Source: Sipunculus nudus (taxonomy: Eukaryota; Annelida; Sipuncula; Golfingiida; Sipunculidae). From it: a stretch of DNA of 64,000 nt. Within the stretch, counting starts at the first letter, position 1. Every line of letters starts with the position of its first letter. Where the stretch lies: assembly GCA_026874595.1 (NCBI GenBank), contig CM049311.1, positions 6,175,676 through 6,239,675 of the forward strand. Direction: 5' to 3'. This document shows, piece after piece, positions 1-64,000 of this stretch. The notes below the pieces were generated by a model. That model saw only the letters and a program-made list of their open reading frames with translations. It ran no database searches and was not told the DNA's origin. Position numbers and translations under genes: made by a program.

Positions 1-485
1 CAGTGTAAACTGCAAAAAAAGATTTACGTGTCAACAGAATCCATTTAATTTAATTGTACTCATTATGTATGTTTATTTTTTAAAGGTCAATCTTTTCGGC
101 AGGTTTTGAAACCTCTATAAATTTTATCGAAAGGGAAACTAAAATATAGTTTTATTTAATGATAGCTATTCGTCTGTTTATTTGATATAGACGATTATTT
201 CTACCTGCCTCAAGAGAGAGAAACATGACATTAGCAACATTTGTGCATAGGTCTACATTTTAATATCGCGTAAAACCTATATAATTTACCTACAAAATGT
301 TCTTTGATGGCAAGATAAATTGGCCATTATTTTCATTCATAATTAATCATTTCAGTCATATATGTTGTACAAAGTAAACCTAGGAATACAAAATCAGAAA
401 TTGACATGATCTTACAGAGAGATGCAGGTTTGGGCTCCGAAAGGGGACTAAAAACACCACATACAACAAAATGTTGTTAACTCAC
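1..485. other. Left edge: intron of the partial SDR gene, nothing recognised
   Basis: AT-rich. I looked for the short exon equivalent to ITADGYEKQFQ of the paralogue and did not find it, so the next exon probably lies outside the window. Confidence 0.6.
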
Positions 486-3400
486 CCTGTGGTCCACACA
501 CAATGCCAGCGTTACAGATCAGTACATGTAGAGGGTAGCCCTTGCTCCGGTACTCCGTCACGAACTCCATAACAGACTTCAACGACGACAAGTCCAGCTT
601 CATGTACTCCACGTTGACCTCATCAGGAAGCTCCTCGTGTGTGTATCCAAAAGGAAGGTCGTCCGAGGCCTTGTATTCTATCAGGTCCGCCTTGATCCGC
701 ATCATGGCCTAGAAGAATACAGAGATTACGGAGAAAAAGTAGAAAACGAATTCCACCTGCTTAACTGTCGGGTGGGCCGCTAGTGGTCTCCATTGCGTTG
801 AAGTTCATCCATTCCGTCGTCTGGCTGGCGAATTCTAATGGAACTCCAAACACTAAATTCCTATCAGCCCAAATATATAAATAATGTTTTTTCCTATTGT
901 CAACCGATGAAATATGTTATCCAGATACCAAATAACTCACCAAAATAACTTATAAATTCAAAAACTAAATGTATAGAACATGGAAATATAAACAAAAAAT
1001 ATGAAAACACGAAATTACTTTAGCCTTATCACAACTAGCTGAGGAGACACAAACCGGACATGTTACCTTCTGTCTGTTATAAACCATTCTGACAATCGGA
1101 ACCCAACCAGGGAGTGGTCAATCCCACACCCTACGTTCGACCACCCTGTTTTTGTTTTTTTTTTGTTTCAAAAGACGTGTCAATTTTGTCATTAGTATTT
1201 GCTAAGAATTTTATAAAAATGGGACCAACCTGTCATAATTATATATGTAAATTTTCTCTGTTCATATAATTTTGTCTTTTGTGATTATGGTTGTGTATCA
1301 TTGGCAGTCAAAAGTATCACCAATTTATACTGTTCATTTATACATAGAGATTCTTTTTAAAATCTTGTCGGTTATTCTTGTGTTTATTTGATTTCACTTT
1401 TTGAAAGATATGATGCTGGTTCAATAGCTCCAAAACAGCTGACGTACATAACACGCAGTGCACATGCACTTTCTCTCGATTAGACTGCCTTCACGAATCC
1501 AGTTTAGTTGTGACCGGCCAAGCTTAGGCTATCGGTGATATCAGGTGTGGACATTATACTCCGGACTCTCTGGGTTCCTATTACCAAATGAAACATAGTA
1601 TGTATTCGATTCCTGTGCAAAGCCTCATAAGAAACGCGGGCTTGGCTGGGGAAATGGATATTCATTAAAATACTTGGTACACAGTGTAATGACAATAATA
1701 CGAATAGCACTCACGGCGATGGCTTTTGCCTCCGTCCTGCAGGCCAGGATGACGCGGGCCCCCATCAGCGCTATGTGTTTTGCCATCTCATACCCGATAC
1801 CTAAATATGAAGAGTCAAATTAGAAAGGAAAGAAAAAAAAAATAAAATGAGAACGTCAAGGAAGTTGTGCTCGTTCGTCACCACGGAAACCTAAAATTAT
1901 GTAACTTTCACTAGGTGCATGAAATGAACTTTTAATCACAGAAAATTGGTATCTCACCTGTAGGTTTAAAAATCAGACCTAGAAGTAAAGACAAACTGGC
2001 AGGCCAGTAATCTGGTGGTAATGTAAGAGGGTCGACAGACGCTAGCTTTATCTCTGTCCCTACGGGTCCAATCGCATAACCGAAAAACGCTCTCCTTTAA
2101 ATAGATTCCTTGAACATTCCAATGCAGAACTCGTGTCATATTTCAGTACATTTATAAAACATCGAGTGATTTATTCCTTGCAGTACAGAACATATTTTGT
2201 GCAAGTATTTGAAATCATTCAGACGCCGCCGTCTTACTTACAGTCTAAAGTATAGCAAGCCGTGTATTTACGAACAATGTGTATGTTCATAGTGTTACAA
2301 GAGGGTCGCTTTTATCATGACTATGTCCAAATTTTGTTTCTTTGAAATGTTAATCAAGGGTATAGATATTACACATTGCTATGTACTCGTATATAGACAA
2401 AGACTTAATTAAGAAAGTCGTTATACCATATTTACCAATTAATATACACTGCCGAAATGTTAATAGCTATTATAAATAATTAAGATTTGATTTTAAACAG
2501 TAAGGAAGCCTCTTTATACGGTCTAAACTGTGCGCACGGTGCAGGCACGAAATCGGCCATAGATACTCTATCCACCCCACCGCTGAAAAAAAGCGCCATT
2601 AGCAGTTCCCTTGTACCCAAAGTGCAACTGCTGGCGGCTCCAAAATCTTGTGTAGGATTTTTACCTTACTTGTAGTAAATTGTACCAGACATTATCCGGT
2701 GCGTGATACCCTTATAGATATAAATCTGAACTTGTTCAGGCGTTAGAGCTGTAAAACCATTAATTGTACATGTAGATGGCAGGTCCAGGCTGAGGAGATA
2801 AGTAATGCTCCTCTATACATGTGTATATAACCAGTGTAGGGGCTCTAAGTTCTTTGTTACACCGACAATAACGGCCATATTTGAAAGGAAAAAGAGAAAC
2901 TCTAAAGGATATATCCGTAAATGTATGTTCGTTTATGACCGTCTAAAATGGGTTCTTTATTTAAGGAATCATCGGGACTCTGTAATTAGCATGACGTATG
3001 ACCGATACTGGTTCTGATACGGTCCCCGGGCTTGTCTCTGATTTGGTTTGCCGGTCTGTTTGGCTTACATGCATTCACTACTTTACTCGGAGTTACAGTG
3101 AACTGAACTTGTTATCACTCGATTCGACAATACGATATGTTGCCTCTGCCAGAGTCGTTGTTTGTGTGTTGTTGTGTTTTTGTGAGAGTGTTTGTTCAAA
3201 ACATAACTCACGCGATCATGAAAGGAATCTCATGAAAGTTCCAGGCTATTTCGGCTCTTTTTTTTAATGAAGACTCGATTAGATTTTTGGTGTGGATCCG
3301 GCACATGATCCTGATTCAGGAGCTAGGAACGTCATCAAGGGATATTTATAAATGCACAGCCACTTATAGGGACCCCCCACATGGCGGAGGCTTGATTTCC

Positions 3401-5453
3401 TCAGTATGCTGATTTCTAGTTTCACCATAAGTAAAACGGTAGCGTTGATACTATTATGGGAAATAAAAAAATTAATGTTTTGTCGTAAAAGAATTGATTT
3501 TACTATAATATTGCATGAAAGGTGGTTTTAATCAAGTGCCTAATTTCACCAGTCCTTCACGAAATGACATTGATGGGCATTTCGTTTGGTGTTTCTGGAA
3601 GTGTGTTTCTGTGGTCAAAATTCATTGTAACTTCATATTAAGACTGATCAAAGATCATTGATGGTTTCTTAATCAACTGTAAAACAATAAAGAAAGCATT
3701 CTGATAAATACCAATTTATATTAATGGTATACATAGGATAACAATATATATATATGCCTTTGGGAGCAAGATGATTTAGCTTTAATAATATTAGTTCAAC
3801 TGGGCATAACATATTTATTTTTTTCCGAGCCCGTTAATATGAACCTCCTGAAAACCTAAAGCACATAGAAGCGAGCCTGATTTATTAACCAATTCTGATT
3901 AATATGCTCGTTAAGATAACATTAGTCTCTGTTATCAGTTGAGATGGTGCATAGTTTTTGTAGTCGCCTTATCAATTGAAGTATCTATCACGTTTTGATT
4001 GATAGCGGTAACATAGTTTACAGGTGTTTAGTATAACCGTGAAGATAGTCATTGTTTCTGAACAGAATACTGGAGATCAAGTCATTGTTTTAAAGCTCAA
4101 AGGGTCTTTTTTTCCCGCAAGAACAATAGTATAGAACATTGATAACGTGCTCGACATGTGTTGTACGATTAAATATTTATATGACAAACTTCAATTTCCT
4201 TGTCTGAAGCCTATGACAACTACCGCGGGGGGTTAGAACCTTAGCTCCACACCCACTGAGGGTGAGTGCACAATCACATGGTTGCTGGGCTCAAACATCT
4301 TTTTATTTAGAATCGCTTCATGCGTTCATATTCCCGCTAAGAACACACGCGGTGTAACTGTCTAGTATTGTAATACAATATAAATACATTTAATGGCGCA
4401 CCACTGAATAAGCTCTGTGGCGGATCCAGAAATTCGAGAACTATCGAGATTATTTTTCACCTATATGAATAAAATATAAAGCCATGTTCATTATTAAAGT
4501 TGATAACAGGTGCGCGGAGAGGGAACGGCAGGGGTGTCACTGTAGTTGTCGTGACCTATCAGAGTGTAATAACGGAAAGACTCCCTCCCTCGGTATAGAA
4601 ACATTTAGATGCTGTCTTAATCATAGGGCTGTTCACTAATATCCTCAACTTTTAAAATCAAATGTAATAAACTGTGGATAAATTGATAATTGAACAGCTA
4701 GGAAAGAAAGAAAGGGATATATAAAAAAATTGATTACGAATAACTGGGAAAATAAAAAGGAAAAATGAGAAATCTTACAGCGTGCGCCCCCTTTGGATCC
4801 GCCAATGAAGCTTTTTTTATTTGTTTTATATTGTATGAGACATAAACAACTCTTGTGCACTCTTTAAGCATAATTCAATAAATCTCTTACTCTTAAAATT
4901 TTAATAAATAACTTTCTTTATCCCACCATGACGATTGTTTAATGTACAGATCATTTAATGTACTGTCAGTAACACGTTTATTCTGTTGCGGGAAGTTTAA
5001 GAAAATAAACCTATAAGAATATATTGATTCTACTGATAAAATTACTCTAAATGCAAATCCTATTTTGGCGGAATTTCGACAAGAACTTCATTTTATGTGA
5101 CCGTTGCCGGTGATTGTGGGTACATTACTGTAATTATTATTAGATATAACAAAAATACTTAATTTTCATACATGACTGATCAAATAAAATACTGAGGTCG
5201 TAGGTCGTTCTTTTTGCACTTAGTCATCTCCTCATTTTTACTCAGTTGACTAACTCTTCCTGTTGTCAATTTCCCCCGGATGTGTCAGGTTGCAATGCAA
5301 CGAGCTGTACTCCTGAGCGATAGAAAAAGCCATAGGGAACTCTAGACTGCATAACTGAATCTACATGGAGATATCCTGATTTTAAGTAAATTCTACCATT
5401 GGACGGAGCAAGGATTAACGAAAGGGAGGGTGCCTCGGAAAGGGCAAAGAGTG

Positions 5454-5499
<46 letters not shown>

Positions 5500-6568
5500 G
5501 ATAATAATAATAATAATAATCGGTTTATAACTTAAATATTGGGATGCATGAGTCATTATCCTTTATTTATTAGTTATCCTATTATAATTTGAGACATAAC
5601 GTCCCCGAGACTGATCTCTTTTTATGAAGAAATTGTTACCTGCAGAGGTAAGTGTATACTAGTATACCGTAATGAACTTGGTGATCACATGACTAATATT
5701 TTTAATATTTTAAAATTGCTTACATATTTCTAACTTTCAGCAGATATTCAATGTCTATTACGTTTCCTCAAAACTATGTGCAAAGTCGGATGCATGACCC
5801 TGCGCCTCCCGTCCCCTCCACCCCCCCCCCCCCCACCCACCTACGCCTCTTATTTCTCCTGCCACCACAAAGAAGTATACAATGGAACACCTTTAATGTC
5901 CCTTACAAGTGTTCACCAAGTCGGTTATAATTTTCATTGTATATAGATGGTCAACAACTCCAACACCTTGAGGGAGAGAAGAGGGAAAGAGAGAGAGATT
6001 CAGTATATTCAGAGAGGGAGAGAGGGACAGATTTAAGTAATAAGAATAAAAATTCTGACCTGAATGTAAAGTATTCGTCGCTTACTTATTTACATTGTGT
6101 ATTTAATTCACCGATTTATATATCTTTACAGCATGTCATCTGGTTCATACGTACATGACAGAATTAGGCTAAATGCGGATCTTATCATCCAGTTAAGAAG
6201 TTTTTTGTTGTTTTTAAAATTCGGATTCGTCTTCTAATACGGACATTATCTACACATTGCTATAGGTGAAACTAAGGACGGGCATCATGACGTCTAAATA
6301 AATGAAAGAAGACACCCCTTTCTTCATACGAAAACTATACAGGTCTGTATAGTAACCGTGTCAAATTTGATAAGATATCATATGTTACACCTTGTATCAC
6401 GATATTCTACCGAGGCGCACGTGGAGGGGTAATGGTTCGTTATAATTAAAATTAATTAATTAATGCAAGCGGTTAGTTATTACCTGTGTTTGAGCCTGTG
6501 ACGACCACTGTCCGGTCTGCTGGCAGCTTGACCACCGGCCATTTTTGTTTGGTATTGCCCGCACCCAT
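486..6568 (-). CDS. Short-chain dehydrogenase/reductase (SDR), retinol-dehydrogenase/DHRSX-like; 3' part missing (runs off the left edge)
   Basis: Partial gene of three exons: 6568-6484, 1800-1715 and 708-486. The joins are G|GT (phase 1), then phase 0, and the last exon ends in phase 1 at a GTGAG donor. They give 131 residues. The N-terminus carries the cofactor-binding TGSNTGIG (residues 24-31), then an ACR tail after beta-2, and exon 3 carries the SDR motif CNAG. This is the Rossmann half of an NAD(P)(H)-dependent oxidoreductase; the catalytic Ser/Tyr/Lys exons must lie left of position 1. The ATG at 6568 sits in an AAACATGG context. Intron positions and phases match the complete paralogue at 17309-10531 exactly, but exon 3 is 24 bp longer (eight extra residues around a DDLPFGY segment). 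Substrate is unknown; WWOX, RDH11-14 and DHRSX share this fold. The family call is firm, the subfamily is not. Confidence 0.85.
709..1714. other. Intron 2 of the partial SDR gene
   Basis: AT-rich with T homopolymers. No exon, repeat or RNA gene recognised. Confidence 0.7.
4418..4804. mobile_element. MITE-like element with 11-bp perfect terminal inverted repeats
   Basis: TGGCGGATCCA at 4418-4428 is exactly inverted at 4794-4804. The 387 bp between are AT-rich with no protein similarity. The same GGATCCGCC end motif appears at 11701 and 11881 and, singly, near 19895, so it is a dispersed family. No clear target duplication was found. Confidence 0.5.
5459..5520. repeat. (AT)n followed by (TAA)n microsatellite
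   Basis: About 38 bp of pure AT dinucleotide directly followed by about six TAA units, inside intron 1 of the partial SDR gene. Confidence 0.95.
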
Positions 6569-7664
6569 GTTTATTTTAGTAGCCTGGTTCTCTGGTCCGT
6601 CTGCATGAGACTGAATGGTCCGGAGGTAAGGACCTACCTCACACTGGGAATTTTACCGACCAAAGTCCGGCCCGCCCGTGCCGTGCTGATAACGAGCTTT
6701 TTATCAACAAGACCTCGTGTTATCAGTCTCACCAGGTGATGGGATCCAAGGCAGTGGAAGAGGAACACTAGCCCCGTCAATAATCTAGGTTAGTACAGAC
6801 GGTGCACGGACGGTTTGGCCATGGATATTTTATGGCCAAGAAAATTGTCCCTTTGGAATTTTCAGCCATGGAAATCTGCTCTCTAGGACATTCACACCAT
6901 ATACTTTCGCTCTCTAGGACGTTCCGGCAACAGACATGTCCCCTTAGAACGTTACAGACACGGACGTTTCCTTTATACGGACGTCCCGTGTACAGAAATT
7001 CTGGTCTGTGTAGAAATGCTGTCGATGCATATTCGTTCTCATCTACAAAAATATTCCTATTCTCGATCAATTGCTGCAAAGAGTTGCTCGAATTGATCGC
7101 GTTTTCAATGCCGGGACTAACTTTGTCTTTTGAAAACTGCACAAACTGAACGCAAACACGTTCTCACGTACAGCTAACACTGCTTCAACATGTTCTCAAT
7201 CCTATAGCAGGTGGTCATGACGTATATTCCAATTGTATGTACCCTTTTCCCTTAAAGTTATATACTAAAATAACATATATATGTCGATCTCCCGTGTTTC
7301 CGAATTTTCCCGGAAGCGAGCTTCATATTTTCATCATTCTTTCGAGCCATGTTTTTCATGATTTGCCAGGTATTGAACAATAAGAGTTATTTCCTGATCG
7401 GATCATGTTCGCTTGGACGTTCTTTTTAAAGGGCGTTCCTATTTAAGATCAGACAACGGACTTTCGGGCATGCATCCTCTTACCAAGTCCGCTCTGGCCT
7501 GCAACGGAATGGCCCGGGAATGACAGTTTTCTTACGGTAAACAGCAACTCAATGTATTGCAATGGGAGGACAGATTATAGGATTCCTGCTTGATTGGTAC
7601 TCGGACTTATTTAGTTATGTAAAGGACGCCACCCATTCTAATTCAGGTCCAAAGAACCCTCTTT

Positions 7665-7668
<4 letters not shown>

Positions 7669-7713
<45 letters not shown>
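7669..7713. repeat. (TA)n microsatellite
   Basis: Uninterrupted TA dinucleotides in the region between the two SDR genes. Confidence 0.95.
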
Positions 7714-7716
<3 letters not shown>

Positions 7717-9614
7717 GTATATATTGTTTATCTGCAACAAACAACAGCTATAGAGTGCACAATGGTATGGGACCAAAGCTTTATAATTATTTAAAGATAC
7801 AGGAATCAAACCCATGCGCTTTTGCTCCCTGAACCATAACCGTGCCTTATCAGACCGCAGCATGGTGCTCGGTAACATTGTTCCCCGTACCTTGTTTAAT
7901 ATACTAATGGTTGCACGCACCTGACAAAGGGTAACTGTTATGTAATCAAGGATAACCTAAACAAAAACAAACTACTTTAATGTGCACCGTTATGAACCAT
8001 ACCACTGGCGGCGAAGCGAAATATTCATAAGGGGCCCTTTAGTAGCCATACATAAATATATATATATGTATGTATGTATATATACGCACTTATGGGGTTG
8101 ATATGGGGAGGGGGTAGTCTGTTACAGTCCTGTACAGGAGAATATACTTATTGTACTGTACTGAAAAGTACTGGTACTCCTTATGTTTTTCCATCATATT
8201 ATTTGGGGCCCCAGATTTCGCCGCCTATTCATACCATTTCAGTTAGACAGTCTTACCCGATAAATGCAACAACATGTTTCACGAAACTACAGAGTTGAAA
8301 AATTGTCTGACAAAATTTGACTCTTCTATATTTGTATAATTATATATATACATACATACAAACAATGCAGCTGCTGTCAAGACTAGTAAATAGGTTAAAA
8401 CCGTCGGCGTGAAATTAACTCTGGCACTTCCCGTTAGAGAGGTTCCTTGAGTTTGATTACCTGAGCGTTCTCGCCTGAGGTCATTATACCAAACTGATTT
8501 ATGTGATATAAATGTTTGCTCCGATATTAAAGCCGATGTAATGATTTTACTGCAGGGATATAAAACTATCAATGAAACGTGCCACAGGTCAGGTAACGCT
8601 GTGGTCATGAAATAATGTATGTCATTTTTTGTTTTAAGAAAACCGCTAGAAATGGGTAGCCCATGCATGAAATATACCCAGTGCACAGAAATGAATAATT
8701 TAGGTATATCTTTGATCCTGGTTTTGTCACAGCTTCATACAGGTGCTGCTGTCTGCCGGATAAATTGTGAAGTAGCACGTTCCTCAATTTGCCTGCATGG
8801 AAATATCCGATCAAAAGCAACCATCCCTTTATCTGTATAACAGACCTTCATATGAATAAATTATGGAACAAACATAATTCATTTTAAAGTAATTTAAATA
8901 AATTGCTTTTGGTATTTAAGTACAGTTTACATAGATAGGATACGGAAAGAAAACATACCGACTGTACTGTATTGAAATGTAAAGGCAAGACTCGAAGAGG
9001 TCGATAGTCACAAAAAAGTCTACCAGGTTGACGGCTAAGTGAATATATTTACGGATGTCACCAGGAATAATCAGATTCCTCCCGAATTATCACCTGGCAA
9101 CTGACCGGGTGTCATTTAAAATCATGATGTACAATTTTTAATTTTTACAAGAAATGTTTTCAATAAGCATTGAATTCTGCTCAAATAATGTGACATCTTA
9201 CCGTACCGAGTATCCAATAATTTAATCCTTAACAGTCAAACCGTTTTAATATTACATATATACAAACATGTTTCCATACATTCTATAAAATTATTTCTCT
9301 TACATGTTGAACAATATTCTTGTTTGATAGCTTATTTAACGTGTTTCTTTGCGTCTTCATAAAATACGGCTAAAATTAGAAATATTAAGGAGATCCACAT
9401 TTGTTACAAATACTGAGATTCCTACACAGTTCCGCCAGGTGTCGCTGTGTCGTTAGATGACGTTAGTCCCATTTCAGATCATTACCATTAAAACACGTTA
9501 TTCAAACAGACAAGCAAACCTTTCGCGAACAGAAACACACGCCATAATGTATTTTGATATACATAAATACTGAACAGATATTTATTTGTTTTATTTCTTT
9601 TTTTTTTTTAAATT

Positions 9615-9654
9615 AATTTCATTGTTTGACATTTTATTGTCAAACAATGAAATT
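9615..9654. repeat. Perfect 17-bp hairpin with 6-base loop
   Basis: AATTTCATTGTTTGACA at 9615-9631 is exactly inverted at 9638-9654 around the loop TTTTAT. It lies 0.9 kb past the 3' end of the complete SDR gene and about 3 kb upstream of the partial one. No surrounding coding potential. Confidence 0.9.
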
Positions 9655-10521
9655 TAACCAGCACAATCTATTTCAGATAACCGCTATATACATAACAGAT
9701 TTTTGTATTCAGATCGAACAAGTAAACAGTAGCACTTTATAAATAAATATATTCTCCTTCATTTCAAGTATATCTGCCCATATAGTAAAAAAAAAACAGA
9801 TAAAAGACATGAACGTGTTTTTTTGTGCTACATCTCATCAGCAACTGTTCGTATGTATACATGTCATGGTATATCATATGTTATAATATAATTCTTGGTA
9901 TAGTCAGCATCAGAGAGTTGTTTACTATATCTAGGTAGACTCAGGTTGTGAGTTGTTATTTCAATTACATGCTATACCAATTAATTATTATCTTTTAGGC
10001 CAACAAAAATATAAGGTATGGTTCTCACGCACCGCCCGCGCCATTTTTAACCCCCCCCCCCCCCCCCCCGCATCAAACATTTTTATTTTGATTTTCATCT
10101 TTCAAGAAGATAAAATAATACAATTTTAATAGGATTTCCTTTGTTATGTAGTGCTTTTACCTGTTTAGAAAAAAAAACATGTTAATATTTTCATTCTTTC
10201 CCCTGATCATATGACATTTCTTACAAAAAAGGTAAAAAAAATAAAAAAAAAAAAAACGCTCGCCCGCAGTGGTTTCTGAAAAAAGTGCCTGAGAGCCGTA
10301 CCTTTTTATTTTTTTTTTTTGCCTTATTGATTATCTTCTTAACCCGTAAAAAATAAAAAAAAAAAAAACGCTCGTCCGCACGTCCGCACGAATTGCCACC
10401 GCTGGTAGCGCCACCTACAGTGCTGAATTGGTAATGACCCAATGATACCGATGCATTGTTTGGTGAACTTATTTGACTGTTGTGATAAGGGAGACACTGT
10501 TTACATCCCGTTGTTGTAGAT

Positions 10522-10527
10522 TTTATT
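10522..10527 (-). terminator. Candidate poly(A) signal of the complete SDR gene
   Basis: AATAAA on the minus strand lies three bases after the TAA stop, which would make an exceptionally short 3' UTR. A further downstream signal may be used instead. Confidence 0.3.
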
Positions 10528-10530
10528 CAG

Positions 10531-13500
10531 TTAGAGCCCGACCGGATCCCTCAAGTCTTTCACCAAGTCCTCGGTAACCAAGTCATTTAGGCATTCCAAG
10601 GTGTACTTCCAGATGACTTCTTGTTTGAGTTTGTCCCTATAAATACCAATAATGAAATACAACTTAACATAACCAGTTTTGCAATTATGGAGAAATGGTA
10701 TGGAGAATGGCGGTAGGGAGAAGATTTTTTTTTCTCCCAATTTTGGGAAAATATTAATGTGACATTTCATACTGATAAATGTAAATTATTAGCCATAGAC
10801 TAATTACGCCCAGATTCCAACGTTTGAACCTCATAGATAACTCTGTTTATTTGATCAAATTTATCTTTTGAGTAAACGAATTTTTATTTTATTTGTATGG
10901 AAGTATACCGGGACCATTAAACTAAATGTCAGTTATTAATTACGGATACCTTGAGAGTTTAGATGACTTCGACAGTTTACAGTTCTCGTAGTACCCCGGC
11001 TCCTGGCCGGCCAGATCAGGATTCACCGCACAGTTAATGATGGTAGTGGCTCCCTCATAAGATGTTCGCATCACTCCTGACAACAACAAAAATGTCAAAC
11101 TGTTAGTACAAATGCAATACAATTCTTCTTCAGGAAGGCCGATACAGTTTTTTACGTTTGTTAAATTGAGAACCAGGTTTCAATATTATCGTTGCTGTTA
11201 ATGATTCTTTGATTGATCTTTATTTCCTCCGATTTCGGAGAGTACAACAATCAGTACCAAATTATACATTGAAAAAAAGGAACATTGGCAAAAAAAAAAA
11301 AAAAAAAACACCATACAACATGTGATTTGTCATAATAAATGTACAATAATTGATTTAATCTAACTTCAATAACATAAACAATAAGAACGTATACGAATAT
11401 ATTAATTTTGTATTTCTTCGGCCCTGATATAGGTTATCACCAATTTCATTTTAATATATATAAAATTGTGAATGCAGTAATCAATAAAGTTGATTTTTAA
11501 GAACAAGTACCAGCCAATTTGCAAAGCTTCCACCACGTTCCCCACAACCAGTCATTGTCGTAACCTCGCGATATCTCGGTCCGGACGATCCCAGGATGCA
11601 CCGCGTACAAGCTTATGTTACTTCCCTTCAGGCGGCGCCCGAGTGTGTACATCTGCATCACCTAGATAAAATATTATTGTACTTTGGAAACAGCCAGAAG
11701 CGGATCCGGGGGGGGGGGGGGGGGGGCAGGGGGTCCTTTTTCATCAGAAACAACGTTTTTTTAAGGGCTTCAGACAAAATTTTGCCGCCTGAACCCCCCG
11801 TTTTTCAGAACTGAGGACCTTTTTTTAGGGTTTTCCGTTGTCCTCCTGGGTTGGACCCCCCCCCCCTTTCCTAAATCCTGGATCCGCCCCTGACAGCAGA
11901 ATTACAGAAGACAACCCGAATAAAACACGTCTTATTGTCTCTGCACAACTGAATGTTTATATAGTGAATTCCGAGGTTCATTGCTTGCAACGAAGGTATA
12001 TATTTTATGTATAAATATCGTTTATACTGCATATATGTTGACACTATTAGTACCATAAAAACAGAATAAAACTAGAATACGGGTAGTCGACAAACGACTA
12101 CGTGTATCCGCCGAAATCAGAGTGGAACAGGTGAAGTGAGGCATGGATTGAGTGGCAAGGGAAAATAGAGTAAGGTGTGTTGCATATTAGCATGCATGTC
12201 TGCAGCCATAATGTATATGTAGGTTGCGCCACCTACCACAAATGCAGAAAGCTGTCACATAAATGTAGGTGGCGCCACCTGCCAAAAAATCGAGAAAGCA
12301 ATCCAAGATGTATAAACATGCAAAATCTTTAGGCAGATAAGTCAAACTACTACAGAGATATGAGTGGTTTTAGCGCACGGCAGACAAACAGACAGAAGCT
12401 GTGCAAAACTGGTGATATCTATACACATGCAAAATTTTGGCCTAATCGGTCAAACAGTTCCCGTGATATGAGCTTGGATGTCTGCAGCGTAAACTAGAAT
12501 GTAGGTGGCGCCACCTATCATAAAATCCAGAAAGCTGTCCAGAATGTATAAACCTGCAAGATTTTAGGTAGTTATGTCAAACCACTACAGACATATGAGT
12601 TATTTTATCCCAAGGCAGACAAACAGATGGACGTTGTGCAAAAATGGTTGCAAGAGGCGCCACCATTTTCGCATATGATAAAGAGCTATGTGAGATCTAT
12701 ACACATGCAAAAGTTTGGCCTAATCGGTCAAACGATTCCCAAGATATGAGCTTGGATGTCTGCAGCATAAACGTGAATATAGATGGCGCCACCTGTCACA
12801 AAATCGAAAAAGCTATCCAGGATGTATAAACCTGCAAAATATTAGGTGGATATGTCAAACCACTGCCGAGATATAAGTGATTCTATCCCACGGCAGACAA
12901 ACAGACGGACGCTGTGCAAAAGTGGTTGCAGGTGGCGCCACAATTTTTAGTGTATTTTATAAAGCTATCCAAGGGCTACATTTGTATAAAATTTTAGCCT
13001 GATCGGTCAAACGGTTCCCAAGTTATGAGCTTGGATGTCTGCAGCGTAAACATGAATGTAGATGGCGCCACCTGTCACAAAATCGAAAAAGCTATCCAGG
13101 ATGTATACGCATACCGAATTTCAGGTGAATAAGTCCAACTAATGCAGAGATATGACTGATTTTATCGCAAGGCAGATGAACAGATGGACACAGGTCAAAA
13201 ATGGTTGCAGGTGGCGCCACCATTTTTAGTGTATGTTATAAAGCTATCCAAGGGCTACATTTGTGTAAACTTTTTAGCCTGATCAGTCAAACGGTTCCCG
13301 AGATATGTGGGTTTATGTGTGGAAACAGACGCACAAATGGACGCAGAGCACAGAGGAAAGGTCATTGGTTAAAACAAAATCGGGGCGCAGCAGTTCACAT
13401 ATGACCCGAACATAATCCCGGGTTTCGTAAAATTCCGCCCAGCGGTTACGGAGGAGTTCTCCGGACACCTTCGCGGCGGCGGCGGCGGCGGCCAGCTGAA

Positions 13501-16500
13501 AACATAGTATCCGCAAAACTCTGTTTTGGCGGATACAATGAGTGAATGAAATAAAGATGAATTATGTTGTTAAGCTTTTTAACCCGTTCATGTTGTATAC
13601 AGACTGATTACACAATGCTACAATATTCATAAAATACGGATGTATTCGTTAAATTATGATTAGATGTGCTTATGAGCACTTTTCGACTCACACACACCAA
13701 ATGTTCGACCATGTGTGTCTACATAAGATAATGCATGACACAGTCCTGGCATTTAAATATTAATCTTGAACACGGGCATGCGATATAAAATAATAATAAT
13801 AATAATAATAATGCTCATAATGATTATAATAATGTAATAATTATATGACATAGAGTAATATCGACTTAATTTACCTGAAACATCTTGGAGTTACCGTAGA
13901 ACAGGTTTTTGCGGTAGTAGCGCTGGGCCTGGATGTTATCCAGATTCACCTCGCCGAAGGTGTGACCCAGACTGGATATGTAGATGATCCTGCAGTCCGG
14001 ACCAGACCTCCGCATCACCGGCAGCAGGTGGAGCAGGATGAGGGAATGGCCCAGGTAGTTCACCTAAAGTAACAAGTAAGTGGTGGGTATATAAATCAGT
14101 TAATGTAATAATACTGAACGCTATGCAAATAAGTGAGACATACTGTATTCAGTTTATCCTGTTAGTGTTTTTGTAAACTTTGTAAAAATAGAGTAGAAAA
14201 ATTAACAGATTTGTAATTGTTTTAAATATTTTCATATATTTATTTCTGTATATAAGCCCTTGCCCGCTACCAACATGCAAAACTTGAGATATAATATAAC
14301 CTGGATAGCTGTGTTCCTACAAACCTAACCGTACAAATTTACATAGAAACAGCAGCCCCTTATCTCCACAGGTTTAATACATGTAGTATTTAATGTTATA
14401 AAAACGTGTAAACACAATTATACAAAATGCGGGGCTTGGTTTATTTATTGGCTAGTTTTTAGGATTGAAAATGCAGTCATATTGGGCCACTTTTCAAAGA
14501 GGTACTTTTTTCTTAGAAAAAGGGAAATTATGAATTCCCGTTGGAAGTGGAACCGCTGGATTTATGTTTTAGGGAGCATAGGCTCAATCTATTCGGCAAA
14601 ACGGTTTTTTTTTACAAGCAGCGTGAGGAAATCAATATTGTGACGTGAGACGTCATCATTAATATATCAGTGCGTTAAGACTGAGTCAGGCAAAGACTGG
14701 CCGAGTCGGTAAGCTTTACTCTCGCTGTATGGCATCATCGAAAACTGAGCGTGACAGTAGCCGACCTCTACTGCAAAATTATATATAAACTAAACAATAA
14801 AGCTTTGCTTTACTTTGTTGTTATTTTGGCAAAGTATAAGAGGAAGTCCTGACCCAGTAACTTCTATCAAGAATGAAATTACTTTTCATGTGTTTTTCCA
14901 TGTACATTATGTCAAGCGTGTGTCTATATATGCGTATTAGCATTAATGCCATAAATATCTGTCAAAATAATAAAAATAACAATGATAATAATAATTGGAG
15001 TATAATCAGCCTGAAAGCCCGCACTTTTAGTACAACAATTAAATAATAAAAGAACAAATACATGAATATGTTATGATCAGAGTTTGTCACTTACCTGGAA
15101 CTGTTTCTCGTAACCATCTGCTGTGATTTCTACAAAATAAAAACAGAGTAAAAATAACAGTATGATAATGTATTAGCATCTTTTAAAATGTAAATATAAA
15201 AGCTAATTGCATGACTGTCTTCACAACCATTCCATGCAGTAACAGAAATACAAAAATGCAACCACATCTACTCTGGAATATCATCATAATGAAGATTTAA
15301 ATGATTACAATACGTGTCATGTATATAGGTGAGTCAATATATTTGCACTTCTGTATTCTCTCTTAAGGTATTCATATCTCAATAACTGAACATTAGCAGG
15401 GATGGATATGCCTTATAATAACAAAACTCTTTATTTATATCATGAATATATTATTTTCCAGTAAGAGATACAAAGTTAGTATATTTTTTACTTCAGTACC
15501 TTTGGGAATAAAAGCGATGCCGGCGTTACAGACCATGACGTTGAGGGGGTAACCTTTAGCTTTATAGGCTTCGATGAAGTGGACTGTGGACTCCATGGAC
15601 CCCAGGTCCAGAGACATAAACTCCACGTTGGGCTTCACGGCTTCCTTTATTACCTTACTGTGGATCGTCTCGTACTCTTCCTGCATCTTCTGTATGGCCT
15701 GGAGAGGAAAACGTATTACGTATTTTTATGACGTATTTTGTAAGATATATATTATACTGAACTATTTCACAGTGGGCACTATGTTTTATATTAGTTGATA
15801 ATGTAATGCTATATAACAGTAGGACGAAATACAGGCCCAAATAGAGAAATGAAGAAACACAGTAGCAGAGTGGAAAAGTCTGGAGTACGTGTGTTCCATA
15901 AAAAGGATTAAATCCAGTTCCCACTTGGACGAACTTGATGCCACATCACCCTGATCTGACAGCGTAGAGTGAGTCTTATGGAAGTCGCGGGGTGTCGTAG
16001 ATCTTGTCTTAATCACTCGGCAGTAAGTCTTAACATAAGCTTTGTGTTGCTAATTTCAAAATGTTAAAACATTGTGCATTTTCGTCTAATTTCGGAGAGA
16101 GGTCGTAACAGTATATTGGCAAGACATGCAAATGTTCATATGATTAGTGAGGTGGATTTGTGTCAGGAATGACCATGAATGGCCAAAGCCTTGACATGAC
16201 TTTCTTTCAACTGCAGCAAGAATCGCTCATGCCGGAACCACGATCACTATAGACAAATATATTTTTATATTTTACCTCGTTTGCTCTCTGTTCATTCCGG
16301 CAAGCGATGATGACTCGAGCTCCCATCAGACCCAGGTGCTTGGCGGTCTCATACCCCAAACCTTTCAAATTAAGTTCACAAACATTACGTTACTTTTATA
16401 AAAATTGTATGGTCAAATATACTTTGTATTATTATTTGAATATAAATTATTTTATTTTAGAGCTGTTCAAGCTCACAATTTGTATTTTCACATAACGTAA

Positions 16501-16563
16501 TGTTAAACCAGTGTTGAAAAAGTACAAAATTGTAAAAAAGCAAACCTAAAATAAAATGCTGTA

Positions 16564-16599
<36 letters not shown>

Positions 16600-16746
16600 T
16601 ATTATTATTATTATTATTATTATAATAAATATGATTATTATTATTAGTAGTAGTATAGAAGAATTAGGATTATAAAAATACTGATTAACAAAAAACTGAA
16701 ATAAAAGCAAATAATTCTAAATTATAATGGTTAAAAATTATGAATA

Positions 16747-16784
<38 letters not shown>

Positions 16785-17309
16785 TGTAATAATAACCATG
16801 AATGTGTAATTTTAAAAAAGATAATTATTTATTTTAAGAGGATGAAGAGACTGGCATTGAATGATGGCATCACAGTGTGAAATATTTAAAATAAGACTCC
16901 CGGGCACTCCGACAACTAAAGGTGTGACCGGATCCCAGTTTCCCGGGAACGGTATCGTCCAAGTATGTGTTAAGGTATGAACCAAATACATTCGACTTTG
17001 AACACTGCGGGACGGTCGGTGTGGACAGAACAGAGGGGACTGGTTGATGATTAATCCGACATTGTAAATAAAGAGAGTAATCACCACCACAATACATAAG
17101 TCTGATTTAACAAATATATTTCCCGTCGTTATCACATGTTTACCAACACCGCTTAACACGTGCATAGAAAACTAACCACTCTTCGCCCTACCAGCAAAGA
17201 AATTGTACCACTTTTTGAGTAATTTTGAGCTACCTGTGTTTCCGCCTGTGACAAGAACTGTAAACTCGGGGTCCAAACGGACCAAAGGCACGGACAGATT
17301 CTTCCCCAT
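10531..17309 (-). CDS. Short-chain dehydrogenase/reductase (SDR), retinol-dehydrogenase/DHRSX-like, complete, 8 exons, 322 aa
   Basis: Exons: 17309-17234, 16361-16276, 15698-15500, 15129-15095, 14063-13875, 11661-11511, 11076-10950, 10636-10531. All have GT-AG borders and compatible phases; the 969-nt CDS ends in TAA at 10533-10531. Motifs in order: TGGNTGLG (21-28, NAD(P)-binding glycine motif), CNAG (111-114), the Asn of VNYLGH (134), the catalytic Ser in YISSLG (162/163), YGNSK (188-192, the YxxxK catalytic pair) and HPG (217-219) followed by a conserved Thr. The full Asn-Ser-Tyr-Lys tetrad is therefore present and the enzyme should be active as an NAD(P)-dependent carbonyl/alcohol oxidoreductase. 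Length is normal for classical-to-intermediate SDRs. The C-terminal tail beyond the fold (about residues 275-322) is Lys/Leu-rich and lacks an obvious membrane anchor. There is a tandem paralogue downstream. Substrate is not inferable. Confidence 0.92.
11698..11895. mobile_element. Short GGATCC-ended repeat with internal G and C runs
   Basis: Starts near GCGGATCC followed by a 19-base G run (11708-11726) and ends with a C run then GGATCCGCCCC. The two halves are roughly inverted, like a small fold-back relative of the element at 4418-4804. Lies in an SDR intron. Confidence 0.4.
12190..13330. repeat. About 278-bp tandem repeat array carrying the palindrome AGGTGGCGCCACCT
   Basis: Landmarks recur every 278-280 bp: the AGGTGGCGCCACCT-type palindrome (12267, 12503, 12781, 13059, with one or two changes) and a second box GGTTGCAGGTGGCGCCAC (12651 variant, 12925, 13204). 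Each unit also has the strings TATGAGCTTGGATGTCTGC and GGCAGACAAACAGA. About four diverged copies fill intron 5 of the complete SDR gene. Related but shorter sequence recurs at 28380-28830. Confidence 0.8.
13875..14063 (-). CDS. Exon 5 of the complete SDR gene: catalytic exon
   Basis: This 189-bp exon is in phase 0 at both ends and encodes residues 133-195. It holds three of the four catalytic residues: Asn134 in VNYLGH, the Ser in IIYISSLG, and the Tyr188/Lys192 pair in YGNSK. The matching exon of the partial neighbour is not in the window, so whether that paralogue is catalytically intact cannot be judged. Confidence 0.92.
14064..17233. other. Introns 1-4 of the complete SDR gene
   Basis: Besides the exons listed for the gene and the AAT/ATT blocks, these four introns (14064-15094, 15130-15499, 15699-16275, 16362-17233) show only AT-rich sequence. 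Confidence 0.6.
16564..16640. repeat. (AAT)n joined head-on to (ATT)n
   Basis: About 12 AAT units switch to about 7 ATT units at 16599, so the block is self-complementary and could extrude a cruciform. A further AAT run lies at 16748-16784. Both are in intron 1 of the complete SDR gene. Confidence 0.9.
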
Positions 17310-17864
17310 GAGCGCTGCAGATTTCAGGCACAGCTTCCTAATTTCCGCAGTCTCCTATTTCTTTTCTTCTGGTGCTTCTTGCCCTGCTGCGCTGAAGACG
17401 GTTGGTTTTAGCGTCACACCAGTACCGTCAAAGTGCGCGCAGATATACGGTGTCTTTGAAGTCAGTGTATGGTGTCAGGGTTCAGTCCGGTGTTTCATAT
17501 TGTGAACGTCCATCAAGTGATAAGTCTTGTTGCTGACATGGTATTGTCTTGTTACCCAGGCTCCTATTTATCTCTGTAATATATGATCTGAAGTCTGATC
17601 TTTGTCAGTTTGCATCATTAATTTAAATTACGCCTCTTTAATCTGGAATGATATATAAAAAAGTACACAAACATAAATATGGTATAGATTAAAATATCTT
17701 CGACAAATTGCACATATTTCCAATTATTACCCTTGATATGGATATTTAAATAAACAAATTACGTAACTTTTTTTTTTAAATCTACATAAGCCATACAAAT
17801 GAACATAATAGTCATCTGGATTTAGCATAAGGCAAGATAAATTGTATATTATGATTTTTATGAT

Positions 17865-17878
17865 TATGCTTATTATTA

Positions 17879-17944
<66 letters not shown>

Positions 17945-18071
17945 TTATTATTATTACCATTTCTATTAAAATTATATTATTACCATCATTATCATCATTA
18001 ATATCATCATTAATACTATACTCTTACTTTCTCCATTACCATTTCAAGTACTACAAATAGTGTTAACTAGC

Positions 18072-18115
<44 letters not shown>
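17865..18115. repeat. (ATT)n microsatellites
   Basis: Two long ATT runs, 17865-17957 and 18072-18115, separated by ATT/ATC-rich sequence, upstream of the complete SDR gene. Confidence 0.95.
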
Positions 18116-19296
18116 TTCTGCAGGATCATCTTCAATTTTCACCATCATCATTATCATCATTACCATTAGTGCCCGTTGTAAATGTGCATTTGTTAAGCAA
18201 TAAGTAACCATTTTATATTTTGTGAAATATTAAGTATAAGTAAAATATTTGTTATTTCTGAGGTGTCCGTACTATGTAAACAATTAGGAGTAAGCCCGCT
18301 CGGTACAACGTACATGGCCCAACATAATATTTACACGGTACATATATGAACGGGCCCGAGACCCTCCCATGTAGCGCTCTTCTCATGACACACAGACTTG
18401 CGGTTGCTTACTTTATACGGTGTCACTATTGCCGGCAGATCAGTTCAAGCTGTGCTAGAATATTCATAACTACACAACAGTTAGACGGAACTCGGCCGTT
18501 AATCTGTTTAGTATGTCGTTCACTGAGCAAGGCATATTTTTTACTTGTTATTTGTTCTTGGATCAAAACCGGATCATAACATTTGTCTCAGTACACGTCA
18601 TAATGATAACTTCACTACACTTGAAGGATATAAACATTCGTGAGAGGAGTAGGGGAGGTCCGTCCGAGAAAATGGAGCTCGTTCCCGTGAGTGTCTCGTT
18701 TTTACACAGGTATCAGTTCTGTTTTGACACTTTGTAATGATCAGGTTCTCTACTAGAGTATTAGGATTATTCCTATCAGTGTCTGCATAAATTGTCATCC
18801 ATCGTATGAAAACATTTCTATCGTATAAAACTTCTCAAACTTTGAACATTTTCTCACCTGGGTAACCTAAAATTATACAAAAATCTTGCATAAGTACCTT
18901 GATAAAATACATAAAGTCCTGATCCCAGAAAAATAACGATATGTTGCAGTGACATACTACAACGCAACGCTTATACACTGCAGTCATCTCCTTCGCTTTA
19001 ACTGCTTGTTTTTTATAGCAAGATTGCCCGGGTTTCACCAACAGGGCTGGCAGAGGGCAAAGAATTGTTATAAGAAAATGAGAGTGGAATATCGCATTAT
19101 GCTTCCAACCCGAAGTTTAAAAACCCTCGACACCCTGCCCTCTATGGTTTGCGATACCACGCTCTCATCAGTCTAATTACAATTTTTGGCCCTTTACCTG
19201 CCCCGGTGATGAAATGACCAAAAACTCGTTATACAAAACAGCGGTTAAAGCGAATGAAATCTGAAACGGCTACGGTTTGAGGAGTGCAATGGCAGG

Positions 19297-20858
19297 TGTT
19301 ACAACCCATAATGTAATAACCGGCCCATAATGTAATAACGGCCCATATTGTAATAAAAACGACCCATAATGTAATAATCATACCCTGCCCATATTGTAAT
19401 AAAACTGGCCCATACTGTAATAACGGCCCATAATGTAATAAAAAACGGCCCATATTGTAATAACGGCCCATATTGTAATAAAAACGACCCATATTGTATT
19501 AATGATACCCTACCCATATTGTACTAAAACGGGAAGTGGGAAAAACGAACCATATTGTAATAACATATTTATATTGTAATAACATATGTTTAAGCTCAAG
19601 AATGACAGGGCACACGCTTAGTGTCATTTACATAATATCCTGCCCCCTCCCATACCCTCTCCATGAACCTGTTACTAACCTTAATGAAACCATGGTTCAC
19701 AACTGAATAAAAAAAATCATATTTTCATACACTAAAATATAACGTATAATAATAATAATAATTATTATTATTATTATTATTTTAATAATAAAAATAATAT
19801 ATATATACATATATATACACGTATATATAACAGTTTTCATAGTACCCATGTATGCATATTAGCGCCCCCCCCCCCCTACAACTTTCGAATTTCTAGATCC
19901 GCCACTAATCATGGCCCCCTGCCCTCCCTCAAACCTCTCCCTGCTCTGCGCCCTATGCTCTACCTCTAGAACACAGAAACCGGCATTTTCAAATTGTTGT
20001 TTTGTTGTTTGGGATAATTATTTTTTTAAAAATTAAATTGTAAACTCTTGAATCGCACGAATGACGCGTCCAGGTTTTAACTTCAAATATATGCGTTTAA
20101 AGCTCTTTATTTATGCGACGTGTTATACATGCTAACCTTAGACATCTTAATCAATACATATATAGGCACCAAAAAATTGCAGCAGTACCTCCATTTATAA
20201 TTTCCAAATCTCGGGAGGTTTCGAGAGATCATATAAAATATTCTCTATGATACATTGAGCAAAACCACTGAAATTTAAACTTTCATTGATATTTTTCAAA
20301 GAATTAAAATACATTAAAATGTATCGATAATGAGAGTTTTGTATATTTTATCTGTTAAATTGACAAAATATTTACATTTTGGCGATACACACATATATAT
20401 ATATATACATATATATATATCATCTTGTTTAAATACTTTATCACCCTATTTAAACACTGATTCAACAAAAGGATAATCATGAATCATGGCCATATTTCGC
20501 TCATATTAGCTTGGTCACCGTTTTAAACAAATAGTCATTATGTAATCCAGTGGTTTTTCATACGTGTATGTTCACTTACACATTCGTGTCACGAGAAGTC
20601 AATATTTGAATTGTCTAAGTTAATTTGCATGAACTTTGATTTATAAAATTATTGGCCGTTTTACCCACCTTCGATTTTATTACAATATGGGCCGTTTTAC
20701 CCACTTGCGATTTTATTACAATATGGGCAGGGTATAGTTATTACAATATGGGCCGTTTTTTATTACATTATGGGCTATTATTACATTATGGGTCGTTTTT
20801 ATTACAATATGGGCCGTTATTACATTATGGGCCAGTTATTACATTATGGGTCGTAACA
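19297..20858. mobile_element. Fold-back element, 1562 bp, long inverted arms of short sub-repeats, possible 5-bp target duplication
   Basis: The left arm (19297 to about 19560) and right arm (about 20650-20858) are inverted copies that stay collinear for at least 80 bp and contain 8-12 copies of GGCCCATATTGTAATAA-like 17-mers. The outermost bases are TGTTACAACCCATAATGTAA on the left and TGTTACGACCCATAATGTAA read inward from the right. Each outer end is flanked by GCAGG (19292-19296 and 20859-20863). The 1.1-kb centre has microsatellites and no ORF of note. No known superfamily was recognised. Confidence 0.7.
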
Positions 20859-21418
20859 GCAGGCATGTGGAAACTGCGCGAACGATCCTTCGGGTTACGC
20901 AAATGGAAACTGGCGCGAACGAATCTCCGTTCGCGTAATTTTTCTTTTGAAGAAATAGGTGTTTGTTCAATCTCTTATAAAAAGTGAAGCGAAGTTACTT
21001 TCCGGGAATGATCAGTCGCTTAAAATAATTTAAGTTGGCGATCAGGCAGGTTTACCTTTTTAGGCTAAAATGAGGGCCGGCCATTCATTCGCTCTCAAAA
21101 ACTGCGAAATGACACCGTTGATCCATGATGATGTACACACGCATTAAGTTGGGAAATTAAAGTGATCATAAAATCGGTATATTTGTTTAAAATAAAAATG
21201 TACATCGGCAATCCGCCGGTGTCAAATTTGACATCGCAGTTATGAATTAACTCTCATCATTTACCGCCAAAAATCATCTCCAAAATTTTATGATCAACAC
21301 GTGTTACCGCCAAATTTGCGTTGAACTGTTCGTTAAATGACCGGCCAACGTTCATTTTAAATCGTTCCTTTCTACTCCTGCCAGCACCCGAGCGCTTGTT
21401 CAGGTGACAGAACAAATA

Positions 21419-21456
21419 CGGGTACATATGTACCCGAATAGGTAACCACGGTTACC
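21419..21456. repeat. Two adjacent perfect palindromes
   Basis: CGGGTACATATGTACCCG (21419-21436) is a perfect 18-bp palindrome. Four bases later GGTAACC-AC-GGTTACC (21441-21456) is a perfect 7-bp inverted pair. Both are in the CpG-richer intergenic stretch about 1 kb before the candidate start of the PLCXD-like gene, so they could be protein-binding sites; this is inference. Confidence 0.85.
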
Positions 21457-22334
21457 AGCAGTGACGAAACGTCATGTCATTAGCTCATTTCAACTCATTT
21501 GCATAGCCGAAGATGGCACTCTCTTCCAAATATTGCCGACTAGCGACCGTGCAATCAAGCGGGCCATTAATGAGGCCTTACGGAAAATGCAAATTTTCGG
21601 GGCTTAGGGCAAATTTGAACGACCTCAAATCAGTCCTCAGACGGGTTCCGGCGGCTTATTTCTCCAGTGGAACACTTGAACATTATATTTATCCGCTTTC
21701 TATTAATTATAAATCCCTCATATAAAAAGTTGTTGCGCAGAACTACGTTCTCAACTGACGAACCCGCTCATGCATATGACCGTCCTCAAACCATTTTTGC
21801 GGGTATATGTGAACATCGGTTCTTGATGCAGATGTACCGTGATCGATGTCATATCGCACATTTCTCCAAATAAATCGTGAATTTTAAACGTTTCAGCAAA
21901 GGATGAAAGAGTCCTAAAGATTTATGCTTGAAATATTTAAATAATTTAACATTTTTCAAAAATTGTGCAACACTAAAAAAAGTTTATCACTATCTAAATA
22001 ATTTTATATCATCAATCACTTCTGTCAGTGTGATGACAAGTTTTTTTTTCCAAGTGAAGGCCATATGTATACGTATAAAGATTTTTTTAATGGGTGAGTT
22101 TTTTACAAATGAACAGGGAACCGAAAAACGTTCACATTGTAATTTAATTGTCAGGGTGCCTAAAATATAGTCTGTTTAACCACAGGCGCTTGAATTGCTT
22201 TTTGTGTAGATTTCAGTTATTTTTGTTACTTTTCTGGGTCATTTCCTCATCTGATATTTTCCTGGCGTTTTCGCACTATATGGCCCGGCAGCCATGGCAC
22301 ATCGGTTTCAGGCTAAATTTAAAGTACATGCGTG

Positions 22335-22359
22335 ATTGGCTGAACCATTGTTACGTCAG
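22335..22359 (+). promoter_or_regulatory. Candidate promoter of the PLCXD-like gene (CCAAT box plus CRE-like site)
   Basis: ATTGG at 22335-22339 and TTACGTCAG at 22351-22359 (the reverse of a TGACGTAA CRE-type site) lie about 70-90 bp before the candidate first exon. There is no TATA box in the expected place. The stretch is less AT-rich than its surroundings. This is motif matching only. Confidence 0.3.
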
Positions 22360-22426
22360 CGGTGTCACCATCTGAAGACTACAGTAGAAGACATATCAAT
22401 CAATCAAAAGCGTGTCCTCGGTTGCT

Positions 22427-22485
22427 ATGCCATGGCTGTCGGACCTAACGACAGGGGCTTCTTGCCTGCCTATCTCAAATATAAG
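22427..22485 (+). CDS. Candidate 5' coding exon of the PLCXD-like gene
   Basis: An open segment starts at ATG 22427 (ATGCCATGG) and ends at an AAG|GTAAAT donor in phase 2. The first certain exon begins at 26042 after a CAG acceptor and needs a phase-2 partner to read into its frame, which this segment supplies. The join would add 26 residues before the internal Met at 26061. A CCAAT-box match and a CRE-like TTACGTCA lie just upstream. The ATG five bases on (22432) has the better Kozak context but reads another frame. The exon is inferred only from phase and signals; no protein similarity was recognised in it. It could equally be untranslated leader. Confidence 0.35.
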
Positions 22486-23666
22486 GTAAATAATAAAGAG
22501 ATGGTCCGTATATAGTGTGAAATTCTTTAGGAAAATGCCAGATAAGTAATGGTAAACCATTTTGACAAGGTATTCTTTTTTCGTTATGTATGCCCTTTGT
22601 TAAAACAGCACTTCATCCATGGGTGTTCTATATGATTTTATTTTTTCCTTTAACAACTAAGCATTATGATCAGTAAAGGAAAAACTGAATATCATAAACT
22701 TTGCAATAAAATAATATGAAATTCTTAGAAGTGTATTAGGGCCTAAGTTTCTTTTTAATTTACCACACCTGCCAGCTGATTTGTTGATGTTTATAGACTT
22801 TATGGTTAACATAATACAACATCAATTACCTTCTGCAAATGTTCCTTTTACTGGTGAATGCTAATTAGGATATACAAATAAAGGTTTCATTTTATGTCCT
22901 TTTTTAAAAATTTTCTGAAATGAGAAACGCAAAACCAGTGGGTTACGCGGTTTAGTTTTTGCGTAACCCGTTTTGGGGTTACGCAAAATTTCTAATTTCC
23001 ACATGCATGAATGGTGGCAAATTACATCATAATGTTAAGTACAGTCCAGCTGTGACACTCTAGCGCCATCTGTACACCAATAATGGAACATCTGTCTGTG
23101 TATATCGATGTATAAACCCACTATCAGTGAGCTCTTATCATATACAAGTCCAGAATTAAAAGATGTAATGTGTCAAGAGCAAATATTGATATATGATGTA
23201 ACGACATTTTTATCATTGCTGAAGCTCATCTCGCCCCCGTCATAGACATAATCTGCCAAATTTGTCTGTAGATCAGGGTGCCCTTTAATGGAGAGAACAA
23301 CCATACGGTTTAGAAGCATTGTTTACATATTAGAGTTGATCAAAATAAAGATATGGTCGTTTTCCTTTATACGTCTCTAAACACTTACGATTATCAATAA
23401 AGAGATAACGGCCAGGCCTGAAATCTGATGGGGAAAAATGAGGTCTTTTGGAGGTTTTGATCTATACTCAAAGTAATATATTGATTAATTCAGAAGGGAA
23501 TATGCTGTTTATATATACTAAGTCGTGTTCGCCTTGGTTATTAAATTGTTGAATATGTTTAAGTATAAAGGGGCTAACTTGTTTAATGTGAGTACTTCAT
23601 GTTGGGTGGAGGTAATGAAGATAATATATAAAAAATAAAAAAAAAGTAATCTAAAAGTAAATATAT

Positions 23667-23735
<69 letters not shown>

Positions 23736-26041
23736 GGTGTATCAGAGAAAATATTGAAGGAAACAGTACTATCTTTTATACATTAATATTCCATACCAAT
23801 GTCGCTGATTATTGATGACGAAAGCACTATCATCCAATTGCAGACAAGCATTGGTCATTCTGGTCAGATTCAGTGTTTACACATAATGGACCCAAGAACC
23901 TTTTTTCCATGTGTGTGTGGGGGGGGGGGTGTTAGAAGCAGAGGACATGCCCCGTCAAGTTTTGAGCATTGGAGAATAAGGTACCCTTTGTCCCCCTGAC
24001 ATTTTAGGGGGATATAACACAATTTATTCTCTTATTTTGAGAACACTTGTGAATTGTTTTGTCAACAGCCTCGTTAATTTGGCCTAGAAAATAGTTTTTG
24101 AATGTTTTTTTTTAAATCTGATGTAGACTTTAAATAAAATAGTGCTAAAAATCAGGAAAAATAGTTTCGCATTATGAGATCAATATGTTTCATAATATAT
24201 GGAGGAAGGGAAGCAAATTATAATCTGATAGGGAGGTTTGTCCTGGGTGTCAAAAGGGGGAAGGGCTGTCCAGAGAATTGGAGCCGTGTCCTAATTTCAG
24301 GAGCGGGGGGGGGGGGGGGGAGTGGCGTGGGATTGGTTATGTCGGTCTGGATTGCACACCTCATATTTCTGAGGGACCAATAAAAATACAATATTGGATT
24401 CAGGTTACTTTGCTCGTCGGTTTTATATATGTGTTCGTTATCTTGATTTGTCGGTACAGGCCTAGCGCCTAGGCCTAAATATATTTAATTAAAGTGCCAT
24501 CTTTGCTGACAACAGAGATACGCCACAAGTTTGGGAACGTTCAGCGTTCCTGCCCCTTGACCCCATCACTAATCAGTACAAACCACGAGCTGATATCACT
24601 GTTTAATATTTACCTAAACAATCTGTTTGGCCTGGCCTGAACTCTGGGCAGCGTCCCACGAGCTTACAACACAGAGTTCCACCCACGCTTAAAGCGCCAT
24701 AATTGTGAGTTACAGAACTTCCGTAGAATTGTTGGTTGCCAAGGAGGCTCCGAAAATGACCGTCGCCGTATCCAACGAGTGACCGTGTGAACGAGGACAA
24801 ACGCTGACCCATAATTAATGTGTAAGTTATTACACTTGGGTCTATCACCATATATTTGATTGTTATCAGTGTAACTTGCGCTAGGTCCTGCTATAACCAC
24901 CATCGAACTTTATTAACACATAGATCAGCCCATCATAACGTTATGACTGCCCAGCAAACTATTCTATATACATGTACCTGAATCTACCTCATGTAAACTT
25001 GTTGAAGTAATCACTGACCGATCAATAACGCTATTTATGGTGAGACAGTGTTAGTATTTTGAAGGAAGGGAAGGTTGAAAAAAGTAGATCAAGTGTGTAA
25101 AGGGAAAGCTTGAGGTATTAGATTGATTTGTGTAAAAAAGTTGATATAGTTTTTCATGTATGCAGACAAATGTGTTTATTTTCACGAGTATTAACCATGG
25201 AGGGCGGTTATATGACCACACCGGTCTGTCTGTCTGTCTGCATGTCTGTGTGTTTGTCTGGATCTTAATATCTGACCAAGTCATCCATGGGAATAAAGCT
25301 CAAATGACCACCCTTGCATTAGGGCCTACCATTTATAACTGTAAGCAATATTTTAGGAACATAATTGCCAATTTTGTTCCCACTTTGCACATTACCTGAT
25401 ATAAAAGGTATGGCCAATAAGAAAAAGAAAACGTTTGGGTGGCATTACTGTTGTCATCTATAGAACTGATAAATCTAAGATCGACATAAGCCTACAACAT
25501 GTAAGTTATTGAGAACTTGGAGCCTCTGGTGTGATATTTTTCTTGCGGAAAGTCAGTATGGCCCAAATCAGCCAGAGATGAATCAGGGCAAGGGAGAATG
25601 TTTCTGATCCTGACATACACACGTGGATGCTGCCTGTCTGTACGTCAGTCTGTTTGTACGTCAGTATGTCTGTCCATCTGTTTGTGCCTCTGTCTCCTTG
25701 CTTAACAAGGTAGCTGAATAATTGATGGTTTCAATGCAACTGGATGGAGAGACGAATCTTGAGAGAGACTGATCAGATTTTTGTTCTTGTTTTTCATCGG
25801 GGTATGCAAATGTTAGGTTCACTCTAGTTTAATTTGAACGTCGATTTCCCTGCTCATGGTGAATGGATACGCCAAAAGGCCTTGGCATTTAGAACATAAT
25901 GGGTTGAAAACCCCATACTTCAAAGATGTGGATTAGAATTTGGAATAAGTTAACTGGAACGTGTCGTTTGTGGGGGTACTTCAAATAAGGTTCAAAATAC
26001 TAACAAGCTTTACCCTACTTTAAAATTCTTTTTTTTTTCAG
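22486..26041. other. Presumed intron 1 of the PLCXD-like gene
   Basis: Holds GTTACGC inverted motifs, an AT microsatellite, a 16-base G run (24305-24320) and a GTCT-rich stretch (25220-25260). No exon recognised. Confidence 0.55.
23669..23733. repeat. (AT)n microsatellite
   Basis: Long pure AT run in the presumed first intron of the PLCXD-like gene. Confidence 0.95.
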
Positions 26042-26060
26042 GCTGATATCCTCCGCTGCT

Positions 26061-26548
26061 ATGGCGTGCAACAAGTGCTGCGGGGAGCTACAGGAGCGGG
26101 CGGAGGGCTGTGCCGCCGTGCTGAGGTGTCTAGAGAACATCCCAGGTATCGGTCACGGGATAGCTGCTGTGTACGGCTGTACCCAAAACAAGAGTCACGC
26201 GGAACGAGCAGCTCTAAAAGCCACCATCGGCATCATAACGTCAGTCATCTCCTGTAGCGCCGAGGCCATCGACGAAATGGCGAGAAAACCATCCTCGAAA
26301 CTCTTCGGCGGAGACTTGACTCCTAGAACCGACTGGATGAGAGAGTTCCACCGCCTAACGTTCAACCAAATCATCATGCCAGGTAAATTAATAAAGAGAC
26401 GACACTTAGAAAGCGCTCACGGAGCGCATCTGTTCAAATCTCACATTTTTATTTTTGCCCTATCGCCTTTTTGGGAAAAGAAATCTCCAATTTCCTATCA
26501 GCGTTAAATATTAAGGAAAAGATTATTATCGACATTAACCCTGTATTC

Positions 26549-26625
<77 letters not shown>

Positions 26626-26864
26626 CATAGCTGCAAAGGGATCCAAGGAATTAAAAACGAAATATACAGGCAAATAGACATTGGTGGAAAATGTTAAATT
26701 TATTTTACACTTGGTTAGTCTGTCTAAAGCAATTAATGCAACTCTGTAAAAAAATAAATAAGAGAAACAAATTTCTAATTTCTAACTGGTTATTCTTCCA
26801 GACTTTTTCAGAATGTTTATTGAATATTTAAGTCTCTGGAAGGAGCCAAAATGCAACGGTTATC

Positions 26865-26911
<47 letters not shown>

Positions 26912-29900
26912 AATCTTGTGTTTTTTTTTTTATTTCATCAGGTACTCACCAGTCAGCGACGTACAATATGCACGCTAAATTACAGCAGATCCCGATGACG
27001 TTCGGTTGGGCGCGCTGTCAGAGTCTGTCTATCACAGAGCAGCTCCGGGGAGGTGTGAGATTCCTGGATCTACGTCTGATGGACAAAGATAATGACATCT
27101 GGACGCACCATAACGTGGTTATCTGTGTCAAACTCTCGGAGGTTAGATGATGGGGGCAGCATAGGGAGGAATTGCTATAGATATACACATGCTGCATACT
27201 GATATCTCATGATTTTACCAAAAATTAAGGCCAATGTATATATCAGTCATAATTTTAATCAAAGTTATATATACTAGTACATGCATGATATAATGCATGT
27301 GAAAATAAACAGCCGGGCCGTTTTATGTTCTAGGGATCATTTGCATCTTAAGGACTAACATAAATGCCTTAATATCAACTTTCATACCTGACTATGACCT
27401 TCCTCATTCTTATGCAAATGATGTTACAAAGATGATGCATAAGGTCGGCTCTATTGGGCCCAGACTAAAGAGAAATGTATATAGTGATGTTACACATGGA
27501 AATTCATCTAAAGTCATAATCTATAACTGATGCCACAACAAGTCCGAGCATTTATTAATATTTAATGTAACGATCATAAATAACTGCCTGTCAGGTCTCG
27601 GATCACTGGCACTCTTGCATCAAGGAGTCATTAATATAATATCCTATCAGAATTTATTGTATTTTAGTCTTTTCACATTTTATGCCATTTGCTTATTTCG
27701 TATTAAATCTTATATATGATAAACGAATTGAACAGTTTAATATCAAGTCTTCTGAAATTCAATGATTTATTGGAGGAATGGAGGTTTATAGTAAAAGCGA
27801 GCGGGAGATATACATGTGCATGTACGTCTGATCAGATCTTTCTTTGTCTGCAGATCCTGACGTCCGTACAGCAGTTCGTACAGGAGAACACTAGCGAGGT
27901 GGTGGGCATCCACCTCAGTAACGACGGTAAACCTCTGGACTGGGACAAGTGTGACCAGATGATACGAGAGATCATCGGCACCAGAATCATGTACGAACCT
28001 GACCGATACAAAACGCTTGGTAAGAACTGCGTGTAAAATCAAATAAACTTATTTGTTTTACATGGATTATACAACCAGTAATTATAACTTATCTAGGCAC
28101 TCTCCATAGCTCAGGTAGTGTTTTATGTACACTAAGGCCATGCCAAGAAAACAATTGTTCTAAGAGAAAGAGGTGCTGGCGGCCAAATTCTTTTATGATT
28201 TTTTATTTAACGGTCGAAACACAAAATGCATAATTGTATCCGCCAAAACAAGTTTTGTATGTGTGTAACCGGGTCCCGCCGTCGCCGCATTCGTTTCCGG
28301 AGAACTCCTCTGAGTCCCTTGGACCGATCTTTCCGAAACCCAGCATAGTTATTCGTTCATCTGTGTAGTTGTGCCTAACAAAGACAGGTGGCGCCACCTT
28401 CAGTCCTTATTGTGCAGTGTGAATACGGGTGTCCTTTTAATAGCAGCCCATATCTGAGTTGTTCATTGTATTGGCCAGAAATTGTGCTTGTCTATAAATC
28501 TTGGTTACCTCCAACTCGTATTCAAGGCTGGTGGCGCCATCTGCAAATGGTTTTGGTTGGCGTCCATCCATCTATTTGTCTTGGGTAAAAATCGCTCACA
28601 TCTGAGGAGTGGATGGATGTATCAACCTGAAATGTTGGCATGTTTTGGATAGCTTTGTTGTAGACCAGACAGGTGGCGCAACCTGTTGTTCTTTTTTATA
28701 GAATACATTGATGCACTTTAACTAAGTAGTTGATTGGTGTATCGGCCTGAAATCCAGCATGGTGTATCCATCAGTAGATTGGTTTTTGGTGAAAATTGCA
28801 CATACATGATGAGTTTAATTGGCATAACTGGTGCCACAAATATGGAGCCATGTCATGTCCGGGACATTCCGTGCCTTACTTTACCAATGCCTCTGTGATA
28901 TAGCGGATACACGTAGTCGCTTTTGGCCTTTAAGCTTGTATAAACGTTCTTTTCAATTTTTGTACTCGTGCATATAATAAACACAGAATTTAGTATATTT
29001 TCCACAACTCATTAATTCAAGGAACCTAATCATGAGGAAAGTTTAACAACATTACTGAGCTCCTCATTGGCAATAAAAGATTAACGAAAAACAGAAAAGG
29101 CTAGTCATTTGAACAATTAATTTCCGTGTGTGGCCTGAAGCATGAAAAGTATTCCATATTCCTTTATAATACTATCATTAGATAACAGAATGATATATGC
29201 ATGTTCAAAAATGATTTTTTTTTTGGAGAAGTACCATTAGCCTCAAGTATAATTTTCTCTTGATACATATCAGTATCCCTTGGTCAAATTTAGTAAGATA
29301 ATAATGCCTTAATCTTGATATACGGATTTGCAAGATGAAAATTCCAGAGAGTGCGCCTCTAGCTGAAACAAGAATAGCTGTGAATATCATTCGTAGGGTT
29401 ACTCCGGAAATATTTAGTCTAATAGATATTCATTCATTGATATTTCGAGATCACATATAACTTTTCAGACGCATAGCTCAAGATGTCATACAAGTAACTG
29501 AATAAGCCAACCAAGTAACTGAATAAAATGGTTTGATCTTAGCGCGTCTCAGGTTCACGTTTGAAAAGATCTGCTTGACATTTTATTTCAACACTGTAAT
29601 TTGAATTTAATATATTTGTGTTTTATAATGTTCTAATATTTGTGTATTCATTTCGTAAAAAATTGTGTTTTTAGGTGAAATCACCGGGGGAGGCAGGAAT
29701 GTTGCCATTTTTGGGTTTCCCGCAAAACCATACTCCTGGAACTGCCTGGAGAACCGATGGCCAAATAAGGCGTGGCCTGACGAACTTCAGACAGACATAA
29801 AAGAAACTGCTGATAATAGGTCATCGTTAAACTCCTTCTATTACATGTTCTGGTACAAGGCGGAGTGCACGCCAAACACGCCCATGGTGGTCCGCCATTT

Positions 29901-30297
29901 TGGAGGTATCAGCGGCCTTTGCGCGCGGCCATGTGCAAAAGAAAAATTTGACTTCCTGGAAGACATGGCGGCTTCCGCTAACCATAAAGTACAGGAGTAC
30001 TTGGAATCAGTCGATAAACTGCCCTTTAATGTCCTCTCGACAGATTTTGTACCTGATGCTACAATCGAGAAAGTTATAAATTTCAACAGGTTTGGAATAT
30101 CTGGAGCCACCCAAGCCGCTCAACAAGCAATGGCTGCTCAAACTGCCACACCAGCTCCTGAGCATGCGCAGCGGAGGCTTCCGGAAAATGGCGCACACTC
30201 CCAGCAGACGGCGCCAAGCTCGTCCCTCCCGGAAGTCCAAACCCCTGTTATTACACAACAACCAGTTGTCAGAGAAATGTGGGAAACAAATGTTTGA
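26061..30297 (+). CDS. PI-PLC X-domain-containing protein (PLCXD-like), 436 aa from the internal Met
   Basis: Exons 26061-26382, 26942-27141, 27854-28019 and 29675-30297 join in phases 1, 0 and 1 to a 1311-nt CDS ending in TGA. Residues 1-100 are a Cys-rich N-terminal region with a CNKCC start and a Gly/Ala-rich hydrophobic patch (about 28-65). The X domain starts at MPGTH (first catalytic His at 110), followed by GVRFLDLR (145-152) and THH (162-164), which supplies the second His. The C-terminal 60 residues are Gln/Ala/Pro-rich and probably disordered. There is no C2, PH, EF-hand or Y domain and no clear signal peptide, so it is a PLCXD-type single-domain protein rather than a receptor-coupled PLC. 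Family members may cleave phosphoinositides; activity here is unproven. The exon 2 donor GTTAGA is weak but phase-correct. Confidence 0.88.
26552..26621. repeat. (AT)n microsatellite
   Basis: About 70 bp of AT dinucleotides, 170 bp after the first certain PLCXD exon. Confidence 0.95.
26867..26909. repeat. (CT)n microsatellite next to a splice acceptor
   Basis: About 21 CT units end 32 bp before the acceptor of the PLCXD catalytic exon, so the run extends its polypyrimidine tract. Length variation here could affect splicing. Confidence 0.9.
26942..27141 (+). CDS. Exon with the PI-PLC X-domain catalytic core
   Basis: Encodes residues 108-174. It opens with G-T-H of the MPGTH motif (the first His is split from MP by the intron), then GVRFLDLR and W-T-H-H. 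In PI-PLC X domains the two His act as general base and acid in phosphodiester cleavage, and the Asp/Arg of the LDLR stretch bind inositol. All are present, so this is not an obviously dead enzyme. Confidence 0.88.
28046..28135 (-). mobile_element. Truncated tRNA-SINE tail
   Basis: Matches the tail region of the SINE at 47690-47940 (ACTTATTT...TTTTACATGGATT...GGCACTCTCCATAGCTCA) in the same orientation. The tRNA-like head is missing. It begins 26 bp after the donor of a PLCXD exon. Confidence 0.6.
28380..28830. repeat. Dispersed relative of the 278-bp repeat
   Basis: GGTGGCGCCACCT at 28387, GGTGGCGCCATCT at 28531 and GGTGGCGCAACCT at 28673 recur about 143 bp apart with similar flanks. This resembles the 12.2-13.3 kb array at half its spacing. 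It lies in the last intron of the PLCXD-like gene. Confidence 0.6.
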
Positions 30298-30756
30298 TTA
30301 AATGTCAGCTTTCTAGTTTTATATTGTATTATTTATTGTAATACGCTGCCAAACCGCTTGCCATGTCGATGCACACATATAATGTAGTATTAATCTAATC
30401 TGTTCAAGCAATGATTGCAGGTGTCTACCACGTAGTGTTCGTGTATCATTGAGTTAGGAAACTATCCGGTAGATGGAAAGAACATCCCTTTAGAACTCCG
30501 AACCGATCAGGACCGATTTTCGATTTGAAAATAAGGTCTGTCGAGGGAGGATGTAGAATATCATGGTTAAATACAATCAGAATCTGTGTGAAAAATACGA
30601 GTCCACGGCACACAAGCGGTCACGCTCATGTCCTATGTACATTTAATGGCAATAGGGCCTCAGGAATGTTCATGATTTTAGTATGCGATGGTGTACGTCG
30701 TCATCAGAAATGATGTGTTATTTATGGTAAAATAATAAAAAAAATAGGGACAAGGC

Positions 30757-30857
30757 AATAAACACAATTTATTAATCTCAGAAAATGCTAATATGAGTGT
30801 CTTCTCTGAAGAACCGATAAACAAAACCAAATTTATTTTGTATGTTTTATAAATAAA
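30757..30857 (+). terminator. Candidate poly(A) signals of the PLCXD-like gene
   Basis: AATAAA occurs at 30757-30762 and again at 30852-30857, roughly 460 and 555 bp after the stop codon. They are the first canonical hexamers found downstream on the plus strand. Either could set the 3' end. The cleavage site is not visible from sequence. Confidence 0.4.
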
Positions 30858-31263
30858 ATAGTTGCAAAACATGTTGTATGTCAAAATGGATGATGTTTCT
30901 TTTTTTTTTTTTGCACGTTTTATAATGTTCTTTTTTTATGAAAACAAACACAAATTCAATTATTTTTTTTATTATTTTTCCCTCTGAATGCTGAGATGAT
31001 GTCAAGGCTTCCGTTTTCATGCAGCGTCGTGCATCCCTTTTGATATACCATGAATTAATGATTGAAGAAAAAAGGATACATGCATATACATTTAAGTCGG
31101 CTTTTGTTAAACATAATATCCTTGATATAAGTTTATGAAACCGTGGTTATAGCACCTAGCCCTCCTGCCACCGAAAAATACGCTCCCTCAAACTATGAAA
31201 TCTACTTCAAAGTCATGGAGGTTGGTGCCTTAGTAATGAACGTTTTGATTTAATCATCTGCTT

Positions 31264-31269
31264 TTTATT
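31264..31269 (-). terminator. Candidate poly(A) signal of the RERG-like gene
   Basis: Reads AATAAA on the minus strand, about 150 bp after the TGA stop. With the plus-strand signals at 30757 and 30852 it leaves only about 0.4 kb between the two convergent transcript ends. Confidence 0.45.
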
Positions 31270-31420
31270 TATTATTATACAGATGTATATGTGAAAAAGT
31301 AGGAGAGAAATAGTTCTTATCCGGTACCCAATTGTTACGGAAGCACATACATATTCAACTTTAACCGAATTTTCAACTATGTAAACGTCGACGTAAAGTC
31401 AATATTATTAATATGCCTAA

Positions 31421-32783
31421 TCATTGGGGAGAGAAGTGGCGTTTCAGGTTTTTATCGGTGAGTTTTGTGACTGAGAACCGTCTTCCCTTCAAACTGACCG
31501 TATTTCTATTAACAAATCCAAACATGTTAGAAATTGCTCTAGAAACAACCTTTGTTGATCCTCTTTGGCACCAAGATCTGGTCCGAGAAGGCTGTCGTCT
31601 GACAACGAAAATATCCTTGATTAGAGCAGTAAAAGTCTCCGTGATGGTCACGTGACTTTCAGCAGCCGACACTTCTTGAAATTGACAATTATGCTCAGCA
31701 GCAAGCTCCTCCCCTTCAGTCTGACATACTTGACGTAGATGTCCCATATCTGTCTTGTTTCCTAGTATGGATATCGGGGCGTGGTCTGGTCGTTTGGTAT
31801 CTTGTATGTTACGTATATAAAGTGGGACCAAGTCAAATGATGACATATCCAAAACACTGTACACAATCAGAAAAGCATCGCCCCATTTCAAGAGTTCGTC
31901 GCCAGGTGGCACTGTATCATCCTGAAAATGGGGGGAAAAATATCTTGTTCATTCTTCACGTTGGGCCACTGGTAAATAAATATTGATGCCGATACAATAA
32001 CAATGGAACCTGTTACAGCATTAATGCAGAATATAACCACGGTGTAATTAGTACATTTTGTAGGCCTATGTTTGTAACCGTGAACAGATTAAATCATGTC
32101 TCACTTTGTATATTGTAGGTCTACTGGTCTAATTTTACTAAAGGCACCATAGCAATTTGATAAAATACAAATTTCTAGGGTGCAACATATTTTTTGCATT
32201 ACATTTAACAATCACCCTAGTTTTATATCTCTGTGAATACTTATATATTCAATGTTTAAATATTATTCATTTTAAGTTGCGCTTTCTTTAAGAATATTTA
32301 CATAACAGAAATTAAGTTTCAGAAAGAAGCCAAAATAGGGCAGAACCACCTCAGGTGGAGACAGTTTCGCTATCATGGTTTTGACTGGGCAACCATAGGT
32401 GTGAATATCAGTCTGCTGCATGTTCTGGATACACATCACACCACTAGATAGTGTTTAGTATCTGGAACACTTAAGTATGTGGGGTGCTTACCTTTCTCAT
32501 CGCCATGTCCAGAATCTCAACTTGAACGTGGTCGTTTTCATGGGGAACTTTGTTTTTGTAAATAAAATCTGCAACAGGGTTCGTCAGACTGGTAAAAATG
32601 TCAAATGTTAATCGTTTCAATAAACAAAAATCCTCATTCAGATTTAAAGTATCTTTATAACGTAACATTTGATTTCATCGAATGAATACCCAAGACGTTG
32701 GTACAATGCAGCATAACGCATAAAATTTAAATGATCCAATTAGATGTTTCCCTTGTTTGAACTTGTAACAAGCTCTCTCTCTT

Positions 32784-32860
<77 letters not shown>

Positions 32861-34416
32861 ATATGCATGTGTGCATACCTTGATTTGAAAAGTATTCTCC
32901 GATGAATCGTTGTGTCAGATATCGCACGGCCACCGCTGTCAACAAACAAAATATAACAATATGTACTATTGAATATATTACGAAAATGATAATTTACATC
33001 TGTTCTGTTATTGGTGTAATTCGCATTTCAAATGACTGATGGGCCTATACATAATAGAACTAATTTAACAAATGTAAATAAACACATGGACTTTATAGCA
33101 ATTAAAAGGTAAACACGAAAAGGTATATATTCGTTATTTTTTTTTTTTGGTTATTTATAATCATAATGTTTGACTAAGTGAATCAATTTACACGTCAGCA
33201 AATATAAAATGATCACGAACATTCCTAATCGTAGTGTACACTGTGAATCATGTTGTGCAACTGCATATATGTGTTTCATAACGACAAATCGTAGTACCAA
33301 ATTTCGCCAGATGGCGCAACTTAAGTTGGTAAAACGGACCTGATTGCTGGAAAAAAAATTTGTAATATACGGATGGAGTACTTGAAAACTGTATGAGACA
33401 GAAAACACCTTACCTGATGACAAGACGGACATAACAGTGGGTCCTTATCAAGAAAGACTAGACCGTCTGTGTATCAGGGAAGTTATGGTGTGCCTGTATA
33501 TTAATTCAAGCTAAAAGCCAACTATCCACCGAAATTTTCCAAAGAATTTATGTGATATAACTGTGGATGATTCCTCTCATGGAAACGTTTCTGAGACTGA
33601 TGTATGAGGTTGTTTGTCTACTGTTTGTAAACACCGGACATGGAGCAATGTTGACAAACAGAAAAAAACCTAACTGGTGTCCTTGTTAAATGTGTTTTGA
33701 TTATTTGGCGGACTCCCCATATGTTATAAACACGTGAATATAAACAAAACGAACAGACTGTGTGTGGTGGGATCGGCGCTTTTCGATCTATGTTGCCATT
33801 TTTTTCCCAAATGTTTCATCTGCATGTAGTTAGTGGACTTCAAATATCGGACTATAGGTCCCTTTAATTTTTAATCATGCAGTCCCCTCGATGGAAGCAT
33901 TAAATGAGCATGATTTAGCCATATCGTTAAAAATGGATATTAAAGAAGAATGATATTTTATTTAACTTAATGAAAATGAATACTGTGATTTTCATACAGT
34001 TCTTTCATGGAGGTGATGATAAGTAAAGTTATGTTGATGCATGGTGACGATGCATGGTAAACATTTGATTGGAAAACAGCACGCGGTATTTTCATGCTAA
34101 TTCATGCCCATCTCTGTCAATCAAGTTATCTAAAGGTTTCTGAGCAGTGGGGGGGGGGGGGGGGGGGCAGTTGCAAGCATAAATGGTGATTACATATCAT
34201 CGCAATGAAATTGGGAAAATAGAACGATAGGTCTGTGATTGTGTTTTCGCGAGTCGGGTAAAAGAAGAGCATCTGGCGAACACATACGGATTTGAATATA
34301 AATGTCTGAAAAAGCCAAGTGGACAGACTGGACAGAGAAGGATTCAAATAGTTTCACTCACCTGATTTCCCAACTTTAGCCGCTCCAAGAATAACTATTT
34401 TTACTGAATTTGACAT
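31421..34416 (-). CDS. RERG-like Ras-family small GTPase with degenerate switch motifs, 229 aa
   Basis: Exons 34416-34362, 32935-32879, 32568-32492 and 31921-31421 join in phases 1, 1 and 0 (690 nt, TGA stop). The P-loop GAAKVGKS (11-18) and NKTD (118-121, guanine recognition) are intact. SAAE (148-151) replaces the usual SAK. On gap-free alignment to Ras, switch I DPTI becomes FSNQ (Asn36 in place of Mg-coordinating Thr35). Switch II DTAGQ becomes DMAMR (58-62), losing the Gly60 and Gln61 equivalents. The segment WGDAFLIVY, the Arg-rich stretch near 165-180 and the absence of a CAAX box fit the RERG group. The family binds GTP at membranes or in cytosol; this member is probably hydrolysis-deficient or nucleotide-insensitive (inference). 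A splice acceptor just before ATG at 34427 implies an upstream untranslated exon. Confidence 0.85.
32492..32568 (-). CDS. Exon 3 of the RERG-like GTPase: end of switch I through switch II
   Basis: The acceptor TTGCAG at 32570-32569 is the one that keeps frame with exon 2. A more 5' acceptor (CCAG, giving an extra NPVA segment) would need phase 2 and opens a stop. With the chosen border the spacing from EY to ILDMA is 22 residues, the same as in Ras, which supports the model. It encodes residues 38-63, including DFIY (Tyr equivalent to Ras Tyr40) and the altered ILDMAMRK. Confidence 0.8.
32772..32856. repeat. (CT)n microsatellite
   Basis: About 85 bp of near-pure CT on the plus strand, starting 23 bp after the donor of exon 2 of the RERG-like gene; in that gene's RNA it is a GA tract. 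Confidence 0.95.
34149..34167. repeat. 19-base G run
   Basis: Homopolymer G in intron 1 of the RERG-like gene. Other runs of 14-19 G or C lie at 5821-5834, 10051-10069, 11708-11726, 24305-24320 and 45310-45325. All are prone to sequencing error and could fold as quadruplexes. Confidence 0.9.
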
Positions 34417-35057
34417 GGTTCCTGGTCTGAAAAATGAGTAATAACTGTATCACGAATAACGGCTTTTGTAATAAAATATCTGTCAAAATATATGATAAGT
34501 ATCTTCCTGTGATATATATCATCGTTTGAATGACTATTTTAAGCTGAATCTTCAAATGGTCAAAGGTATGACGCTTTTACATTCTGAATAATGGGTTCCT
34601 AATGCAAGTACATATATATTAATAAAACCTTCTTGTGGAAACAAATACTTGATAATTTGTTGAAAAATATTTCTGAGTGTCTTTTCACGTAGATTCATGT
34701 CTGTTTTTTTTTTCAACAAAAGTTTGTCCGGATAAAAAATATTCCATTCCAACAACTAACCTTAGTATGGCTGTCTGCTCACAATAAGGTTTACATAAAA
34801 TTAAATATTTTAAATTTCGCTTTTATAAAACACAGGTTGTGATATCTTCATTTCCAAATTAAATCCGTTACTGAAATGTCAAAATCGAAGGCCTGATCGT
34901 GACACCCTTGACGTTGCGGCATTTCCTCCGCCAAAGTAAACTAGTGGTGAATTACTACCTCAGTATCCCACGCTGTAATGACCAATCATACCGGGAGGCT
35001 GGGCAGGCGCTTCACGTCCGCATCCCCATCTGACTGCATCCTCATCCTACGCTTCCG

Positions 35058-35065
35058 TATATATA
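35058..35065 (-). promoter_or_regulatory. Possible TATA box upstream of the RERG-like gene
   Basis: TATATATA stands in an otherwise less AT-rich stretch (34900-35160). On the minus strand it is followed about 65 bp on by a CCCG|GTATGA donor-like site, so it could drive a short untranslated first exon spliced to the acceptor at 34427. The sequence is self-complementary, so strand is not certain. Confidence 0.22.
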
Positions 35066-35589
35066 CTTGCCTCCCTCTGGCGTCCTTGGTTTGAGCTCTG
35101 TATACCATGCAGTCAGACCAGACGCCCCCATAACAGCAGACTGGGAAAACACCAGCTCAGACAGGACAAGGTCTTCTGGGTGCTGTGGGCTTCACTTTCC
35201 CCGCTGATAAGATAAAGTTAAGGTCATAAATGACCGGTGTAGGAAGCAAAACCGGCAATCAATCCCACCCAGGTGTTATACAGATGCCTTTCGTGCGTCA
35301 TGGATGGGGCTTCAAACACCATTTTGATGGAAATGCTATTTCCCCATTTAGTTATCGTTAATTTTCTCATATAACAGGATATAGACCTGCAATCTAAAGG
35401 AGGAGCTAAACAGTTGATAGATAAGGCGGGCATACAAGGAAAAGTAAAACATAAAATGCGTGAAATGACACCGGATTCGATATCCTATTTTATATGGGTT
35501 AATAGCATTTATAGATTTCGGATCACTGGCATACATATGTCACCAAGTAAGCGGTTTTGATTTCCTATCACACTTCGTTATATCAGATC

Positions 35590-36180
35590 GGTTTACAGCT
35601 CAGCCATAAGTGATCACCTTTTGTCCGTCGTCCGTCTGTCCTTCAGCCCGGCCGTCTGTAACGTTAACGGTGAACAAGTCGTAACCATTGGACTAAAAAC
35701 TTCTAACGCAGTATCATGGGGGGTAATAGGCAAATCTCCTATATAGGAAGCCTGAAATTAGGTCATGGTGACCTATATTCTTTTAGTTGCGGGTCAAAAT
35801 ATTATTTTGAGCACCCAGACAATCAGAGAGGGCACAAATCTTAACTGATGGACCTAGAAACATCTTACTTAAAATAAGGAGAGGCCATTATAACGTATCC
35901 TTGGAAACCTTAAGTTGGGTCACTATGAATTATATTTTGCGTACTATGGGAAGAAACATAATTTGAGCACCCTGAAAGTCAGATGGCCACAAATTGTAAT
36001 CGTACGCGTTAGACATAGAATCTTCTAACGTAACATGCAGGCAGGTCCTAGGCAAGTTTCATTAAAAAATACATTTATAGCATAAAAACGTCAAACAGGA
36101 CACACATCTTAACTGTTGGACCTAGGACCTTTTAATGTCCAGGGTTTCTGTCATTAAGGGCACTTTCTTACCCTACCCGT
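35590..36180. repeat. Decayed dispersed repeat (GTCCGTCGTCCGTCTGTCC family)
   Basis: Opens with a CAGCTCAGCCATAAGTGATC-like end followed by the GTCCGTC-rich stretch that also opens the element at 49478. Two loosely similar sub-units follow (CCTAGAAACATCTTA / CCTAGGACCTTTTAA contexts). No ORF. Confidence 0.4.
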
Positions 36181-36489
36181 TCACTTTTTTGCTGGTGAAA
36201 ACCAGTCTATATATAGTTTCATCCAAATATAAAAATGACAGAATAAAACGAAGACTGACTTAACTATTTTATTAGTAACAGCAATCCATCCATGACAGGT
36301 CTGTATTTTTCCAAAGGCCATAAAGTAATAACATGGCTGAAGTTAAGTTTGTAAATTCACAGGTCTCCGGAAAATACGGCCCTCACTGGCTCCCTCAGCA
36401 ACGACAAATTTTGAGAGCTTGAGTCGGTTTTGGTTGGTGCGAGATATTAAAGGCGAAAATAGAAGATACTGATAGAGTTAAAGATCGTA

Positions 36490-36638
36490 TAGGGGGGGGG
36501 GGGCGGAGAACCCGGAGAGATCCACCGACCTTGGACGGGCCATACACTACTACACATTCTCATGGCAACACCCGGGATCGATCCCGGGTCGCCAGCAGAG
36601 AGGGCCGAGCGTTTTACTGCTCAGCTGTCCAGGCCCCG
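36490..36638 (-). mobile_element. tRNA-derived SINE, truncated
   Basis: On the minus strand it starts GGCCTGGACAGCTGAGCAG (A-box-like) and has GGATCGATCCC (36584-36574) as a B-box, the internal RNA polymerase III promoter of a tRNA head. It then shares the body of the 47.7-kb copy (CCAAGGTCGGTGGAT, GGGTTCTCCG) and is cut at a C-run (G-run on plus) at 36493-36502. Confidence 0.7.
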
Positions 36639-37080
36639 TTTTATATAGAAAATAGATAAGACAAAAGTTTATTTCAAACCCTACTGATAATATGTTTTAT
36701 TAATAGAATCAAATCGTGTTTTCTATGCTCTAGGAACAACAAACCTGTTCTTAGCCATTTTGTAATGTCTGACTCTATGAATCTCCGAAAATGTAACAGG
36801 TAAGGAGGGCCTTAGGCCCTGATTCAGAGTTATAATAAACTGCTTTCTGCCTTGTACATAGTCGTAGTCACCGCCAGGTGGCCCTGCGATAGCCCCTTCG
36901 AGAAATAGTTTGAGAAATTGATATACCTTTGGATTTATGGAGAAATAAAGAAAATTACCCCCTTAGGACACACTTTGTATAATTCCTGACAGTTCAAGAC
37001 CAAAAACGTTCATACCCGAAGCGTAACCACAGTAACTTTTCTGTGATAAAAGTCTTGTGCGACACTGCTAATTTGTTATA

Positions 37081-37081
37081 G

Positions 37082-37140
<59 letters not shown>
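37081..37140. repeat. (ATT)n microsatellite
   Basis: About 20 ATT units in the intergenic region before the WD40 gene. Confidence 0.95.
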
Positions 37141-37142
<2 letters not shown>

Positions 37143-37598
37143 TGTTTTTGCTTTTGTGTTTGTTGTTATTGTTACGTCATTACAAGTGCAAATATTCTAA
37201 TTTGGTATGGTTTGCAGAAAAAAGGAAAATGTTTGTAGATCAAGCACCTATATCAACACGGATATAATTAAAGACTATATATAAATATATTCAGCCACAG
37301 TCATACGGACTACGTAGATTAATGTCTTAACATACTCTTGAAATTCAAGTTACTGTCATCTGCTAATAAACTTAGGAAAGAACCCTTATAGTACATAAAC
37401 CATGCATATCACTGATGTATATAGAAAGATATTGATCCATATATACAACATATTGCAAACTTAAGGAACTCAACGCTGCATGGATGAATTATATCAACAA
37501 GATGAATTAGAAATGGACTCAGCATACTGCTAACGATTGAATATAGATATCTGTTGGACAATGAAGTAGTTGTAATATAGCATTATGACTCCAGGCTG

Positions 37599-37609
37599 AG
37601 TTATATATA

Positions 37610-37691
<82 letters not shown>

Positions 37692-37956
37692 CAAGCAAGA
37701 TTACTACGTCCAATGCTTCCTTCATAATTTGTATAATAGTATAATCAAAAGCTAAGCCTGTCTTTTTTAAAACTGCAGAAATCATTGCTTGCTTATTCAA
37801 GAATTGGATCTATTCATCTGTCCTTTTGAAAGTAAAGGTAATGTTAAGTTGTAATAGGTGTGCTTGTATTGACATGATGTAAGCAGCTTAATATATGTAA
37901 TTGAACAACCTCTATTATTCTTTATCCATCAGGTTAAATGACAGTCTGCAGAAATA

Positions 37957-38005
<49 letters not shown>
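37599..38005. repeat. Two (AT)n blocks
   Basis: AT runs at 37599-37688 (broken by short AAATAT interruptions) and 37959-38005, with unique AT-rich sequence between. Confidence 0.95.
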
Positions 38006-38008
<3 letters not shown>

Positions 38009-38303
38009 TGTACGCTTAAGCGTTTGTTATAAAAGCCCCGCTACACATGTCACTGAGATCACTAGGTTTAATTTCGTTGTGTCGTGTGGACCTTTCCGTG
38101 ACATTTCATTTTATTTAAGATTTCCTCGATCTGGTTACATAAATTTATATTTGGTTAAAAGTGGATTATAGTTTGTCATTATAGATATGATAATTAATGT
38201 TTATAATCCAAGTAAATGAAGTTGTTGTATGATTTTTGTATTTTTGTTATTGGTCGTTTGTGTACATATATTTGTAAAACTGATCAATTTATATTTTTAA
38301 GTA

Positions 38304-40982
38304 CAGTAAACTCCCGCATGACGATCACCACGTTAACACGACCATCCCGCTAACACGACCACTTTTCTCTGTCCCAGAATTGTCTAATATAAATTATCAT
38401 ATTTAAAAAAGTCGGCAACACGACCACCCCACTATCACGACCAACGACCATCGTTTTTGGTCCCGTGGTTCAAATGATCCCCTGTATCACGAACACTGGC
38501 CCGTGGCGACCGGGGCCCATTGAGCAGATGACACGCTTATCGCCCAGCTTGGACTTAGATAATAGCCCGCGATTAATTAGCCGGGCATGTGGGAAAGCCC
38601 GCTTTCATCTGCCCAGCCATAGCTTGACTTGTTTCAAATGCCGCCCAACCTGTTAGCCTAACTATATGCATCTGTAGATATTGGCTACATGGTCCGTTAC
38701 ATTGTTTGTTGAGGACGGCTGTTAGATTAGCAACTAACATGCTGATCAAAAAGGAGTTTGGAAAGCCTGACACCACACGCATACATTCAGGTGAGTCAAG
38801 TAAAACTTAGCCCTGCCTGGGCTTTAGTGTATTGATGTTTACTGCTAAAATGCTTCAAATGAAACGTGATTCCATGTACCGACAGACGCGACGTAACTCA
38901 GTTCTAGCTCTAATCACTAAAGCCCTGTAAATTAAGTCCGTATGATGAATCCCTGATATTCGCATATTAGGGCGTCACAAGGCTCCTGACGGTTCCCTCG
39001 CATTTGCATATCAGGCCGCCTGGCCTCCTGTGAATGGCATCGTTGCTATGAGGAGGCTGACAGCGTCCCATAGGCAATATACATCTCAACTAGCTTGGTA
39101 ACATTCGAACTGAAATCATGCATGTTTTCAGAAAGTCCAAACATAGACTTTCGTGACCTATGGTATCTCTGCTGTTCGAACATACGGTCTATGGGCCAAA
39201 TTTAAGTGCATTGTAGCTAATGTCGCATCGATTTTGTACTGCGTATTTGTTAGTGTTCAAGTTACACATGAAAGTCTTACCACTGTTAAGCTGCCAACAC
39301 GCTGAACGTCGTGATCGTTTCAGCCAGCCGGTACATGAATTACAGTTTGACTGCGTTCGTCGCGTGTGGACCAATATATCTCACGCTTATTGGCTGAGCT
39401 GGAGACACATTTAAAAACCGGCCTGCTGCGATAAGCAATGGTCTGATAAACTCACTGAGGCTGAGGGTTATATATAGTGTTAAAAATCTTGCCTTACTCA
39501 AATAGCCGAGTACCTACACATAGCCTATTAAGACTACGCTCTTTACACAGCGCTTTATAACTATAGGCCTAGTAGGCCTACGTATATGGTAAGCGCTGTT
39601 TGTTATGACCTCGTATCCTGAATTTCTACACCAGAGGGGAGCACTGTATTTTGTCCAATCAGGTGAGACCTTGTGCTGGAAGACACTGCCAAGCGAGGAA
39701 TACACGGAGCCAATCATGTTCATTCCGTTTTGATTGACAGCTCATCGCCCCGGTAACCGTCTAGCAGGCCACAGGCTCAGAGAGAATTGCCCCAGACGTG
39801 GTTTGCTTAGGGCCTTGGGCACATAGGATTCCCGGCCGGTGAGCTGTAATTCAAACGAAACGTAACAACAAAGGCTGCTTGCACACCTCGCTGGCTGGTT
39901 TCAGTTCTGCAGACAACAGATACATGGCTATGCTAACACAGTCATAATGTCATAATCGAATCGGTCGATCATGCGAGAATGCAGAGGGAGCAATTAAAAT
40001 TCGACCGTAAACTCATCAAGCGGCGTTTGAAGCGCAGCTTTGGGCGGAGCCAGGATGCCTGTCGAGTGTTTGTTTATTGGCATCTGGTTGGCTGCTTGTC
40101 ACATCATACGCACGTATTTTTCAGCGGACAACGAACCGCTATCTGGTGTCTAAATATATCATAAACGGTCAAAGCTGTCAGCGTGAAAATCAGTTGCTTC
40201 TTTAGAAGCGCAAGATTTCCGCTGCCTCGGGAGCGTAATTAAGACTGATAAAATAGGAATATATATATATAAAGCAAGATGGAAGCCCATGTGCAATAGG
40301 CGGCGGTTACTGAATAAACATGTTGGTTTTGAAAAAGATTCTGGGAAAGACCGCTATAATTACTCCTTACGTCACTGGGAAAGACCTAAGTTTAGCGAGG
40401 CGGTGATGTGTGGCGCTGACTGTCCGGAACGGCCCGAGTTTACCAGTCGATGAAATAAGAGGGTCAGAGAGTAGTAATTAGTTATGTAAGTTGCCGCATG
40501 GTAGCAGTACCGGCACTTAGTGCGACACAGTGAGAGCCGTTTGATATCTCTGTCAGAGCAATTTCATTGACTGGGCCAGTCTAAGTAAAACTATGACAAC
40601 TCACATTTCAATGATTAAGCGGGAACTATTAACACTAAGAATCTGATGTGTTTATTCTGTTCTCACCATGTGTTCGACATCAGACCATCTTCGTGTTAAG
40701 ACAAATGCTGTAAGAATGACTTCAACGCCAACCATTCGTTTCATTTTTTTTATGTGAATAAAACTTGAATCATATTCATGTTTGTTATTTATTTTTCTCT
40801 ATATTTAAAATTTTAAATTAAACAGGGACAATTATTTAATATTTACATGAAATACCCTTATTATCGCCTTTCGTTAATATTGGCAGAATAATGTACTTGT
40901 AAGCATCCCGCTAACACGATCACCCGCTAACACGACCACTTTGCCTGGTCCCGCAGGTGGTCACGTTAGCGGGATTTTACTG
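38304..40982. mobile_element. Non-autonomous pogo/Tigger-like (Tc1/mariner superfamily) element, 2679 bp
   Basis: Left end CAGTAAACTCCCGC and right end GCGGGATTTTACTG are inverted and flanked by TA on both sides (38302-38303 and 40983-40984). TA target sites and CAGT...ACTG ends are typical of pogo/Tigger. Subterminal CCCGCTAACACGACCAC motifs repeat near both ends; at the right end they also face each other (40908-40975). The interior is GC-richer than the surroundings and has no transposase frame, so movement would need a transposase from elsewhere. Confidence 0.65.
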
Positions 40983-41170
40983 TACAAAGTAGAGTAGGCC
41001 TATATATGTCAGTTGGGTGCAAACCAAACATATATAACTGCAAGTTTGTTTGTTACCAACATTTATCATAGATCTAAATTGTACATATGTGCATGAAGAT
41101 ATAATTCACTAAAAATAAATAGGACCTAATTTAACCGTCATCGTCTATAGCCCCTCGTGTGGCTGCACTA

Positions 41171-41184
41171 TTTCGCGCGGGAAA
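41171..41184. promoter_or_regulatory. E2F-type site in the WD40 gene promoter region
   Basis: TTTCGCGCGGGAAA matches two overlapping E2F-type half-sites (TTTCGCGC and GCGGGAAA on the same core) about 200 bp before the start codon, in a CpG-rich 41150-41480 stretch. At 41244-41258 GTTACCAAGCAAAAC is a near but imperfect match to an RFX X-box. Motif matching only. Confidence 0.35.
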
Positions 41185-41262
41185 CAGATTTAATTGGACT
41201 GCTTGCGGTGGAGCCTGGCGGAAGTGGCCACTGTGCCTGCGCGGTTACCAAGCAAAACTATC

Positions 41263-41340
41263 ATGGCGTCCCCGCTGCACTTGAATGACAAGTGTTTGTG
41301 TATGACCATGTCTGGTAAACGAACCAAGTGCTGTACATAA
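41263..41340 (+). CDS. Possible upstream ORF (25 codons) in the WD40 gene leader
   Basis: ATG in a TCATGG context opens a 25-codon frame ending in TAA 45 bp before the main ATG at 41386. It exists in the mRNA only if transcription starts left of 41263. If so, it could lower or condition translation of the WD40 protein. Confidence 0.25.
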   Translation: MASPLHLNDKCLCMTMSGKRTKCCT

Positions 41341-41385
41341 ACAAACGGGGCTACTGGACCGCTGACCACTGTTCAAGCGGCCAAC

Positions 41386-44300
41386 ATGGCCATGGAAAAG
41401 CAGTACGTGGTCCGAGAGACCCACACGCGTGCTGTGACTGCCATCGGTTTTAACCCCAGTCGTCGGGAGATTTTGATGGGGTGCGAAGGTGGGTTCACTC
41501 AGATCCGCTACTTCAGCTGCAGTGCTAATGTCACTTTCGTTTAGACCCAGTATAAATTTTGGCAGATGTTCTAAATACGGTCTACACCTGAAACATGGCA
41601 AAGGGGTGTCACATAAAATTTCGTTTCTTACAATTATCGAAATGTTTTTAAATACCCCACATGGATGGAAATAGCTGCATAAGCGGCCTTACCTTCGTCT
41701 TACTCCGGCCAGGGCCCCATGTGAGACCCGTTACTAGGGCTAGGATGGAAAGAGCTCATCCGCATACCTGGGTTCATTAATCTATGATGTTATTATTATA
41801 AGGTAATTGTTAAGTTTAGGGATTTTTTTGTAACACTATATAAGACCGTTTATTATAGTTATTATCTTTTACATTTTAGTATATATTACAGAAGAGACAG
41901 TAATTTGTATAAATATAAGGGATATATAATGAATAATATTGGAATAACAATGTGTTGTAAATTGGAAATATCGACGTTTATTCTGTTCATCCGCCATAAT
42001 GTTATTCAGTCCGTTGCTGACCTCAGGATATAAATATCGCAATTTATGCCAGAATTCCTTAATCTTTCTCTTCCATATATACAAAAAAGGGTCTTATAAT
42101 GATTATTAACAATAAATTTTATGTATTGATATTAATATTTTATTTAGAAAAGAATTATAAAATACCTTTTTGGGACGGTTAAAATGTGTGTAAAATGAAT
42201 GTCAGCCATATTTTGATATGTTCAACTGAAAAGAGGGTGGTACTTAAAATGCTATTGTACTCGGTAAATACATGTTGATATTGCTTAATATCCATATAAA
42301 ATATAATAAAATATGTAATTAATGTGTTATGTACCTAAATATGAATCAAAATAATAAATATCCATACGATTTATCCAATTTTCCCGCTTAAGTAGTTAAA
42401 TGTTTACATCCTATGATCAACAGATCTTATTTCAACCAATAGATATATTTGTTTCATAAACTGTTTGGTCATCATCATCATGCATATGGAAACAACATTA
42501 ACTATTTCCATTCTTGTTATATATATGTACATGTATTTACATTTTTATATTGCCAAACATATTTGTATTTAACATATATATATATCTGTACAATTAACGG
42601 CATATGAGCAAAATTGTGTTAAATGTGCATTATGTTATTACTTCTTATTTTGTAAGAAAGATTATGAATGGCTTATTCTAACAATCATTTACATCCCATA
42701 ATAACAAGATTGTTTTGAAGTATCACCAGACATTTTACGTTTTTAGTGGATTTATAAGAAACAATTATACTAAATATAATGAGGTAAGGTTTTAATATAA
42801 GATAATATTAAAAATAAGACAAATATTCCCTGTTTGTACCTTGTAAATGAGGCATAAAACATGTAAATATGTGGTTGAATGCTCTAGTTTACCTGACAAT
42901 GTACACAACATAAGGAACGACGTTAATGCGGAATACACAATATTCCACTACATTTGTCCAATATAACGGTGCTTATATAATTGTATATATAAACAATAAA
43001 TAACCCTTATTTTTGCTTCATTATACATGTTATTTGTAATTATAATATAATTCCTTCAAAAATATTGTCAAAAGGCTGTGAAATTAGACTTAACAAAAAA
43101 AACCCTAAAACTACACAATTACTTATTATTAATTATAGTACTTAGTCCTTTCCACTTTCCCTGTCCACCTGATTTTCTTGCCATTTTCTCCAGATAGTAT
43201 ATACAGACTTGCCAAACAAAATTTGCACCAGTTGCAGGCTATGGAAAATGCTTAATTTTTTGTACATTACAGGTCTGTTAATGGTATAAATATTTTTCAC
43301 TTTACTGCCTGGTGACATGCCTGGTATTTATCTGTGGTTTAGGGCGGCTAAACAAGTGACCATAGTTTAACCTTCAGTGATATGGCCAAAACGTAACAAT
43401 AAAGTGCATGCACAAGGAGAATTGAAGCCTTCCTGTAAATAGGGGATCAGCAGCTCTTGATTATTGGTCCCGTGTATATTGGTGCCTCTTTTGTCTATTA
43501 TGACGTCATCACTGGTCCCTGCCAGGTTCATTTCAGAGATTGGTGGTAAGATGTAATTGCAGAATAAACTAGTTTCTGGTAAAATGCTTTTAAAATTGTT
43601 TACAGGAAGATTACATAAGGTAGGCTGTTAAATCCAAAATAGTTTATTTTACATGTCCCTCTTTCTGCCATAGGGGCAAAAATTTTTTGTGTTCTTTGAC
43701 CTGCCAAAAAATAATCGCAAAATGCAGGTTGGTATGGATGATGGAACAGACTATAGCGTAGGAGGGTTCCAGGGAACCTGGTAGTAGCCCCCACCTTACA
43801 TTAAATATATTAATATAACTATATATAAAATATCTGAAATAATTTCCTGTTTACTTGGCAGATGGCAGTTGCAACCAGACAAAAATAAACGATAAATATT
43901 CCCTTTGGTATCTCATCTTTCATGACTTCTCATCATGAGATTGTGGGTTTGAATCCAGACAGCGATGACTTCTGACATTCACTGACAAATCATGTTTGAA
44001 AAGTAGAGACATCTGGTGGAATACACAGGATATAAATAAGAGGAAACAAGAAGAGACAATGTACTTAATCAAGTCTCATCATGAAGATGTAGGATTCTTA
44101 ACTCGCTCCAAAATTTGCACCAAACTTACCTGTATAATTTATCTCCGAGGCAAATCAGACAAATGTGGCGATAATACTCTGCCATGTATAGATTCCATAT
44201 AATTAATTCAGAAAGGAAAATGACTGAACATTTGTACAGTTTTGAGACCTATTAATGAAGACCTAAGCTGATGCTCTTATTCTGTATCCATTTGTTGGTT

Positions 44301-47300
44301 TATAAAGATAATGTTACAGTGATATTTGTATGTCACATGTTTGTTACATTACACGTACATCCCTCCTACATGAATAAACAGTTATGGCCCCTAAAAATGT
44401 TACCATCGTTTTTCGCAGCTCTTTCTAATTAGGTTAATACCTTCACTGTATCTCCAAGTATTTATTAAATACTTATTTAAATCATCAAATATTGCCACAT
44501 TATTTTATTTGCTAATTTATAGTTGCAAATGAAACCAAGTTGAAAGAAATACCATGAAAAATTTGGAGTTTTAGTGTAGAGTAGGTCGGTTGTAATATTG
44601 TACACTTTTGACTTTGTTTGGTTACCCTTCAGTGACTTATCAAAACAATGCCAGTTTCCGAGTATCATTTCCACAGGAGATTTTTTTTAAAGACCAAACA
44701 CGAATTAGTCATGCACCCTCTAGTACAAAATATTTACAAGAGACAGTGGAGGTTCACCTGGGTTAATATGGACACCACCTGGGTGATATTGGACACCACT
44801 CAATATGGTGATTCCTAGCACCAGAATCAACAGTTATATCATGGGAAAACTGTGTTGGCGGCACAGATGCCATAGAAAGTGCAAATGTATAATTTTATGG
44901 GAAAACATTGTCAAATCTTCCATTGATAAATTTTTCTACCCATGGTAACTTGTAGATGTGCCATGTTTGCGGGTCTCTTCCATTGACTTTATTCCTAGAT
45001 TTTAAATGTTTGTCACAGAAAGGCTTTTTTTGACTGAAAGTGCAAACTCACTAGCAAAATGTATGTAGTTTTATTTTGTATAAAATAATAAATACCAACA
45101 TTCTAGATGAACATATCCAACAGTGTCATTGCACTGCAGCAAGCTGTGTGATACCAACGTGAGGTTTTTCAGTAAATTTACTCTTTGGAAGTGCATCTGT
45201 CAGTCACTTGCATAACTGATCCACCAATGAAAATATATATTTAATGGAGTTTGGTTTGGAGAGGGGGGTGCTGCCCTAAACCTGTGCTCATGTTTCAGGC
45301 TCACAGGATCCCCCCCCCCCCCCCCTTTATTCACAAAATACTCTAGATAAGAGTAAAATCTGTTTAAGTTATTACTTAAGAGAGAAAAAAAACAACAACT
45401 ATGTGACACTTGTAAGATGTAATAGGACTTCACAGGTGTGTAAATAAATTATGGCAGGAAAAGTATACCATTTCTGGTATGGTAAACATAACTCTGGTTC
45501 ATATATTTGAACTGAATTATGACTATATTAGATACCAGGCCTTTGTTAGTTGGGCATGTTTTGCTCTAAATGAGGTGCTGCATTTTAATGAGATTGTTCC
45601 ATTGTTTTGAACAAAGACCAAGTTACTGGATATTTTTTGCCATATCCATTACCAAAGCCATGAATTGTAAATCAGTTGAAAGAAACATTTGACCTGTTTA
45701 TCATCCTCTGATTCTGTCTTTAGATGGGGTGATCAAAGTCTGGGAGGCTGAGAGCGGCAAGCTGGTACAGACGACCCACGTCCACAGAGGCTGGATCACA
45801 GACTTCCTCTACTGGTAAAGTTCTCATTATTAATATACATTAAATCTAGGATTACAGTCATGCAGTATGTGAATGTGCTGTTTGACATGCATTCTATAAA
45901 AATTATATACAGAATACTACAGGTAGCAGGTATGATATTTTTGTGCAACCTTTATTCCCCTTTTCACTCTGCCCATCAAGAATGTCACATAGATCACTAA
46001 AAGGTACTTTTTACTTTACATATGTGATCTCCATATATGGCATAAAACATTCATGCTTTTTGTTTTTCCATTTTATATCAACTGCCGTATAGTACAAATG
46101 GATGTTCAGTCTCAGCTTTTTCAACATATCACACATGCATGCATGTTTATTTTTATTTAACCCTTGTCTTGCAAGAGTATAGGGAAAACTGAGCTCAATC
46201 ACTTCACCAAAATAACTGTACACTTTAATGTGAGAAGAATATAAACACGAAGCAGTGAATGGATGAACATTTGAGCAGCTCGTTCTCATGTGATCACAAA
46301 ATTGTGATCATGACCTGTTGGTAGGATATCGCCAGCTTAAGCTTATTCAAATATATACTTTTAATGTCTTTCTACATTTATCCAAGAAGCCTACAGTATT
46401 ACATATAAATTATAATTGCAGGGGCGATGCCAAAGTGATGTTGTCTTCAGCCAATGATGGTGTTATCAATGTGTGGGGCTCAGGAGGAGGCGTTCATGAC
46501 AAAATACCGGTAAGATTTCCTGTCAGTGGCAGGTCATAAGGTACATATATTTTCAAGACCACATTTTTCTCCTCCATTGTAAATTTCATATGATAGAAAT
46601 AGTTTTTTTACCTGGACATTTAATGACCAATCAAATTTCAAGAAATTCACTAGGATGTTAGAGTTAACATCTAGGCTACTTGGGTACGTCCTGGTTGTTT
46701 TTCTCTGTCATTAATGTGAAATGTTTTTAACAGTAATTTGCTTCAGATATATGGACTTTAATCTATGCAGTAATCATACATGAAATAGTCATGCTTTTTT
46801 TAATTTAAATGTGAAACTGTCATGAAACATCATTCTCCCATTGGTTCAGAGAGTGTTAATACACCAATTTATTAAGTTGTCATTAATCAACAGTGTGACT
46901 TATGGACTGTATTACAGTATTTTTCTGTATTTCAGATTGGTCAGCCAGTCTACTGTATGGCCATCAATCCACGTCGACAGCAGATGGCGTGTGGTATGAA
47001 TGCTGCTATCAGGGTGTATGACTTGGATGAAGGTAAGTTGGAGAGGACCTCGCAGCATCCTAGTCTTCATACCTTGTTTTCCTTTATCAGATCCTAGAGA
47101 TCTCTTGTACACAAAGACAAATAATAACACAGACAGACAGAAAAACAAACAGACATTTATGAAAACATTATCCCCTTTGAGCTTCATTGACCAAAATTAA
47201 TGAAACCTGAAGAATCAGTTGGATTTTTGTGGGTTTTAGTTTTACTTTTGTAATCAAAAGCAGCCTATTTCACACTGCCAGTGTCATGAAGCATTGCATT

Positions 47301-50300
47301 TGGTTTGTCAAAAAAACAATAAAGAGTACCTGATCTGTCTTTTTTAGAGTTGGCCAATTTTCCTCTTGGTATGCACATTATCACTTGTAAAGTTTGAGTA
47401 TTTATATTGCATGATTTCTTTTAATTTCAGACAGAGCCTGTGGTCACTTGATCAATGTACGTGTTGTGTATGAAGCCAGAGAACATACAGATATTGTCCG
47501 CTGTATTGTCTGCGTTGAGTCTAGAGTTTACTCAGTTGGGTAAGTTTTGTTAACACACTTTTGTCTGTTTCATCAATTGCTGGCAAGTCAGTTTTAATAA
47601 TTATATTTAAAAGTAAATGAAATTGAAAAAGTGGTTATACATAAAATTATTTTATTTGATAGCAAGCTTTTTTGAGTCTAGTGTCATACATATTAAATAT
47701 AAACTTATTTATTTTACATGGATTGTACAAATAGTTATAAAACTAATCAAGGCACTCTCCATGGCTCAGATGATAGTGTTTGGTAGTCTGTAGGGATGGA
47801 GGAAACTGGAGAACCCTGAGAAAACCACCGGCCTTGGACGAGCAACTACAACCCACTCTCATGGCCACACTGGGGATCAAACCTGGGTCGCCAGCAGAGA
47901 GAGCCGAGTGTTTTACCCCTCGACCATTAAGACCTTTCTCATACATCATATTTTGTTTTACTTGAATGGGCTTTGTAGCATCTTTTATAAGATTATTTGA
48001 AGAAACTGACAATTGATGTGCAGAAATGTCATTTCAGTGTAGCTTTAAGGCTTGGAGGATAAATAAGGAAAATAGTTTCCCATCAGAAAAAACTCATGAT
48101 CAGGACATTGTTTCATTTTTGTTTTTTACTAAAAATGAAAAAAATATCCATTCTGATTCAGGCAGAATCAGTTTATCACCAACAGATCTCAGAACATTCA
48201 ACATTAGGCTAAAAGGGGATATGCAAGCAAACTTGACATTTGTAATCTCAAATGCAAATCACTTTTGGCCCTTTGAGATTTTTTACAGTAATTTTATAAT
48301 GGGAATCTTTTTATTCATGTTAGGGATGAATAAATTAGAATTTATCAGCCTTTTGACACAATGGCTTTCTTAGATTAGATGATAATGTCAAAAGGCATTT
48401 TGGACATTACAGTAAGTACTCCAGTTTTAAATTTAACAATAATGATTTAATTTATGGTATGCTCATTTCAGGTATGATCAGCGACTCATCATTTATGACT
48501 CCTCATATACAGGAGATAAAAGTATGAAGCCAATATATAAGTAAGTTTAACTATTCTTCATGGTGGCACGTTTTTTTTCTAACCAAGTGTAATGACATTA
48601 TTTATATTTTCTAAATTCCTTTCTCCTTTCATCTAGAGGCGGTTTAGTACTAACCATTTATGACTTATATTTTAAGTCTGATGAAGTTGTCTTTGTTTAT
48701 GATACTTCACTCTTGCCAGTGTAAAACTTGTATTCTTTGACAAGTTTGTGTTTTCAGTTGTGCCACTTTTCACATTTTTGTAAAGTTTAGCCTCAAACCT
48801 TGTGTGCTTTAGCATTTAACTGTTGTATTTTATATCAAAATTCAATAATATAAATTGCCCTAACAGTGCATGAAATATATTTGGATATTTGCTCCTTTTT
48901 AAAAAAAATATTTCAAGAGTTAATACTGCATCTCCTTAAAACAACTTTTAAGTAAATGACATTACAGTTAATTAGTGTTCTGAAAAATGAAACTGCATTT
49001 ATATTTCACACTTCCATTAAATCCTATTTAAGTTTATATGAGTTCTTTTTTACCTGGCTTTTAATGAAAGTCTTTCATATTTTTATTCCAAGAATTGGAA
49101 GCATTCATATGCAGTAAATATATTATACTCCTCCTTACAGAAACTACCCTGCCCATGATGCCGGGATCACTTGCTTGTTACTGGCCAAGGATAATGAAAA
49201 CAACACCTGGTATATATGATATAATTACTAAGATTATGTCTGTCATAAAGATATATGTAATTGGTACTGTTTGCATTGTCTGTTGGTTTATTTTGCATTT
49301 TAATCAATACAAACTAGCTATCATTTCTAGGTTTGTGAATCTGCTTTTAAGATATAATAAAGAGGTTTCAGGAACCTGTTGTTTCTTACAAAATATCCAC
49401 AGCATTCATGGTCAATGTATATATTCTTTAATTATATAGTTTACTGTATTAGTTTCAGATCAACATGCTTTTTTTAGCTCAGCTGACTATAAGTCATCTG
49501 AGCTATAGTCATGGTCCATTGTCCGTCGTCCTTCCGTCTGTCTGTTCGTCCGTCCGTCCGTCCGTCTGTCTGTCTGTCCATCTGGATGTCCTTCCGTAAG
49601 ACTGGCACGTTTCGACACCGTTGGACCTACGAATCTGAATTTCGGCATACAGTTAGATGTCCCTATAATCTCCTACCATGCCAAAAATTGGGTCAATAGG
49701 ACTTCGTTCCTTTGAGATATTAAGGAAAAACCTCAATTTTTTATTAGAAATCTATTTTCACACTTCAGGACTGCCTAATATAAAAACTACTCATCTGGTT
49801 TTCTTCATATTTACCATAAATATTCCTCTATATAGTTCCTATGTACATGCCAGATATGAAGTCAGTATTATATAATTTAAAAAAGTTATGGGCCCAAACA
49901 TAATGGACTTTGTAAAAAAATCAGGAAGATATTTGATCACTTAAGACCAAAAGTGTTAAAGGTAGGGACTTTTTTCCAGTAATACAACTTTAATTAATCA
50001 AAATTTGATTGTATACCAAAAATTATATCAAAATCTGTTAAATTTTTTTAAATATTGGCAAAAATATAAAATTGGTACCTAAAATTTTGCCAAACTTTGG
50101 CCATGGCACGTTTTTTTCCTGAATGTACTGTGGATTTAATTTTCACACCATGTATACATAAGGATTTAATCTGTTAAAATCTGAAATTTGAAAATAAAAG
50201 CTGCAAAATTAGGCTAGTTATTGAATTTTTTTGGAGGCTCTTGTTGTATTCCCTTACATTGTCAAGCAGTCCACTTTGATGACTGTAGGTCATTCAGTGC

Positions 50301-53300
50301 ACATCTCTATGCTCCCCAGGCTGTTGACATAATTTTAGATGTCCCAAAAATCTCCTACCATACCGAAAATTGGGTCATTAGGACTTTGTTCCTTCGAGAT
50401 ATTAAGGAAAAAAAAACTCTGTTTTCCATAAAAAAAAACCATTGTTACACTTCAAGGCTGCCTTATATCAAAACCACTGATCTGTTTTTGATCGTATTTA
50501 GTATTCACATTCTTTTATACATTTTCTATGAACATACCAAAAATTAGGTCAGTATTGGGTATTATTTTAAGTTATGGGCCAAAACAATGCAATTTTTTAA
50601 AAAATCAGGAAATATATTTACTCACCTAACATGAGAATTGCTGAACCTAGAGACTTTTTTTTCAGGAATATAACTTTATTTAATCAAGATTCAATTGTTT
50701 ACCCAAAATTAGATCTGAATTTTGCAAATTTTTCAAGTTATTAGCATAAATAAAAAATCAATACCTTACATTTTGTCCAACTTTTGCACTGTTGATTTAA
50801 TTTTCCCAGCATATATGCATAAGGATTTAATCTTTTAAAATCTGAACTTTCAAAAGAAATTGATTGGAATGAATAGCTTTTATTCATATTTTCATACAGC
50901 ATGTCAAGTGTTGTTTACATCTAGCCCACCTAGTAGTACAGCCTTCACTTGCATTATGTAACCCACCCCAGGCAGCTTACCTTGGCCCAGCTTGGCCACT
51001 ACTAGCAGGCTTCCCCTCTGCCCTGCACTCATCCCCCCAGCTGGTGCATAAACTAGATGAATGTTATAATTTTTCTGTATTTTATTTTATTCTTGGACAT
51101 GCTACATTTTAGATTTTGTATTTTACCACCAGGGTTACAATGATTAAAGTGTACATTTAATTGTGTCCACAAAGTGGTGTATTGCTGTGAAAGTGTGGAT
51201 GTTCATGAGATAAGTAATTCCTTACTTCAGAAGAGTAAAAACTTCACCAGGTGTGAAATTGACTATTAATTCCAGTAATTAATTAAAACTGGGATAGTAA
51301 TAAGCACAATGATATTGTTTGTCCCTCATTCAACCAACAGTGTGTATACTTTATTTGAAAAGATGTTTTATTTTATCAAATTTACTTTTATTTTATTTTG
51401 GTGAATAAAATTAAGCATGTCCTGAAAACTCCAATGTGCAAAACTTTTTAATAGTGATTCAAGGAATATTCTTGTAGATGCCATGTTGTGGCATTATTTT
51501 CTTTTAAAATCAGTTTAAACATTTATGATTTAAAAATAATAAAATATATGTGTATGCATAATATGACCCAATGTTTTTACTCTGTATATATAATGATTGC
51601 AACTTTTGCAACAATTCTAATATTTTAACTTATATTTTCAGGTTTTTTAATTAAAAATTTATAAACCTGTTAATAAAAAAATGATTCAGATAAAAACTTC
51701 TTAATGGAAAAAGTGGATCTGCTTAAAAAAATAGGATTATATATAAACTTAAATGCATTATTCTCTTGAAAGTGAAATAAAGGTATTAGTCGATTCTGTC
51801 CACTTGCCTGTCCATCTGTAAATTTTCGTATGCAACACAGTATCTCAAAACTTTTACTGTTTTTCTTCATGACAGTCTTGTATTAGTTTGCAATCATATA
51901 TTTAGAACTTTACTATAACCAAGTAGGAGGGCCCCTTTCCTCTTAGCTTTTCATATTCTTATATAAATGAAAAAAATTACAATAGAATATTTCTACATCT
52001 TTGTGCTGCCCTCACTTTTCCCTTCTCCGAACCCCATCCCAAAGTTAGCCTCAGTAAGCAAGAACAAGATGAATCAGATATATTCATACTTTAATATTTT
52101 GTATAACTATTCGTCCATAGGTACCTATGTACATGCCAGAAATTATGTCAATATTGTGTAATATGTAGACATAGTGGGCATCACAATAATGTACCTTGTC
52201 AAGACTAAAGAGATATTGTGTCATACAGTCACATATTCATAAATCACTTCATCAGCATAGTTAATCATAACATCATATCTGTCAAATTGAACGCTTGCAG
52301 ACTACCATACACTTTAGATCCTTCAACAAATAGCCTTATCATCATTCTACTACTGCTTATTACTGCTGTCATTGCATTCATATTTGCTCAAATATATCAC
52401 AATTTTCAACCCCTCCTAAATAAATAAAAAATAAACCACTTTATTTGACTATATTAATCCATCAGTCAGGTAATCTCATTTATCATTTACTCAGATATTA
52501 CATTACATTCCTTTATAATAGCCCAACATGTACATGATATTCATAAGCTTTATCGACTCGATATAGTATCACAGTGGAGAAACATTTATAGTCCTATCAC
52601 GATCAGCTGAGCGCCGTGACCCATGGGTCCCTTGTTTAAAGATAGCTAGATTCACAATGAGGGTACCTGCCCACTTTATTTATTTATACAGTATATTCTA
52701 TAAAGACCACACAAACTGGTACATGGATATCAGTCATTGTATATTTTATGTAGTAACTGACAGATTTTGAAATATTGTTTAGCAGTGAGATAACCATTAT
52801 TTGTGCCACTTGTCTACCATATAATGACTTATTCATGATGTTGTTTTACTGGTTTATTGTCCCTGGTTCCTTCTATAACATGTATCATGTGAATTAATCT
52901 GAGAGGATTGGTAGTGATTCTATTGAGAGGGAGAGGGCTGTAGGGCAACAGCCCCATCCAACACTGGAAATAATAATGTAAATTGTCATGAGATTGACTC
53001 CAACATATTACACACCAATGGAAGAAGACAGGAATTGGAGCCTTAAGAAGAATGACAAATAATCAGAAACAAGAATATTCACCTGCTAAACTGATTTTCT
53101 GCCCTCTGTTTCACCTCGGTTGTTTTCTGGTGCCTCCCTGTATAGTGCTGCCACCTAGTGATTACAGACAACACTAGTGTTCATCCCTTCAAATAAAGAT
53201 TAAAAAAGCTTGCCTTTTTTTCACATATATATAACATCAAATTTGTACTTTTACTAAGGATTGTCACAGGAATATTTTATAAATAGGTAAAAGCATGTGC

Positions 53301-53690
53301 TAGAATATGCAGCTTTGTCTCTATCTGGTATTTAATATATAACATTTTCTTTCTTTGTATCACAGGATTGTGACAGGTTCCTTTGATAAGTGTGTCAAAG
53401 TCTGGTCTCCTGATGGTAAACTGGTTCACAAGCTGGAGGGTTTCCTGGCTACTGTTAGCGGTGTGTGCTACGTTCCCAGGAACAAAACAATATGGGCAGC
53501 AGGGGGCACATCTTATGCATATTTATTTGACCCCAAGTCAGGGGACAATGTGAGTAAAACATTCCTTATTATTTGTCAGTTTCATATATTTGCTTGTATC
53601 CATTTAAAAGCCCAACATTTTAATATGCACTGGCATTTTGTAAATATAAGACTCAAGCCACTCTAATTGTATATATTCTTTTCTCCTGCA

Positions 53691-53745
<55 letters not shown>

Positions 53746-56700
53746 CTTGTATTTTCTCATCATTAATTTGAATACCTGCTGTCTTTGGCTTTTTACTGTT
53801 GTATAAATACCTATTTAGCTATATGCATATTTTCAGTAATATATAAATCCCAGAAGTCAATAAGATTATTTGTATTGAGACTTAGAAATTTGTTTTACTT
53901 AAATATATCTGTGGCCAATTAATGATAAGAAATTTAATACATTTTTATGCTAAGTCATTCTATCAAAGTTTATGAGGAACAAACAAAAAGCTCATTTCAA
54001 TTTTGTCCAGAATGTTTCAACATTTCATTCATTGTGATATCTGTTGAAACATGTTCAGCACATAGTGCATGGACTGTTAGTGACCATATTAACTTTGATG
54101 GCAGTTTTATATAATTTGAAGCAGTATCACAAATTGAGATTTTGTGGAAAGAACAAGCAAAATAATCATCTTTGCAATTTTTGTATCAGCCATGTTTTCA
54201 ACAACTCTCCTCTAGATGTTTGTGGAGGTAGCTTGCAACAAAAATAAGAGATAAACAACTTAAACAATCCTGGACTTAACTGAGTGTAATGTTAAGATGT
54301 TTAGTTATGCCCTTTTTGATATATTTTTCATGTTCAGGCTTTAATTTTAAATATCACTGAAATCTGTAAATAATTGCTACCTGCACATTTGTAAGTTGCT
54401 AATCACCCTGAAAATCATAAGTATAATTTAGCATGCTACATGATGCTATCAATGATTTTCATCATGTTTTGTTTGATAATTACAAATTAATGTTCGCATG
54501 TGTAACATGGACTTAATGTATTTTTAGATTTGCTTGTACTGAGAAATATGTATCACACTATATTGCAATAATACTAGGTCACAACCCAAGATTTAATGAT
54601 ACATTAATTGTTACATTTACAAAATCACCAGATGAATGGGTAAATGATCTGTAGTACTCATTGATGCATGACACAGTATCAGTAATTAAAGGCATTACAT
54701 TTATGCATGTTTATTCATTCCATACATTCATGTGATCTTGACTATATTAGCTGACAGCTTGTCTTGGAGAACACACTACAAGTGAGGACCCTGTAAGGAC
54801 AACAAAACATTCTTTTTTTTTTACTTAGAGCAGTATTTAAACCAATCTGTTTAACTGGACCCAGGATACTGGACATTTAAGCCAAAAAAGGGATCTGTGA
54901 AATAAAGCAACTGCTTATAGATAACTTGTGGTGAACAAAAATGGCACAGGGAAAATATGTTTGACTGACTTTTGGGAGTAATGCTATTATTGATTATTGC
55001 TGGATTTTGACATATTTTACCTGTAACCTATCCAATATTTTAATGTGAAAAATTGCTCTCAGCAGCAACATGCTTTTGGTGGACAGAAATAAGAAATAGT
55101 GTTGCCATGTCTTGGTGGTGCCAATCAGAAGGCTAGATATTTCATCTTCACTGAAAATGCTTTGCAGTTATTTGATAATCTGTGGTACAGATTAAGGACA
55201 TTCTAATCCTCTGGTGAACCAGTCAACAAAGTTTTATTTATTTTTATTTTATAAGATCATGACTGAGCCTGTTTTCATGGTATTGATTCTTGTAAGAGCC
55301 ATCAGTTATAACATCAGTTCTTGGTAGAGCCCATAATCATATCAATATCCTTGAACTGGTTGACAAATTGATCCATGGATCCATGGACCCTGATGCACAC
55401 TGTAGTGTCATCTAGTGCCTGCAGAGGAAACTAGATTTGTCCAGTATCTTGAAATAATACATGTAGACAGTATTTACTGAAATATCTACTGTTTTGTTTT
55501 TGAATCTTTGTGGGTATCTTACCAGATATTTTGTTACAGGCCTAGTGTTGTACATAAGCTTGTTTTGTATATGCCAAAACAGTGTTTGCTTCATATATAG
55601 CAATATTCAGTAGTCCAGACTTTAGTATGGTGTTAGCGTTTATCATTTGTGTAAGTGTATGCAACATTTAGTAATGGCTGGCCTGCTTTTATTTTGCTTT
55701 GTTAGAGCTTCTTGTTTTGTAAATGTAATTAATTGTTAATATAGATATTGTATTTTTGTTATCTTACATTTTGATTATGCTGTTGTCTAATCTTCATTGA
55801 GCTCATATTTGCAGGTCTATAATCCTTCCTCTTAGTGTAATCTAAAATTTATAGAAATAGCATGCATGACATATCTTTTCATATTATCCTCTTGATTTTA
55901 TAAGAATAAAGGCAGACTTATGATGCAAGTTATCTTATCAGAAAGGTTCTTTATAACCTAAGTAATTCTTAATGTGCATGCTTTTAGAATAGCTTAATTT
56001 ATGTTCTTAATGTGATTATCATCTGGACTTAATTGTGTAACTGTGTGAATAATGCGAATTTTTTATTTATTTTAATTTTAAAATGTAAATAAGCATAATA
56101 TTGTACCATATAAAATTCAGTGCACTGTGATATATTAATCTGCACTATGTTGAAAAAAATTATGCTCAAATCATTACAGAGAATGTTTCATTTAAGTCTT
56201 GCCATTTTCACCTTTGCCTTACATGTGCAGTGCAACGTTTTATATACAATCCTTAATGGTTACCAATTTTTTACAGTTTTATCATATGAATGGATTCTTA
56301 TCTCAGTTTGAATACTGGAATTAAGATATGTGAATGAAATACAAGCCTACCTTGAACAACACTGGCTTTCTTCAGGATAAAAGCTCGAAACCTGAATTGC
56401 AAGCTTTAAATTAAACTTCCCATCAAATAAGTTTTATTCTAATTCATATTATTATACTCTTTATTTGGCTGGTTTAAAGATATTCAGACTTTAAATGTGT
56501 ATGTTACCAATCTGGCTATAACACTGAGGAGACTTTGTATAATATGATGTTTGTTAAGCACAGCCTGTCCTTAAATAATAAAGGAAACAAAGGCAAGGAT
56601 GCACTTTGAAAAATAGCATTGTAACAGACTAAAAAATGACTAAGTTTGCTTTGCACGACAGCATTTCAGAATAACTAATTATGCAGTCTTGCACTGTAAG

Positions 56701-58892
56701 GTCTGTGTATCATGAAACAAAATGAACTGAAGATACCTGTATGTCATACCTAAACAACTCAGTCTGGAGTTCAAGTATGCTTAACATTTATTAATCTTTT
56801 ACAAGGATTGGTTAACAATTTGGGCGGCATGTATCTGTAATGATCCCATAATTCCCTGCAGGTGTCAGACTTCATCGGGACGTTCCAGGAACAGGAGGAG
56901 GAGAAGTACCATCTGCAGGTGTTGCGGTACTTCCCAGAAATGAATCAAGTCGTTGGTGAGTTTTTTTTAATATATACCCAGTGGGCACTGATCTAGATTT
57001 TTTTTTTAAAAAAAAGCTCTTTATATCAGCTTCCTTTAGAACTTCTTAATTTCTAATTAATTGAACCTCAAACTGAGAGAAATATAATTTTGTCCTGGAA
57101 AAGTATAGTTATTTTGTAAATTAAAAATTATTGCTGATGCAAAAAGGTTGGAGGGAGGATATTTTTACCTACAACAAAATATACATAGATATTTGATAGT
57201 AAATGCACACACTTTGTGAGGTCACAATCAAAGTTTACATCTGTGACGTGGTGCACATCCTCACAAAAGGGTTTGCAGTTCACAAATTGTTATAGTTATA
57301 TTCTTTTCATTAATCAATATTGCTTATTTTGTTTCCTCATATCAGCTTCAACCAGTAGAAGGCATTTAATTGTATGGAAGTACAACCCCTCTGGGTGTAT
57401 CACTGCGCTCAAGTGTCGCACCGGACTTCAGAGTTTGGCGTACAGTAAGTATATGTTTACCTTCTGAAAGGAATTGTACCTTCTTTTCTTTCATGATTAC
57501 ATTCTCTATTCACAGAAATATATGTGCAGAAATATTGCATATTTTAGTTGTAAATATGTTAAAGAATAAAGCACTGTTTTGGATATGAAGTGAAGTAGGC
57601 TTATATAGTACACTGAGTACACTGTCAGCATACTTAATACCGACATCACTTTATGTATTTGGAAAGCATGTTGTATCGTGTAGATTTGGTATATCTACCA
57701 TAGTTTATTAGTGAATTATTTGCTATATACAGTAGAATCCCCCCCTTGTGACCACCCCACAATTGCGACCACCCCAAAATTATGACCAGGATGCTCAGAC
57801 CCCAAGGTGGTCATAGTTGTGAGGTTCCACTGTATATGCTAATGATGTATTACTGATTCAAGGTATTCCAGAAATACAGACATTTCCCAGAGACAGTCCC
57901 CTGTTCTTAAACATCTATCGGACCACTGGCTTTGTCTGAGAATCAGTATTTCACCAATAAGAGAAACCATATCCAGGAGCACTTTAAAGTGTCTAGCATA
58001 AGCTTTTCTGTGCAAATAGCACTAAACACATTTTATACCTGAATTAAAAAAAATTAATATTTATAAAATAGACTATCATGGTGATTTAGCTTCTTTTCAT
58101 GCACAATCATCATGATTCTACCAGGGCAAGTTTGAGAGCATTTACGAGTCTAATTGTTATAGGTGTTGCAACCCTGGCATAAGACAGTGATACATAAAGT
58201 TGTAAAGAAATTCCTGACATTAGAGGCTTTAGAATTTTTTTTTGACATTGCATATTCTCTTGACTGAAGTTTGCCATGTGTTTTACAGCACGTAAGGTTC
58301 CCATCTTGATCTTCAGTGGAGATGCAGAGGGAATCATCACCAAGTGGGAGAGGATGCAGTCAAATCACTTCATGTACAGGTAAGTTAATTAAATAAATAT
58401 CCAGGTCAGCATGATTGTCTCCTGTAAATTGGAAAAAAAAACATGTTTCCATACAAACTCAGTCAAACAATTAGTATGTATTTGTATTATTTTCTTTTCT
58501 ATCAATTATAATGTGAACTTTAAAAATAATGGTCATTATAAGTGTCATGAGCTGGTGCTGTGTTGGACTGAAAGGTATTCTTGAATAGGTCAATAAATAT
58601 TAAAAATACTGTTTACTATCATCATTAGTCTAAAGCAGAAACATCATTATAGACATGCATAGTTCATAATGTTGTACTTGTAACTGTGCCATTCATTGAT
58701 GACATAAGCTTTGTTATTATTTATAGCAAAGAAGTGTTCTGTTTAACTGAGGCCAGGAAGTCCAGGACAAAGAAAAAATCTGATGAAGGACAGAGTGGCC
58801 TGCACAATGATGAGGACCCAGTGGCATTCTTCAACCGTCGTAACAAGACGACCAGCAGTCACTATGCGTTCAACAGACCTAGAGTGCCATCG
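41386..58892 (+). CDS. WD40-repeat beta-propeller protein, 12 firm exons (420 codons)
   Basis: Exons: 41386-41488, 45724-45814, 46422-46509, 46936-47032, 47431-47539, 48472-48540, 49141-49209, 53366-53549, 56862-56955, 57346-57444, 58289-58379, 58727-58892. Every join is GT-AG and in phase, giving one continuous reading frame. It reads as about eight WD40 blades; recognisable blade ends are DGVIKVW, DGVINVW, AAIRVYD, DQRLIIYD, DKCVKVW, SYAYLFD, RHLIVWK and EGIITKW. A Lys/Arg-rich tail (KSRTKKKS) and an acidic/Asn-rich linker follow. WD40 propellers are docking platforms with no catalysis of their own. There is no second domain, so the partner is unknown; I could not place it confidently in a named WDR family. 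Introns range from 0.34 to 4.2 kb and are full of repeats. The 3' end is uncertain (see 61355). Confidence 0.88.
41489..45723. other. Intron 1 of the WD40 gene (4.2 kb)
   Basis: Very AT-rich. A 16-base C run lies at 45310-45325. I found no exon, transposon end or RNA gene in it. Confidence 0.6.
47690..47940 (-). mobile_element. tRNA-derived SINE, near full length
   Basis: On the minus strand the head has an A-box-like TGGTCGAGGGG (47927-47917) and a B-box-like GGTTTGATCCC (47883-47873), then a body, and ends in an AT-rich AATAAATAAG tail near 47700. It lies in intron 5 of the WD40 gene in antisense orientation. Two further relatives are in this window (28046, 36490). Confidence 0.75.
49478..52640. 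mobile_element. Bivalve-type dispersed repeat with GCTCAGCTGA inverted ends and about 680-bp internal repeats
   Basis: Opens TTTAGCTCAGCTGACTATAAG with a TCTGAGCTATAGT partner, followed by a GTCCGTC run. It closes near TCAGCTGAGCGCCGTGACCC, which inverts the GCTCAGCTGA of the left end. Internally the stretch around 49653-50050 (CTCCTACCATG, ATTGGGTCA, GAGATATTAAGGAAAAA, TAATCAAAATTTGATTG) recurs at about 50338-50720, roughly 685 bp on, and a fragment recurs near 52110. No ORF over 110 residues. It fills most of the largest central WD40 intron (49210-53365). Confidence 0.5.
53695..53743. repeat. (AT)n microsatellite
   Basis: Pure AT run 145 bp after the donor of WD40 exon 8. Confidence 0.95.
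53744..56861. other. Intron 8 of the WD40 gene, distal part
   Basis: About 3 kb of AT-rich sequence with no recognisable repeat family or exon. Confidence 0.6.
57668..57896. repeat. Source copy of a perfect 229-bp duplication
   Basis: Identical base for base to 59907-60135 (constant offset 2239). It includes a whole 103-bp MITE (57730-57832). Lies in WD40 intron 10. Confidence 0.9.
57730..57832. mobile_element. 103-bp Tigger-type MITE flanked by TA
   Basis: Ends CAGTAGAATCCCCCC and, inverted, CAGTGGAACCTCACA, each followed by a TGACCACC block; TA on both sides. No coding capacity. The second copy at 59969-60071 arrived as part of the larger duplication, not by transposition, because the flanks are copied too. 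Confidence 0.75.
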
Positions 58893-59329
58893 GTAGGTAA
58901 TAATGATCATGATAGGTTTTCATTCTGAAATGTTTTGAAATAAATCTACATTTATTTGCAAGAAGATTGTGCAGAGCTTTGATGTTACCCCATGAGAAGG
59001 TTCAATGCATTGCTCTCAAAAATAAGCTTGAACTCTTGAAAGCTTGTAGGACACCTAATTATATAACTTTTTTCTTACATGACTCTTCATTACAATTAGC
59101 AAAAACCCTGATACGTAATATAGTCTGAACCTTGGAACCTTATTCAGTAGTGTGCTGTCATTGATATACACATTAGTAATTTTGTCTGATCTTCTATGTA
59201 TTATTATGATTGAATTTATCAAGAATTATCTGGAGAACCAACTTGTGGTTAAAATTTCACTGTGATTGATACCCTTTAGAATTTTATGGATAGCCAGCAA
59301 TTCAGTGATTAAAATAAATGCTTTATTAG

Positions 59330-60850
59330 GGCCCTGCTTGACAAGCGGTGCCCTATAGTGATCACCGTGTCAGCCCGTCCTTCCATTGGTCTCTCCATCC
59401 GTCCTTCCGTCAGTGACAATTTCTTTTGCACACTATAACTGAACAACAACATACTGCAGCTTTCCCAAATTCACAGGGATGATTGGTAACTATGAGGGCT
59501 CCAGACGTATTGAATCACAGACATGCAGAAATTCCAATGTGGCTGTCACAGCCCAGTCGCTGATTTTCTTTTGCATGCAATAACTCAACAACTACATATT
59601 GCAGCTTTCCCAAATTTGCAGGGATGATTGGTACCTATAAAGGCTCCAGGCCTATGGAATTACAGACCTGTCGGAATTCCAATATGGCCACCACAGCCCA
59701 TTCACTGATTTTCTATTGTGCACGATAATTCAACAACAACCTACTGCAACTTTCCAAAATTCACAGGGATACTTGGTATCTATGAGGGCTCGCTCCAGAC
59801 CTATTGAATAACAGACCTGTTGGAATTCCAATATGGCCACCCCAGCCCGATCACTGATTTTCTTTTGCACGCGATAACTCAACAATAACCTACTGCAGCT
59901 TTCCCAATGTTGTATCGTGTAGATTTGGTATATCTACCATAGTTTATTAGTGAATTATTTGCTATATACAGTAGAATCCCCCCCTTGTGACCACCCCACA
60001 ATTGCGACCACCCCAAAATTATGACCAGGATGCTCAGACCCCAAGGTGGTCATAGTTGTGAGGTTCCACTGTATATGCTAATGATGTATTACTGATTCAA
60101 GGTATTCCAGAAATACAGACATTTCCCAGAGACAGGGATGATTGGTAACTATGAGGGCTCCAGACGTATTGAATCACAGACATGCAGAAATTCCAATGTG
60201 GCTGTCACAGCCCAGTCGCTGATTTTCTTTTGCATGCAATAACTCAACAACTACATATTGCAGCTTTCCCAAATTTGCAGGGATGATTGGTACCTATAAA
60301 GGCTCCAGGCCTATGGAATTACAGACCTGTCGGAATTCCAATATGGCCACCACAGCCCATTCACTGATTTTCTATTGTGCACGATAATTCAACAACAACC
60401 TACTGCAACTTTCCAAAATTCACAGGGATACTTGGTATCTATGAGGGCTCGCTCCAGACCTATTGAATAACAGACCTGTTGGAATTCCAATATGGCCACC
60501 CCAGCCCGATCACTGATTTTCTTTTGCACGCGATAACTCAACAATAACCTACTGCAGCTTTCCCAATTTCACAGGGATCATTGGTGCCTATGAGGGCTCC
60601 AGACCTATTGAATTACAGACTTGCTCAAATCAAATATGGCTAACAGACTACATTTGGTGATTTTCTATTGCACACATTATTTCAGATATATCTTCTTTAA
60701 TATCATTTGATCCAGTAGGATTTTTCCCTCATGCATATGGATAAAAAACTGTTTCTATTTGTCATATTTTTAAAAATTAACTTAATTTTTCACCCATATG
60801 TAAACACATCCAGCACTAGCAGAGACGCGGGACCCTCTGAGGACCATTGT
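59330..60850. repeat. About 143-bp tandem units, with a 436-bp block duplicated around a 229-bp filler
   Basis: Units with CTGCAGCTTTCCCAAATT, CAGGGATGATTGGTA, CTCCAGACCTATTGAAT and GGAATTCCAATATGGCC recur at roughly 143-bp spacing. Block 59473-59908 is repeated without visible change at 60132-60567. Between them lies 59907-60135, copied from 57668-57896. The family opens at GGGCCCTGCTTGACAAGC and closes near GCGGGACCCTCTGAGGACC. In intron 12 of the WD40 gene. Confidence 0.85.
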
Positions 60851-61039
60851 CCATTGTCTGACCACATCTAGTTTCTTTTACAGCTTTATCTTTATTAGAA
60901 AAAATAGTGCAATATGGTTGCCTTGGTCCTTTTGGTAAAATAAACAAATCTTAGAACATTTTTAAAGAATTCAACTCATTTTGTTTTTAATTTTAGGTTT
61001 TCCATTTCAAGCTGTGTTTTTATCATTGATAAACATATA

Positions 61040-61352
61040 TATCATGTCGTACTGTGGATATATATTATGACACCATTTTATCGGTTGGTATGAACCATTT
61101 TATATTGTTTATCAGGGGGTTCATATAATATGACAGTTATACTGGTGGGTATATATAATGTCATGCTGTGTTTTACATGCAGTAGGTACATATTTTGTCA
61201 TACAACACTGTGTATCGATCATCTGTGAGTACTGATATATAATATGACATTGTTTTACCTGTGGGTATATATCCTGTGATGTAGTGTTTTACAAGTGGGT
61301 AAATGTAATATGTTACCTGGTGGGTATATATCATGTGATGCTGTGTTTTACC
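61040..61352. repeat. Degenerate 50-70 bp tandem units ending in TTTTAC
   Basis: Units of the form GTGGGTATATATxATGT...TGTGTTTTACx recur about five times up to the acceptor of the possible last WD40 exon. The acceptor TTTTACCAG is itself the end of one unit. Confidence 0.6.
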
Positions 61353-61354
61353 AG

Positions 61355-61447
61355 GGAGGGTTTTTCCTGGACTGCTCGGATGGCCAGGTGACTAGTCCTG
61401 CTGTTTGTCTGACCCCTCCCTGTGGTGACGGCTCCTCACTCACCTGA
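61355..61447 (+). CDS. Possible terminal exon of the WD40 gene (30 residues, TGA stop)
   Basis: After a TTTTACCAG acceptor the sequence is open in phase 0, the phase left by exon 12, and ends in TGA. It reads GGFFLDCSDGQV followed by a Cys/Pro/Ser-rich end. The opening looks like a WD strand, and local composition is coding-like compared with the AT-rich flanks. Against it, the acceptor sits on the last unit of a degenerate tandem repeat (61040-61352) whose units all end in a TTTTAC-type string, and many such proteins run longer. If accepted the protein is 450 aa; otherwise the gene continues past the window. Confidence 0.38.
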   Translation, partial: GGFFLDCSDGQVTSPAVCLTPPCGDGSSLT

Positions 61448-64000
61448 TGCATGTGTTATTATAACGCTGATGTTCCCATCTTCGTAACATTTACACTACC
61501 ATGATTACCAGGCCTTGATACTGTGGTCTTGATATGTGCGCTCATTATTGAGAAAAATTATGTATAAATGATTATCTAAACCTGGCAACTGTCAAATTTG
61601 TTTTTTAGTCTGATATATTTTGAGTATAATGTTTTCCTCATTTTTACTGGAAACTTGAAAGCTCTACACCTTAGGTTTTGAAATTTGTAAGACTTGAGGT
61701 ATGCTGTCATAATTGTTTTTCAAGGTAAACATAATGTGGTTAAACTTAAAGTTTTATTTCTGAATTCTCTTAGTTCTGTCAGTATGATTAGTGACCTTGT
61801 TAATGAAATACTGGAGAACACTTGACAGGTCTGGTTTTACATATCACATCATAAAATAGTCCATAATTTCTTATAGGAATTAAATGTAAGAAAAACAAAT
61901 AACTTTCATTTTCAGGCAGTGTAGATATGTTTTTTTTTTAAGAAATTTTAAACTTTTTTAAGGATCATGGTTGGAGCTCAAGAAATATCAGTTCTTACAT
62001 ATATTCCAACCTTTTCATATATAATCAAACATAAAATACTTTTTCACATTCTTTTCTTAAAAGTTCAAGAAGTGTGCCTAGGGTACCACCAGAAACCTTC
62101 AAATTTGCTCGTTACTTCACATATAATGCATAAGAAAAGTGAAGATTCATGACATGGAATCAAGGTCTGACCTTATGGTTGTTATGAAGATGATAAATCC
62201 ATGCTCCATAATCATATACAAGTATTCTAAACACATTACCACTGCACATCAGCTGAATTCACTTACTCCCATCACTTCTACATCATGGTCAAGTAATACA
62301 GCAAATAGTATAAATGTTTCAAATTATGTTTTTGCTCAATAATTCAAAAACAATTAGGCCTAGAGCATGCTCAATTTGAAACCTTTTCACAAAACTCACT
62401 ATAGCTACTTTTCAATAGATTATCTCTCCAAGGGTTTAATTACGGGCAAAATATGGGCATATTTTATAAAGTCACAGGTCTCTAGGCTACTTCATGGGGT
62501 TGCCTTGATAACTTGCCAGAAATATGATGGATTTTCATAGAACTCAAAAGAAATAGTAATTAGTATATTATCTCGCCTAACATTTAATTTCTAGCTAAAT
62601 CCATGCATATTTCATGAGGCCAGAGGTCACTAGACTTTGGTGGCACTGTGTTGACTTTCCAAAAATCTTATGGATTTTCATGAAACTCATCATGAATATT
62701 AACCAATACAGTTGATCACCTGTCTTACATTCTCAGCAAAATTCATGCATATTTAATTAGGTCAGAGGTCCCAAGATATGTGACGAGCATATTATGCACC
62801 ATTGGTGGTGCACTGTAAGAGCACCATAAATGGTGCATATTATTCCTTTTGCATATTATGGACCATTTGCGGTGCTCTTGTTTAATATAATATTGTGGCA
62901 GTAATTTATACTTGATAAATAATAGGTATATACTGGTTGGGCTGGACATAACAGTTTTGTAAAGATCTGTATTCATCATTATTAATTAAACTAGATCCTT
63001 GTTTCAGATCTTGTGAATTTACACCTTCATGTTAGCCCTAACCATGGCCTTTGGCATCCTTATGAACCTTTCACAGATACAACATGACAGCCATAAGGCT
63101 GAATAATATAATACACTTGTTCATATTGTGTCCTGTACCAACATTTGTCCGACTTTACTAAAGGTCCTGGACTAAATCTTAAAAGAAAGCATATTATATG
63201 TCCTGCACTAGAAGTGTATGAAATAACTAAGCAATGTGGTAATTTTATAGATAGAAAGCAAATATAGGATGGCAGATTTAGACTGATTATTTTTATGTAG
63301 CCTTTGTCCCACTGTAGCAGTACTTTAGGAGCTGTAACTAGAGTTAAGCTTGACAGGTTATCTGCTTTATTTAATAAATCGCGGCATAGATTAGTGCACC
63401 TCTGGGGGCTGATATCATGTCCTAGGGATTAATAATGAGATGAGATGTGATCTGAAACTACCTACCCAACTCCTTGCTTTAATGATCAGATACAGTAAAC
63501 ATCTGTCAAATTCCTCTGATTAATCAGTGATTGGAAATATTCCAGTGTTCAGCAGATGCACAAGAAGTATTCTTAAATTTTATTTTGTTGTCATATCTTT
63601 ATTAATTTTAAGAGAATCCTTGTGCAATTTGATAAAATACATTTTCCTCAGGTCAACGAGCAGCAGGTTTGTCTGATTTGCTACTGAAGATATAAACATG
63701 CGTGTATGCTTTGACTTTTTATCATGTTATATTTGTATACATGATGGTCACAAACCCTAGAAGCTGAACACGAAGCACTACTGCTTATCTCCTATTGTAA
63801 CCTCTTAGTGCTTAACTATAATTATCATTCTTGTACACCTTTTTTCCACATATGCACATAAGTAACCTCACACCCTGTTTTAAAAGCTTGTTTAGATTAA
63901 TTAATAATTCCTGAAACGATTAAGATTGGAAAGAGTGAAGGAACACTTTAAAGTTTATTTTAATAAGCTTCCCCATATTATAAATAATTAACTAAATTAA
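61448..64000. other. 3' flank of the WD40 gene or a further intron
   Basis: AT-rich with the 140-bp units at 62500-62880. ATTAAA occurs near 61875 and AATAAA near 63372 as possible poly(A) signals. No convincing exon was seen. Confidence 0.5.
62500..62880. repeat. About 140-bp tandem units ending in an imperfect hairpin
   Basis: ATGGATTTTCATAGAACTCA (62528) recurs as ATGGATTTTCATGAAACTCA at about 62667, with the following CATGCATATTT...GGTCAGAGGTC also repeated. The block ends in an imperfect inverted repeat of about 27 bp (62817-62843 with 62851-62879, four mismatches). Confidence 0.55.

Follow-up and report, generated by a model that had tools for sequence, protein, structure and literature searches.

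A discontinuous duplication with a filler copied from nearby in the satellite array of a HINE-like element of Sipunculus nudus

Duplications interrupted by copied DNA have been described in several systems. For the MMBIR/FoSTeS model, PMC2621351 outlines discontinuous duplications with joints of 2-5 bp, endpoints near repeats and inserted sequence from nearby. Cycles of templated insertions are presented in PMC7025897 as somatic structural variants of human cancers that typically join different reference chromosomes. In C. elegans, helq-1 duplications range according to PMC8654963 from about 100 bp to 10 kb and show microhomology as well as occasional templated insertions. HINE elements with central satellite repeats have also been described, of which Cg_HINE of the Pacific oyster is an example (PMC7492417). 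In the titles and abstract beginnings that were covered, neither a report of the locus presented here nor one of a like event in a mollusc was found.

Here, we analysed a window of 64 kb, i.e. the whole stretch of S. nudus DNA presented above, with respect to a structure in which two segments, termed A and F, each occur twice, while the segment X between the donor copy of F and the first copy of A does not. The order along the window is F-X-A-F-A, which represents a complex, discontinuous duplication (Table 1). Both pairs match with 0 mismatches and are maximal, as neither of them can be extended on either side. Thereby, the 436-bp tandem copy and the exact 229-bp filler named in a preliminary description of this DNA were confirmed, and the AT and ACAG that it had placed at the joints were found again base by base. 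After filtering out simple repeats, the A and F pairs are the sole exact direct repeats of at least 60 bp in the window, and the window is free of any N. Two exons that we predict for a possible WD-repeat gene are situated in segment X, as is the left arm of the HINE-like element described below.

Table 1. Positions of the rearranged segments, of the HINE-like element and of neighbouring features in the window.
Feature	Position	Strand	Length	Basis or remark
F, donor of the filler	57668..57896	+	229 bp	exact match to 59907-60135
MITE-like element in donor F	57729..57833	.	105 bp	imperfect terminal inverted repeats; flanked on either side by ATAT
X, between donor F and A	57897..59472	+	1576 bp	absent from the second copy
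Predicted exon in X	58289-58379		91 bp	reading frame and splice-site positions
Predicted exon in X	58727-58892		166 bp	reading frame and splice-site positions
Left arm of the HINE-like element	59322..59419	+		match in 20/20 fetched loci
Satellite array of ~145-bp units, broken by the filler	59420..60673	+		detected by TRF to the left and right of the filler, and by self-BLAST
A (three-unit block), copy 1	59473..59908	+	436 bp	exact, maximal match
F copy (filler)	59907..60135	+	229 bp	exact, maximal match
Joint 1, AT with which A ends and F starts	59907..59908	+	2 bp	
MITE carried inside the filler copy	59968..60072	.	105 bp	
Joint 2, ACAG with which F ends and A starts	60132..60135	+	4 bp	
A (three-unit block), copy 2	60132..60567	+	436 bp	exact match
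Last array unit and right arm	60568..60852	+		right arm in 19/20 loci

The rearranged block lies within an element (about 59322-60852) that can be classified from its sequence as HINE-like, i.e. as a putative non-autonomous Helentron-type element. Two arms around a short satellite-like array, dispersed through the genome, are the arrangement of HINEs and were found in 19 of 20 fetched loci; we use the label HINE-like instead of HINE because the ends of the element are set only by BLAST limits. Judged from the relatives, its left limit is at 59320-59325. The units of the array start at 59474, 59619, 59764, 60133, 60278, 60423 and 60572, and block A corresponds to three of these units. Identity is 79-81% among units 1-3 and 74-80% between these and the fourth unit, which is partial. 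Since the units are thus only 74-81% alike, the complete identity of the two copies of A is not the usual state of the array.

For comparison, 20 loci of the same genome were fetched as 7-kb stretches (140 kb), chosen by hand from those that match the block most strongly and therefore not a random sample. The left arm and the array are present in all of them, while the right arm is absent from one (L018). In the stretches L002-L008, of which L002 and L008 overlap, six of seven match the region of the last unit and the right arm with 88-93% identity over 208-287 aligned bases; in L004, no match to this region was found. The stretches L009-L011 represent the same loci as L005-L007. Main arrays of the 20 loci comprise 4.1-13.9 units, and at a tolerance of 25 bp all arrays except that of L024 are unbroken. 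In L024 (2960-4707), two arrays are split by 32 bp of right arm, which are an exact copy of its own positions 4544-4575. Unmatched DNA was detected between the array and the right arm in L012 (603 bp, 2125-2727) and in L022 (201 bp, 3725-3925), and no donor for it was found within the respective fetched 7 kb. A second case of a local filler that does not derive from the element was found in none of the 20 relatives examined.

Exact repeats of at least 100 bp occur within the arrays of six of these 20 relatives, with shifts of one, two, three or four units. The longest of them, which is also the longest exact direct repeat in the 20 stretches, has 359 bp and a three-unit shift. Long exact in-phase repeats were observed in L020 (3331-4367) and L027 (2900-4065), with shifts of three (435 bp) and four units (577 bp), respectively, and these arrays have apparently undergone recent multi-unit growth without a filler. 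In-phase duplication of several units, which such arrays acquire on their own, is thus routine in the HINE-like family, and the filler is what is unusual at this locus. When one copy of A and the filler are subtracted, 595 bp of array are left by arithmetic, corresponding to about 4.1 units. Arrays of 590-591 bp are found in the relatives L010, L013 and L016, so that the starting state that we infer is a normal element. The 436 bp of A compare with a three-unit step of 439 bp, and the return point is therefore in phase to 3 bp. Depending on how the shared bases are counted, the phase agreement is 3-9 bp, which by arithmetic would be reached by chance in roughly 5-13% of cases and is thus only suggestive.

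Further repeats are present in the window. At 12431-13307, a satellite-like array has 3.1 copies of a 279-bp unit with 83% match. Two arrays of short units resembling CCCATAATGTAATAACGG at 19305-19527 and 20650-20854 are oppositely oriented, with about 1.1 kb between them, and resemble the arms of an inverted element. To the right of the HINE-like element, degenerate repeats with a core resembling GTGGGTATATAT are irregularly spaced at 61036-61352.

To identify the source of the filler, F was searched in the 1.43-Gb assembly, where 40 of 1445 candidates were scored. Among the 49 matches listed, only the donor and its copy are full-length, and the donor is therefore local. The other 47 of the 49 fall within about positions 50-180 of F, i.e. 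the MITE and adjoining bases, and are 79-89% identical. Donor F is located 1.6 kb upstream of block A, between a predicted exon ending at 57444 and the next one beginning at 58289. Its MITE-like element has imperfect terminal inverted repeats that match at 20 of 31 terminal positions. Together with this element, its flanks of 61 bp and 63 bp were copied, and transposition of the MITE as the source of the filler is ruled out, as the copy extends past both ends of the element. The sequences thus indicate that the local copy is the donor and the MITE a passenger, in agreement with the preliminary description, according to which a MITE had been carried along without transposition. A corresponding search with A-F-A, in which 40 of 4013 candidates were scored, yielded no full-length match other than itself among the matches listed; among these, the long match that ranks next for A has 87% identity.

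The rearrangement adjoins predicted exons of a probable animal gene. For the predicted exon ending at 58892, two donor sites are possible and its end is ambiguous; no exons were identified to the right of 58892. We tentatively consider this a predicted WD-repeat gene. Its upstream pieces gave WD40-type and other matches, all below the curated cut-offs, while the three joined exons gave just two sub-threshold matches, AKAP_110 and F-protein, which were of no use. No match of the predicted gene to a solved structure was found.

For both joints, the number of shared bases was compared with what joints placed at random in the same stretch would share. At least 2 shared bases are expected by chance with P = 0.18, at least 4 with P = 0.021, and a sum of at least 6 with P = 0.015. 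The joint microhomology is therefore modest: it favours annealing, yet it is no strong signature. Inverted matches as would be needed for a fold-back were also considered. One of 7 bp is present near joint 1 and one of 6 bp at joint 2, lengths attained in 3% and 10% of random pairs, respectively, and they were given no weight because neither of the copied segments is inverted.

With moderate confidence, we attribute the structure to one template-switching event of the MMBIR/FoSTeS-like kind, i.e. a cycle of templated insertions on a short scale. While the satellite array was being copied, the nascent strand would halt at the boundary between the third and fourth unit (59908), re-prime via 2 bp at 57668 and copy 229 bp, before it returned to position 59473 of the array by a jump on the 4 bp of ACAG. 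This point of re-entry would be three units upstream of the exit and would deviate from the repeat phase of the exit by no more than a few bases. Block A would then be copied again and synthesis would proceed through to the flank. Read from the other strand, the same two jumps would take place in reversed order. Template switching had already been proposed in the preliminary description and is still the best single explanation; the proposal missed the satellite array as the context, the microhomology is modest as a signature, and a two-step route yields identical letters.

In such a two-step route, positions 57668-59908 (2241 bp) would first be duplicated in tandem, with AT as the joint, and the second copy would then lose 57897-59472 from its middle (1576 bp, joint ACAG). 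This gives exactly the order F-X-A-F-A with one simple microhomology joint per step, and the letters are the same as in two-jump copying. Because X holds two predicted exons, the route passes through an allele with extra exons, and selection might favour the loss of these extra copies. It demands, however, two independent events within 2.3 kb, and no intermediate is present among the listed assembly matches. Since both steps must precede any substitution in 659 bp, a single event is more economical, and we regard the two-step history as rather unlikely. The two exact copies, the joints, the local donor, the array context and the absence of a further full-length locus among the listed assembly matches are observed, while one event as opposed to two, its timing in the germ line and the responsible polymerase are matters that we infer. 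Another route would start from a break in the array: the sister chromatid would serve as the template for extending the broken end (failed synthesis-dependent annealing), and polymerase-theta end joining would then close the break and add a templated insertion, so that a tandem duplication with filler is formed. That the joint coincides with a unit boundary, at a loss of about 3 bp, would suit such a repair, but the source of the filler is 1.6 kb upstream of the block, and insertions made by polymerase theta are usually far shorter than 229 bp, which counts against it. In helq-1 mutants of C. elegans, similar duplications with microhomology and occasional templated insertions are described (PMC8654963). 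On balance, break repair is an improbable origin of this locus. If the array had instead grown first, with three units doubled in phase and an unrelated templated insertion placed later between the copies, this would agree with in-phase multi-unit duplications being common, as seen from the exact repeats in the six arrays mentioned above. In that case, the filler must have hit 11 bp common to units 1 and 4 out of about 880 bp (by arithmetic about 1%), and 0 of 20 relatives have an unrelated filler inside the array at 25-bp tolerance, which makes growth before insertion highly improbable.

The absence of differences also bears on age and on the question of an artefact, as the preliminary description had offered a very recent origin or an assembly error as the alternatives. 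With 0 differences in 659 bp, the 95% upper bound of the age is 0.28, 0.57, 1.1 or 2.3 million years or generations at assumed rates of 8e-9, 4e-9, 2e-9 and 1e-9, respectively. A very recent origin is thus possible and not forced, since at such assumed rates the identity allows about 300,000 years or more. An assembly or amplification artefact could have arisen by joining an F-A deletion haplotype behind a full allele, or from a chimeric read, and F-X-A followed by F-A is indeed the expected product of joining a full and a deleted haplotype. Against this, the overlap at the A-F joint comprises just 2 bp and no N is present, and the haplotypes would have to be identical over 659 bp, the probability of which is 0.27, 0.037 and 0.0014 at an assumed heterozygosity of 0.2, 0.5 and 1%, respectively. 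In addition, the assembly is chromosome-scale, with 153 contigs of which at least 12 have 64-111 Mb. We consider an artefact unlikely. No second copy of the locus, alternative allele or haplotig is among the matches listed in the A-F-A and F searches.

Template switching at this locus would represent a clean two-jump rearrangement in a reference assembly, with a local donor that is otherwise unmatched in full length among the listed matches. It could also be imagined that satellite arrays of HINE-like elements generally grow by in-phase template switching, with exit and re-entry at equivalent points of different units, and that the excursion into nearby DNA was preserved here and marks the route. 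The phase agreement speaks for this generalization, and the fact that the 20 relatives gave no further filler of this kind speaks against it, so that we consider it doubtful. If more HINE-like arrays had in-phase duplications together with local fillers, template switching would be favoured over plain unequal crossing-over as the cause of length change; a single case cannot decide between the two.

Compared with the known systems, the locus is a further example of an already known type of mutation. It shares with the Class 2 templated sequence insertion polymorphisms outlined in PMC5110952 the lack of a target-site duplication and the microhomology at the joints; unlike in these, the donor is not distant but about 2 kb away, and the insertion comes together with a duplication. 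Duplications by failed SDSA and polymerase theta resemble it in size range, microhomology and the occasional templated insertion, whereas the filler of this locus consists of a single long and exact block. The host element is similar to Cg_HINE in having a left arm with a microsatellite-like stretch (here resembling CCGTCC), a right arm, dispersed copies and array units in the range of 140-180 bp. This likeness concerns the architecture, and in contrast to Cg_HINE the array is interrupted by unrelated DNA. As in the cycle of templated insertions, a copied segment was linked in and a piece of the host locus was replicated again upon return, leaving two joints (A-F-A), although here this is found in a reference assembly and within 3 kb, and not in a somatic cancer genome. 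With regard to MMBIR/FoSTeS, the jumps, which cover about 2 kb and 1.6 kb, are small against the tens to hundreds of kb of the model. The locus agrees with it in the discontinuous duplication, in the insertion of nearby sequence and in joints of 2 and 4 bp, which are inside its range of 2-5 bp, and also in the position of the endpoints near repeats, as A ends in a satellite array and F holds a MITE, these being short dispersed repeats instead of the low copy repeats of the model.
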